A DNA stretch of 64,000 nt, taken from NCBI GenBank assembly GCA_004123355.1, contig SCHM01000003.1, positions 3,925,058 to 3,989,057 on the forward strand, given 5' to 3'. The stretch's first letter is position 1. Every line of letters starts with the position of its first letter. Both the position numbers and the translations under genes were made by a program. Shown here in pieces: positions 1 through 64,000 of this stretch. The notes under the pieces were generated by a model. That model did not search any database. It had not been told where the DNA came from and saw only the letters and a list, made by a program, of their open reading frames with translations. This DNA comes from Amphirosellinia nigrospora. Lineage: Eukaryota; Ascomycota; Sordariomycetes; Xylariales; Xylariaceae.

Positions 1-7
1 GGGCAGC

Positions 8-106
8 TGCATTCACTGCGAGTGCCTGCCTTCATTCACTGCAACTGCATTCACTGCGAACAGCAGTCACGCATTCACTGCAAGTGGCAGTTACTGCAAG
101 TGGAGA
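8..106. repeat. Degenerate short tandem repeat (CATTCACTGC family)
   Basis: Five imperfect copies of a CATTCACTGCRAGTG-like unit follow each other at the window edge. The last copy has changed to TTACTGCAAGTGG. The stretch is clearly richer in GC than the AT-rich element that follows. No coding frame is apparent. It is cut by the window start, so its full length is unknown. Confidence 0.6.
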
Positions 107-159
107 TTACGGGTGCTGTGGCTAGTGGTGGGACACAGCCACCAGAGCCTGCAGATCCG

Positions 160-590
160 TAACTATTAGTATAAAATTTTAACGATTAGTTTAGTTTAGT
201 TTAGTATAAAATTTTAATGATTAGTTTAGTTTAGTTTAGTATACTAATTAGTATACTAATTAGTATAATAAAAAAAATAAAAAAAATTCACCTATAAAAT
301 ATTTCTAAAAAAAAAAAGATCACGTGACCGTATAGCTTAATATAGTTAGCGGGTTAAGTCACGTGACCGTACACCTTAATATAGTTAGCGTAAAATTTTT
401 TTTTTGCTAAATTTTATTTTTTAAAAATATTTTAAACTAATTAGTATATTAATTAGTATACTAATTAGTTTAGTATTAGTTTAGTTTAGTTCAAAAATTT
501 TATACTAATTAGTATTAGTTCAAATATTTTCATACTAAACTAATTAGTATTAGTATGGGCTTATACTAAACTAAACTAACTAATTACCAA
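160..590. mobile_element. AT-rich MITE-like element with inverted-repeat arms
   Basis: The left arm has repeated TTAGTTTAGTTTAGTATA and TATACTAATTAG motifs. The right arm carries the same motifs in inverse orientation and ends with TATACTAAACTAAACTAA. Between the arms lie two direct copies of a 32-bp unit (320-351 and 359-390, 30/32 identical), each containing the palindrome TCACGTGA. There is no coding capacity. Size (~430 bp), AT content and mirrored ends suggest a non-autonomous DNA transposon. Exact ends and a target-site duplication could not be fixed, so the class is inference. Confidence 0.5.
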
Positions 591-905
591 CCCTGTCCTA
601 GCATTTTGGAAATAAACATCACAACACAACGAGTCCGCCCACGATACTCGATACTCGATACTCAGGCTGATGCATCGATAATCGGCCAGTGTATGCACGC
701 TAGCGATTGATCTCTCATATCCAATTACACCACGCAACGCAACCCATATTCGATGTGTGAATGGGCTCCATTGCGTGGTTGAATGCGCTCTCCTGCGTCG
801 CCCTGCGCTTGATATATCTAAGTATATAAATACATGTCTACACTCGGCCCCTCTTCCACGTCTGTGACATTTACGTCTGCGTGATCGTCCTTCACCTCGC
901 TCGCC
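591..905. other. 5' flank of syp1, no gene seen
   Basis: About 300 bp between the AT-rich element and the syp1 start. It holds short direct repeats such as a triple GATACTC near 645-662, and a TATATAAATA-like stretch near 823-832 about 75-80 bp before the start codon, which could serve as a TATA element. No reading frame with recognisable coding character was found. Confidence 0.4.
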
Positions 906-3689
906 ATGGATGGTCTTTCACGAGCTGAGTATCCTGGTATACTGGTGGGCTACCCAACTGCGTAGTGTTGTGTCTTGGGCGCATGGCTGACGTAGTCTTC
1001 GTATAGGATACCCTCCAGCCTGGCCAAGCCGTCGTCGTCCTCACCGACCGAGTCAAACGCATAACCAAACTTAATAATGAAATTGCCGACTGGCTGCAGG
1101 TGCGACTTTCTGAAGCCTCGGTCGCCACTAGCAAGCTGTACACGGTCGAAGCTGATCTGTACTTAGGAACGTCGGAGAGTCGAGGAACAATACGCTCAGG
1201 GGCTCCGAAGATTAACACAATTCCGGGTGCCCAGTGCGCAATCGGAGCTCGGGTAAGTCAAGAGTGTCCATGGGCACCATGGTGCGTGTCGCGTATAGGT
1301 TGACTGACGGCATTCAAGCACTTTTCAGACGCAATGGGACAATCATCCAGTCCGTAGAGTCCGTCGCGATATCCCACCATACCTTCGCCGCACACATCGA
1401 CAAAGAGGTCGAGACGCCCCTACGCATGTTTGAAACTAAAAAAGAAATGCAAAATCTCCAAACCATGCAAGGAAACTTACAGAAAGTGGCTAGGGAGCTA
1501 GAAGAGGCACAGGAAAAGTCTGACAAGCTAAGCAAGAAAGGCGGCAAAGCTAGCGCCCAGAAGGTCGACATGGCCGCGAGCAAACTGGAATCTGCGTCAA
1601 ATCAGTGGGCATCACAGGCCCCCTTTGTCTTCGAAAATCTCCAGGCTCTGGACGAGAGTCGCATGAATCAATTGCGCGATTGCTTAACTCAGTACGGTAC
1701 CTTCGAAGGAGAACAGGCGCAGAAGCTTCAGGCCGACACCGAAACGTGTTAAACAGCTTGCTCGACTATAATACTGGTCACGAAATTCAACACTTTGCTT
1801 CGAAAGTGACAGCGGGACGGCCGAAGTTAGAGAAGCGAGCAACGACTACACGACAGTTATCTAGCGCTGGTGGCCCGAGCCCGTCCGGCGCTGGACCACC
1901 AAGCCTCAGCGTGCCAACAGAAGACGATCGCAGTGATTATTCAGGACCGAAAGAAGGGCCACCTGAGAACAAGCTGCGAAGTCGCATTGGTACCATGCTT
2001 GGACGACGGCGTCAGAGCATCCATGGTGGATTCGGCCAACTATCCCAGCGAAAGGTCCTTTTGGAAGAAACACGAAGAGCAGTCATGGCTTATCCCGAGA
2101 GCGTCCTCGAGCAACCTCGGTGACTCGACCAACCGACTGGGGGCGCTAGCCGAGGACCCCGATACTCCAACAAATGAGGCCTTCCACACATCTGAGGCCG
2201 GAGAGAAGAGGAGCCACGATGGTACCAATGGCGTTGGAAGCGTTAACTCGACTGATGTGGTGCGGCCGACAACAGGGACAACCACCACGTCCCAAGTGAA
2301 TGGAACGGGCGGTGCGCTGGACGTACTGGACGTGCCTCCTCCTCCAGGGCCTCCGCCCTCCCAGAAGGAACCGGAGAAGGATGCAGAAGGGTTTAGCGTG
2401 CCGACGTATTCCCATGATCCCATATCGCAGGCTGAAAAAGAGGCAGCTGGTCAAGACACTGAGCACGCATTCAAGCTGAATATACAAAAAGAACCTGTTG
2501 CGGAAGAAGATGAGGAGGCTAAAAAAGCGGCATTATCGAATGTTGCAAACAGTCTTTCGGCAATGGGCGCACCGGCACGAAGGATGGGCACTGTCAGGGG
2601 CCGCAGAGATGTGCGCAACACCATCTATGTGCCCGGCCCTGTCTCCGAGAATGCCACCAGCTCTACCGTGGCCCGCCGATCCCAACCATATTCTCTAGAG
2701 CTACGGGTCTATCAACCTTAGCTTCTGAACCTAGCGTCGCAGGGACATCTGACACCCAGTCTATTCGGTCGGCTACCTCTCTGAGCAGCGTTGTTCAAGC
2801 AAAACATCCCGAAATGCATCAGCCGGGATTGAACTCGTCTTTCATGGAGACCGTATCGGCTACATTCGAGGACGGTGCAATTAAATCTATGAAGGTCAAC
2901 GGCGAAATTGCAGTATCTTTTAATCCTGGAGATGATCCAAACCCACCATGTAAGTTCACCTAAAGTATCCGTTTCAGTACAAGACGTGGTTAACCATCTC
3001 ATAGCCCACCTAACTGTTCGAGTTAATAACTATTCTCGTCTCGAGTCTATCGGGCCTAATCGGATCTTTGTCTCCAACAGTCCCGATCATCCCGACCAAT
3101 TCACGCTGGACACCTCTCACCTCCGGAATACCCACGTTGGTTTTTCGTACAAGCTACATGTCGACACAAATGCGCTACCAAGCGAACACGTTCCCATTCT
3201 ACTCCACCCTACATGGAAGCCCCAAGGCGACAAACTTGGCCTGCTGTTACAGTACAAAGTAAATCCTTCATTTAACTTTGCAGCCAATAACTCTCCAGTA
3301 AACCTTCACAATCTCGTTATCTTTGCAACATACGAGGGCAAGGCTTCAGGTGCCCAGACCAAACCTTCGGGTACTCATCTGAAGGATAAGCATCTGGTAT
3401 ACTGGCGTATTGGCGACATCACATTATCTCCGGATCTAGACTGGCAGAAATCGTATGCCGAATCGTCGGCGAGCAAGGCGCAGAACCGAAACCCAGTAAC
3501 ATTGAGGCGCGGTGGGAATTCACGCCTCCTGCGGACTTCGAGGCGAGCCAATTAGTATCTCTGTCTAAACTCGAGGAGGGTAAGAGCAAAGAGGCCGAGG
3601 TCGCGGCCGACGACGACCCTTTCGCGGATGCCGCATCGTTGGCCGCGGAGGGGAAGTGGCGACGTCCCCGCTATACGGAAGCACCTTAG
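906..3689 (+). CDS. syp1: Muniscin/F-BAR endocytic adaptor Syp1 (frameshifted in this assembly)
   Basis: Early endocytic adaptor of the Syp1/FCHO family: an N-terminal F-BAR domain bends membrane at the plasma membrane, a Ser/Pro/Thr-rich linker follows, and a C-terminal mu-homology domain binds cargo. The start reads MDGLSRAEYPGIL. Introns that restore the family sequence are 945-1006, 1100-1166, 1253-1318 and 2950-3004. The F-BAR core (LDESRMNQLRDCLTQ) ends near 1750; the mu-homology part (SIGPNRIFVSN onward) runs from about 3050 to the stop at 3687-3689. Six single-base shifts (near 1339, 1750, 2045, 2095, 2690, 3446) break the frame, five of them one-base losses, with conserved protein resuming each time. 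This fits sequence error better than gene death. Convergent with mad1. Family assignment is firm; whether the locus is intact depends on resequencing. Confidence 0.85.
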
Positions 3690-4461
3690 CGGTAGATATG
3701 AAGCGAAACCAACACCTTGATCCGGCTAGGTAGGATAAAATAAGGAGGAAATGAAGGAGGGAAGAAAATGTTTTGTATGCAGGGCAGAGTGTACTCGATA
3801 TCCGTGTTTTTCACGCAGCATTTTTCATTTTGGGAAGAAGTTCTTTTCTTTTCTTGTCATTGATTAATTACGACGCACTCGCTGTCCGTCCGCCTTTTGT
3901 TTGAATGCCAATCTCACTCATAATTAAGCGAATTTACTCATGTCTCGTACTATTCGTCACCATCTGTTTTGATATCGTCGAAAATCTCTCGCCTGTACAT
4001 AGTATCTGGAATTTCATCATGTTACCGTCGTGCAACGTGCTAGACCGGATTGTTTATATTCCTTTTGTTAACTGTCTAGAATACTGCGGCTTCGTCTTGG
4101 CGTGCTTTTATACCATCGAAATAGACGCGTTTTAACCCAAATCAGATAGACTTAGCATTGTCATTTTGTTTACTCGTCATCATTCTAGAGATCTTGCGCA
4201 TGTTAGCGTAGAGCAAATAGTCAAGCATACAAAAATAAAGATTTGTAGCACAGCCTTAAAATTCCATTCGTACCCCGGTATTAGAGGTATCAACGATCGT
4301 AAATATTATGTCGCAACACCGCCGAGCAGAGAAAACTCAACATAGCCAAGCCCCGCGCGACAAATCGTCTAACCCCGCCATTGTTTCAAACGCCATCAAG
4401 CCACCCAGCCGCTCCAAATCCACCGCCCCGAAGAGATCAAACACAGATAAGCAGACGGTAA
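3690..4461. other. Convergent 3' region between syp1 and mad1
   Basis: About 770 bp, AT-rich, with AAATAAAG-like and TTTTCTTTTCTT stretches expected of 3' untranslated regions of two convergent genes. Short open frames here have no coding character. Confidence 0.4.
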
Positions 4462-6719
4462 TTACTCCGCCGCAGCACGGATATGCTCTTCGTAGAATTC
4501 GAGTGTGAGCGCAGCTAGGAACCCAGGGATGCACCCCTTATCACGGACCCAGAATTGGATTTGGTCACCGATGCGGCGGGCGAAGGGGCTCTGTGGGCCA
4601 CCCGAGACCTTCATGGTGCCGCGCTCGCCGTCGAAGACGATGCTGTTCTCATGCTCCTCGCTCTGGCTGGGGTAGTAAAGGGACTCGACACGCATCTTGC
4701 CGTTCGGGATGAAGGTCACCGTCCAGCCCAAAGTGCTGAAGATAGCCTCTTTGAATTCCTGCGACTTCGCTGCCCATACCTCTTTGAGTCTGCGTGTTGT
4801 TTTTTGGGCTGACGCTGTCTCTCGTTGCGCCTCCTCGATCTCGCGGCGCGCGGCGGCGAGCTGTGATGCGGGTATCAAGGCCGCTTTGGGGTTCCGACGC
4901 GCTTCTTTCGATAGTTGGGTCAGCAGCTCTTGGTTTTCGAGCTTGAGTGCTGCTAGGGTGGATGTCTTGATGGCTTCAAAGTCCGAGGTAGGATTGGAAC
5001 GCAGCGACAGGACTCGCGTTTTATTCGCCGACTCGGCGGCTGTGAGACGTGATTGTAAGACCTCGTGCTCCTTTTGCAATAGTTGGTGTGCTGCTTGAAG
5101 ACTGGAGAGGTCGTCTGCTAATTTGCGGCGTTTTCGGTTGAGTTCACCTAGTTGCTCATTCTCTGCCTCGTCCGAGTGGCTTCGCTTAGATCCAACAACG
5201 GGTTCGAGAGCCCCGGTCGACTCGGCCGCAGATAGCTCCTTATGTAGGTTCTGGACCTCCTCCTTGTATGTGTCAACGAGTTTCTCAAGCTCCGAGATGC
5301 GATCGACCTTCTGTTGATCAAAGTTGCCGGTGTCGAAAGTCTCGTCTTCCGCATCAAAAGTCTTTAGCTGGGCTCGCAGATATTCGATTTCTTTTGTAGC
5401 TAACGCGCGCTGCCTCTCCAGTCGAGCCTGAGATTTGCCAGCGGTGAGAGGGGCGCCCGCTGTTCTCGATTTCTCAAGTTGTGTTATTAAGCTCTTCTTG
5501 TCCGATTCTAATGACTTGATTATCTCGTCTCGTTCGGCGATTTGGGGCCGTACTTCGCCCAACTTCTCGACTAAGGCGACCGAGTTATAACGTTCCTCAA
5601 CAAGCGCGCGAGCGACAGCCTCGGGAGAATCAAATTCCATAATTCCGTCCTCTGCACTAGCATTTTGTAGATAAGCCGTCCAAGCTAACCGTTCATCTTC
5701 TAGTCGCTGCTTCTGCATGTAGACTTCGTTCAGCTCTACTTCCAGCGCTTGAGCAGCATCCACTCTTCGCTGCAGCGACCGCTTCTCTTCTTCTACGACT
5801 TCGACAGCTTTGTGGACCTGGCGTAGATGGACGAGTTCGGTGTGCTGTTTCGATGTCTTGGCTTCAAGTGTTCGTATATGTTGAACCTGATCACTCAGCT
5901 CCCGACGAATAATGGCAATGGTCTCAGCATCGCCCGTCTGTGCTTTCAGCCGTATTATGTCGGCCTCTAAATCACCAACAAGACTGTCTTTTTCGGCTAA
6001 CTGGCTCTGTGCGGCATTGAGTGAAGTTTCGCGTGTTTCGGCGTCGTGTTCTAGCTCCTGGATAGTCTGATGTAAATCCGATATTTGGGCTTCTACCTCG
6101 TGCGCCCGCCTTTGGTTCACTCGCTCCCCCTCCTCCTTTGCCAGGGATAAATCTTCTAGCTGTTCTTTAAGTAGACGTGCTTCATCCTGGGCCTCGCGTA
6201 ACCGTTTTTCTAGCTCGGCGGTATCCTGGGCGGAGGACTCTTTCACCGTCTGTAGTTCCTCCTGCATGACCTCGTACTGGCGCTGCGCCCTACTCTTTTC
6301 GCCCTCGGCTGCCTGTTTTTGGTTGAAGTCTTCCTCGGCCTTGCGCTGCACCTCGCGGATCTCGTTCTCGTGCTGCAACACCAACATTTCCTTCTCCTGC
6401 TCGGTGGTCTCGATACGGTACCGCATGGTGGCCACCTCGGCCTTTAGCTCCTCTATGCGCTTGCGCTGTGTCTCGTATTCCTCGGCGTCGGGGGCGCAAG
6501 ATTCTCCTTGGAACTCTCGCGCGACGCGGCCCGTAATAGCGACTCGCTGCGGTCACGGCTCTGTCGCGAAGCTGGTCGGGCATGCTGGATAGGTTGTGCA
6601 TGTTCGGTGCCAGTGAGGATATCGTAGCTCGGCTGGGTAGTGCGTGAGGCGCGAAACGACGAGATCTGCGATGGCGGTCGTGTAAGCTCGTCTTCGCTGT
6701 TGGATGTAGGTTTATCCAT
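4462..6719 (-). CDS. mad1: Spindle assembly checkpoint protein Mad1 (one frameshift)
   Basis: Mad1 recruits Mad2 to unattached kinetochores. The protein (~750 aa) is almost wholly coiled coil (long Glu/Lys/Arg/Leu/Gln heptads) after a Ser/Thr-rich N-terminus beginning MDKPTSNSEDEL. Near the C-terminus is TRVLSLRSNPTSDF, matching the RLK-like Bub1-binding region of fungal Mad1, followed by a compact RWD-type domain (GWTVTFIPNGKMRVESLYYP ... QIQFWVRD) ending EEHIRAAAE. The N-terminal ~76 residues and the remaining ~674 lie in different frames; the switch sits at a five-base C run on the coding strand (6490-6494), and adding one C joins KENLAPP to DAEEYETQRKRIEEL. This is most simply a homopolymer error. 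No intron is needed. Convergent with syp1. Confidence 0.85.
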
Positions 6720-7758
6720 TGATCTATTTAAATAGATTTACTTACGCGCGATTCCCTAAGCGAGGTCTGCGGCCGTGGCAGCGTGCTGCTGCCACCGCTC
6801 TTCCGCAGCCGGCCCGACATTGAGGTTTTTGTTGCGACCTATAATGAGGGTTCCATGCGACGAATTACCTAAAGACGGGGATGGTTTGTGTGATGGAATT
6901 AAGCTTCATCTTTCCAAGTGACAGTAGGTGTGAGCAGCCGCAGATTAATTGTTTTGATTGTTTGCGGCAGGGGTGCAGGGGCCTGCCCACCTTGGAGATA
7001 GCGTATCTGCCTTAGTCTAGGTATGCAGGGCTTTGGGCTAAGCTTTGCCGGACTAGCTTAAAAGAGCAACATACTACTTACTCAGGTAGTGAGTTAGTTG
7101 CTTCCCCACCCCAGCCGATGCGTTGCAGCGTAAACTCAAACTTACACGTGTGTATAGTAAAGTTATGCTTAAAACATATACAACCTTGGAAGCTACGATG
7201 TCTATATGTTGAACAACTATTCCATCTAGTCTCTACTTCATAGTCACATATTACACAAGAAGGGAGTCGTTAATAGAACATAGTATGCCCTTTCTTCTCC
7301 AATTGCGTCACTGCTAGTACCTAGGCAACTACTGATAGAGCGAATATGTCATCTCCCTTCCCTAAATAGCTAGCTCAGAATGCCACTCACGCTTTCCCAG
7401 TGTTTAGGGTCCGTAGAGCCCGAAGCTGGTTGGCTGCCACCCTCGGCTTTTTCGTGTAGACGATGAATCTGACCTGACTATCATTGCCATCCCTGCAAGC
7501 AAGCTACTACTTCATGGTACTTACATACGTCGGCGCATTTCGCGAGCTTAGGTACGCCAAAACTCCGAGCTCCAACCACTACAAGTATCTACCGAGTGCT
7601 TCTCAAACCTGTCTCTACCCTCCTTTCCTCGGAGCCATAACATCCACATGGCTTCCCATTCACGGTAACAACATCGCAGCATTTGCTGTGCTTCCCAACA
7701 TTCAACTACAGACCATCTGGCTGTATCTTACCCGTCGCAAACCACGAAACCGCTTGCC
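6720..7758. other. Divergent promoter region mad1/tam41
   Basis: About 1 kb between two divergently transcribed core genes; likely holds both promoters. Small open frames within it read as non-coding. No repeat or RNA gene recognised. Confidence 0.4.
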
Positions 7759-9384
7759 ATGCCTCTGCGCCCGATTCCTCGAAACATGGCGAGTGTGAGT
7801 GTCATGAGAAGCCACGGCGCTTTCTCGTGTATCGCCGCTACCAAGCCCCTACGAAATGCGAGGTCATACCACAGACAGTCACGCCCGATCCGAGCCTCAG
7901 TGCCAAGGCCGACGACGGCAGAGCGTCTTTCGGGTTTCGCGGTCTCGGCTCGAACATTTGCCTCAGAGCCGTCAAAAGAGTCTTTGAAGGATGGAGTGAA
8001 CGCGGCTCGCCAGGAGGAAATCGAGTCCGATTCCGCTACAGCTACCGCCAAATCCCCAGACGAACCGTATTCGCAGAAGTCCAGTAACTCATCGGCCGCG
8101 TCGTCAGTTACGGAGGACTCCGAATTTGACTGGGAAGAAAAGCCTAACTTCAACATTGAAAAGTTCACGCAACTGCCGTATGAAAACTTTGGCGTCAACC
8201 AGCACATGATTATCGATCGCGAATTCAAGGAGGCTCTTCGTCAGCTGCTATGGAAGTTCCGTGCCCCATTCGCTACGCCTTCGCCTATGGCTCCGGCGTT
8301 TTCCCACAATCGACGGGTGGGACTGCCACCGAGGCTGAGATCAAGGCTGTTCATCCTAAGGCCCCTGCTGCCGTGCAAAAGGCCAGAATGGCTCACCAAA
8401 GATGATTGACTTCATATTCGGCGTGTCATATACTCAACATTGGCATTCGCTCAATCTTACACAACATCGCGATCACTATTCTGCCCTTGGGTCCCTCGGT
8501 TCCGGCGCTGTCTCATATGTCCAGGATAATTGGGGGGCTGGCGTGTACTTTAACCCCTACGTCACTGTCGAGGGTATTCAAATTAAATATGGTGTTGTGA
8601 ATCTCGACACGTTATGCAGAGATCTTAGCGAGTGGGACACCTTATATCTTGCTGGTCGTCTGCATAAGCCTGTCAAAATTCTGCGGGATGACCCGCGTGT
8701 GCGCCTTTCGAATCAAATTAACCTTCTCTCGGCATTAAGAACAGCTCTGCTCTTATTGCCCCCAAATTCACCGAACAGGAGTTGTACGCTACGATCGCTG
8801 GCATAAGTTATCTAGGCGATCCCCGTATGGCTCTCCCGACAGAAAATCCGAAGAAGGTTTCCAATATTGTAAGCCATAATATGCTCAATTTCCGCCGGCT
8901 CTACGCGCCTCTCGTTGAAGCGCTGCCCAATGTTAGCTTCAACGATCCCTCCTGCAAAAATGCCGACTGGGTGACCAATACCGACGCCGTTTTGAAGCTT
9001 GAGCAGGATATGGATCCTATAAAACGGGGTAATATGGTTAGGAGGCTACCAAAAGCTTTCCGGTCGAAGCTATACTTCGAGTACCAGAAGAAGTTTCAGA
9101 TTCCACGGCTCGAATTCAATAAAATGATGGAGGAGAGCAAAAACGAAAATACAGGATCTTTCAAACGACAACAGGGTGGCCAATTCGAACAACGCATAGT
9201 ACAGCAGCCAGCCGATGAAGTTCGTGACACTATTCGCGGCGTTATCAAGAGCACCATATCCTGGCCAAGCACGAGTCAGAGTGTGAAAAGCTTTGTCACA
9301 GCAGGGTTTTCCCGCGGATTCCGTTACTTGGGAGAAAAGCTCGATAGATACCGCCAAGGAAGCAAAGACAAGAAAGAGAGTTGA
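7759..9384 (+). CDS. tam41: Mitochondrial CDP-diacylglycerol synthase Tam41 (frameshifted)
   Basis: Tam41 makes CDP-diacylglycerol from phosphatidic acid and CTP on the matrix side of the inner mitochondrial membrane, the first committed step to cardiolipin. The N-terminus is Arg/Ser-rich without acidic residues for ~65 residues (presequence-like). The core includes ENFGVNQHMII, the nucleotidyltransferase signature YAFAYGSGVFPQ, KMIDFIFGV, and WGAGVYFNPYV; the tail is RYLGEKLDRYRQ. Three one-base losses, each at a short homopolymer (C run ~8264-8267, CC ~8383-8384, AAA ~8774), change frame; adding one base at each restores a continuous Tam41. The start at 7759 is the first Met in frame; a Met 9 codons later is an alternative. 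No introns needed. Confidence 0.87.
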
Positions 9385-10043
9385 AACTTGAAGCTTAACA
9401 CCACAACCATACGAAATCCCTCATACCGCAGACTAGGAAAGAGCTCCGTATCCGAGCTGACCTCTTCTGTCCTGTCAGAATACCAACCCAATGTATTATA
9501 CCAGATCATCAAGAGTATACCCATCAGCATGCGAGTCGTGCGAGACTCGCTACAAACCGCCATATTTTCATCTGTCCTGGTTATTGGCAGAGTTTGTAGC
9601 AAAGGTATGGCGCACGAGTCATTGGCAGCATGGATTGGATAGACTTTATAATGCTCCATCTATAGAAGGTGGTGGAGTAATTAACTTAACAGATTAGCAT
9701 CAACGACGCATATGTGACAATCATTGGACTGTGCGCTTCCGGGGCATTAGGACTCGTGTGATAGAAAGCGAGCATGGGTGGGCATTCAATCTGTCAGATA
9801 TATCCCAAAAGTTGGTAGTCGTGTACTGCTACGATGCAGTTCGTGAAAAATCTTTTCTGAGAACAATACAGAAGTAATAAATTAGTAGCTAGATGTGTTT
9901 GAACTTTGCCGTGCACAGGGGAGCTAACCCTCAGATAGAGTTCTCCATATCTCTGGCACAACGGAATAGCTCATGCACCTCCAACCCCACATATCGTAAA
10001 CCGCTTATTTACCTAGTGACGAACCAACATTTTGTCATTCACA
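9385..10043. other. Intergenic, nothing recognised
   Basis: About 660 bp downstream of tam41. No conserved frame, RNA gene or clear repeat seen. Confidence 0.3.
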
Positions 10044-10414
10044 ATGGAGACAGAGACAGCCTCCGACACCTCCGACGTCTCCAGCTCTGAACCTGAGCCA
10101 GTTTTAGGGGTGCCGGATCCCATCCGCATCCTAGTCGAAACAACGCCAAATCTGGTGCCGGGACAGCTCTATTCAGAACAAGTTGAGCGCATGCGGAATA
10201 TCGTCTGCCAGCATCACTGGAACCGCGTATTTGACGACGAGAAAGACAGAGGCTACGAGTATGGCTTAGGGGTCAAAGCAGGGTGTGCTTTTTTCTGGTT
10301 GATTCTGGTCAGACGGCGTCGAAGAATGAGAATCCGCCGATTCTGAGGTATCGGTGGACCGGAAAGAAACTGTCAGTTTTCACCACTTCACTCCCTCATT
10401 CTGAAATTGGATGA
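10044..10414 (+). CDS. Small hypothetical protein (doubtful)
   Basis: A frame beginning METETASDTSDVSSSEPEPV has an acidic Ser/Glu-rich start, then a more ordered part (SEQVERMRNIVCQHHWNRVF). In the primary frame it ends at 10346 with an Arg-rich run. If one base shift is allowed near 10305, the reading continues as QTASKNENPPILRYRWTGKK and ends at 10412-10414, which looks more protein-like than the Arg-rich end. I do not recognise the family. It may be a short real gene or a gene fragment. Confidence 0.3.
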
Positions 10415-11190
10415 GTAATGGGTGCTGACGTTTGCGCTGTATCGCTATGTAGGGTTTATATTCAACGCGCGCTGCCAGTTGTGTGGTGACAAAGTTGAAG
10501 GAATATCCGTTCATGAAGCAGTCCTGATAAACATGATGATGCGAAATAATTAACTGAAGTCGAAAGACGACTTGCTGTGAAGTCGTATGATTTTGATAAG
10601 GCGAGTCAACTACGTGGATGCATGTAGCTAGATGATTTGGTAACTTGCAAACATTGCGGCTCATTACGCAAAAGCACCAGCGTTACGAAGATTGGTGGCC
10701 GTGGTGTATGCAGTTATTTACATATACCAACGGATGAAACCGTGACCGGATCAACACTACTTCCAATCCAAAGTATCTATGATAGTTGGCAAATATATAT
10801 TCATGTCAGCAGTATCAGTCCAGGTTTAGCACTGAATTGTAACACAAACTCATGGTACAGGCAATCAGTAGAGCGTATATAGAGACTTTGGGGAATAAAT
10901 ATCACCATCAATTTTACACAATGGTCGGTATTGTCCAAAGGAAGTAGAAATACATGGGGAATATATGTCTAGACGTAGCCAGCATCATTAAACCTAGTTT
11001 TCATCCATGCTTGAAATACCTCAAATAATTAAATTAAGAATATTACCGCATAAAGGGAAATTCTTGCTATTAATGCTTTTCAAAAACGTGCAATTCTTAA
11101 ATATTTTATCTAGTTAATAGTTATTCATGCTACCTCCACCATCCCCTTGCCGTTTTTTTCTTCCCACTTTTTTTCAGTATTATAATATCA
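10415..11190. other. AT-rich intergenic, nothing recognised
   Basis: About 780 bp, increasingly AT-rich toward 11150, where poly-T stretches mark the probable 3' end of the minus-strand gene that follows. No coding frame supported. Confidence 0.3.
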
Positions 11191-12794
11191 TCATATAAAA
11201 ATAGCCGGATCCTCCTCCCCCCCCCACAACCTCAAACGCCTGCCACTCCATTCTCCCCCGTCCCCGCCCACCAAATCCTCAAACGCCTTAATGATTTCGT
11301 CCCCCGGCTTCCAGTTTTCACCAACCTGCCACGTCACTTTTCTTTGCCCATCTCCTTTAGGCGCATCGTATCTCACCCCCCATCGGAACATAACAGTATC
11401 ATCGTCAGCCAAAGGAGGCGTGTCGTCACTCCCTTCATACTCTCGAGCCCGCTCCTCGGAGGGTCGCCACGTAAGCCACGTGAACAGCTCGGCGTCTTGA
11501 AGAAAGGGCATCTTCTGTCGCTGGAGAGAGGAGGCAAACGCCAAGAGCAAAGGGTTAATGCGCTCCGCGATGGGGAGCGTACGGAACATGTCAGGCTGGC
11601 GGGCGAGGCATATGTCGTCGTCGCCCGTGTACTCGTCCTCCTCGCGGGACCACAAGGCATGCGTCTCGTCGGCGTCTTCCTGGCCGGGCGGGTAATGCTC
11701 CTCGCTGGTGAGAGCGAAACCTGTGGCGTGGGGATCTTCGCCTCTCGGGCCGGAAAAGTACCAGCTCCCGTCGGGTGCGCACGGGTGGAACTCTACCTTG
11801 AGGTGCCGCATGTGTGGCCATGACAAGGGATGGCCTATTACGCCACCACCACCAGAAGGGAAAAGATCGGGGGTGATGAGCGCGCGGATGTCTAGTTCCT
11901 CCATGCGACTCCCTAGACCCCGCAGCCGAGAGACACCAGGTCCATTCCTTCAAACTCAGAGATGGATGATAATGACGACGCGCCGACGAGGTCAGGCATC
12001 TGCGCTGCTTGGTCCGTGTCGTCTCCGTAGGGGTTGGGCTTCCAGAACCAGATACGGGCCTTGGTGAGGGAGGATGGCAACAAGGGCATGACATCGCGCA
12101 CACACCGCCCGAAATCGGCGCGGGCATCGCGCCAAGGACCTTCCCAGACGCGGGTAAACCTGCGCAGTGCCTGGGATGAGAACGCAATGGGAAGACGCTC
12201 CATAGCCAGGGGCAGTCAAGCTCGCGGAGGTGAGGGAGGCGGGCTGCGAGTTCGAGGGGCACGCGCGGGAGATGGGCCGCATGTGGATGAAGTCCATTCC
12301 CGGCTCGGAGGCGTAATTCGGGGCCGGGAAGACGCGCAGTTGGGTGACGCGGTTGAGGAGAGGTAGGCTGTCCGGTTTTGAACGGTAAGGCGCTGGGTGT
12401 GAAAGGCGCGGTGCAAGCAGTCTGGGTAGATATCGAAGGATTGGTTGACTATGTTGATGCCAGGCCGAAGGCCTTCATCTTGGCGGATGAGATCTAGCTC
12501 GTCGGAGGACTTTTTTTCTGCCATGTCCTCGAGGTCGTGCAGTGCGTTGAAAAATGCGTGCACTTGGGCTGAAAAGTGGGCGTTGACGGCCTCGAATTCG
12601 GCGCGCGACTCTCTGCACGCAAGGGGCGCGTCAGGTGGGTTGAGAAGCAAGGGCATTTCCGCGTCGAGATCACACTCGCGCAGACCGACGTAGAGATGTG
12701 GCAGTCGCGCGTTGTAGGCGCGAACATTTTCGAGCAGGGAATTGAGAATGGCGTCTTTGGAGGGCGGCGTGGCTAGGATGTGTTGCGACTCCAT
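11191..12794 (-). CDS. F-box/DUF6546-like fungal protein (frameshifted)
   Basis: Resembles the large, fast-evolving family of ascomycete F-box-associated proteins. Landmarks in order: MDFIHMRPISR, RLPHLRELDCPWLW, ERLPIAFSSQALRRFTRVWE, LTKARIWFWKP, MEELDIRALITPDLF, and the family-typical DGSWYFSGPRG followed by a C-terminal region ending in LRLWGGEEDPAIF. No N-terminal F-box is evident after MESQHILATPPSKDA, so either it is absent or it has diverged. Four one-base losses (near 12370, 12265, 12210, 11920) break the frame, and conserved-looking protein resumes each time. The coding strand is markedly GC-rich compared with its AT-rich flanks. Role unknown; members with an F-box are presumed SCF substrate adaptors. 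Confidence 0.55.
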
Positions 12795-15357
12795 CGCGAA
12801 GATAATTAGACTACCGCCGCCGCGAGGGCTGGAGGGTAGCGTTAATAGATGATTAGCTGTAATGTAAATCGGAGAACTGGCTCTGTTCAGAATATTAATC
12901 CTTGTCGACGACGAAGGAGGGTGAAGTTGGCTTTCCAGCTGCGGCTACTAGGCTCTCCACACCAAGGAAATATCCGAAAGTGAGGCCAAGCAAGGTAAGA
13001 GTCGCGGCTGCGACAAAGCTCGAAACCTTTAAACTTAATCACGCCAAAGAATTTCCAACTCCAAAATAGAGAATGCAGCAGTCCAAGCTGCCGAGTTAAG
13101 TGCGTTGGTCGAGACTTATTGGATTATATCATTCATCTCAGCCGTTCTTGTACATGAAGCAAAAGAACGCAGAAATCCTTCAATATCAGGAAAGCGCAGG
13201 CTGGATTCTTATATCGGTTTATGGCAATATTTGTATTGTATTTTCGGTCAAGCTCTAAGGGTTGAGATTATGTAGACTTTATGTGTAATTCTTTTTCTGT
13301 TCTGTTTAGAACTATCACGAAGTCACCACAGGCAAAAAAAACATCATCTGTACATAGCTTATTACGTCTACAGAGGTATATTTAGCCCATTAGACAACAA
13401 CAACAACAACAACAACAAGTATGGATGACCTAACTTATGTATCAAAAGGTCTCTAACAAGCGCTAACGCAATCTTCGTTAGTATAAAATGACGATCTTGC
13501 ATTTCTTTCAGTGTCTTGAGCTTGTACGAAACGCTTCAGAAAATATATGATTATAGTGATTATCCAGAGTATCTTTCCACTTAGACAGCTGCTAGTACTT
13601 GTCAGGATCTAAATATACGGGCGTAATCACGCAAAGGGTCTAAAGCTCCGTGTGACGTAGGTTAGTCTAGTATTTCTGGCTACATACACACTCCTTTTCT
13701 ATTCTAGGGATTATCTTGACAGCACTTATTCTATCCTTTTATAGGGTTAGGGACAGGAGCTAAGGGAAAGGCCAATGTAGAGAATTATGTAGCAATGAAA
13801 AACTAAAATATCTATAAGCCACCGACCCATCTTCCGTGGCCTCGCCACAAGGAGTCGTCCGAGGCGCTACCGCAGCTTTCAATATCTGTGCTGAGAGTTT
13901 TGGCCAACGTGTCTGTGCACGAAATTTACCTAGAATGGGGATGGCACCACGGCGCGTTTATCCTTGGACCGTTATATCAGGGTTGCTGATTGTGCGTATG
14001 ATGCCGAAGCTATTGAATTTTCGCTACAAAAGATGATAATGGGTAACGGCTACGACCCCACAACTTTAGGCAAATAACGGCAACAACCAAGTCTTTGTTC
14101 TACTGCCTTTAAACTCCGCCAGATTATGGATTTCGGCCAGCACTCGGCTTAGATTATTTGATGGGGGATCCATAGCCTAGAAATAACCTACTACTCGTAG
14201 CGTATTGCTACTTTTGGTTGAAATATTAAATGAAGTAAACCAGTAGGAGATATTCTGATTTAAATATTCCACAAGGCCAAGGGACCCAGACGTAGATAAA
14301 GAAACCTCCTAAATATAGTTAGATAGGCTCAAACCCTGATGCGAGATCCTCGTGCAACTACAAGTCTCTATTTGTCACAAGGGCTCTAATTAAGGGCTTG
14401 GAATAGGTTCAAATTGGGTAATAAACGACTATAGTTCCAAAAGGGCCATATAGATCTAAGTCTTTTTTCTGTTAGAAAGGAGGATTCGCTGCCTTTTATG
14501 CTTAGAATTCCCTTCCTTTCCTTTCCTTTCCTCTACAGGACTGAAAAGAAAGACCTGTATAGCCGGTGAGGCGAGTGTCTCGGTGTTCGAGTTCAGCTCG
14601 GTATCTGCTTCTGAGACTCATGATAACTTCGTACGACTGCCTCAGCCTCGTAGGGTAGTATCTCGCGAGCTCCGTATAAGACCCTGTGTGGCACTGTATT
14701 GCGCACTGACCAGGATCCGTGTGACAATATAATAACTGTTGAATTGCAACGTCAGCCTTTGATGCCAATCTTGATAGTAAAATAAGATTAGGGGGGAATT
14801 CAGCTGCTATCCCACGCACAGGTAATTATTCACTCCGTATCACGAAACAGGCAGCTAGCAGCGAGTATGCCATGATCGGCGAATTCAGTCTACGTATCTA
14901 AAGACTTACAAAAATCATAAGCCCATGCCTACACGTGTACTTTGACCCGACCATTAGGTAGCTTGTAGTGTACCCATTACGCATAAGGCCCTCAAGACTA
15001 TCTAACCTATTAGAAACTACCTACATATCTCATTACGGCGTGTGATATGCTCAATAGGTAGGGTCGCATCCTCCCTCCCTCCCTTCCTGGATGTTTCGGT
15101 GGGGAGAATAGGCACTGCGCACTTCGTATCCCATTTCTGCTGCAGTTGGCTGTTTAGGTTCAACAGTGTACTGCGTAATGTCTTTTTTTAGAGAAGGTTA
15201 ATGGTGACCAAACATCACTTTTATGGGAGTCGCCCCTATTCTCTGGCGAGAGTACATACAGAGGACTCCCTCCTTCATCATTGGTCCATCATTACCAACC
15301 TTCAGCTCAAATGGGCTATATAATTGCCGAAACACTGTCGATTAATACTTGATAGGG
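12795..15357. other. Gene-free AT-rich stretch with (CAA)n microsatellite
   Basis: About 2.5 kb without a supportable gene on either strand. It contains a perfect CAA trinucleotide run (about 13394-13419). A pyrimidine repeat of CTTTC units lies at about 14512-14532. Open frames present are short and lack coding character. Probably decayed repeat DNA. Confidence 0.4.
13394..13419. repeat. (CAA)n microsatellite
   Basis: Uninterrupted run of about eight CAA/ACA trinucleotides in intergenic DNA. Confidence 0.9.
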
Positions 15358-16997
15358 CTAGGCTTTTGAAAACACGACATCCACACCGTTTAGCGCCCAG
15401 CAAAGTGATGTTACCTCGTCCAGGTCGTTTCGCACAAACGCAATGAGGGTGGAATCCCATGTATCTCGCCAGAAGGCACGAGCAAGGCATTCATCAAAAG
15501 TATCTGGAAGATGACAGAATACGTCAAAATGATAATGCCATGCATCCAAGGTTTGATCAGTCTGCTTGTTGATCGTCATTTGTAGCCTGCTAGCATTGCG
15601 TGGGTTCTTCGTTATGCCAATGCATACTATATCAAGACCTTCCATGGTATAGGAACCAACAAAATCTTCAAGACAAGGCATTTTGGTGTCAGGCACCCGG
15701 TGTTTCCCAAGAGGGGCCGTGTAGTGTTCTGAATATTGATTCAGATACTTCAATCTAGCCTGAGTGGCTATGTTGACAAAGTCTATGCAAGGCTGCAGGC
15801 AGTGCATCGTTTGAAGGAGGTCTTGGGCAATCCAATCAGTAGCATCCGAAAGGCCAGTGCCATTGGATAGAACTACTATGGCAGATTTCGTTTCCGGGAT
15901 GATATAGATGTTGCATGTATAGCCAGGGACGTCCCCTTGATGACAATAGAGGAGTAGAGAAGCCGAGCCGCGTCCGATGACTGGTGAAACGAGAGCACGA
16001 TTTGGAGATATCAATCCAAGCTTGCTTGGGGTCTGGTGATGGCACCATCCCGCGCAATAATCACCATCTTCCTCGGACCGTGGATTGGCGATTGTTAGCC
16101 GATCGAAAATTGGTGACTCGAATCGAATTAGCGATGGGTTGTCGGGCCTAGTATCAAACGCTCCCAGGAGGCACTTGCACCACTGCAGTAGATCATTAAC
16201 TGAACTGCGAATACCCCCAGAACCTCCATTCATAGAAGTCGCAGATAGCTCGGTCGGAGATGTTTCAGACGCGCTACCATCTGTGAGTATCATGTATGGG
16301 GTGGCGATATTGTCATCTGTTTTATGGACAGATCTGAAGGCAGTCGTTCGATTCATCTCTAGTGGCCTGAATATTCGTTCGCGCTGGAAGTCACCCCAAT
16401 TTGAGTATTCTGAAGTTCGTTCAACTATATGTCCGGCTAACTCGTACATAGCATTGTTGTACAAGTAACTAGTTCGAAGGTCGTGTTTAATCGGCAGAGC
16501 GTTGCAGACTTGTATTAAGCCCTCCTTTGGGATGAGAATCCGTCCATCCATCCCTTGGGTTATCTCATCCAGACTCTCGAGACCTGTACGATGGGAACAT
16601 ATGTCCTGGACAGTCATGTGTGATAGGATGTCAGGCTGTTTAACATGGCGAAATTCGGGAATGATGGAGGCGATGGTGTCATCCCACGAAACTCTGCGTT
16701 CCTGGACGAGGATGTCTAGTGAGGCGGACATGAAAGCTTTTGAGAGGGACGCAATGCAGTAGAGAGTGTCGCTATCGGGCGGTTGATTTTTTGGACATTT
16801 TTAGTCCCCAAGTTACACTTGAAAAGCTCCTGGCCTTGGTGGATGACGCCAACAGACAACCCAGGTTGGCCTGTGATGTGAAGGATCGCCTTCATCACCG
16901 GAATGCGCTCGTGCAGAATATGCGCCATGTTGGTCGCAGGAATGCCACGGCTGCTCTCGTCTTTGTCGAACAGACACGGGCGAAGGGAAAATAGCAT
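15358..16997 (-). CDS. Serine beta-lactamase/transpeptidase-like hydrolase
   Basis: A class-C-type serine hydrolase of ~545 aa. All three active-site motifs of the fold are visible: SxxK in CIASLSKAF, YxN in SYLYNNAMYELAG, and HxG in CHQGDVPGY. The opening TGQPGLSVGVIHQGQE matches the usual first strand of the family. Fungal members act as esterases, lactonases or transacylases, often in secondary metabolism; the substrate cannot be deduced. The first ~80 residues and the rest are in different frames, joined by adding one base at the A6 run on the coding strand (T run at 16787-16792), so probably a sequencing error. No signal peptide is obvious. The start at 16997 is the first Met in frame with the family core. 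It sits about 700 bp from a relict SDR exon on the other strand. Confidence 0.78.
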
Positions 16998-17704
16998 TGT
17001 TTAGTTTCTGATCACGGCGCTGCTGAGAGTGCGAAACAGGATGGAGATTATAGCGAAGGGAGAAAGAAGTTGGCCAGTCAGCGGTTACTTGAAGCTACAC
17101 TAACTGTCGAGCTCGGGAGGGGTGAGCGATGTCGCAGAATATCTTTCTAGATTACAATGTGAAGCCCCAGCCATTGGTGGCTGAAAAGGTACTGCAACAC
17201 CGTCGGCAGGCATAGTCAGTGATCTCGAAAGCATTTTACTCAACTTACCGTGATTACTTCCTTTGTTGGTAGAACCCCCAGGCTTAACTGCTTGTGCAGA
17301 TAGAGGGTAGCTTTAACAACAGCAACAGCAGACACTGCTCACTTTCGCCTAATAGCGAATACCTAGATTAGTAAAATCCTCAAGCTGAACTTGCGCTGAT
17401 TTTTTTGCCGCATCCGTGTCTTCATGGTGGCCATACAATTCTATACATGGATTGATTCCCTAATTGGGTAAGGCCAAGCCGTATAATGTTGGCTGTAAGT
17501 CCATCCCTGCATACACGAACATGTCAGTGCGGAAGTTGCTTCTTTCAGGGCGGACGAATCCCTTTTTTGCAGTAATAGTTGTGCTGTAGTCCTGGTAGTT
17601 CTCTGTGTTTGTTTTTTGTTTTTATTCGTTTAATCAAACGTTTATGAATCTCCTAGCTATTCTCCTTTCTCAAGCGACTAACCACCTGCCTCCCGACTGC
17701 AGCC
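16998..17704. other. Divergent spacer, nothing recognised
   Basis: About 700 bp between the beta-lactamase-like gene and the SDR relict. Could contain promoters for both directions. No repeat or RNA gene recognised. Confidence 0.3.
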
Positions 17705-17967
17705 ATGCCTGAAAATGAAGTTCGACAATCCACTATCCCGGACCTAGCAGGGCAAGTCCTTCTTGTAACTGGCGGTAAGTAGTACATTCTTTTGGACCAG
17801 AAGTCACTAGTCTAGTCTATTCTATCCCTGTCCTATCAATCATAAATTCATAATCTCCAACAACCGTGATCCCTTTACCTATTTGTTCTGACAAACGGCC
17901 CCAGGAACTGGAAAAATGGATGCATTAACGTCGGCGATTGCCACAATAGCTTACTTTGATTAAGCCC
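17705..17967 (+). pseudogene. Relict short-chain dehydrogenase (first exon only)
   Basis: Exon 1 (17705-17774) reads MPENEVRQSTIPDLAG then QVLLVTGG, the N-terminus and first strand of the Rossmann fold of classical SDR enzymes, and ends at a good donor (GTAAGT at 17775). The acceptor CCCCAG at 17904 opens a second exon reading GTGKMDALTSAIATIAYFD then stop, which lacks the GxGxG continuation and catalytic YxxxK. Nothing SDR-like is seen beyond it. An LTR copy begins ~240 bp downstream. I read this as a decayed gene; loss by repeat insertion is inference. Confidence 0.5.
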
Positions 17968-18205
17968 TTACGCTGCCAGTTTAGATAGATACTACTTTAA
18001 TGAGATTATCACTCACCGCGTTGTCATCCATAACTTTGTGTTCTGATGCTACGAACATACTGGCTGGGCTGTAGCTACCCTATATTATTACTATCTCGAT
18101 ATGTGTAGATCCGATTGCTCTCTAACGAATAAGGCCTTGCAGTGAATAATCTGGTAAAATACTGTTTCACCTGAGTGATCGGTAGAGCTGAAATTTTGTT
18201 TTCAC

Positions 18206-18530
18206 TGTCACACGGACCAGCCACACAGACTCCTGGAAGGTCCCGGAAGGTCCTGGAAGACCGGCACCGCTCCGAAGCATTATCGTGGGCTGAGACATAA
18301 TATATTAGCATATTCGTATTGGTTAGAATAGCCTCAACCCCTCTCGAGGAGTCAGGCTTTCGGAGGTCTGCGAGGAGGCAAAGTCCTAGGAATTCGTCTA
18401 TAAATTGAGGGCATGGGCGAGGTTATATTGAAGTCAGAAATAGGAAATCAGAGCCCCTAGAGACCCCAAAGAGATTATTAGCTGAATTGAACTCTAAATT
18501 CCAAGCCCCTGAGCACAGGCCCTTGTCACA
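18206..18530 (+). mobile_element. Solo LTR, copy 1, with 5-bp target duplication
   Basis: A 325-bp element starting TGTCACACGG and ending CTTGTCACA, flanked on both sides by TTCAC (18201-18205 and 18531-18535), the 5-bp duplication expected of LTR-retrotransposon integration. It contains the promoter-like sequence TATAAATTGAGGGCA. A related copy in the same orientation lies at 41203-41459. No gag-pol coding sequence is adjacent, so this is a solo LTR left by recombination. Confidence 0.72.
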
Positions 18531-18957
18531 TTCACTATAATCTTTAAAAACTCTGCAGTAACGGTCATGGAAATATGAAAAATGTCAATTGAATTACTTC
18601 TAACATGATCAAGCTGTTACCGGTTTTTATTGACCAATTGGAAAGCTTTGCTTCCTTCGAATAGGTATTTACGACGTAAATTAAGTGTGAGAGGGAAAGC
18701 GAAGCTTGAGAAATTAAGCTGCAACCCCTAAAACTCTAAATGAATTCTGCCGCTTTCTAATTAGCTAGAGGGAACTCTGCAAGCCTTTAATTAGTTAAAC
18801 TTTAATTAAGTAATTAATTATAACGTATTCGCACTAAAAATAGATTATATAGCTTACGTACCGTAATAGCAAGTATAATCGTTAATAACTATTATATCTC
18901 GAATACGAATACGACGCTTATATAAGCCATATTATAATACTACACGGTTAAAAATGC
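18531..18957. repeat. AT/TpA-rich decayed repeat DNA
   Basis: Very AT-rich with abundant TA dinucleotides (runs like TTAATTAAGTAATTAATTATAA), the composition left by repeat-induced point mutation in ascomycete transposons. No frame survives. The assignment to RIP is inference from composition only. Confidence 0.45.
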
Positions 18958-19081
18958 GTTGCAAAAGGGCCGGCTGGGGCGAGGGCCAGACCGTAAGGGA
19001 CGGCGGCCAAGTTCCCAGAGGTCCAACCCTCCCGGGCAGAGCCCCTCTAGATATATAAATCTACGTAGGGGGTAGAGGTTT

Positions 19082-19184
19082 GGGGAGTAGGAGGTCTAGG
19101 GAGTAGGAGGTCTAGGGAGTAGGAGGTCTAGGGAGTAAGAGGTCTAGGAGTAAGAGGTCTAGGAGTAAGGGGTCTAGGAGGTCT
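19082..19184. repeat. 16-bp minisatellite GGGAGTAGGAGGTCTA
   Basis: Six to seven tandem copies of a 14-17 bp unit, consensus GGGAGTAGGAGGTCTA, with G-to-A changes and single-G losses in the later copies. One strand is almost free of C, giving strong purine skew. It lies inside a short GC-rich island (from about 18958) surrounded by AT-rich DNA. Confidence 0.85.
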
Positions 19185-19230
19185 TGCTAACTTAAATTAG
19201 AGTGCTTTGGCACTTTGATTTACAAAGTAT

Positions 19231-19266
19231 TAAAATAGAGCTTCGCTAGCAAAGCTTTCTATTTTA
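19231..19266. repeat. Hairpin-forming inverted repeat
   Basis: TAAAATAGAGCTTCGC and, after TA, GCAAAGCTTTCTATTTTA are near reverse complements, giving a stem of ~15 bp with a tiny loop. It lies ~150 bp beyond the aldo/keto reductase stop codon, on the 3' side of that gene. It could be a transposon end or fold in a 3' UTR; neither is proven. Confidence 0.55.
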
Positions 19267-19419
19267 GTGACGACTTGCCCGACGCTACAGAGTATTTTTT
19301 CTTAAATGCGTAGATTGATTTCTTAAGTTCTCTCGCCTATTTAATTTGGTTGCTCTTGATATAGCCGAAAGTTCAACAAGATAAGGGGGTGCTACCGACA
19401 ACACTAGCCAGTTTTATCC

Positions 19420-20567
19420 TTAATCCTTTAGAGGAGCAGTGTCCGCAAAGGCAGTAAACATGGCACCGCGGTCTCCGCTGACTCCAACCTCCGACACCAA
19501 CTTTCTGAGGAGTTTCTCCTCCTCTTTGGTAAGAACAACCTCAGCTGCTGCAAAGTTCTCCTCCAGGTAAGCTGTCTTCTTCGTGCCAGGAATCACGAAG
19601 ATATTATCTCCCTGCGCAAGCAGCCAGGCGAGTACCAGCTGGCCACTAGTGCAGCCCTTGCGCTTGGCGAATTCGGCAAACTGATCTACCAGCTTGAGGT
19701 TTTTCTCGAAATTCTCACCCTGGTAGCGGGGAGACAAGGCTCTAGCGTCGTCGGGGCCGAAGTCAGCGGCGGAGCGGAAACGCCCCGTCATTATCCCCCG
19801 GCCAAGCGGCGAATAGGCAAAGACTGCGACACCCAATTCTTTACAGGTGTCCAGTAAATGGGTTCCGGATGGGCCTTCAATATCGAGCGTCCACGGGTTG
19901 TATTCCACTTGTACCGCGTGAACTGGATGAACAGCATAAGCTCGACGAAGCGTACTCGACGATACTTCAGATAAGCCGACGTATTTGATCTTTCCTTCGC
20001 TAAGAGAGGTTTAGAAGATGATAGCAAATATAATCAAACATCAAACTGCGCACATACTTCACTAGTTCTTTCATGACTTGCATGGTCTTCTCGATTGGGA
20101 CCTCGAGGTTTGCTCGATGCATGTAATATAGATCGATTTGATCTACCCCGAGCCGCTTCAAACTGCTCTCGACACATTGTCGGCAATGCTCCGGGGACGA
20201 GTCAACTGCCAGACCACCAGTTCCGTCGGGCTTGAGGCCAAACTTGGTCGCTAGGAAAATGTCTGCGCGACGCTCTGGGTGAAGCTTGAACCATTTGCCA
20301 ATCGTCTCTTCGCTATCGCCGTACACGTCGGCTGTATCCCAGTTTGTACAGCCGAGTTCCCAGGCTCTATCGAGCAGCTTGAAACGATCTGCATCCGGTC
20401 TAACAAGTCGAAAGTTAGAAGAGAGCTCAATATAGAGAATAGGAGCACAACACTTACTCAGCTGGGCCATAGCCTACACTAAAACCCATGAGTCCGAAGC
20501 CCACGGCAGGTATTTTAGGGCCGTCACGGCCTGGCCGGCGGCTGAGAGTTGATTTCTGAGCTGCCAT
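19420..20567 (-). CDS. Aldo/keto reductase (intact, three exons)
   Basis: NADPH-dependent aldo/keto reductase of the YakC/pyridoxal-reductase-like group, 343 aa. Exons on the minus strand are 20567-20458, 20399-20058 and 19999-19420; splice phases agree and no frameshift is needed. It starts MAAQKSTLSRRPGRDGPKIP. The catalytic tetrad is visible: Asp and Tyr in NWDTADVYGDSEET, Lys in DIFLATKFGL, His in LYYMHRAN. QVEYNPWTLDIEG and AYSPLGRGIMTGRF are typical family segments, and VIPGTKKTAYLEEN lies in the cofactor-phosphate region. Cytosolic, no signal. Substrate not deducible. It is one of the few multi-exon genes here with no indel. Confidence 0.9.
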
Positions 20568-21749
20568 TTTATGTTTGGGAGTTAAGGGTTTGATAGATAG
20601 TATATCAAGATGGTATAAAATTGATTTGGATGTAGCAAAGGCCGAGGAATTGGCCGGCGATGCTCACCTTTTATCTATCATGGTTCATGCCTGCCGAGAC
20701 ATCTCATCCACTCTTAATCCACAGGACTTACATTGGATAGCCGGTTCACGGGCTCCATCAAATCGATTACCGGTGTATTGTCCCCAAGACTGATCCATAG
20801 AATAAGGAAGACGGTTGAACGTCAGACCGCTAGCCCCGGCTGCGCCGTAAGGTATGTGCATAATCGAAGGTGCACTGTAACAAAGCACTGTATATTTAAC
20901 CCAGAGGAAACATGGATGCTCCGTGATTCGCAACAAATCCGGCGACATATTATGGAAATGTAGTTGATTGATTAGAAAGCTACTCTCGTGACCCTAAGTG
21001 AATTAGTTTGCTCTCCTCCTCGTACAACATGTTGCCTTCACTACTTACTTAGTCTCACGCTACGAGCTTAGCAAAAACCCCATCTTCTATTTCTTATGTA
21101 AATTTTACAATGTGCGCTTGGAAAATTAGAAACATCAATTATACTAGATTCTTCTGGTTTGCACTCGCTATAGTAGTATGGTAAGTTCTGTAACCGTGTG
21201 GCACCTAGTCGTTGCTCTTCGCGACGTCTAGGGATATTTCCAAGCCCCCATAATAAGCCAACTTCAGTCAGAGCACCCTAAACCCCGCTATCTCCGTGCA
21301 TGATGCAGCCCCGGCATTAGCGGTGATATACTAAGCCCCTACTCCCCCTAGCCAGCACCTCCATTCGGATGGCAATGTCTTGGAGATTTCGAGAGCTGCT
21401 CTCTCCCACCATTAGCTAGGTGATATAGAAGAAAACAGGCCTATCCATTCGCCTCTTCCAACCGTTGGGGTGAATTAGTCACTGTGTTGATAGAAGGTAA
21501 GTACTTGTAGATAATAGTGCAATCTGTATCCCAATTCGTCAATCCCACAGACGCTGATTGGTCAATTTGAGGAAGAGGGCTATCAGGTCTATCGTCGACG
21601 TCATTGTCTTGATACTAATCCTCTTACGTCAGAGCTTCGAGAGTGTACATAGTAGTTGCACTCCGATTTATTTGGAAAATAACTTCGGTGAGATATATCC
21701 CGAGTAATCAAATCCAAGACTGAATAAATAGTATTGTCACATATCAACC
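20568..21749. other. Intergenic, nothing recognised
   Basis: About 1.2 kb between the aldo/keto reductase start and a small conserved gene on the other strand. Contains unsupported short frames only. Confidence 0.3.
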
Positions 21750-22282
21750 ATGGAACCTTCTGGTGCATCACAACCCCTCAAAATGCGGCCTACCAGGTTA
21801 GCGGCAACGCCGTCACGTCGAATCCAACTGAGGAGCGCGCGAGTCATAATGAAGGCCACGGTCGCCCAGTTGCCAACCGTGGACCCGAGAATCAATGTTC
21901 AGGCATCGAAAATGCAGTGCCTTCGAGTTTGGGACGGGGCATGCGTGGCGCGCCAGAGGGAGAGGAACAATTCGGTCGGACCAAGGAGGAGGTCGGGCGT
22001 CACCACGAGTTAGAGGGCGAGCAGATGAGAGCTCCAGGAGAAGGTCGAGTAGCGGAAGCGGTGGAGCGCAAGCCCGGAGCTAGTGGATCACAGCCGGACC
22101 TGGCCAGCGACCTTGACCGGTATGGCACTTTACAATTCTCTAACGATGTGTAGATTGTCATCTGTGTTTACTGACTTATTTAATTAAACAGGAAGAAACG
22201 TGAGCAAGCCGAGGCACGGAACTCAATCAAGGAAGAAAGAAGACATGGAGGAATCTCGGATGACGGTGCTCGTGGCGGGTAG
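21750..22282 (+). CDS. Small conserved fungal protein of unknown function
   Basis: A short, hydrophilic, Gly/Glu/Arg-rich protein of a type common in Pezizomycotina. Landmarks are NAAYQVSGNAV, GRGMRGAPEGEE, EEVGRHHELEGEQMRAPGEG and GSQPDLASDLDRKK. The intron 22120-22191 (GTATGG to AACAG) joins DLDR to KKREQAEARNSIKEERR; stop at 22280-22282. The likely start MEPSGASQPLK (21750) is one frame away from NAAYQ; adding one A to the AAAA run near 21780 joins them. Without that, a start at 21734 in frame is possible. No domain with a known function is visible; low complexity suggests an intrinsically disordered protein. Confidence 0.65.
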
Positions 22283-22654
22283 CCACTTGAGCTTGATCTG
22301 ACTATTGGAAATTGAGACAACATTATCCAATTCAAGTCGCAGAAAATATCATACTGATTGCGCAATGCTATCTGGGCGGTAAATTTATTAAAATCTGTAC
22401 TATTGTATTGTATTGTATTAATGTTGAAATCCATACCTGCTAAGAAATAACTGCCGTGGTATTAAATCCCTTCTTCCGGACATGCGAGCTTACAGGGGAT
22501 CGATTATATCCGCGAGGGCCGTTGTTGCGGGTTAAGTATAGGATCACCACTCATTCAAATGCTATCCCTCCCCTCTTGCAACATGGCGGGAATAATCCTC
22601 ATGAAAATCCCGTTTCGTTCTCCTAATAAGTCTGCATGAGAGGAATCAAAGATA
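22283..22654. other. Spacer with TATTG microsatellite
   Basis: About 370 bp before the aldehyde dehydrogenase. Holds three to four copies of TATTG near 22402-22420. No gene seen. Confidence 0.4.
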
Positions 22655-24391
22655 ATGGCGACAAATGACGGCCAAAGCAACGGACGACCTGCCAGCTCAT
22701 CGCCAGGAGTGAACATAAGTGAACCCCAGCAGCTTTTCATCGACGGTGCCTATACCCCGAGCTCGGATGGCGAGACATTCCCTGTATATAACCCGATGAC
22801 GGGCGCGAAGCTTTACGACTGTTCATCTGCGACTACAGATGACTATGAGCGCGCAATCCAGTCAGCTTCAGTTGCATTCAAGACATGGTCGCGACTCGGC
22901 CCGTCTGCTAAGCGCATGATTTTCTTGCGCGCGGCAGACATTCTCGAGAGGTCCATGGAGACCGAAGCCCCCGAGCTCATGTCTACAGAGGTTTCGGGAC
23001 AAGGCATTGGACGAAAGTCAACGCAATTTCAGGGGTGGGTAATCTGCGCGAGGCAGCGAGCCTAGTATCGCAGATCAAGGGAGAAATCATGCCAGCAGAT
23101 GCACCAGGAAATACGGTATTGGTAGAACGACAGCCGCTCGGTGTCGTGTTGGCAATCAGCCCATGGAACGCTCCGGTCAGTTGTAACTCTATGCTGTCTT
23201 ACAAACATAGACGCAGTGCTAACCTCCTGATCAGGCAAGCCTAACGGTTCGTGCCATCGCCACACCATTGATATGCGGAAACACTGTTATCCTGAAGCCA
23301 TCCGAGTATTCGCCTAAGAACCAGCATCTAGTCGTTCGCGCAATGATGGAGGCAGGCCTGCCAAAGGGCTGTCTGCACTTCCTTCCCGTCTCCGCAGAAC
23401 GCACGCCTGCGGTAACCGAGTTCGCTGTGAAACACAAGCTTGTCCGCCATATCAATTTCACGGGAAGCGATCGTGTAGGACGTATCATCGCAGGCCACGC
23501 AGCGACATGTCTTAAACGGTGCGTGCTTGAGCTAGGAGGCAAAGCGCCCGTCAGTAAGCAATTCTCTGAGCCATTTTCTTCTGTTTTGGCAAATTTTAGA
23601 GCACCAAGTTTCCGCTTGGGGATAAGACAGCGTCTAGAATCTTCTAGACTTACACAAATCAGTTCTTACTGACAGTAACTGATTCTGAGTATTGTAGTCA
23701 TTCTCGAGGACGCGAATCTAGACGACGCCGTAGAGGCAGTGGTTTTCGGGTCTCTCGCGAACGCTGGCCAGGTCTGCATGTCGACGGAGCGTGTGCTACT
23801 ACACGAGTCAATCGCGGAGTCTTTCAAGAAAGCTCTAGTAGCCAGGATGCGAAGCATCAAGGTCGGGAACCATGAGGAAGACCCGCATGTTTCGATCTCT
23901 GGCTTGTTTACAGCGGCATCGGCGAAACGTGTCCAGAAGCTTCTGAACGATGCCGTCTCTTCGGGCGCGAAGTTGCTTTACGGTGATGTATCGGCATCCG
24001 GGCCGAACTTGACCATTATGGCGCCCCATGTCGTAGACGGCGTGACGCCTACCATGGAGATCTTCCAGCGCGAGAGCTTTGGGCCCCTCGTGTGCCTGAC
24101 TCCGTTCGCTACAGACGATGAGGCGATCGCACTCGCGAATAACAGCGACTACACCCTAAGCGCATCGGTTTTCTCGAAGGATGTAATGCGGGCTCTTGAT
24201 ATCGCACGCCAAGTGCGAGCGGGTAGCTGTCATGTGAATAATCCATCTGTCTACATTGCCTCCGGGACTCCTAACGGAGGCGTTGGGGGAAGTTCAGGAT
24301 ATGGTAGATTTGGGGTATGGCAGGCGTTCTCGAGTTTACTGAGCTTAAGATCATAAGCCTGGGGAAGTCAGGGGTAAAGTATCCTATTTAG
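22655..24391 (+). CDS. NAD(P)+ aldehyde dehydrogenase, salicylaldehyde/vanillin-type
   Basis: Oxidises an aldehyde to the acid; closest in feel to fungal enzymes annotated as salicylaldehyde- or vanillin-type dehydrogenases. Visible motifs: LFIDGAYTPS start of fold, ISPWNAP, cofactor loop FTGSDRVGRI, catalytic Glu in LELGGKAP, catalytic Cys in NAGQVCMSTERV, ESFGPLV, and a C-terminal NGGVGGSSGYGRFGG. Introns are 23176-23234 and 23554-23697; the second is homologous to introns in two unrelated genes of this window. Two one-base losses (TT near 23008, GGGG near 24313) break the frame; the corrected end is FTELKIISLGKSGVKYPI, stop 24389-24391. About 490 aa, no signal peptide. Convergent with the GH5 gene. 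Confidence 0.85.
23554..23697 (+). mobile_element. Introner-like element, copy in aldehyde dehydrogenase intron 2
   Basis: This 144-bp intron (GTAAGC to TTGTAG) shares ordered blocks with the GH5 and medium-chain dehydrogenase introns: AATTCTCTGA, ATTTTCTTC, AGAGCACC, TTTCC, CTTCT, and the end GTATTGTAG. It carries a perfect hairpin palindrome GTCTAGAATCTTCTAGAC at 23632-23649, at the same relative place where the other copies have a different palindrome. It is the most diverged of the three. Confidence 0.7.
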
Positions 24392-24818
24392 ATAACGTAG
24401 GGAAGTCTTAACTCAAAGCCTTCGATATGTAAGTCCGCGGACCGCTGACGCCTACCGTTTGGCTTATGTGATGCCTGTTACCTCATGACAAGCTCAAACT
24501 CTGTAACCGCTTCAACTACCCTTTTTGCTTTTGTCTTATCGTGACATATTCGTTATCTATGTAGCCAGGCAATTAGTAATTAGGATGAAATTTCTTTTCG
24601 GGACTGATTGCTATCTTGAGTGTATCGATAACCCATAATCGGAAGTGCTCAGGCAGTTACTCCAAAGTATCGGGTTGTGAAACCAATAGCTTCTTCAAAC
24701 AGAGTGCAGGATATAACATGTGAGTTTCATATATATCTTTTCATATATGATAAGCCATCTATATAGATACTTAATGTGCTATGCTAGCGTGCATGTTGTA
24801 TAGTGCCGTAACGGATAA
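24392..24818. other. Convergent 3' spacer
   Basis: About 430 bp between convergent aldehyde dehydrogenase and GH5 genes; AT-rich, with TATATATC/ATATATGA stretches. No gene seen. Confidence 0.4.
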
Positions 24819-26833
24819 TCAAATTGTCAGAGTATAGTTCAACGAGTTTCCTGGAACTCTCGGGAAAAAGTCGAACGTGAATGTCGTTGCCACATTCGCA
24901 GCAATAACAGCGTCGACAGTCGCCGCGGTTAGAATCAGATCGCCTCCATCCCAGTTCCACTGTCCTGAGTATGTGCCGTAAGCCGCCTGGAGAGGACCGA
25001 GATACTGAGTCCAGTCGTCGAATAGGTACACACCATCCTCGCGCAACATCTTGACTGCCGCGGGCTGGTTGACACCGGCCCAGGTAACGGGGATCCGTAA
25101 GTCAGCACCCGAGGCAGCCTTAGATGATGTAGATCCTAGCTTAGGTACGTCCCACTGCACCAAATTCACAGCTGCCGTGGCGCCGGCTGAGAAGGTAATG
25201 GTAAGGTTCACTTTGCTCCCTGGAGTTCCTGATGAAGAGAAATAAGTGGACAGGAACGACGATGGGAACGTGATGTCACCCCCGACGCAGTGTAGTCGGT
25301 CGATGGGTCAAGTGCTGTACCCTCCTCGGTCGCAATGGACTTCAAGGTGTTGCCGTTTAGAGAGACCGAGATTTTCTGATCAGTAACATCGTCTCCAACC
25401 TTGTGAAACACATACGCAGAACTTGACTGCTCGGTGGCTGATACGTCAGTGGTATAGTCTGCAAGACTGTTGCTAATCCCTTTAGCAGCATTAAGCAGGA
25501 TTTCAAGAGACTGGGGTCTCTCCACTTCTTAGTATTGCGGTCAAAGTGATCTAGGCCGTTATCCCAAACGATGACTGCCGTGTCGAGCTCCTTTGCTTTT
25601 CGAACTACGACGTCCATATACTTCCTTCTTGCCGCTGGTTCCGTGCTGAGAGGACTGGCATCAAACTCACCGAGTACAAGGGGCACATCAGTAAAGTTAG
25701 CACGAATATTTTCAAGATCGCTCTCGACTGTCGCAATATCCTGGTCAGATAGCGTAGTTTTGCCCCTATCATAATCATCAGCGGCGGCTTTCCAACGTCC
25801 ACGATGTATACTGACCATGCACTGAAAATGAAGTCGTATGGCGAGTAGTAATGATACTGCAAAGCCCAGGGTTGTCGTAACCGTAGGTGCCTCGAACCAT
25901 TCAGACGTTTTTATGCTGTCCATGCTGGGCCCCACAAGCGTAACAACCCGTTGAGTGTTGAAACCTCCCGAGTCCTTCAGAGCTTGAAGAAATATGCCAT
26001 TAAGCTTATTCAGTTCTGTTGCTTGTTCCTGGGTATCAACCGGCGGCTCGTTTATTGGCTCAAACGCTACATTGGATGACTTGCAACCCAGCTTCTCACC
26101 GATTTGGAGCCAAGTTTGATGCATCCCTTTCCTCGATTTGAGTTAGATTCGCACCTGACGTCGATACATCGGCCCACTGCCATGAGTCTATTTATTGTAA
26201 GTATTCAACAGCGCTAGTGAGATTTCTCTTTTTTCTCCTACCATGGTGTACGTTTGTTAAGACATATAACCCCGCATCAAGGGCCATGTCAACCACATCT
26301 GACACTCGTTGGAGCCAATCTGCATCTATCGCCCATCCAGGTGAAGTACCGGTGAAATGGTCGGCATATGTAACTACGTATATAGTCAGGACGTATAAGA
26401 GTTTTATTCTTGGCGATGCTCGTCATACCAGGTATTCTCACGCTATTAAAGCCTGCAGCTTTGATATCTTTGAATGTCTCGGCTTGTACGGGAGGATTAT
26501 TCCACGACCCTTCGTCAGGCGTGGCATCTAGAGTATTGCCACTACAACACCCAGAGTTAGTTTTGGCTGTTTATAGCGTGAATTGTGAGGGTTTCAGAAG
26601 CTTTGAGATATCACCATGTCCTAAAAGGAAAGGTGGTGCTCTGAAAGGTGCTAAAGTAGGAAGAAAATAATTCAGAGAATTACGCACAGGTTCCAACCCG
26701 GGTTAATGGCGGCGACGTAGTCAGAAGCTGATATTGGCTCGAAGGTGCCAGTACATTCTACCGCAAGCGCCATGCTTCGTAGCAGCCCGAAGGCCTGCGC
26801 AACAGTAAGAATGCTGACGGACTTCGACATCAT
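24819..26833 (-). CDS. GH5 endoglucanase-type glycosidase with X2 module (frameshifted)
   Basis: Secreted beta-glycanase of family 5. The N-terminus MMSKSVSILTVAQAFGLL resembles a signal peptide. Family landmarks: NPGWNLGNTLDATPDEGSW, SVRIPVTYADHF, TNVHHDSWQW, the acid/base Glu in FEPINEPP, and the nucleophile Glu in VPLVLGEFD. After the barrel comes a CBM_X2-like module (ISVSLNGNTLKSIATEEGTA ... STDYT ... VNLTITFSAGA) and a further beta-rich tail ending NSLNYTLTI. Introns: 26687-26542 (an introner-like copy), 26428-26374, 26241-26188; phases agree. At least four indels break the frame (near 26126, 25880, 25790, 25525 and around 25270), so length is approximate (~590 aa). The X2 module is more usual in bacterial cellulases. 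Confidence 0.78.
26542..26687 (-). mobile_element. Introner-like element, copy in GH5 intron 1
   Basis: A 146-bp intron (GTGCGT to TTGTAG) that splits the conserved WNLGNT motif. It aligns without gaps to the 146-bp intron of the medium-chain dehydrogenase at 39674-39819, with 121 of 146 positions equal by hand count. Shared blocks include TTTTCTTCCT, TTAGCACCTTTCAGAGCAC, AAGCTTCTGAAACCCT and CTATAAACAG, plus branch-point-like ACTAAC. Flanking exons of the two genes are unrelated. Confidence 0.88.
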
Positions 26834-29800
26834 GGGGCTTGACGAAATCAAATCTCAGCCAACTGTTCCTTCAGTTTAGATGCACTAGCCGTAGGAGAAT
26901 TGGTCGGCAAGGAATTCTTTTGCCCATATATAGTATGTGCTTGTCCAACAGTGATTGTACCGCGACCGTTCATTCAGTAAGCCGACGAGATGGTGAGGTG
27001 AAGATCATCACTAACATCGCTACTTTCAGTTGCGAAAGTCTGAGGGCGCGACCTCTTTTGTGGAAAATTTACCTGGTTTCTCGATAATGAAATTGAGGCG
27101 GCTATGTCGCAAGGATTCGCGCGGGATGTAGAGCCGAAGCCCTACATGGCCGAGGAAGGTAACCGTGGATTAGAAGTCAAAAGGTTGTCCATAGACACAT
27201 GGTTAAAATCCCAAGACTCCGATTTAGCGGGTCGGGCAGGTACCAAGCCCTATAGCTAGGATGTTGACCCTAGATGCTAAATCTGGCATTTTGCAACGGG
27301 GTCGCTGTCGATCTTCCGTTTCCTTTTCGGCTTAGCATCGGGCTGCCACGGCGTCGCGCATTGGGGCCAACTGGAGATGATAGTCGGAACGGAAACCTAC
27401 CGTATCCGTATATATGGAACACTTCGGGCACGGTGTTAGATTGGCGCTGCTCATTAATGAGAAACACCAATATTGCTGAGAAGGCGGAGTTCCTGCATCT
27501 GTGGGAGTTGACGAATGCGCTCGGCTAGAAGATCGAACGCAAGGAAGATAAGCAAATGGGCATTAGATAAAACCGACCCAAGAAGGCGAATTCCGTACAT
27601 TTCAATGTATCAATGCTATAATCATGCAAAACACGACCGTCGAACCTTTATTCTTCCGGAGTGTCTATACTAACCAAAACATTAATAATTCACCCATTAC
27701 GACCAAAGCTAAGTCCGGAAGTTATATTCATGAGACTTTTATAATATTCCTGCGTTTTAGACGAAAAATGATGCACGTCTGACATAAGGCTTCGAACACT
27801 AGGGTTCTCGCACCTCTCTACTACTTACTCGGCGGTCAGATTAAGAACATGAGTGCACTAAATCAATAAACATGAAATCATGATTGAAAACTTTCAGCCG
27901 CCTTCCCCCTATTACCAAACCTCTCCTTTTACCATGACCTACTCCACATTCAACAGAATCACTTGAGCTGCATATTCAGTCATCAACGAGAAGGTTCCAA
28001 CGGCCTTTCATCTGATTGTCATCTGTCAGAAGTAGTACCCAGAAAACAAGGATATTCTTCACCAAGTACGTTACGGTATCATGATCACTCTCAAACTGAC
28101 TGGTCGCACCTCCATATTCCCTTACTGTCAGGTGTTATTCCGAAAAGTATGAGGCAGCATCAGCACTTACACGACCGCAGGAACTGAAAAGTTGCCACAG
28201 CGGTATCTCCGAAAAGAAGCAAGACATTGTGTGTGATAACACATGCCCCTAACGGCAATAGGAGCTGGCTCTGCTAAACATGAATTTAATAGTTTGTATG
28301 GCTGTCTAGGTAGTCAACGTAACTAATGCTTTTACTAAGGGTATTGTGAGGCGTAGCACAAGCTGTGTCTTTGCTTTCGGACAATATTGTATAGATGCGA
28401 TACTAAAGAATATCTTTTTATAGTCCGCCCCAATATCTACTATCCCTAAAGTAATCTTGTAGCGTTCCGTGATAAGAGCGAACTAAAAGAGGCTAGTGAA
28501 GCAAAGGGGAAGAAGAGGATCTTAAAGCATCAAGAATGAACGAATCACTTGACCCCTGGCTCTGCGACTGATAATCAACTTTTCAATACCCTACTGTATA
28601 GCGAGGTAGCATCCGTTTAATAAGAACCATTAATAATATTCTGGTAGTCTTCACTAAACCTCTGCCTGTTGTCGGTAGTCGCGCGGCTCATTACCCTGGG
28701 CTTCCTAAAGCTTCCCTCATCATATATCCTGTCACGAACGTTGCAAGGGTAGGGTGTAAACATCTGTTGTTGCACGGAGGATCAGTGAAGTCATCTCCGT
28801 GGGCTCTATGTGACTACTTGACTATATACAGAGAGTCTCTTTGTTCCCGTTGAATCCGTGTTCCTGGATCCATGTTTCCTGTTTCCTGGCATACAATCCT
28901 AGCATAAAGTAGCTCCACGGATCCTGCTCCGGAGCTTGCTTGAGCCAATGTGTAACATGGTCAGTCTCAGAAGCGCTTTCTTCTTGTTGGTGCGTTAGCT
29001 TGCTTCATAAAATTTATGGAAGGAGTTCACACTTTTCGAGCTCTTTTTCGGCATCTTGCTCTAGACTTTTGATCGCGACTCACAGCGCGAATATCGGGAT
29101 GACGAACGGTTGGTGATCCGCGTTATAGTTGATCAATGTGATAGATGTAATGTATGTTTTTGTATTTTTATATGCCGTGCGTTATTTGATTATCAGAATC
29201 CCAGGGTAGAATAGCGATGGTGATGAGATTTGATCTAACAGGTAAGGAACAGCTTTTTATATCTAGCAAGGTCTGTGTGAGCCGCACCCCGGTCTCTGAA
29301 TCGAATGGTACGAGGGGCGCGTCAACAAGCATGTCATCGTACTATTTCGATATGATGTTCTGTATACTGTATACAAGCCATTTTCCTGATTGGATATAAC
29401 ACTATATCCCTTTGGCTGTTGACTCGGCACAAGGACTTAAACGCGTCATAATACTAGAGAATAGTACCCAGCTGCTAATTTGATTGGGTGAATTTAGATC
29501 TGTGGCTGGCTTCGCTGTTAAGATCAATCCACTTTTTATGTCCTGGTGCCGAGTCTACAGCCAAAGGGATACGCTGAGCCTCATTTACCCAATCAGCAAT
29601 GTGCCTCGTGTGTCTCTTGGCTATCCCTTCAGAGCTTACCAATCGAGAAAAGGGCCTCAAGACGCCACGACATTGGTGTACACCAGGCAACCTGGTATAT
29701 CGTACTTAGACCCTCGCCTCTTGTGACCAGATAATTCCCTACTCGTGAAGTGGTAATAAGCAGTATAGTTACAACATCCGCGATAGGGTTACAAGGTACC

Positions 29801-30362
29801 TAGTAGGAAGGGAAACAGTTCGGGCTAGAAGTGATAGGACAGCCCCGCTAATACCCCGGCAGACACGCTACCTAGGTAGTGTTACTGTAAGTATTCGCCC
29901 GGTAGGGGCCACTCAGTGGAAGGTCATTTCCAGGCTCACCTAATCCACCGTTAACTTCCCTACCTATTCACAGGCAAGGCGACTAACCCTCGGCATCTTT
30001 CCGATAACCTCCGAAGCAGTGCAATGAGATTTGCTTGCTTACTTACTATGTGCAACGACGCTGTTACATCGTGATGTAGTATGCGCGACAGTTACAGGCC
30101 GAGGAAAGAAATTTAATTGAGTTATGACAGTTCTCAATAACCATGGTTCGATATGTGGCAAAGTTTATGCACAAGGCAGCCTGCACGAGGATGCCGACGA
30201 TTCGCGCGTCATTACAACTGACGATGCTATACCCATCCGTTAACAGACCCGATGCTTAATATATAGGTACATCAAGGAACACATAACGTCACATCTGTGT
30301 GTGTGCTCTCGTCCCTCGCGTGCTTGGTTTATAAACCACGATACTTCGTCACTTCAAGTAGC
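26834..30362. other. Gene-free stretch with decayed repeats
   Basis: About 3.5 kb with no supportable gene. It includes the foldback at 29405-29571. Other open frames are short and non-coding in character. Region 28740-28970 has LTR-like sequence features without proof (see rejected items). Confidence 0.4.
29405..29571. repeat. Foldback: 31-bp inverted repeat with 105-bp spacer
   Basis: The 31 bases at 29405-29435 (core CCCTTTGGCTGT, GACTCGGCAC) recur as reverse complement at 29541-29571 with 29/31 matches. A second, interleaved inverted pair is built on GATTGGGTGAAT (29484-29495) and TTTACCCAATC (29583-29593). The transcript of either strand could form a strong stem, or the arms may be remnants of two nested insertions. 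Confidence 0.7.
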
Positions 30363-32154
30363 ATGATGTCTTCAGAAGCGGGTGATGTTCCGCCGACATA
30401 CACCTTCGTGACTGGGGACCACAGCCGCGAGGGCCGTAGTCACGCGATACGGGCCCATTGGAGACAACGTCGGCAGAGAACAGAAATACAGAGGAGGGAG
30501 CGAGAAGAACAAGAGCAGAGACCTTTGAGAACAATTCTACCAGATTTCGGCGGTTCTTTAGATGACGCCGAAACCTTACACGCACCCTTAGCCTCAGGAT
30601 CGCAGCTACATTTGCCAGAAATTTCCGATGATGATGCTACAGTTGATTCGCCCGAAACCAATTTCAGAGACCCCCGGCTTACCAGGCCAATTCCCTTTGG
30701 GCATGTTGGAAGGAATACCAGCGCAAGCTTTATCGGGCATGAATCTTGCCTTAGGATCCAGTCGTCTCGACCCATTTGACCGTTTTCCTGTCCGGCTCAC
30801 ATCAAAACATCATAGGCTTCTATATCATTGTACGTTACCGGAACGTCATTGTCGTGAATAATCTACGGCGAAACACTTAAGATAATGGTTCCTAACTTGA
30901 TAATTCTCAGGGATAAGTACCTTTGCTGGAATGATGTTCAACATGCATCCCTCAGTATTCAACCCCATGCGCGATGTTTGGTTTCCCTTGGACCTGTCAA
31001 ACGCCGCGTCTTTCAACGCAATCATGGCTCATTCTGCGGCACACCTTTCCCGTATGCAAGGCTTCCCAGTTTCTAATGAGGCGGTGCGATTCAAGGTTGA
31101 AGCCGTCGGAATTGTGCAGTTCTGGGCCAGAGATCCCGCCCTCGCGTTGAGTGATGACACGATTGCAGCCATTTTAAGGCTCCTATCATTCGAGGTAAGT
31201 TTATAAGAATGCTTCAACCCCCTACCCATCAGAACAGCTTAAACGCTAATTATGATTTCGATACACTTAGAGATATTGGGGGTCGGAAGATGAGTGGCGT
31301 ATTCATCATAACGGGCTGCTGCAAATTATCGAAGCGCGGGGCGGTATCGCGACTCTACAGGGCAACTGGAGGCTTGAAATAACTACGTTCCTGTGAGTCT
31401 AGTCATCTCACCCTCTCCCACTTAGGATAATTGCGTCACTAATAGTACCGCGACTAGCGTAACGTTGATGACGAGACCATCGTGGTTCGACAGCTCTAAT
31501 CAGCTAAGAGAAATCTCGCAGCAGTCAATAGTCACTCATCCAGTTCTAGGGCAGCTGGGGAATCTGTACAAGACCCGCTGCCTCTGGTTGATCTCGTTTA
31601 TGCAAGATATGCGTAGCTTTATGGGCAACTCGCCGGAGATATACAGCCAGGGGTTGGCTCGCTACGTGTTCATCCGAAATGCTTTACTAATAATTAGGTC
31701 AGATTCGTACTTGAACGATGAAGCTCTCTATGATGAGGGCGGCATGCATGAGCGAGAGCGCATACGATTCGCCTGTCTATTTCACGTTTGCATCACACTT
31801 CGAAGTACCATTTCGCCTGATTCTGGAAACCCAGCACCTGTTGACTTTCGCCACCACTATTCAATCGCGCACTTCGATCAGTGCCTGGCGCACTGCCAAG
31901 CTCAGTGGCAAGGATCTATCCAAGACCTCTTCCACTGTCTGTTTCAAGGCGAAATCGCAGTCCAGACGCCTCCTAGCAGATTGCAGTACGCATTAGATCT
32001 AACAAATGTTCTTGGTTCAACGAGCCCCGAAGCGCGTCGCGGGGTAGAAAGATGTATGTTACAGATACTCGGTCAAGCTCTGATGGAAACCAGGACCACT
32101 CTCGATTACGACTGGACTCCAGATAGTCTGCTAGCATGTATAGAGGGACACTAA
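30363..32154 (+). CDS. Fungal_trans_2-type regulator without zinc cluster
   Basis: Belongs to the ascomycete group with a PF11951-like regulatory domain and a basic N-terminus (FVTGDHSREGRSHAIRAHW, then many Arg/Gln) but no Cys6 zinc cluster. The core begins SSRLDPFDRFPVRL and continues with STFAGMMFNMHPSVFNPMRD, the usual middle-domain sequence. Introns are 30830-30910, 31195-31270 and 31393-31445, all in agreeing phase. One shift near 30671 (a run of five C) joins ETNFRDP to GLPGQFPLGMLEG. About 515 aa. Some members regulate neighbouring genes, others have no known DNA binding. It ends 64 bp from the convergent DyP peroxidase stop. Confidence 0.75.
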
Positions 32155-32218
32155 AGTAGCTAATAAATAGATATGCCCTAAATTAGAAGATAGAAGAGGA
32201 ATATAGTAATAAGTTTCA

Positions 32219-33265
32219 TCATTCTTCATCGCCTAGGGCCGTCAGAGCGTTCAGTGACGGGACAAAAAAGGTGCACCCAGTGACAGGCGTGGAGAAATCC
32301 AAGATACGATCATGTAATCCCGGTGGATGTCCAATAAACATGCGCTCCATCATCTTCTCTATTACCCATAGTTGTCGCGAGTAGGCGATGAAGTAGGTAC
32401 CGAACTGGCCGGTACTCGGAGAGCCAAATGGCATATTGTCTCGAAGAACAGCATGTTCGTTGCCGGAGGCATCCTCGATTGTTGCGAGTGTCTTGTGTGC
32501 CTGTTGTTTTCCATCATCAGCATCATCGAGTTCAATGTTATCGAACTTGGTTCGCCCGATTATTGCTTCTTGTTGCTCCGTCGAGAGGGCCTTCCAAGCT
32601 CTGAGGTCGTGCATATATTTCTGGATCACGACATAGCTGCCGCCTATCGCTGCCGCGTCACTGCCGTCGTCCGACTTGGGGATCATGACAGCATCCGAGA
32701 TCGCTGCAGCACCGACCGGGTTCGCGGTTCCATCTACGAAGCCGAGAAGATCTCGGGCATCAAAGTAACGGAAGCCCACGGTCTGATCCTCGAGCCGGAC
32801 GTCATCCCCCAATCTGTTCATCAGCTGTCTCTCTAGCTCAAAGCACATATCACGTCTCTCGGACCGGATGTGGAACAGTATGTCCCCGGGAGTTGACACG
32901 GCCGTTGACTTCGCTCCGTGAACCTCGGGGAAGGGATGGAGCTCAGCCGGCCGGGGTAGTCTCGCCAAGCGATCCCAGATCTGGCTGCCTATGCCCACGA
33001 CACATGTGAGATTGGCATTTGCATCGCGGATGGATATGTTCTTGGCGATGTCGGGGACACTGGATACCACGTTTCGAACAGATCGTATAGCGCTGTCGGT
33101 AGGTAGTACCGAAAAGACCAAGAAAGTTGCCGAGCTTGAAAGGCCCGCATCTACCGGCTGACACTGGCTCATGGTTGCTATAGTTCGGTGACGAATGGGA
33201 TTGAGAAAATGGACCTGTATGCCCACAGGCTGTCTCAGTGCCGCTCTGAACATCTTAAGAATCAT
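32219..33265 (-). CDS. DyP-type heme peroxidase (intact)
   Basis: Dye-decolorizing-type peroxidase, YfeX-like branch, 348 aa, single exon, no frameshift. The hallmark GxxDG motif is in LLGFVDGTANP; the heme-ligand region reads ASGNEHAVLRDNMPFG with the expected His; FGTYFIAYSRQLWVIEKMMERM closes the heme pocket. The N-terminus MILKMFRAALRQPVG to HRTIATMSQ is basic and free of acidic residues, as in a mitochondrial presequence; a shorter start at MSQCQP (after ~31 residues) would give a cytosolic form. Members use H2O2 to oxidise dyes, phenolics or porphyrin-type substrates; the physiological substrate is unknown. Divergent from the GMC oxidoreductase, a possible H2O2 source, with ~1.1 kb between. 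Confidence 0.9.
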   Translation of the reverse strand: MILKMFRAALRQPVGIQVHFLNPIRHRTIATMSQCQPVDAGLSSSATFLVFSVLPTDSAIRSVRNVVSSVPDIAKNISIRDANANLTCVVGIGSQIWDRLARLPRPAELHPFPEVHGAKSTAVSTPGDILFHIRSERRDMCFELERQLMNRLGDDVRLEDQTVGFRYFDARDLLGFVDGTANPVGAAAISDAVMIPKSDDGSDAAAIGGSYVVIQKYMHDLRAWKALSTEQQEAIIGRTKFDNIELDDADDGKQQAHKTLATIEDASGNEHAVLRDNMPFGSPSTGQFGTYFIAYSRQLWVIEKMMERMFIGHPPGLHDRILDFSTPVTGCTFFVPSLNALTALGDEE

Positions 33266-34383
33266 GTTGGCCTTTGATCTCCGGTCCGCCCATTACCGTC
33301 ATTCGGCGACGCGGGGAGCGGTGCGGGTATAGCCAAAGTGGAGGGATACACGGTCAGCTTCGGAATGCTACTCGATGGGTTAGAGTTGCTGGTCTTTGAA
33401 GATCCATGTATGCCATTGCGCACGCACTCCGTTATCTCGGACACACACCCAGCGAATAATATGGTTACTATGTAACTTACAGCTGCAGAGCTGACTCGGC
33501 CTCGAGACGAGCACACCATGCTTGCACGCGCTTCAAGGCCCTGTCTCGCCGTTCATTGGCTCTATGGTCTTCCTATTTCTGTTTAAGCTTTGCGCAGCGT
33601 GAACGATGCGTCATGATCTAAGCATGCCACTTGTAAATCGGTCCCCTAACTAAGTACGTAATACTGGTTTATACCACGCTACCACCATTTGATACATCTT
33701 CCGCAATGCTATAGTGTTGCCATGGCACGATAGGTAGGCAGCGCTTCGTTGTCCTCCTTAATCGTCATAGCCGAGCTGTTATATTATCGAGTATGGCATC
33801 TCACTCATCGCTAGCATCAACGTACTGTAGCGGGTATATGATGGGTGAATCGCCTATTCCCATGAAGTAAGCGACAGGTCTTCCGTTTTAGGAAGTACCA
33901 TTCAGCCACTCAGAATCCGAATCATGCCCACCCATGCCGCCGCCCCGAATGCCGAGGGCTTCCGTGCAGTGAAACCCCAGAGAATTATCACCGGCCTGGC
34001 CGGCTTGGTCTGGTGTGCGTCGTGCCACAGTTACGCCCGACTTCAGGGCCCAATGCGATATCGTCGGCATGTACGATCAATTGCAGGATGAGGCCCAACG
34101 AACGCGGTTCGCTATCCCGGGTGAGGGATTTGCCAAAGGGCCGAGGGGACTGGTGCACAGCGAAAACGCGTATCTATAGGACATGAAGGAGGACTCATGT
34201 CAATGTATAAATGATATAGGTTCTTCCACATCTCAATTATCTCGAACATCATCAAGTACACACATATTCAAGCAATTTCATCATATCTCAATCCTAATAT
34301 CAACACTTTGTCTGCCACGCAACAACTTTTCCATTCATTATATCCAATCGGATATATATTAATCAACTATAACTCCCTTCATC
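33266..34383. other. Divergent promoter region DyP/GMC
   Basis: About 1.1 kb between divergently transcribed DyP peroxidase and GMC oxidoreductase genes. The GMC side contains a TATA-like box and a CA/CT-rich leader. No gene seen. Confidence 0.45.
34206..34214 (+). promoter_or_regulatory. Candidate TATA box for the GMC gene
   Basis: TATAAATGA lies 170-178 bp upstream of the GMC start codon, and is followed by an A/C/T-rich, G-poor leader typical of well-expressed fungal genes. Confidence 0.4.
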
Positions 34384-36129
34384 ATGGCACCTCTCATCAG
34401 TTCACATTATGATTTCGTCATTGTCGGTGGAGGTACTGCCGGCAACGTCGTCGCAGGTAGACTTGCAGAGAATCCGAACGTCAGTATTCTTATAGTAGAA
34501 GCCGGAGTGGCCCATCCTGAGATGGTCGATCAAATTACGACGCCATCATCGGCCATGTCTCTGCGAGGCAGCCAGTATGACTGGGCATACAAGACTACCA
34601 TTGTAAAGAGAGATGACTACGAGCGTATCGAGAAACCCAATACCCGCGGCAAGGTTCTGGGAGGCAGCTCATCGTTGAATTATTTCACTTGGATCCCTGG
34701 CTGCAAGCCAACTTTCGACAACTGGGCCGAGTTCGGCGGCGATGAATGGACTTGGGATCCCCTACTGCCTTACCTTCGCAAGTCCGCTACTTACCATGAT
34801 GATGACAGGCTATACTCCAATGGCCTACAGAAGATAGGTGTTGAAGGCCCACTACCTATTTCCCATGCCGAACTGTTAGATGAGCTTGCCCCCTTCAGAG
34901 AGCGCCTCACGAAAGCATGGCTCTCCCGGGGTCATAAACTTACAGAGAACATCTTCGACGGCGAAATGATTGGTCTCACTCACTGTGTAGACTCCATCTA
35001 TCACGGAAAGAGATCCGGGTCGTTTTTGTTTGTCAAGAACAAGCCTAATATTACGATCCTAGCTGAGGTACATTCGAAGAAGCTGATTATCAATGACGCT
35101 GATCGAACAGCCAAGGGCGTTACCGTCATCGATAAGTTCGGCAACGAACTCGACTTTTACGCCACTCGCGAGGTCATCTTATCTCAAGGCGTCTTTGAAT
35201 CTCCGAAGCTTCTCATGCTCTCTGGTATTGGACCCAAGGATCACCTCTCCCAACATGGAATCAAGACAATCATTGACTCCGCCCACGTTGGTCAGAACCT
35301 CATCGACCACCCTGCTGTCCCATTCGTCCTTCAGGTCAAAGATGGCTTCGGTATGGATAATTACTTGCTCCGACAAGGACCCGAGAATACGGCAGCTCTC
35401 GCAGCTTATAAGAACGGAGGTAAGGGGCCGGTAGGCTCAGGCCTGCTGGAACTCGTTGGCTTCCCCCGTATTGACGACTACTTCGAAAACGATCCTCTCT
35501 ATCGAGAGCGTAAAGCTGCCAACGGCGGCAAAGACCCATTCTGCCCCGAGGGGCAACCTCACTTCGAGCTTGACTTCGTCTCCATGTTCGGCAGTGCTTT
35601 CCAATGGCATTATCCAATGCCCAAGAAGGGATGCTACATCAGCGTGGTCGTCGATCTCGTCCGCCCGATTTCCCCGCCTGGCGAGGTGAAGTTGAACAGT
35701 GCAGACCCTCTCGCGCAGCCCAACATCAATCTCAATTTCTTCGCTGACGAACTAGACATTATCGGAATGCGAGAGGGAGTCCGCTTCAGCTACGATGTTC
35801 TCACTAAGGGAGAAGGTTTCAAAGATATCGTTGTATCAGAGTATCCCTGGGATATGCCCCTTGACGATGATGCCGCTATGCGTCACGCTGTCCTCGACCG
35901 ATGTCAAACTGCATTCCACCCTTGCGGCACTGCACGTCTTTCCAAGGACATCAGCCAGGGCGTTGTTGATCCTCAGCTCAAGGTCCATGGGATTAAAAAC
36001 TTACGAGTCATCGATGCCTCTGTCATACCCATCATTCCCGACTGCCGTATTCAAAACTCAGTGTACATGGTTGCCGAGAAAGGCGCAGACATGCTAAAGG
36101 CTGCTCACAAGGATCTTTACGCCGCATAG
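34384..36129 (+). CDS. GMC-family FAD oxidoreductase (intact)
   Basis: Flavin-dependent alcohol/sugar oxidase or dehydrogenase of the glucose-methanol-choline family, 581 aa, single exon, no frameshift. The FAD-binding motif is FVIVGGGTAGNVVAGRL with ILIVEAG; signature 1 is GKVLGGSSSLNYFTW; signature 2 is GVFESPKLLMLSGIGP; the active-site His is in TAFHPCGTARLS and the partner residue is Asn in DCRIQNSVYMVAEKGADML. No signal peptide, so probably intracellular. The codon third positions are rich in C, suggesting good expression. Substrate cannot be told from sequence. If it acts as an oxidase it would make H2O2, which the adjacent DyP peroxidase could use; that link is inference. Confidence 0.9.
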   Translation: MAPLISSHYDFVIVGGGTAGNVVAGRLAENPNVSILIVEAGVAHPEMVDQITTPSSAMSLRGSQYDWAYKTTIVKRDDYERIEKPNTRGKVLGGSSSLNYFTWIPGCKPTFDNWAEFGGDEWTWDPLLPYLRKSATYHDDDRLYSNGLQKIGVEGPLPISHAELLDELAPFRERLTKAWLSRGHKLTENIFDGEMIGLTHCVDSIYHGKRSGSFLFVKNKPNITILAEVHSKKLIINDADRTAKGVTVIDKFGNELDFYATREVILSQGVFESPKLLMLSGIGPKDHLSQHGIKTIIDSAHVGQNLIDHPAVPFVLQVKDGFGMDNYLLRQGPENTAALAAYKNGGKGPVGSGLLELVGFPRIDDYFENDPLYRERKAANGGKDPFCPEGQPHFELDFVSMFGSAFQWHYPMPKKGCYISVVVDLVRPISPPGEVKLNSADPLAQPNINLNFFADELDIIGMREGVRFSYDVLTKGEGFKDIVVSEYPWDMPLDDDAAMRHAVLDRCQTAFHPCGTARLSKDISQGVVDPQLKVHGIKNLRVIDASVIPIIPDCRIQNSVYMVAEKGADMLKAAHKDLYAA

Positions 36130-39100
36130 ATCATACTGCGAAAACTATAATCGCGTTTCTTGTTGTAATCTTATAATAAAGTAGATTTTAGTTGACATTT
36201 TATTTATTTCCGCCAACTGCTGACTTGTCCTTGCGTGTCTATGAACTAATAGCAATGCACATGGCCAAAGACAACTCAACCCTAAAGCAAAACATACAAG
36301 TTGAGATAAGAGACTTTCATGTATGATGAATCGGCCCAAGTAGTTATAAAAGTAGCCAGCGAACGAGCGGGCCCTAGAACTAGGATATTGTCAGAATCCC
36401 TTACCTAATCTCACCCTAAGCATCCGCCGCATTACTTCGACAGCAAGTCCTAGAGACTATAAAGCTATGTTAACAGACTTGTGTGTATAATAGATCGCGT
36501 CTACATAAATGTAAACCTACTTGCTATCCAATTATAGTTTACCGGCCGGGGTTACCACCGGTTATATGCTTAATAGAGCAAGTTATTATGCTGTTTTGCC
36601 TCAGTTACTTCTTTAACTGAGATCATAATTGATATCTCGCGGGCTTTCGGCCTCCTTCCCGCTGCTGCAAGGGATCCAAGATACCCCACTGGCCTTCTGT
36701 GCAACTGCCAGAACTAGCCTCGTTGTACAAGAAACCCTTAAGTTACAGCTGAGGAGAAACAAGACAACCGCCGCTGATATGTTTACGAAGTCTTATGACG
36801 ATGGGAATTACATTTTATTCGTCATCCGATGTTTGTGTCAGAAACATGTGGACCGAAAGGTCACACAAGAAAGGAGCAGTTCATATGTATGTGAGGATGT
36901 TAAACCCCCCTGAATGCCAATGGCAAGCAAACACTTCCGTGTTTATATTGCATTGAAGCAAAGTTGCCACTTCCCTACCTGTTTATTCTAGTAAAAGCCT
37001 TTCGACACCAGTTTTACGCCGGAGTACTGTACTTCTTTTTAAGAATCCAATGCTTAGTTGAGTTGGAAATAACAAGGACTACTACTAACACAACACTCTG
37101 TGCAGTGCTTTTCCATGCGACTTGACCTGAGTTCCACCCGATCAAGGAGAATCCACATAATGACTCACCTATATAGTGTGTTAATTACCTAGAAAACTTA
37201 GTTATCCGCTCCTTTATATGGAACTTTACGTGGTCCAAACACATTCCAGACTCCACTTATAACCTCCGCGCCACTACTTCCTCTAAGCTGACCGCAAGAT
37301 ACTACCAATTTTGTCCAACTGCAACTTCTCCTAAGGAATATTGTATGTTCCTCATGTTCCTCATGGTATTATGCTCAAAGGCTCGGAATAGGGTTCATAT
37401 TCAGCCCCTAATTCTCTTTGAGCCCCAGACTTCTTGATTTCCTTTTGATATAACCTTGCCTCCTACCCACCATACTTTTCATACTTTTGGCCTGCAAACT
37501 AACCATTCTTTCAGCTAAAGTCTGATTGTGCCTATTTACAGTCACTTGCGTCCCTGTAGTCACTGCCGACTAATGTCCCTTTATTTTCAGCTTTGGGTAT
37601 CATTCTAGGGCTTTAGCCAGCTCTGACCATACTAATATGCCAACTACAACATCAAATCTATGGAACTAGCATGAATGGAGAGTTCAAAGGCTCCCCATAA
37701 TTAACTAGTGGCAATCCAGACAACTAGAATGTCATTGTCTAAAACACAATCCCGTGTCCAACAGTGTAAGCAAGCATGATCAAGCAGCTTTAGGGTAGTA
37801 ATATATCATTATAGTAACATAGAAAATGGTGATAAAAGTGTCTTGAAGCTAGCTTACCAGCGCCGCCAGTCTACCAGTACATCACAAGACCGCGAGCGGT
37901 ATTTGCGAATCCCCAGATACATTCATGGATTTTAGTTGACGGGTTTCTAATGGAACCCTAGAGCCGATGTTTTCTCGGAGCTGCAATTCCGACGGAGAGT
38001 TACACGGGCCGCCCCCAGTTTTATCATATATTCAGCTATGTCATTGCCGCAGTTGGTTATAACATGATTCGTCTACGAGAACCATAACGCCGAAGGATGT
38101 GGTGTTAATCCCTATAATGTCCGACGGCGTTAACTGATAGGTTTGAGACCCGCGTTCTGGCAGGTTTAGTGCAAGTAGATAACAGAGCAATCCGCATTGA
38201 ATCTATTATATTCTGTACATGGGATCAAATTCATCATATTCGTCCATTTGTGCTATTAATAGAGAAGGATAACGCCCTCTATTACCCCTAACTTATATTC
38301 ATTAATGAACATTCTATATGTTTGTCAGTAAATATATATCACTTGCTTGTTTAGCTTTTATTTCCTCGATATGATTAGTTAACACGCCGTCTGTTACTGG
38401 TGTGTGTTAGCGTAAGTGGAAGATACCTATACTAAGTGGAGACCCTGCCATAGCGTGGAGTGAAGTAGCCATATAACAGTTTAGTTCCTAGTTTAGTCAT
38501 TGACAGGCGAAGATCATAGTAGTATACAGGACTTTTTATAATCCCATCTACATACAGCTATTTCAAGGAGTATTGAGCGGATAGATAAAAAATCTTCAGT
38601 CACTCCCTTTTACAACATGTTTTCTTGCAGGTTAGCAAATAACAGGGCTTGTCTCGGACTTAGACTGTCAGTCAATATGACATTAGCCGACAACGGAGCC
38701 GCAGCGGGTAGCAAAGCCTGTGAGGCGTTGTGGGACCAACATTCGTAGCCTCTAGTTTCCCTTTTAGGCAATTGGAGCTAATGATTGGGTGGTGTGATGA
38801 AAACACGGGGCCACACAATAGTCTTCATTTGCCTCAGCAATTATTCGGTAAAATCAATCATCAAACTGTACATCATAGAGCCGCAAACAAGATGAATATC
38901 ATATGTATGTCCATCCACTTGAAATGTAGATGATGACCTAAAGGGGAATGTGGAGCACACTACTCGTGTAGAACAGTCTCTTCTCTGACAACTTATGCAC
39001 AGGTGCGCTGCTGTGAACCCTAAGCCCGCCAATATCCGCTAAGTCCGCATCAGGATTCCAGATATGAAACTGTGTCCAACGTCATGAAGTGTGAAAGAAG

Positions 39101-39303
39101 GCCGAGGTATGCTACGTTAATGTTAATAAAAAAAATCAAGATAGAATATTAAAACAGGCAACCTGCCTGGACCTGTGAAGAAGAGAATGTGCATATCTGC
39201 AAACCAACAGAAAGACACCTTAGCCCTGTCACGTCACCTTCAGTCCAGGTAGTTTATCAAGATAACTTTATATCTATTAGTTTACCTTTCACCTTGATTC
39301 AAC
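36130..39303. other. Gene-free AT-rich stretch
   Basis: About 3.2 kb without a supportable gene. Mostly AT-rich unique-looking sequence. A short frame near 36629-36913 contains ADMFTK, reminiscent of the end of Copia polyproteins, but nothing around it supports this. Confidence 0.35.
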
Positions 39304-40574
39304 ATGTCAACTAATACGCTACCACGAACGCATAAGGCACTATTCCAGGAAGTTTACGCCGAACCTCTCGTAGTCAAAACGGTGCCAACGCCCCAACCGA
39401 CCCCAGGCGCCGCCATCATTAAAGTCCTCTATGCTCCCATCATCTCTTACATGCGCGAAGTCTACAATGGCAACCGCAAGTATCCGTACCCTACGCCACT
39501 TGTCATTGGTACTAGCGTCATCGGTCGCGTTGCCGCTACAGGACCTGACGCTACTCTGTTGAAAGAAGGCGACCTGGTCTACTTTGATTGCACTATCCGC
39601 GGGCGTGACGACAGCAGCGCCATAATCCTGAGTGGTTTGTCTTTGGGGTCTGAGAAGGGTGGCAAGGTCCTGAGTGCGTAGTTTCCGGCATTCTTTTCTT
39701 CCTGCGTTAGCACCTTTCAGAGCACGATGTTTCCTTTCGAGACGTGATGATATTTCGAAGCTTCTGAAACCCTTACAATTCGCACTATAAACAGCAAAAA
39801 CTAACTCAGAGCGTTGTAGTGGAAGGCGAGTGGCGCGACTCCACCTATTCTGAGTTCGCCAAAGTCCCTTTGGAGAACCTGTTCCGACTAGATGAGAAGA
39901 GACTCTGCGGTTCGTCCGCGGATGGCGGATTGGGCTATGCGCCAGAGCAATTGTGTTGGATTCTGCAGGCTATGGTGCCGTATGGCGGGCTAAGAAGCAT
40001 TGGATTGCAGCCAGGAGAGACGATAGTCATCGCTCCGGCTACTGGAGCCTTTGGTTCTGCCGCCGTAGTGGTTGCTCTCGGCATGGGTGCTAGAGTTATT
40101 GCAATGGGTCGCAATTCCGAGGAACTGGCAAGGATAAAGGCGCTCGGTCCGAGGGTCGAGACAGTTCGAATCACTGGTGACGGCGAGATGGAGTTGGCGA
40201 GCCTAAAGAAGTTCGGAAGGATCGATGCATTTTTCGATATATCTCCCCCGCAGGCACAAAACTCGACGCATTTCAAGGCCGCAATCTTGAGCCTGAGACA
40301 TGCAGGACGTATTTGTCTGATGGGGGGGCTTAAAGATGACTTGCCTATCCCCCATCTCTTCATCATGAGACATGATATTACTTTAAAGGGAAAATGGATG
40401 TACTCGTCGGAAGACGTACACGCCTTCCTAGGTTTGATGACATCTGGTGTGCTGGATGTCCGTAAAATTGTCCAGATCGTGGGTACTTTCAAATTGGAGG
40501 AGTGGAAGAAAGCTCTCGATGTAGCTGCAGAGGATGGAGGAAAGTTAGGACAGCTGGTTTTATTCACTCCATAG
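39304..40574 (+). CDS. Zinc-independent medium-chain dehydrogenase/reductase (intact)
   Basis: NADPH-dependent medium-chain reductase (ADH_N plus Rossmann domain), 374 aa. Exon 1 is 39304-39673 and exon 2 is 39820-40574. The only intron (39674-39819) is an introner-like copy; using its ends gives KVLMEGEWRDSTYSEFAKV with no frame change, whereas the nearer AG at 39808-39809 would not. The N-domain has PLVIGTSVIGRVAATG and GDLVYFDCTIRGRDD; catalytic zinc ligands are absent. The nucleotide-binding loop is ATGAFGSAAVVVALGMGARV. C-terminus HDITLKGKWMYSSEDV. Similar fungal proteins are often found beside metabolite genes or as stand-alone detoxification enzymes. Confidence 0.88.
39674..39819 (+). 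mobile_element. Introner-like element, copy in medium-chain dehydrogenase intron
   Basis: A 146-bp intron (GTGCGT to TTGTAG), same length as and about 83% identical to GH5 intron 1 over its full length, with no gaps. A near-perfect palindrome TTTCGAAGCTTCTGAAA sits at 39753-39769. Most differences between the two copies are C/T or G/A changes. Confidence 0.88.
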
Positions 40575-43147
40575 ATCAGGCTTACTTTTAGGACCATTGA
40601 AATTAAAGACAGTAATAGATGTGCAACAAATTACGGGACATTCCTGCCAATGGAAAATATATAACTACATATCCTCTTGTTGGCGTGACGGAACTCAAAT
40701 TCTTACTTTTAGTCGCCAACGGCGCAACGACGGCTTGTGTCCAAGGGCTTTAAATAGATAGTAATCATCTATGGATCCAAAGGTGCCGTGAAGATATAAT
40801 TTCAAGCAGGAGGAATTTATGCCTTTTATAATACAATCAGCCTAGTATCTACCTTAAAGCCTCGCGGACCTCCAAACGGTTACCGATCTAACCCATCTCA
40901 GTGGTCGGTATCGGCCTTTGGCGAAGGTCTGGGACTCATGAGATTCGTACGACTTCGCCAACCTCTATTCAATCAGTAGACGAGATCCGTGTGACATATC
41001 GACCTATCGCTCGAAACATCATCCCTTTTCATCATGAACTACCAAGAAGTCTATGTTTCTGAATGGCGGTATGCAATTAGAGACTATCTAACTATCTGAT
41101 GATATGCAGTGAATTTCTCTGCCTACTTTTGTGTGCCTGTGCCTCGTGAAATTAACTATTCTCAAAACTGAAGACTTTGAGCTATGAGAGTCGTGTCGTT
41201 GGTGTCACACGGACAAGCCACACCTTCTCGCGGGCTGAGATATGAGCATAATAGCATTGGTCAAAATAGCTTTCTGTAATACAAGGCCCCTCTCCTCTCG
41301 ATAGCTTATGCTCTTGGAGGCCTACGAGGGGGAGGCTCCTAGAATTCCTCTATAAATTGAGGGCAAGGGCAAGTTTACGTTGAACTCAGAGATACCTAGG
41401 AAACCAGGGACCTTATAGACTCCAAAGATCCAAGCACTTGAGCACAAGCCTGCATCACACCGTGCGTGCATTAATCATAATTCTCTACCTACGGCCAGAA
41501 TTCCTCTCAAAAGCGATTTCCAACGTCGAGGTCTTCCAGCGTCAACTGGGTTCCAGCAGCTACCCGCATTACGTGCAGTAATACGCGCCAAACCCACGAT
41601 GATTCTTTATTGATACCATTATATGCGATAAACATAGTTAAAACAAGCCAATTACTTGATGCTAAATGTTGGATCAAGTACCGAAAATAACACACAGGAT
41701 GTACTTGGAAGCAAGTAATGCTCCTTAGCCCGTTCCCGGGAGCCAACTTTTAACGTTTACAATCAAATATACAGTCGCGGACTTTGTGTATTCTCCCAAA
41801 AATTAAACCAAGGAGTAACGCAATCCCAACTAATAGTAGCGATATATACTCACTTTACACTTTCAACTATCACATACGACCATAGGATCTGGAAAACGCG
41901 GGGTCCCGTCCGCTCCCCCATAGCTAAGCCAGATACCGCCAGATTAGTAGTTGGGTCGGTGACGACCAGCGAATCCCTGGTGTTGTATGTTTTGCAATTT
42001 TTGCCAATCACTGACTCGCCTTATCTTAGTAGATCTACTAGAGAAGGAGCATAATGTGCTTATCAGTAGAAACTGCCACTCGGATAAAATGTCAGGCATC
42101 TGCCCATATAATAAATAGGACCGTCCGCTGAATGGGGTTAAATGAAGCAACTCGATATTTCTTAAGACCCATAGTGCCTTAGATGCTGAATAGTGCCTGT
42201 CATTATAGTATTGAAAATAGTATAGGCTCTCCAAGGTAATCAATCCTCTTGTTGGTCATTATACTAATTGAATTCAACACCGCCGCATTGCTGATAAATA
42301 GCCAGCAACGCTACCAAGGCCCTTCACCTATTTAATACAAGGGAGAGCAATACTGTAATAACGTACGAGAACGTAAAGCCCCTAGGTGATAAGATCCAAC
42401 CGCGACTCAAAAGCTTCCTACGAAAAGATTACTAGCGACAAGGATCACGTTGGAGCTTTTGGTTTTGGCCACGATTCCCTCCCCTTTTCCCGTAAAAAGC
42501 GAGGAAAGAAAGAAAAAACTAAAGTCTGCTATACACAAAGAATGCTGTCCCTATAATAAGCTCACCATACGGCTCCTAGATAGCCAGTGTCTAATGCACC
42601 GGTTTCGTTCCTACACCAAGTATCACGCTTTGAGTAAAAATTTATGTTTGAGTTAAAACATGATTCGAAACGAACAATTTTTAAGACCTTAGATGGGAGT
42701 AGTGGCTATACCTGCGGGAAGACGTTACGAAGACGGCAACAAGCATGCATATAAACGACTGCGCAAGTGTCGAAAACGGACGATAGTGCTGTCGCAAAGG
42801 TTGCGATTTTTTTAGTACCCTTTCGTATTATTTCTATGTTCCAGACAGCGATTAAATGACCAATTTGGAAAACGGAAAATATTGCGCCAAAAGCGATAGA
42901 GAACCAAGCATCGACACCATGCAATGGGGTTTACTGCTACATGAAAATGTCACAAGTCTATACATATACACAATTTTCGAGTTGTTCATTCCGGTCGTTA
43001 TACCCTACCTACTGGTCGGTATTATAGTGGGTGTATAACCTCATCTGCAAATCTGCAGAGCTGTCATACTGTCCACGTCTCAATTTCTTGTTGGAGACGT
43101 CTTGTGGGAATTGGAAACTGACGGTCGACACTATTACTCCAACTGAC
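40575..43147. other. Gene-free stretch containing a second LTR copy
   Basis: About 2.6 kb with no supportable gene apart from the LTR copy at 41203-41459. AT-rich; short frames have no coding character. Confidence 0.4.
41203..41459 (+). mobile_element. LTR copy 2 (shorter, diverged)
   Basis: Begins TGTCACACGGACAAGCCACA and ends GCATCACA, with the same landmarks in the same order as 18206-18530: GGGCTGAGA, ATAGC, CCTAG/AATTC, TCTATAAATTGAGGGCA, GAGCACA. It is about 70 bp shorter, lacking the repeated TCCTGGAAGG part. No clear target-site duplication flanks it. Same orientation as copy 1. Confidence 0.65.
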
Positions 43148-44772
43148 TTAAATAATAGCAGCCGGTCTGATAATCGAGCCGGTCATTAAGACTGTCAAAT
43201 CACATGATGAAGCTACGCTCAGCATGTCCACCGCTCTCGGCCCCGCCCGCACCTTCGGCTCCTCCGGCACTCCCGAACGCCTCTGGGGTGTAGGGAAGTA
43301 GAAAGCGGCAACGGCGATCGCGATATATGTGATGATACAAAGGAAGCCCTCAAGATAATCGGACTTCTGGTCGCGGAGGTAGTTGCCGACGGTGATGATG
43401 GCGAGGATGAGGATAGCGATCTCGAATATCTCAAAGTCTAGATCGAGCGGGAGGTTGGCGCCCCAGGCGACAATAATTACGAGCGGGGCGTTAAGCATAG
43501 CAGTCTGAATCGTGGAGCCAATACAGTGCGACAGGGCGAAGTTGATCTGGTTATCCCACGCTTCGTCTACCGCTGTGAGGTGTTCGGCGGCCTTTTCGAC
43601 GAGCGGGACGAGGATTAGACCCATGAATGGGTCGGATAGTCCACTTGCCTCGACCACGGGTTCGATCTCGCGGACGAGCGCGAGCGCGATGAGGGTCACG
43701 AGGGCGACGGAAATAGCGAGCGATACGATTGCCTCGGTGAGAGTGAGTTTCGCCTTGGCGCGGTCCTTGTGTTTATCCGCATCCCGGTGCTCGTCGTGCT
43801 CGAATATCGCGTCGTAGATGCCGTGGTGCGTTCGCATTTGAAACCAAAGGAAGACGGCGTATGAGATCAGCAGCAGCACGGCGACAACTCGCGATAACTG
43901 GGTTGTTCTGGCTTCGAGCTCCATCACCGAAAGGCCGTAATCCACTGGGATGCTTTTCCGGAAGATGGTTGGAATCGCAAGGCCGAGTCCACTACAAATT
44001 GTCAGTTACACTTCGTACGACAGAAAATAAGAGGGGAAGAGGGGTTGGGTTCATACGCCATGAGGAGCAGGCCAGTGCCGACTTCACTGATTGCGGCATC
44101 AAAAGTCGCTGTCTCACGGCGGAGGCCTGCCGTAAAGAAACATAGACCCAAGCACAAAAGCATGGTAGCTAGTATAGAACCTAGGATGGCAGCTCGGATA
44201 ATGTAGAACCTGTTTTCGGTTTGCGTGCTGAGCAGGAGGACAAGAAAGAGAATGATTTCGACAATAGAGCCAATGCTGCAAGGCTATCAGTATCCTACAC
44301 ACGAATCCATGCGAACGAATAGGTAGCAGTCGTATACGCACGTTGTCTCAGTCAACACACCGAGCATGTGTGGCATCTTCCTGGCGAGTTCGGCGCCGGC
44401 AAACCCAATTAGATTGGCACATGGGACCATGGCGATGTAGGCGAGACTGAACCGGAGCGTAGGCGGGCCGGTATTTGTATAATAGACGGCGAGAGCGGCA
44501 GGGACAAAGGGCCATAGGACGTTGACAGCCCGCGATAGACTGCTCGACGACTGCCATATAATCATGAAGAACTGTATGGGATGAAGACCTCGACGACCAC
44601 TCTCTCCAGCCGACTTGATACGAAATAAACCCTGCCGCTGTCCATCGCCCGCTTCATCATCGTCCAAAACAACGTCCTGGCGCGAATGCGGAAGTGCAGG
44701 ATCACGCGAGCTGTGGAGGGACGTTGCATGCTTCTCCTGGGCAGCGTCGCCACCGCTTCCCGGCAATGCCAT
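43148..44772 (-). CDS. Vacuolar-type Ca2+/H+ exchanger (CaCA/CAX family, intact)
   Basis: Membrane antiporter expected to move Ca2+ into the vacuole against H+, 497 aa. Exons on the minus strand: 44772-44342, 44275-44057, 43991-43148; all phases agree and no frameshift is needed. The start MALPGSGGDAAQEK opens a hydrophilic tail, then ~10 membrane segments. The two CAX alpha repeats are visible: GVLTETTIGSIVEIILFLV in the first half and DPFMGLILVPLVEKAAEHL with NFALSHCIGSTIQ in the second half; a charged His/Asp-rich loop (EHDEHRDADKHKDRAK) lies between. Closest in role to Vcx1. The C-terminus after AAFYFPTPQRRS is extended and variable. Confidence 0.88.
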
Positions 44773-46053
44773 CTTCAAACCAAACAACGAAAGAGCGGAG
44801 AGTATGCCTGGGTGATGCGTGTGACTACGAACATGTAAAATATAAGACAGACAGAGGAAGGGAAGGAAAAAAAAAGGAACGAAATGAACAAAGGAAGCGT
44901 CGAAAAAGCGGTCTCGTGGATAACCTAGGTGCTTACCGTGAAAAGGAAATGGACTGTACGCCACGAAATACAAACATGTAGAATTGGTATAAACGTGTAA
45001 AAGACAGGGATAGGGATGACTTTAGGGTGATCTGCGAAGGAGGCAGCCAATCAAGCAGGGTTCAGGCTAGGTAGCTATACCTAAACTTACTTACCTAGCC
45101 TAGGTAGGTAGCCTATCGATCATCGCCAAGCACTCTTATATCATCATGTTTCTGCGTCAGGTCAGCGCCGCCTACATGACCACTGTGGCTCTCACAATGC
45201 ATTGCAAATTCTGGTCCGGTCCGATGGTACGTGGAAGCGTGTCTACGGTTGGTTGGTCACGGGTCTATGACGAGGGAACGAATGGAGCCCTCTAATTCAT
45301 CCCCAGACCTGCTTCGCCTGTCTTGGCTCTCATATCAATCAGTCTTGGAAGTTGAAACAGGGGTAGCGCGATACACTACTTGGCACACAGTACAGATGGT
45401 GAATAGGTAGACATACAATACGGAGCTATACCTACCGAATACCGTTGGCATCCTGCAGAGAAAGAAGCTATAACATGTCGTTGAACAGATTTGTGAAGAG
45501 GCCTAAAATAATTGTACGAGTAAACATCGTTGATTCTTAGAATTCGTATTATAATTAATAGATGGCCAAAAGATTCTCATACTATATATAAGACGCTAGC
45601 GCGCTTGGTGTTGGTAGGGAAAGCTTCCTTAAGAGCTTGGCCAAAGCGCATTTCGATTACTGGCGACCCGTAAACGAATCCACTCTTAGCCACTTCATAC
45701 CTGAGAAGCAGCAATTTGATTGCCACGCCCAACTTTGGCACAACAGGACGTAGAGAGATAACTGCTATATCACAAGACTACAAATCAAACCAAACAATTA
45801 CTCCCAGGAGACTATACAAACTTTACCCAATTATTATGTGCGCGTGCTCTCACTACCTATAGTTCAAGTGAAATTTATGAAAACCCTGAGAGCCCAGATC
45901 CTTTTATTTGTAACACCGCCTGCCAAATGCATCTCATGTGTGGCAACCATGATTGATCACAGTGCAGGAGTATATGACGCGACAACAAAGACATAAACCA
46001 AGATATGCCCAAAATCTAATGTAAGCATTATGGTTGCATAGTCAACGCATCGC
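44773..46053. other. Spacer with AGGTAGGT-rich patch
   Basis: About 1.3 kb between the exchanger start and csmA 3' end. A patch at about 45065-45112 is built of CTAGGTAG/TACCTAGG units. The rest shows no gene. Confidence 0.4.
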
Positions 46054-49000
46054 CTATAACTGTCCGGAGAGCAACGCCTCGGTAGCTAAAACCTATATTA
46101 GCGATATCCTTGGGGGGAAAGGCTGTTGACTCATAACTTACCGCTGTTAATATACGCTCGTTTAGATTCAAGCGGGACGTTGAATCGCCTCTCCAATTCC
46201 TGCTTGATGCCCTTCTTGGTAACTGTCATTAGATCGGCTGTCCGCAAAATCTCCCGGATTTCGGCTAGGAGCGCATCATCGCTGGGCATTGATGCTAGAT
46301 CTACCATCTCGGTCTCGCCATGGTTACCGAAGAACTGCGAGCCCCCAAACTGGCTCATTCTATTGTCCGTGGGAGCAAAAGACATGCGGCTAAAATTGCC
46401 CGAATTCTTAACGTCGTATGGGGGAATAACTCCCACGGTCGAGCCGGCGCGAGACTGAGAATGATAGTATTCGGACACAGCAGCATTCATACCAGGCTTA
46501 GTGGCATAACTGAAGCCGCTGATCTCTGAACGAGTGTCCTCCTTCGAAGTTTGCGCATCCCATAGTTCAGCTTGATACTCCTCCCACCTCTTCCGAGGGA
46601 TCGAGGCAGGATCAAATTTGCCTTCGTCAGAAATGACAACCTTCTTGCCTTGCTCGCCAGCAACCACACGGGTGTTGCCCCAGTTGAAGTCATCCATATG
46701 CCAGAAAGCATACAGCGGCAGGCCGAAAGAGTAGACAGGGACAGCCAGGATATAAAGAAGTAGCCAACCCACCATTTCCCACCGCCTGCGCAGGAGGAAA
46801 ATGACGGCTTGCAGTCCGTAGATGGCGCCGAGCAAAATAAAGGAAGTGACCGGAACGATAGTGGCGTTGGTAGAAACAAGAACGATGAGATAAATAATGT
46901 AAGCGATAGTTACGGGCTGCACAACAGTCGATAAGAGATCGATGAATATCACGAAGCGCATACTGAAACAGCAGAAACCGCAAAGCTGTGACATCGGGAC
47001 GAGCTCCATAAGATTGTGTACCGTAGAGTTAATCCAGCGACGGCGCTGTGAAACGAACACTTGCCAGGTATCGGGAGCAATAGTCCAAGCCTTAGCCGTG
47101 AAGATGTACTTAGTCTTGTACTTCGAATGGTACTTGAGGAGAAGCGTGGTCAGGTATCGATCCTCACCAAGATGTAGTAGGTTCTTCATATGCAAAGTGT
47201 CGACACGGATCGTAGAATAATCTTCAACAATCTCGCGACTGACAAACAGTGGCTTCCCTGTCTCGGCAGCGCGAATGCGGTACATAGAGAAACAACCTGG
47301 TAAACAAGTGACACTGCCGAACAAGCTTTCGAAAGCCTTAGAGAGGTTGTGAGAGATATAGTACTCGTAAACTTGAATCCCGGTAATGAACGAGGACTTG
47401 GAATTTGTTAGGGCAGTTTCGCCACAACAGGCAATTAGGCGCGTATCGTCTAAGAACGCAGAAACCATGCGAGTAGCTGAATCGGGAGCGACAACGGTAT
47501 CAGCGTCGATTTGGAGCATGTACTCATAAAATGTCGGGTTAACTCCAATAACATTGCGGATTTGATGGTACATCTCCAGCTCCAGCGGGCTCATGGGCAG
47601 ATTGTAGTGGACACGGTTGAGGAAACGCATTATAACCATTTGTGAATCTCGTTTGCCACGGTTGCCAGGGCGAGAAACTTCTGAGGGCTTACCAACCTTG
47701 ACAACGACCATGAAGGGAACGATATGGCCTTGAACTTCGTATAAGCCAGAATATACTTTACCCATGTTGTGCTGCTTAAGACCTTCGCCAAGAGACTCAA
47801 AGCTAAGTGGCTCGGGGTCTACAGTTTCGGAGACACCAAGGATATCCAGTACAATACGGGGTGTCGGTCGGTCATTTCCTTGTCCAATAATCATTCCGTC
47901 GCAAACTATCACCAGAAGTTTGCGCTTATCATCGTATCGCATACGAGCAGCAGAATCGATAGCTCGGCGAAGCGAGTCTTCGTCTTCGGTATAAGCCGGG
48001 ATTTGGCAAATAATAAACTTGTCGATATCTTCTGGCATATTCTTCGCTGAAAACTGGAGAGCGGCAAGAAACTTGAAGCCAATAATACTGACCAGAACGA
48101 CAGAGACAGCCAAGATAAGGTATTGTGCGAACTGGCACTTCGTGGAGTTACGGGTATCAACATCACCAACATAAAAGAGATTGTCCAGGCAAAGCTGCAT
48201 GCGGGCACGCAACGCGTTGTCCATAGGGGTCCTAGTCCATAGCTCAGTCAAATCAGTACCGGCCTTATCGGTAAAGAGGGTTAGAACAGTATCGTCCATA
48301 AAATTCACGACATCGGGGTCGGTGGGTTTCTGGGCGCCATCAGGAACATCAATGTGACGGCCACCAATTATATACTGAGTGAGGTCGTAAACTCGTCCGT
48401 GAAGTATAGCAATTTGGTTTTGCTTAGTGGCGAGTGTCTTGACATATTGCGCCGTGTAGCCCACGGTACCCTTCTTCCATGAGCCTTTTAGAACTTCCAT
48501 TCTCTCATAAAACCAGTCGGGTTGGTATTTAGTAGTAGAGTAGCGGTAGTCATGGTAGTTGGCATTCGGGTCTGAAGAGCCGACGACATTGGCGGAAGCA
48601 GACACGTTGGCTAACAAGACAGAGGGGTCAACCGTGCCTGTTTTGCCCTGGCAGAGAGCTGAAACCTGGACAGGGAACAAAGCCGAAATATCTTTGCCAC
48701 CGTAATCGGTGAGCTTTTTAGTGTCAATGTAGGACGGGTAATGGTGAGGAGCATATGTTGTGACGTCGAAGACTTGACCGCGAACAGATACATAGATTTA
48801 TGCCCATCTTTGCCGTCGTACGCGGATAGCTCTGCGGCACTAAACACGTACTGTTTGGGACAGATGAGCATCGGGAAAATGATGATGAAGAAAGCAGCAA
48901 CGAGACAACTAAACCAGATGATAAGTTGATTGCCAGCTTCTCTCGCCAAGCCATCCTTACGTCTTTCCGTGGCATTCGTCCAACCCAGCGGATGAGGAAA

Positions 49001-51722
49001 TCAGGGACGAACCAAGTAAGAAGGTATACACTGAAAATCCAGCGTTTTCGACTGGCACTATCCCTGTATTCCTCAACTTCGATTAGTGACTTCTCATTGC
49101 CACGTTCCGCCATTTGTTCTCGGGTGTCGAGATTCTTAAACATATCACCACCTCCGAAAGCAGATACGCCCGCCTCTGAGCGCGTATCAATGTCACCGCT
49201 ACCAAAGTAGCCACCACGGGCTTTATCGCTGTACTGTGGTGTGTTGCCAATGGACACAAGCCGCTCTTTAGAGGCACCAAAAGGCAATTCGCCTCCGGGT
49301 GTAGAGCCATCACCCGGGTCGGACGCATATCGGCCAGACGCCGAAGTGCCGTCACCGAGTGATGTCACTTCAATCCAGCAGCGTTCACTCAGGAAAATAC
49401 CAGTAGAGCCAATGTGAGCTTCGTGCGCTGGCCATTGCCTATTCTGGACAACGGCTTCAGCCTTCTCCCGCTCGCTCCCAACGAAAATTGTCTCAGCATC
49501 GGCAAGACCAAGAAATTCCCCGAAAGGTAGGAAGATACTGAAATCAGCAGATCTCAAACGTTGACTGATTTCTGCAATACCAAAAGTTTGTACTTGTGAC
49601 CTGACGCATTTGCTATCGAATTGGTTCGCGATACGTCTATCGTTCGGTTTTAAACAGAACACGAAATAATTGTTGGTGTTAGGAGCGATGATAGCTTGCT
49701 TGACGTTGTCCAAAGCCGACAAGAATTGACCTGCTGCACCCTGTTCCGACTGGCGGGTGTTCTTACTGGGGCCATCTCTTGACCGACTCTGGCCCCTGCC
49801 ATCGCCAGCCTCACTATCGAAATCATCAAAAGAATCCTCACGTAATCTACGCGATCGCATCGCTCGGCCACCCCTTCTAGACATAACACTAGGCGCCTCA
49901 TTGGCTTGGAGCTCACGGAAGCCTGCATCACAGTGGTCTTCTCCTGAGGATGCATCACTGTCTGCAGAGCTTCTTGCCCAAAAAGACGTGCGACAAATTC
50001 GCTCTTGCTCGAATTGATGAGATTCATGAGATCCCGGAAATGACCTCCCGTTTTCCTCACGAGGCCCTTGATAGGGTATTCCACCTCGCCAGCAAAATGT
50101 CTGACTGTAAAGGCGGCGGAGGTGTTTTCAGACAAGAAGTTGCTACCAGGAAGTCTTGCCGTCGCAGAGCCAACAGCAATTGCTGGGTTTTTACCCTCGA
50201 ACCGTTTCCTTAGGCTCTCGAGAAGCTGCATATCCGTGCGGTGACGACGAGTCTGATCATCGAGAATGCTAAGCAACCCATTGGCGGGTTTCAGCAGGCC
50301 TTTCACGGCATCTGAGTTGTCAAAGTAGCTTGTTGCAGGGACGCTAACTTCTTCATTATCCAGCATATCCGCCTTTCTGTCAAAGAAGTTCTGTAAAGTT
50401 AGATTATAGAGAGATTCCATGGCGGCATTGTTGAGGAGCTGGTCAAGGGCGGAGCCGGTGGATGTTTGCTGAGAAAAGCCTGGGAAATCAATAATATTGA
50501 TAGTGTTGGCAATAGACTCTTCAGCTGCACAGATCTTTTGGTTAATACTCTCAATAATATACGCAACAAGCAGAGAATACAGCGTGCGAGCGAGTTCGTC
50601 AGCATTGGCCCGGGCTCCTTGGGATCTAGCATGACTGTGACCCTCTCTCGATGAATCATTTTCGTCTTGTAACCCATGGTGTTTTGTAGATCTTGAGAGC
50701 TCACTCCTAGGAACGCAGCGACAATACCCAACACGTCCTTGTTGCGCGCCGCAGTAATGGTCTGGGCACCTTCGTGCGAAAACCACCACTGTCATCAGCA
50801 GTTACAAGCGTATTCGCGGATGTCTCGAATTCAAGCTGTCCAATATGGAGGATACAAGCCAACATCTGGCATATTTCGGCGATCTCACTTCTGGGGAACT
50901 CTAGCTTCCGAAGAGCAGTCTTGAACAGCTGAAAACCTTCAGCATCATTTATACCAACTTTGAGCTGAGTGGGATGGCCCAAATACTTCCATCGTCGTTG
51001 ACCAGCTGAATCTTTGGGGATCAATACCCAAATGGGCCTTTTCGGCCTCACTAGTACCGGCGAGAAGATAGTATAGCACATGGAAGTTCCGTTCCCCGTT
51101 GGCACTGTCGTAATCCTGCTTCGTTCCAGTCTGTGATCTAGAAGTTTGCCGCCGAGGAGAATGGGTTCGTTGTCGACGCCGTATCATATTGAAGTTCATA
51201 GAACAGGCCAGCTTTCGATGCCGTGGGTGTTGTAGCAGTTTTAGTAGTGGTAAGCGAGTCAAAACGTAGGCGGCCAGGGAAACCTTGCTAGACAGCGGCG
51301 TAGACGACTTGTTCAGTAGCGAAGTCAGAAGATGGGACCGAATAGTGGTCTTTCCGGAACCGGATTCACCTCTAATGAGGTGATCGTTAGCTTCTTCCAT
51401 CTCGAGCCAAAATAGAGAATAAAGGGTTTAGACGCACAAAAAGAGCACTGCTTGGTTTTCCGAGCGATGTCCCATCCTGAGAAAGGCACGATCAGCTATG
51501 TCCTCGGCCCCGGCCATAGCACTACCTCTTTGCCCCATCAAGACCTTTGGTTGACGAGGTATAAGTATTGAGCGATATGAGGGCATGTGATGATAGCTTC
51601 GCTGTTGGGATCGAGACATGGAAGCGGCTGGCCAGGTGTGCCGTCAAGTGAGTATCGGACTGCAGGTGGGCAGGAAGCGATGGCAGCGATGGCTGAGTGT
51701 GGGCTCCTCCGCTGCCGCCCAT
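46054..51722 (-). CDS. csmA: Class V chitin synthase with myosin motor head (frameshifted)
   Basis: Polarised-growth chitin synthase: an N-terminal myosin-like motor fused to a processive GT2 chitin synthase, ~1850 aa. Start [20 protein letters not shown], conserved for the class. Intron 51437-51372 restores the P-loop [10 protein letters not shown]; switch-type [14 protein letters not shown] and [11 protein letters not shown] follow. Then a cytochrome-b5-like segment ([18 protein letters not shown]) and the catalytic part with [35 protein letters not shown] and [14 protein letters not shown] between membrane helices. A DEK-type C-terminus ([19 protein letters not shown]) continues through a last intron (46141-46086) into [10 protein letters not shown], stop 46056-46054. 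At least eight indels break the frame in the motor and linker part; the last ~850 codons are clean. Head-to-head with csmB. Confidence 0.87.
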
Positions 51723-54700
51723 GGTGGGAGGTGCAAAGCCATGATGGATTCAGGCCAGCAAGCCGGCAATCGCTTCGACGAAAGACTCGATGGCAGCAAA
51801 ATAGGTGATGGTATGCGGGACGTCTAGATACGGCTTGCCTGGACGGCCGGCGTGTTGAAGGTTAACCCCTGATTAAATGTGTATGACACTAGCGGTAATG
51901 CAAGTAAATCACAAGGAGACGACGATGTGTAAATTAAAGTATATCTTGGAATAGCGAGCGTAAAAAATGGACACAATAACGAATGTGGCTATTAACACGG
52001 AATAGGATGTTGGGATGAAGAATGAACGCCAGGAATCAGGTCTTCTTTCTTCTTGCCCAGCCGTTGCTTGGAGGTGTGGATGGGGAGTTGAGGGAACGAG
52101 AAATGGTCCTGTCTCTGGATTGGTCTGCTTCCACTGAGAAGAGCCCACCAGCGTAGGGGAACTAGCGCCCCGAATCCGCATAAATTAAAAATACATGCCA
52201 CACGTTACGACGGCCTGGATGGTGCTGGCTCAGGAGAAAGCTACAGCTAGCGTCGTCTACTAAGTATACTTACGACCTTAGGTACTAAGGTATGTACCTA
52301 TACTGGGAAGCCCGTGTCAGACTCGTGCTTAGTGCTCACCACTAGCCACCATGACCGAGTAAGGTAGTACCTGAAAGCCATCTGCTGTAAGCAAGTTCAA
52401 GGTTTAATATATTTCATACTGCTTACCAGCGACAACCTGTGCTATCAGAAATCTTCGGTTGTAGCCTAGACTTGTGTTAAAATTTTAATTTTTTTTTTTG
52501 GGTACCGTACAATACAGCAAGTATAGTATATCCCCATCCTGTCGCTACTAACAATTCGTAGCTAAGAGAGATTCAATGTTTTGTGGTCGTCGGCTCTTAC
52601 AGCGGGCTATCTTCCTACCTAGGCAGTTTTAAGTTCTACCTGGCGCCAGGACAAATAAGGTAGCATCCATTTAGCATTTTGACAAATGACAAGTCCCAGC
52701 AACTGATGATCTCCCTACCCGGGACGTGCGCTAATGTAAGTAAAAACTTTACAGAGTACAGCGTGCAGTTAGAATCTGCGACAACCGAAACGTAAGTACA
52801 CAGTTTATGATGAATAGATCTGCTGAGATGGCAAATACCTTGCGACTATTACAGTGCTAAGAGGTTTATCCATGTACACAGATACGAAGTACCAATACTA
52901 TTCTGGAATTCCAGTGAGAGCTAGGTATATGCTATTCAGGTACACACCCATGTATGTAAATCGCTTTGGGGGTGTTGTTATTCTAGGTATTTTCAACATT
53001 TCGACGGCAGCTTTTGCCATCACCAAACACACAATACCTAACGTGCTTCGATCCAAGGCAAATGCACCATGCAACTGGCACAAAGGCAAGTAAGACAAAC
53101 TGCCTAATAGGTACAATAAACCTGCACGTCCCGACCGTATTTCTAGCGGCGCCACTGATGGGCAAAGGGGGCAAAGGATTGGCTATCGATCCGATGAAGA
53201 CGGATTTATCGGCCCACTTATTAGACAGCAAATGTATCAGCCGTCAGCTCGGAAAAGGTAAACAAACACGGTATGAGCGGCGTAGCAAGCATGGAGCTGT
53301 GGCCCGTTCCACTCGATCAGATCACGTCACTCACTCAATGCTTGTTTGGCGACACGAGCGATGACAAGCATGACCGAATGCCGCAGAGACGCGTACACTG
53401 TTCCGCTATACATATATCTCCAAGTATGCTTACATGTATAACGCACAGCAACACTGTATATTTCATGGACAATACCTAGCTGATTGTCGGCGAGGTGCAT
53501 GATACAAATGCTGTTATAGCCTATTGGTCTCCCCGGCACCATCGTGATATCCCTGCCCAAGGCCAACAGCAACGTAGCACCATGAACAGGTAGTTGCATC
53601 ATGGCGCTGTTAGTTTCCTCAGGGCTGCTAACCAATGTCCATCAGTTAATCACCAATTATGATGTCTAAGCACTAGTAGGGATACACAGATTCCGAGGGG
53701 AATTTAGATGGGTCGGAACACGGTTATGTTGGATTGTAGAATAAGAATAACACCAAAGAAGGATTGTATATAGTAATGCATCGTAAGGCGGAGGAGTGTG
53801 TTGTCTGAGTTGTCTGTCTCGTATCGCTCGATGGTGTGGTGGCAGTGCTGGACAAAAAGGACATGCTAAGCCTGGACAGTCCGGAATGGGCGGTTGACGG
53901 AACTTTTTATCAAGAAAGTCTAAGGGCCGTACCAACACGGGGCCCCACCTCCAGCTTTTGCCGCCTCGTATTTCGAAGATGCTTGGTAAAGCAGTGGGCA
54001 CTTTGTGCGGATCCAGCCGAAGTTCCACTGTTGTTTTATCCCTATCTGCAGTATGCGTGCATGCCCTTAGCATTTGCGACAACCGCTCAAGTTATTTTCA
54101 ATTATAAACAAAGGTAGGTATGTAGCGCTATACACACGTGCTCGTTTGTTCAGGACGAACAATAGCACGTTATATGGTATTATTACCTATGTTGGAGAAA
54201 GGAAATATGCGCTGGAAACTTGGTGGAGGGTGGACGAGACGGGAATGACAAGGGAAAAAAAGAAAAAAAAAATATGAACGCAAGAGACCTAGGTACGCTA
54301 TAGGAGAAGAGAGAAATAAATAACAGCCATATAGGGCTAGAAAGGAAGGTATCTGTTCGGCATAGTACTTATGTAGGCGGAATTCTTAAGTGGACGGTTG
54401 GCAGGTACCCGGAATCTACTACTGCCTGCCATGAATTAACACTGTGTACATCGTTCATGAGCGCTTCTTGATGTATTCGTTCTCCTCTCTCTTCCACAGG
54501 TGCTAGTGTGTTGATCGTCTCCTTACTTACAGTTTGCATCTTTTGATTTCTGCTCACAACACAGAGCAACGCTCCCATTTCGTATCTTTTCTAATTACCA
54601 GCCACCTCACTCGCTCTGGTGGTCTTAATAGTCTATCGTTCGTAATCCCCATTTTTGCTTTATCTGGATTCCCACATACCGGTCTTTGAATCAGGGGCTG

Positions 54701-54946
54701 CTGTAAGAGAACCAAAAACAAACCACAGCATCGTCAGCGCCGTGCACGCTACCTCCCTGACCCCAAGCGTATTCAGCGACATCAAGCCCTCACTTTCACT
54801 ATTACAGAGACCGTACGGCAACTAGTTCCCGAGAACCACACAAAGTCCTCTGCATCATCTGGTGTCGTCACGTCGCCGGGAAACAGACAGGTCTTCCACG
54901 ATCGTGATTGTCCGAAAGGACAAACACGACTAGGCCTGCGGTCAAG
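51723..54946. promoter_or_regulatory. Shared divergent promoter region csmA/csmB
   Basis: 3.2 kb between two divergently transcribed chitin synthase genes, the arrangement conserved in many Pezizomycotina. It contains a poly-T tract (~52486-52499), AGGTAC-type motifs near 52260-52300, and CT-rich leader sequence on the csmB side. No gene inside is supported. Individual factor sites cannot be named with confidence. Confidence 0.6.
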
Positions 54947-57900
54947 ATGGCGAACCATCAAGCCCGCATGTCCATGTACTCGGTCGCCTCCGACTCATTT
55001 CGCGGTCCTCGGGGCGCCGGCTCAGCCACTCAATTGTCCACGACAACGCTACTAAACGCGATTCATAACATCTACCTATCATCGCAGCCCTACCAACTCG
55101 CGCCGGCAGTAGTGTCGTCGTCAACACGTGGCTTACTGCAACACAAGTCGGGCCGGATGGCCGGTCGGGGGAACCATCGACACTGCCCTGGCCGCCCGGG
55201 CTTGGGAACATGCACGACGTCGAGCGGAAGATGGGTGTATCGTGTTAGGGTACGTCTTTAACGAAACAAGAATACCGCGTCCAAAGTGCTAAACGTTACA
55301 GATCTCTCCACACGTCGACGCCTTCGCTCCTCACACCGTTCCTTGCCTCTCTACCTATATCTATCCTTCATCACTACTGACCGGTCTTGAGGCAATTCAA
55401 CCTTTCATCCGATGCGTAACACCTCAAAACCCATCCACCCCACGTCAAAACGCGCTTGGCATTACCCTCACACTCAGCCTTTCCGGTAATCTAACCGCAG
55501 CAGCTCTGGCGTTGTCTCAAGGAGGAATTAATACTACCGAAGGACTGCTCAAGATACCCGCCGAACCGGGTTACCGGGCCTTCGATGTGTTCTACTATCT
55601 ACTAACCTCAGCCTCAACGCCAGCTGAGCGTGAGTTTCTCAGCCTTAAATCTGCAAATGATTATCATTTACTAGCACGATCCGGCACTTATGATCCGCCC
55701 TCTTATCTTCCTACAGCAGATGACTCTGCAGCTGCCGATGACTTCAGGAGAGCCCTAAAAGAGATTGGTATTAAAGGATCCTCACATCGAAACCTCATCT
55801 CAGCTTTGGCTGGGTTGCTAAAGCTTGGAAACACGCTAGACTACGATGTTGATAGTGAAACACTGGAGACTATTTGCGAAGATGTCGGTGGATTACTCGG
55901 TCTCGATCCTGATGTTCTTATGAACCAATGCACTACGGAAGACAGACAAACGCTAGTAGGAGGGCTGTATGAAGCCCTCGTCGATTGGGTAATTACCAAG
56001 GCCAACGGAGCAATTGCGGATCAGATGTCACGAATTCGGGATGGGGATGAATCCCTTGATGGTCACCGAACCCCAACGTCGGCCGAAGACAATGGGGACA
56101 CTGTGTGCATTACAATAATCGAGGTCCCAGATCCTAACCTAGGGAGGGCTTTGGCCATGCGAGGCATTTTCGATGATACTACGGGCATCAACGCCGAGAT
56201 GAAGGAGGCGGCGTGGATGTAATTACGCAGGGCAGTACAAAACGTGAAATGCAAAACGCAGTGGCAGAAGCAGGGTCTGACCTAGGCATCACAACTGGAG
56301 CAGCTGCTCGAGAGACACCAACACCAGCTGGAAAAAAGGGAAATTGTCTTGGAAAAGGTTGGATTTGCGTGTGAGGATGAAGGGTTCTCAAGAAGCTCTT
56401 GTTTCCTGTCCAGGGGCAGGAATCAGTCTTGGGCGCAATGCGCGAATAGATCTAGCGTCAGTGCTTGGCGCTAGTCGCGTGTGGTACATATTTCACTACA
56501 CCCTACAGATGAAGACTCTCTGCCAATCTAGCTGCTCGCCCTCGGTTACATCCGCCTGGTCAGCTGGCACCGTTTCACGACAATTACGAGCCTGGAGGCT
56601 GCCAGAATGGGCAAATTGCCGGAATAAGAATCTCGACTTCACAGCTGACTTCGATCTGGATGAATTCTATCAGCGTTTCGCTCCCTTGGGTTGCCGAGAA
56701 GGCCGAGACGGCATCGAATCCTGGATCCTTGAGAGGGGCTGGAGCAATGGGAAGTAGTAGTTGGCCGGGAACGCGTATGGATGAGAGAAACGGCTTGGTG
56801 GGAGGCCGAGAGCATGCTTGATCTCAAGCCCCTCATGAGCTTGTGCCTACAATGAGCAACCTGAGCAACCCATTCGCCACTCCCGCCCGTGACACCATCT
56901 ATGGTAACAATAATGGCAGTGGTTTCTTTCCACCTCATTTCCAGGACCAGTCTTCAAACAACAGCCACGAAAATCTAATGACACATCAACGTAACCAAAG
57001 CCAACTTACATTCGCACAAAGTCAAGTCAGGGCACCATCTGCGAGTCCTTCCGCTCTGCGGAACGCGGTTCAAGGTGACTATGGCCTGGGAACCAAGGGT
57101 GATAATCGCCGTGACCAAGTCTACTACACAAATGAGGGAGACTTGATGAATAACCTGGACCCTGGTGATGCAACGGGTAAACACGTTGAGACCGAGGAAG
57201 TCACATTCGGTCGACGAGCATGGGTCGGGTTTGTTTGGGCCATGACCTTCTGGATCCCATCGTTCGCCTTGATCCACATTGGTCGGATGAAGCGGCCAGA
57301 TGTTCGGATGGCCTGGCGAGAAAAGGTTGTCCTTGTCTGGCTCATCATCCTTCTCAACGCCATCGTTGTCTTTATCATCATCTTCTTCGGTCGGATCCTA
57401 TGTCCCAATTTTGATAAAGCCTGGCTCCAGAAGGAGGTCAGCACACACACAGCTCAAAATGACTTCTGGGTAAGCATCCATGGTAAAGTTTACGATATCA
57501 CGAAGTTCTGGAAGCTTCAGCACAGCGACAATGGCATACAAACAACCAATGATCTGATGTTACCCTTCGCCGGTTTGAACCTGGACCAATACTTCACTCC
57601 TCCACTTACCTTGTCGTGTCCAGGCCTTGTTACCGCTGAGACCACTCAATTAACAGTCGACCCTGAAGATAGACCCACAATGACGGAAGGCTTGCACACG
57701 TCAGGCTACTACGGAAATAAAAACTCGAAGGCGCTTTCCAGTAACACATGGTACAAGGACAAGTTCCAACCAAAAATCAAAGAATACTACCATGGTGATC
57801 TAGTCTGGAATCAAGGCACAGTCACTCGAGAAAGCCAAAACTGGAATCTGATGGTAGTTACCTATGAGGGTGGGATCTATAACCTTACGGATTACTTTTC

Positions 57901-60386
57901 CACCATCACTTTCAACAAGCAGGTCGCCTTCCTTGACGATACGTTGGTGGATATTATCAAAAATAATCCTGGCCAAGACGTCACGACTTCATGGAATGGT
58001 CATCTAAATGATGTTCAAGGCAACTCCACTGCCTTTGCGAAGGCTTCTAATAGCATTAACTGCATCAAGAACACGTTTTATGTCGGGAAGCCCGACTTTC
58101 GGGATTCGCCAAAGTGTCTAACCATTAACTACTTCTTGTTAGCATTCACAGTGATTATCGGCGCCATCATCCTTGTCAAGTTCGTCTCGGCCTTACAATT
58201 TGGCTCGAAGCGGCGCCCCTCTCCCCAAGATAAATTCGTCATCTGCCAGGTCCCTGCCTACACAGAAGGCGAAGATTCACTAAGAAAAGCTTTAGATTCG
58301 CTCACAGCACTTCAATATGACAACAAGAGGAAGTTGATCTGTGTCATCTGTGACGGCGTTATTGTTGGTGCTGGCAACGACCGCCCGACTCCCAAAATTG
58401 TCCTAGACATACTGGGCGTTGATCCTAAAGTTGACCCCCTGCTCTACCATTCAAATCTGTCGGTAATGGCAGTGAACAGCTCAATTACGGCAAGGTATAC
58501 TCTGGTCTCTACGAATACGAAGGCAATGTCGTCCCATATATCGTTATTGTGAAGGTCGGCAAAGAGTCGGAGCAAACGAAGACAAAGCCAGGCAACCGTG
58601 GCAAGCGTGACTCTCAAATCCTGCTGATGAGCTTCCTCAATCGTGTGCATCACCGTGCACCTATGAACCCCCTAGAGCTCGAGATATTCCATCAGATCAA
58701 CAACATCATTGGCGTAGACCCAGAGCTATACGAATACCTGTTGATGATTGATGCGGATACGTCCGTTCGAGAGGATTCCCAACCGACTTAGTTGCTGCAT
58801 GTTCCAATAATTCCAAGATTGCCGGAATTTGCGGCGAAACGGCTTTACAGAACGAAGAGCGCAGTTGGTGGAGTATGATCCAAGTTTACGAATATTACAT
58901 CTCTCATCACCTTTCCAAGGCATTTGAATCATTATTCGGAAGCGTTACATGTCTTCCTGGATGGTAGGTTTCCATTTTCACTGTGCGATATATCAGCTAA
59001 TCAGACTAGTTTCACAATGTATCGTCTCCGAACAGCTGATCGCGGCAAACCTCTAATTATCGCCGATGCCGTTATTCAGGAGTACAGCATTTGCAACGTT
59101 GATACCCTTCATAAGAAGAACCTCCTCGCACTTGGCGAGGACCGCTTCCTTACTACCATCATGACCAAGAATTTCCCCAATATGGCTTACAAGTTTATTC
59201 CAGATGCGTACTGCCAAACCGCAGCACCTGAAGAATGGAGTGTGCTGCTATCCCAACGACGGCGATGGATTAATTCGACCATTCACAACCTATTTGAGCT
59301 AATGCTTCTAAAGGATATGTGTGGATTCTGTTGTTTCTCTATGCGATTTGTAGTTTTCTTCGACCTATTCGGAACAGTCATTTTGCCCGCTACCACAGTC
59401 TATCTTGGCTACCTCATCTACCTTCTCGCAACCCACACAGGCCCGATTCCCTATATCTCATTAGCCATTTTGGCAGCTGTGTACGGCCTCCAGGCCGCTA
59501 TATTCATTCTGAAGAGACAGTGGCAGCATGTTGGTTGGCTCATTATCTACTTGCTCGCATTCCCCATCTTCTCGTTTATCCTGCCCGTCTATTCCTTCTG
59601 GAATCAAGACAATTTTACATGGGGTAATACGCGTATTGTCATCGGCGAAAAAGGAAAGAAGCAGGTTGTTGCTGTAGATGATAAGGATGGTTTTGATCCT
59701 CGGTCAATACCCCTACAGCGTTGGGATGACTATGCCGCCCTGAATAACCTCCCAGGACGACGTGGCACACAAGGCGAGAAATCCCACGAAGGATATGATG
59801 ACAATTACGAGATGGACGATATGCGATCTGTATACTCGTCGGTTCGACAACCATCTGTCTTGACCGGCCTCCAAGGTCGTGGCGGGCACATGCCCCGCAG
59901 TCACCTGCACCCTTTCAAGGCATGTCGCGCCATTCCACATATGACCCCTACGCAGATAACCCGATGCACCGCCAATCCACAACATCGTTCGGAGATCTTC
60001 AACGCGCCGGGTCTCCATATCAAGACCTACCCCATGCCGGTTACAGACAGAGCAGTATGAGCAATCTCCGAGCCGTATCAAACGCCTCACCCCAATATGA
60101 CGTGCCCAGGGCCTCGAATACACCCCTCGGTTTTGCTACCAATCGCCCCCCACTAGGCCAGGGACACCAGTCCACGACATCGTTTGATTTCCAGCGCGGC
60201 CACACTGGGCCCGACGATGGTATGATCGTCGAGGCGATTCAAGCTGTTCTCCGAGATGTTGATCTTGACACGGTGACTAAGAAACAGGTCCGTGCCCTTG
60301 TCGAGCAGAGACTACAAACAGAGCTCGTGGGGGAGAAGCGCACATTCATGGATCGCCAGATCGATAATGAGCTGGCTAACATGTAA
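54947..60386 (+). CDS. csmB: Class VII chitin synthase with degenerate myosin head (frameshifted)
   Basis: Partner of csmA in polarised cell-wall synthesis. Start [18 protein letters not shown], then [19 protein letters not shown]. The myosin-like head shows no P-loop, as expected of this class. Introns found: 55250-55301 and 58964-59009 (the second inside CLPGCFTMYRLR). Middle: [37 protein letters not shown]. Membrane entry at [17 protein letters not shown], cytochrome-b5-like [15 protein letters not shown], then GT2 motifs [51 protein letters not shown]-type C-terminus [20 protein letters not shown] ends at ELANM. About ten one-base losses (for example GGG near 56754, CCCC near 56830) interrupt the frame. 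Around 1,750 aa when bridged. Confidence 0.87.
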
Positions 60387-61971
60387 TCATCCCTCGACAC
60401 GGCAAAATAGCTAGCAAGCTCTCTGGACTATGAATGGCTAATGTGGCCATTGCATATACGGAAATGTATTTTTTTTTGCATATTGTGCGTTCTTTTAGGG
60501 TTTGTCGTGCATGGAATGGGGATTTTTGCCATATATTGTTCTGGTCCTCGGGAGTCCCCCATATCTGGTTTCTCTTATCTCTGGAAATAAAATGTCAGGT
60601 GGTTCCGGTCGTGACCATCTGAATTATATATATCACCCATAATATAACGGCTCTCAATTATTTTATTACTGTGACTTGGTAGTTATCAAATTACGGGCCT
60701 GAAAGAGGTGTTCGTAGCCTCACATTACGTGGACAAAGGGGGTTATTAGAATTGCCTGTGTTATCAAGATGCGCTCATTTAGATTTCGTTGTACGTACGT
60801 GCTGTTTCCTATCTCCGTCGTTCTTGAAGGATTTACTATTTGATATGTTTGTTTCTAGCCTTCCCGTCCTCGAGGCATAAATCCATTATCTCCTTGCCTC
60901 TCATGTTCATGCATTATAAGGAGCTAGCTAGAAAAGTACTAAGGCAGAAGCGATGCTAAAAGAAGCAAAAATGCTTCCTAGATCTTAAATTTATTTCGTG
61001 ATGTAATCTATAGGTAGTTACTAGGTGACAGTGATTGTTTAACTCCCTTGTCTAGGTTAAGTATGTCAGTGGAATGGGGCTTACCTATCTGGTTCTTATT
61101 TGCAACTGCAGGTATAATGAGTTCGCCACACTAGATGTTGTGATAAAGCTATTAGGGTACCTATATAGATTAGGTATCACCTTTTTCGAAGGATCTGAAG
61201 GACCAGACGTTCATGACCACCTTGGCTCCGTAGAATGTTATTATAATTTGAATACTCTTCCAAGCCCTGCAGCAGAAGCCGTTGTTATAAAACCCCCATC
61301 TTACAAGTTGAACATCAAAGACAACCTGAGAAATTAAATTCAAGCTTGTCTACTATGTGTTTATGCCCACTCTACTTCAGACTTACTTACAGTCATGAAA
61401 ACCTCAATCGTTACCTATAAGCCTGAAATGAACACTGACAGGTGCCTATTTACTTCCTCCCTCCTTGACCGTTCCCTGACATACCTAGTTGCCTGCCCAT
61501 CTACCGACTTTGTTCACGGTTTTAATATATCATCGTCGCTTTGAATGATGCACAACCTATAGAAACAATTATAATTACTTATTCGTCACGAACGACGTTG
61601 AACAACACCATTGTCTAGCTGTAGTGACTAGATTATTTTCTATGTTGTTGTTGAAGACGGCTCACCCCTCTTAGTATATACACCACTCTTATATACTAAT
61701 GCTCTATAAACTGACCTATGCTGAGGACAATCTCAAGATCTTCCCTATCTGTTCTTTATACTTTGCTCCTGGTCGTATCTATGTGATATATAAGCCATGG
61801 ATCACTATTCCTCCACCTAAAATTGTTTACTAGTCGAAAAGAAGTAGGTAGGTATAGGCCTAGTTAGGTTCTTGTTCAAGGGCGCTTCTGGAAGAGGTTC
61901 GGGCCCGCATGGGGAAATGCGAGACCTGTGAAATGGAACCCCTCCCGACGCATATTGCTAATGTACCTCTC
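60387..61971. other. Convergent 3' spacer csmB/kinase
   Basis: About 1.6 kb, AT-rich, no supportable gene. Poly-T near 60468 probably belongs to the csmB 3' end. TAGGTAGGTATAGG-like units lie near 61845-61870. Confidence 0.4.
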
Positions 61972-63476
61972 TTACTGTATCTTCCCGACGCCCTTCAATC
62001 TCAAATACACATCGGTGCCCCAGCCATATAAACTCTGCACAGCGATGCCACCGCCGAAATATTCAGCGTATGCGCGACTGAGTGGTAATCCGTAGCCAAG
62101 CCCTGCGACCGAGCTTGCTCCTGTGCTAGCAGCCGATATTATTCCCAAGGCGTCCTTCTGGCCCGGCCGCCACCATTGTTGGACGTGAGGTCGTCCATAT
62201 CATCATCATGGAAGGTTGTGAAGCTGTAGCTCCAGATATTTGGCAACACGTCAGGGGAGATACCACCACCGCGGTCTCGAATACGAATGGTGACGCCGGG
62301 AGCATTGTCATCTAGAGGCTTAATCGCGTCCACTCGAAAGGCCCCCTTGTCAGCGGCTGGTGGATCGAGCGTCAGTGGTGGTGGGCCAGCATCGGGCGGC
62401 TCAGGCGCGATAGTGATGACCACCGGTTCTTTGCTACTGTTCTCGACATTCGCGCGAAAGGCATTCTTCAGTAGCTCACTGGCAATATACTCTAGGTGCT
62501 GGGGCACGAAGGTGAAGATGGTGTCAGGCTCGCCGTCGATGATCCACTTAGGTCTTATTCCATACTTAAGTTCGAATATATCTGCCACGAATCCTGCGCA
62601 TGCATCTACTATAGCGGCCGGAGACAGAGCGGTGTCGATGACACCTATGTAGTTTGGGTGTTCCGGACACGGCGTCGGCGAGGCACCGGGATTGAAGTGC
62701 GGTACGCTGCTATAATGCAGGGCGATGTGCTGCTCCGCAATCAGGCGTGTTCCGATACGTGTGCGGAGATGTGTATCAAGGAAACGGGTCGCTTCTGCCG
62801 GCGCAATGTACCGGCGACACTGGAGAAAGCCCTTGGCTAGAATCGGGATAGTATCCTGATGCGTGGCTACAAGCTCAGCAAGTACCGACGTGAATTCAAT
62901 CTCATCGTCGATGTTGGCTATGGTACGATGCTTCCAGGGAAGCAGCGTAGACAGCGAGTGCAGATAGTTATTATATATACGAGACACATTGGGGTCTGCA
63001 ACTACGATAAAGGGTAGGTTTCGCAAGGCCTGGATGCGGTGAGCCAGGCGGATAGGAAGCAGATTGAGGGTAAAGTTGGCCGAAGCAAATAAGGCGGTTT
63101 CAGATAGGGGCGGGCGGCCATGTCTATTGATTACCAAGAACGACGAGCGTTAGCGGACGGTCTGTCTGTCTTGTCTGGCATTAAAGGAGATGGGATGGGC
63201 GGAACCAGAAGACCCCTACTTGACAAGATCGGCCAGGCTCACCGAGTTCTGGCGCTTGTTTGCGAGGTCTGCGATAGCCTCATCGGTTACGGTGATAGTC
63301 TTGACTGGCTGGGAGCCATTTTGGGGGCCATTGGGCTTTGAGAAGGACGGAGACGACGACAAAGACCGGGTTGGAGCGATGGGGGGTGCAAGAGGTGGGC
63401 GACGTCGACGGATTGCAGGTGAGGAGAAGACATTGGGCGTGCCTAGACACCTCAATGGCCTGTGTGTGCTTCTCAT
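61972..63476 (-). CDS. Mitochondrial PDK/BCKDK-family protein kinase (one frameshift)
   Basis: Phosphorylates and inactivates the E1 subunit of a mitochondrial 2-oxoacid dehydrogenase complex (pyruvate or branched-chain type). Start [19 protein letters not shown], an Arg/Pro/Ser-rich presequence. Intron 63219-63124 joins SLADLVK to [19 protein letters not shown]. The GHKL ATP-binding fold is evident: N-box [13 protein letters not shown]1 [11 protein letters not shown], and G2 [20 protein letters not shown]-terminus [17 protein letters not shown]. One lost base in CC near 62163 shifts the frame after NNGGGRA; adding it gives [14 protein letters not shown] and the stop at 61974-61972. About 469 aa. 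Closest in feel to yeast Pkp2, but which complex it serves cannot be decided here. Confidence 0.83.
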
Positions 63477-64000
63477 GGCGGCATGATGCGGTGGCTTGCT
63501 TGTGTGTGCTTGTGGTGGTGGTGGTGAGGGGGAAGCAAGATCAACAAGCAGTTAGACACATGAATGAATGGTGGTCACGAGAGCATCATTGCCGGCAGGT
63601 GTATTGCGCAAGGTGGGTGCGTCATAGTCTGATTGCTACCTGATCATCGGAAGATCCATGTATTGGCTTATGGCATTATGAGACATGGTTTAATAAGATC
63701 TCCCTGGATATATCCATATCGACCCCACTGTCACGATCAAGACCGCATTAGGTACCTAAAGGTAGGTACCTCTAAGTGTCCGTGGGGTCATGACTTTGTT
63801 TTGGGAAACCAAGCAGGTATTCAAACTTCAGCACAACATGTGTGTGATTAATCCATGATGGAGAGCAACGTAGGTATGTAGTCAGCTGTATGGGTCTTAA
63901 TTTCTCTAGATCGGCTTATTATGCATGTAGAACCTTGATATGGGGCCATCATACAACTTCTCGCCAGACTAGATCTTATCACCACCACGCGACGCGGGAC
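63477..64000. other. Upstream flank of the kinase gene, nothing recognised
   Basis: About 520 bp to the window edge. Contains GTGGTGGTGGTG near 63511-63522 and TAGGTACC/GGTAGGTACC motifs near 63749-63769. No gene supported. Confidence 0.35.

Follow-up and report, generated by a model that had tools for sequence, protein, structure and literature searches.

A predicted family of introner-like introns with a preferred insertion site in a Xylaria-related fungus

Introduction

How could two genes with nothing in common come to carry what looks like one and the same intron? The question is raised by a stretch of 64,000 nucleotides of fungal DNA (the window), in which an intron of a GH5 gene and the single intron of a medium-chain dehydrogenase gene were described in the initial annotation as equal in length and alignable end to end without gaps, with 121 of 146 bases identical by hand count. 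Chance was held to be excluded, the hosts were considered unrelated, and introner-like elements, with a precedent in Dothideomycetes, were proposed. Introners as a kind are already known; a four-base site preference without target duplication, described below, is a clue to the origin of new fungal introns.

Results

Three related introns in the window

The predicted copies are listed in the table. Copies 1 and 2 were recovered by a repeat search of the window as an ungapped inverted pair of 149 nt (26539-26687 / 39674-39822, 83%). When copy 2 was used as query in a search of the whole genome (11 contigs, 48.1 Mb), copy 1 was found over all 146 bases at 83% identity with E 2.5e-36. As 83% of 146 is about 121, the hand count is reproduced, and the genome-wide E value bears out the exclusion of chance similarity. 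Both copies start with GTGCGTA and finish with GTTGTAG. Copy 3, which adds to the pair of the initial annotation, was found by the family profile (62.8 bits, E 4.2e-18).

Table. Copies of the introner-like family in the window
Copy	Position	Strand	Feature	Branch-point-like A	Insertion site
Copy 1	26542..26687	-	146-nt introner-like intron in GH5 gene, phase 2; predicted from sequence	26557	CT|TG; differs from YR|TS
Copy 2	39674..39819	+	146-nt introner-like intron in medium-chain dehydrogenase gene, phase 1; predicted from sequence	39804	GA|TG, within Met codon; A|T but not YR|TS
Copy 3	23554..23697	+	144-nt introner-like intron, donor GTAAGC, aldehyde dehydrogenase (ALDH) gene; predicted from sequence	23682	CA|TC; agrees with YR|TS

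When copies 1 and 2 are removed the reading frame runs on across both junctions, and the same is seen on removal of copy 3. Removal of copy 1 restores ...INPGWNLGNTLDATP..., which aligns ungapped to a glycoside hydrolase chain; the junction region reads GWNLGNTLDA, compared with the homologous chain. Copy 2 is the sole intron apparent in the dehydrogenase gene and splits a codon (A|TG) that is Met in 7/7 aligned Xylaria orthologues and in 13/16 of all aligned homologues. This conserved Met fits a T at +1 that was already in place before the insertion. The ALDH junction (ELGGKAPVI) is contiguous in a solved aldehyde dehydrogenase and in 13/13 aligned homologues. In a reductase-like gene, the junction at the RMYRTGD motif matches the homologue, the aligned part reaching just three residues to its upstream side. 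In each of these four host genes, taking out the copy yields the protein seen in homologues, without a codon too many or too few.

Of the host products, the dehydrogenase shares 82% identity with that of Xylaria acuta, and the ALDH piece 94% with those of X. flabelliformis and X. polymorpha; by taxonomy look-up, Xylaria belongs to the Xylariaceae, Sordariomycetes.

Other features of the window

A 5S rRNA gene lies at 41872-41991 on the plus strand (Rfam, 95.1 bits), and an Rfam scan of the window at gathering threshold returned nothing else. Another dispersed repeat, unrelated to the introns and apparently non-coding, occurs at 18390-18442 and 41342-41394; 41310-41430 as genome query gave at least 40 matches of 75-100% identity in both orientations, and this repeat is perhaps, as a guess, an LTR remnant. 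AT-rich direct and inverted repeats of 42-80 nt stand at the start of the window (160-491). An inverted pair of 87 nt (47293-47379 and 58877-58963, 75%) overlaps long ORFs and is probably paralogous coding sequence.

The intron belongs to a genome-wide family

The 3'-terminal 21-mer, with up to three mismatches, occurs 251 times in the genome, as against once for the reversed-pattern control; for the 5'-terminal 20-mer, 71 occurrences were found versus 3 for the control. With copy 2 as BLAST query, the best 40 of 54 candidates were scored and all 40 counted as matches, and for a second query the best 40 of 86 candidates were scored. Among the matches listed (100 of the 251 3' places, 11 of which fell outside the DNA examined), the 89 examined all overlap a profile hit (89/89) and 78 are complete elements. 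From 122 merged profile hits, 104 complete copies, GT-AG by construction, were kept; the 18 dropped had an incomplete end, an unclear GT or AG, or less than 20 bp of flank. The predicted membership of copies 1 and 2 in a family of copied introns in unrelated genes, with some 250 members or more, is confirmed. The tens to hundreds of similar introns that had been anticipated are found, and the opposite outcome, that the genome holds only these copies, fails against the 251 3' ends.

The 104 complete copies measure 93-169 nt with a modal length of 146. Their donors are GTGCGT (45), GTGAGT (18), GTACGT (11), GTAAGC (11) and others (19), and a branch-like YTRAY is present in 103, of which 96 have it at a distance of 15 nt from the end. 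Pairwise identity has a median of 69% and a maximum of 95.2%, and the median to the nearest neighbour is 84%, so the near-identical copies anticipated in the initial annotation were not encountered among these 104. The 95% maximum suggests a family whose activity is moderately old and not current. On several of the DNA stretches examined, two to four copies lie in the same direction, each such cluster probably within one gene. At C1:10817734-10819379 four same-direction family hits were seen in 1.7 kb, the last one cut at the end of the examined DNA.

Copies lie in the sense frame of diverse genes

Frame tests could be applied to 100 of the 104 copies, those with sufficient flank at both ±60 and ±90 bp. 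After removal of the copy the sense frame is open at ±60 bp in 89/100 cases, compared with 60/100 for the antisense strand and 54% for random removals; at ±90 bp the values are 73/100, 37/100 and 31%. These open frames support splicing of the predicted introns, and the excess over the control runs counter to a transposon found mostly outside introns. In the 11/100 copies that fail at ±60 bp, a minor non-coding fraction is possible.

A Pfam scan of 29 of the 36 host exons with open sense frame, plus the GH5 exon, gave a match in 19/30, with 18 different best families (the match of one exon, L024, lies below its curated cut-off). Dehydrogenase, GH5, amino-acid permease, P450, ABC transporter, peptidase S58 and sulfotransferase are among them. 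The hosts are thus largely unrelated, as had been claimed, with some related ones: two share AMP-binding, and two share PP-binding and NAD_binding_4. Several hosts resemble genes of accessory or secondary metabolism (AMP-binding/reductase, P450, sulfotransferase). One reductase-like gene (L066; C1:609009-610032; AMP-binding_C, PP-binding, NAD_binding_4), which resembles aminoadipate reductase, carries three copies of the family in roughly 1 kb; a related exon, in L048, reads through the third of these sites (ARMYKTGD).

Insertion is seamless and favours YR|TS

No target-site duplication (TSD) was detected in the 104 copies, the best z being 2.15 over 1938 offset/length combinations, and exact flank repeats of 1, 2, 3 and 4 nt number 13, 4, 2 and 0 of 104, with 0/104 for 5 and 6 nt as well. 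The base composition around the site is strongly biased relative to exon background at -2, -1, +1 and +2 (p 4e-10, 5e-10, 7e-32 and 1e-7), where the counts (n=104) are C 50 and T 34, A 55 and G 23, T 78, and G 51 and C 28, respectively. Weaker bias extends beyond these four positions, the largest being at +6 (p 8e-4) with -5 at p 9e-3.

The motif YR|TS, most commonly CA|TG, is present at 48/104 copies (56/104 do not fit it fully), against a background of 3.3% in flanking exons and 1/43 predicted ordinary introns. A|T is found at 46/104 copies versus 2/43 of these ordinary introns, a control made of predicted introns from the same DNA and not of validated ones. In the window, copy 3 alone of the three fits the motif fully. 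YR|TS occurs at 18/49 sites on contig C1 and 30/55 on the other contigs, and the larger donor subfamilies also show it; the GTAAGT subfamily (n=7) is without a clear site. By thirds of conservation, best to worst, it is found in 20/35, 16/35 and 12/34.

YR|TS insertions are distributed over the phases as exonic YR|TS sites are (p 0.28), and a separate phase preference was ruled out on this ground. Microhomology from the flanks of the donor was likewise ruled out, as the flanks of similar copies have little in common apart from the site bases.

A near-terminal inverted repeat and copied deletion derivatives

In the consensus of the GTGCGT copies, CTCGGAGTTA pairs with TGACTCCGAG near the ends to give a 10-bp near-terminal inverted repeat, the 3' arm of which overlaps the branch-point motif. 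Ten pairs were reached in 1.2% of letter shuffles, and also by 6/528 pairs of segments on a grid through the consensus. Consensus fold z values are -2.39 (GTGCGT), -0.76 (GTGAGT), -1.43 (GTAAGC) and -1.19 (all copies); five single copies gave 0.91, -1.92, -1.59, -0.51 and -0.25, the reference of the last one lacking six 5' bases. Within copies the arms pair at 5.99, compared with 5.90 when arms are re-paired between copies and 5.49 with letters shuffled. RNAalifold on 29 copies yielded a weak structure in which 3/15 pairs changed on both sides somewhere. Compensatory change maintaining a stem was not seen in the 29-copy RNAalifold run or in the arm test, the latter giving no within-copy covariation. 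The copies' own stems score 6.6 in the best-conserved third versus 5.8 and 5.6 in the others, and the stem may be ancestral.

Two 113-nt copies (L077 and L079; C1:10242810 and C6:2262308) share an identical internal deletion with its novel junction and lie in unrelated flanks. Some 33 central nucleotides are therefore dispensable for copying. A 90-nt derivative at C5:1348172-1348261, which keeps both family ends but was caught by the profile in its 3' part only, was left out of the 104 copies.

The ALDH junction in relatives

Four ALDH database proteins, P0134 (86% identity), P0149 (78%), P0145 (76%) and P0148 (71%), start at internal codons and run unbroken through the ALDH junction to the C-terminus. 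Given the presumed gene-calling method of their sources, these are probably unspliced open frames; the ALDH intron would then be absent from relatives at 71-86% identity, where it may also have been lost.

Discussion

Origin of the family

The results are best explained by one introner-like family with seamless, site-preferring insertion, a reading to which we give a probability of about 0.88. Judged by sequence, its introns multiply as discrete units in a seamless, site-preferring, genic and sense-biased manner. The alternative that these are ordinary introns of duplicated genes, or similar by chance, would draw on the few splice signals that all introns share and nothing else; the E value, the 18 best Pfam families of the hosts and the flanks of the most similar pairs, which agree little outside the site bases, refute it and leave it a negligible probability.

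As to how such an introner family could spread, the spliceosome would cut a copy out of a transcript, the intron-derived intermediate would integrate seamlessly into a different transcribed gene, by preference at the R/T step of a YR|TS site, and the inserted copy would from then on be spliced from its new host gene. We lean slightly towards an RNA intermediate, because insertion of DNA, if unbiased, ought to have produced a large number of non-coding copies. The palindrome-like site CA|TG, as expected of a DNA-recognising enzyme, speaks against a purely RNA-based route. A dedicated, sequence-selective machinery that joins the intermediate between R and T of YR|TS in transcribed genes with no duplication, acting neither by random break capture nor by classical transposition, is put forward tentatively, as an idea with somewhat less than even odds.

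The near-palindromic site, strongest within two bases on either side, the 10-bp near-terminal repeat of the consensus and the copying of a deletion derivative that retains both ends could also be attributed to a non-autonomous TSD-less DNA transposon, Spy-like or Helitron-like, which carries both splice sites by chance and whose scarcity outside coding sense strands would reflect loss of copies there or a lack of targeting. Helitron insertion falls between A and T. Cut-and-paste elements that make no TSD and favour a particular site are on record in the portion of PMC4482050 drawn on, e.g. Spy within AAATTT. Such a transposon seems somewhat unlikely to us: if unbiased it would be expected to leave many non-coding copies, yet the sense frame is open around most sites, and searches of the genome for transposase domains of the Helitron (PF14214) and PHIS (PF13359) types were empty. 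The PF13359 search matched 1/14 control genomes; the PF14214 result is weak, as 0 control genomes matched.

A different route, put forward for the stwintrons of Xylariales, is that end joining captures intron RNA, or its cDNA, seamlessly at double-strand breaks; the YR|TS bias would then stem from whatever agent makes the breaks. TSD-less seamless integration is reported for 288 stwintrons of related fungi in the available text of PMC12403724, and the introner family likewise lacks a TSD; but those stwintrons are described there as free of flank bias whereas the bias here is strong, and the sense-only copies would have to be explained by selection alone. We consider this rather unlikely. The site bias could, finally, be a splicing filter, every new intron being under selection on splicing and only insertions in YR|TS context being spliced well enough to survive. 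Of the predicted ordinary introns, 49% show G at -1 and 23% T at +1, and since they seldom have A|T, the YR|TS context does not appear to be demanded by splicing here; the motif moreover drops with decay, as expected from drift of the flanks after insertion. A filter of this sort is improbable.

If the tentative idea of a dedicated, sequence-selective machinery holds, this would be, within the literature compared, the first case of a fungal introner whose defined target motif is not of the AG/GY type. The roughly 250 detectable ends, the four-base preference, the sense and genic bias and the copied deletion derivative are testable constraints on the integration step. A search of openly accessible papers found no earlier Xylaria introner family; a prior listing elsewhere is possible.

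Comparison with known systems

The published systems are compared here on the basis of parts of the papers cited. Introners of algae and other eukaryotes (PMC9860276) resemble the present family in being sequence-similar introns across unrelated genes. Most non-ascomycete families described there have TSDs and/or terminal inverted repeats (TIRs), often with a co-opted splice site, whereas here both splice sites are carried, no TSD is seen and the near-terminal repeat is found in the consensus only. The same source mentions a family with TIRs but without TSDs (Acanthoeca) and ascomycete introner families without TIRs or TSDs; ascomycete families have been interpreted as RNA-based. The TSD and co-opted splice site that define a Huff-type DNA-transposon introner do not describe this family, no TSD having appeared in the 1938 offset tests. 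Spy elements of the PHIS superfamily (PMC4482050) are alike in their lack of TSD and their preferred insertion motif, and unlike in that they encode a transposase and move by cut-and-paste; PF13359 is unmatched in this genome.

With the introner-like elements of Dothideomycetes (Fulvia fulva, Dothistroma, Zymoseptoria; PMC4457414, PMC8469720) the family has in common hundreds of similar copies in unrelated genes, and its predicted introns are, like theirs, of the canonical spliceosomal kind. From the portions of the same two papers used, it also shares families that differ in decay, a reported symmetry or predicted structure, and seamless insertion. The proposal of the initial annotation thus stands as to the introner-like nature of the family but not as to lineage, the host's nearest proteins being those of Xylaria, in another class of fungi. 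The two sets are told apart by description, not by sequence. Dothideomycetes elements prefer AG/GY (as cited in PMC8469720), while the Xylaria-like family prefers YR|TS; an AG/GY preference is given as absent in Hypoxylon in the text of PMC8469720 consulted.

Within the same order, Xylaria species included, the sister stwintrons and cropped sister introns of Xylariales (PMC12403724, PMC8469720) come near in being seamless and without TSD, in their near-terminal inverted repeat of about 10 nt, seen here in the consensus, and in their multiplying cropped derivatives. The genus is already under study for stwintron copying (PMC12403724). Stwintrons are nested [D1,2] introns numbering at most 61 per species (PMC12403724, Table 1), whereas here single canonical introns with 251 3'-end matches are found: the 104 copies start with GTGCGT, GTGAGT, GTACGT, GTAAGC or similar, and removal of one intron restores the frame, at variance with the [D1,2] definition. 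The 288 stwintrons have no flank bias by the account of that paper, in contrast to the site preference of the introner family. The AU-rich stwintron repeat has the 5' arm GUAUAAAAAC and a 3' arm between branch point and acceptor, while the arms here differ in sequence and the 3' arm lies over the branch-point motif. In its layout, the near-terminal repeat of the family nevertheless resembles the NTIRE-10 of stwintrons as presented in PMC12403724.
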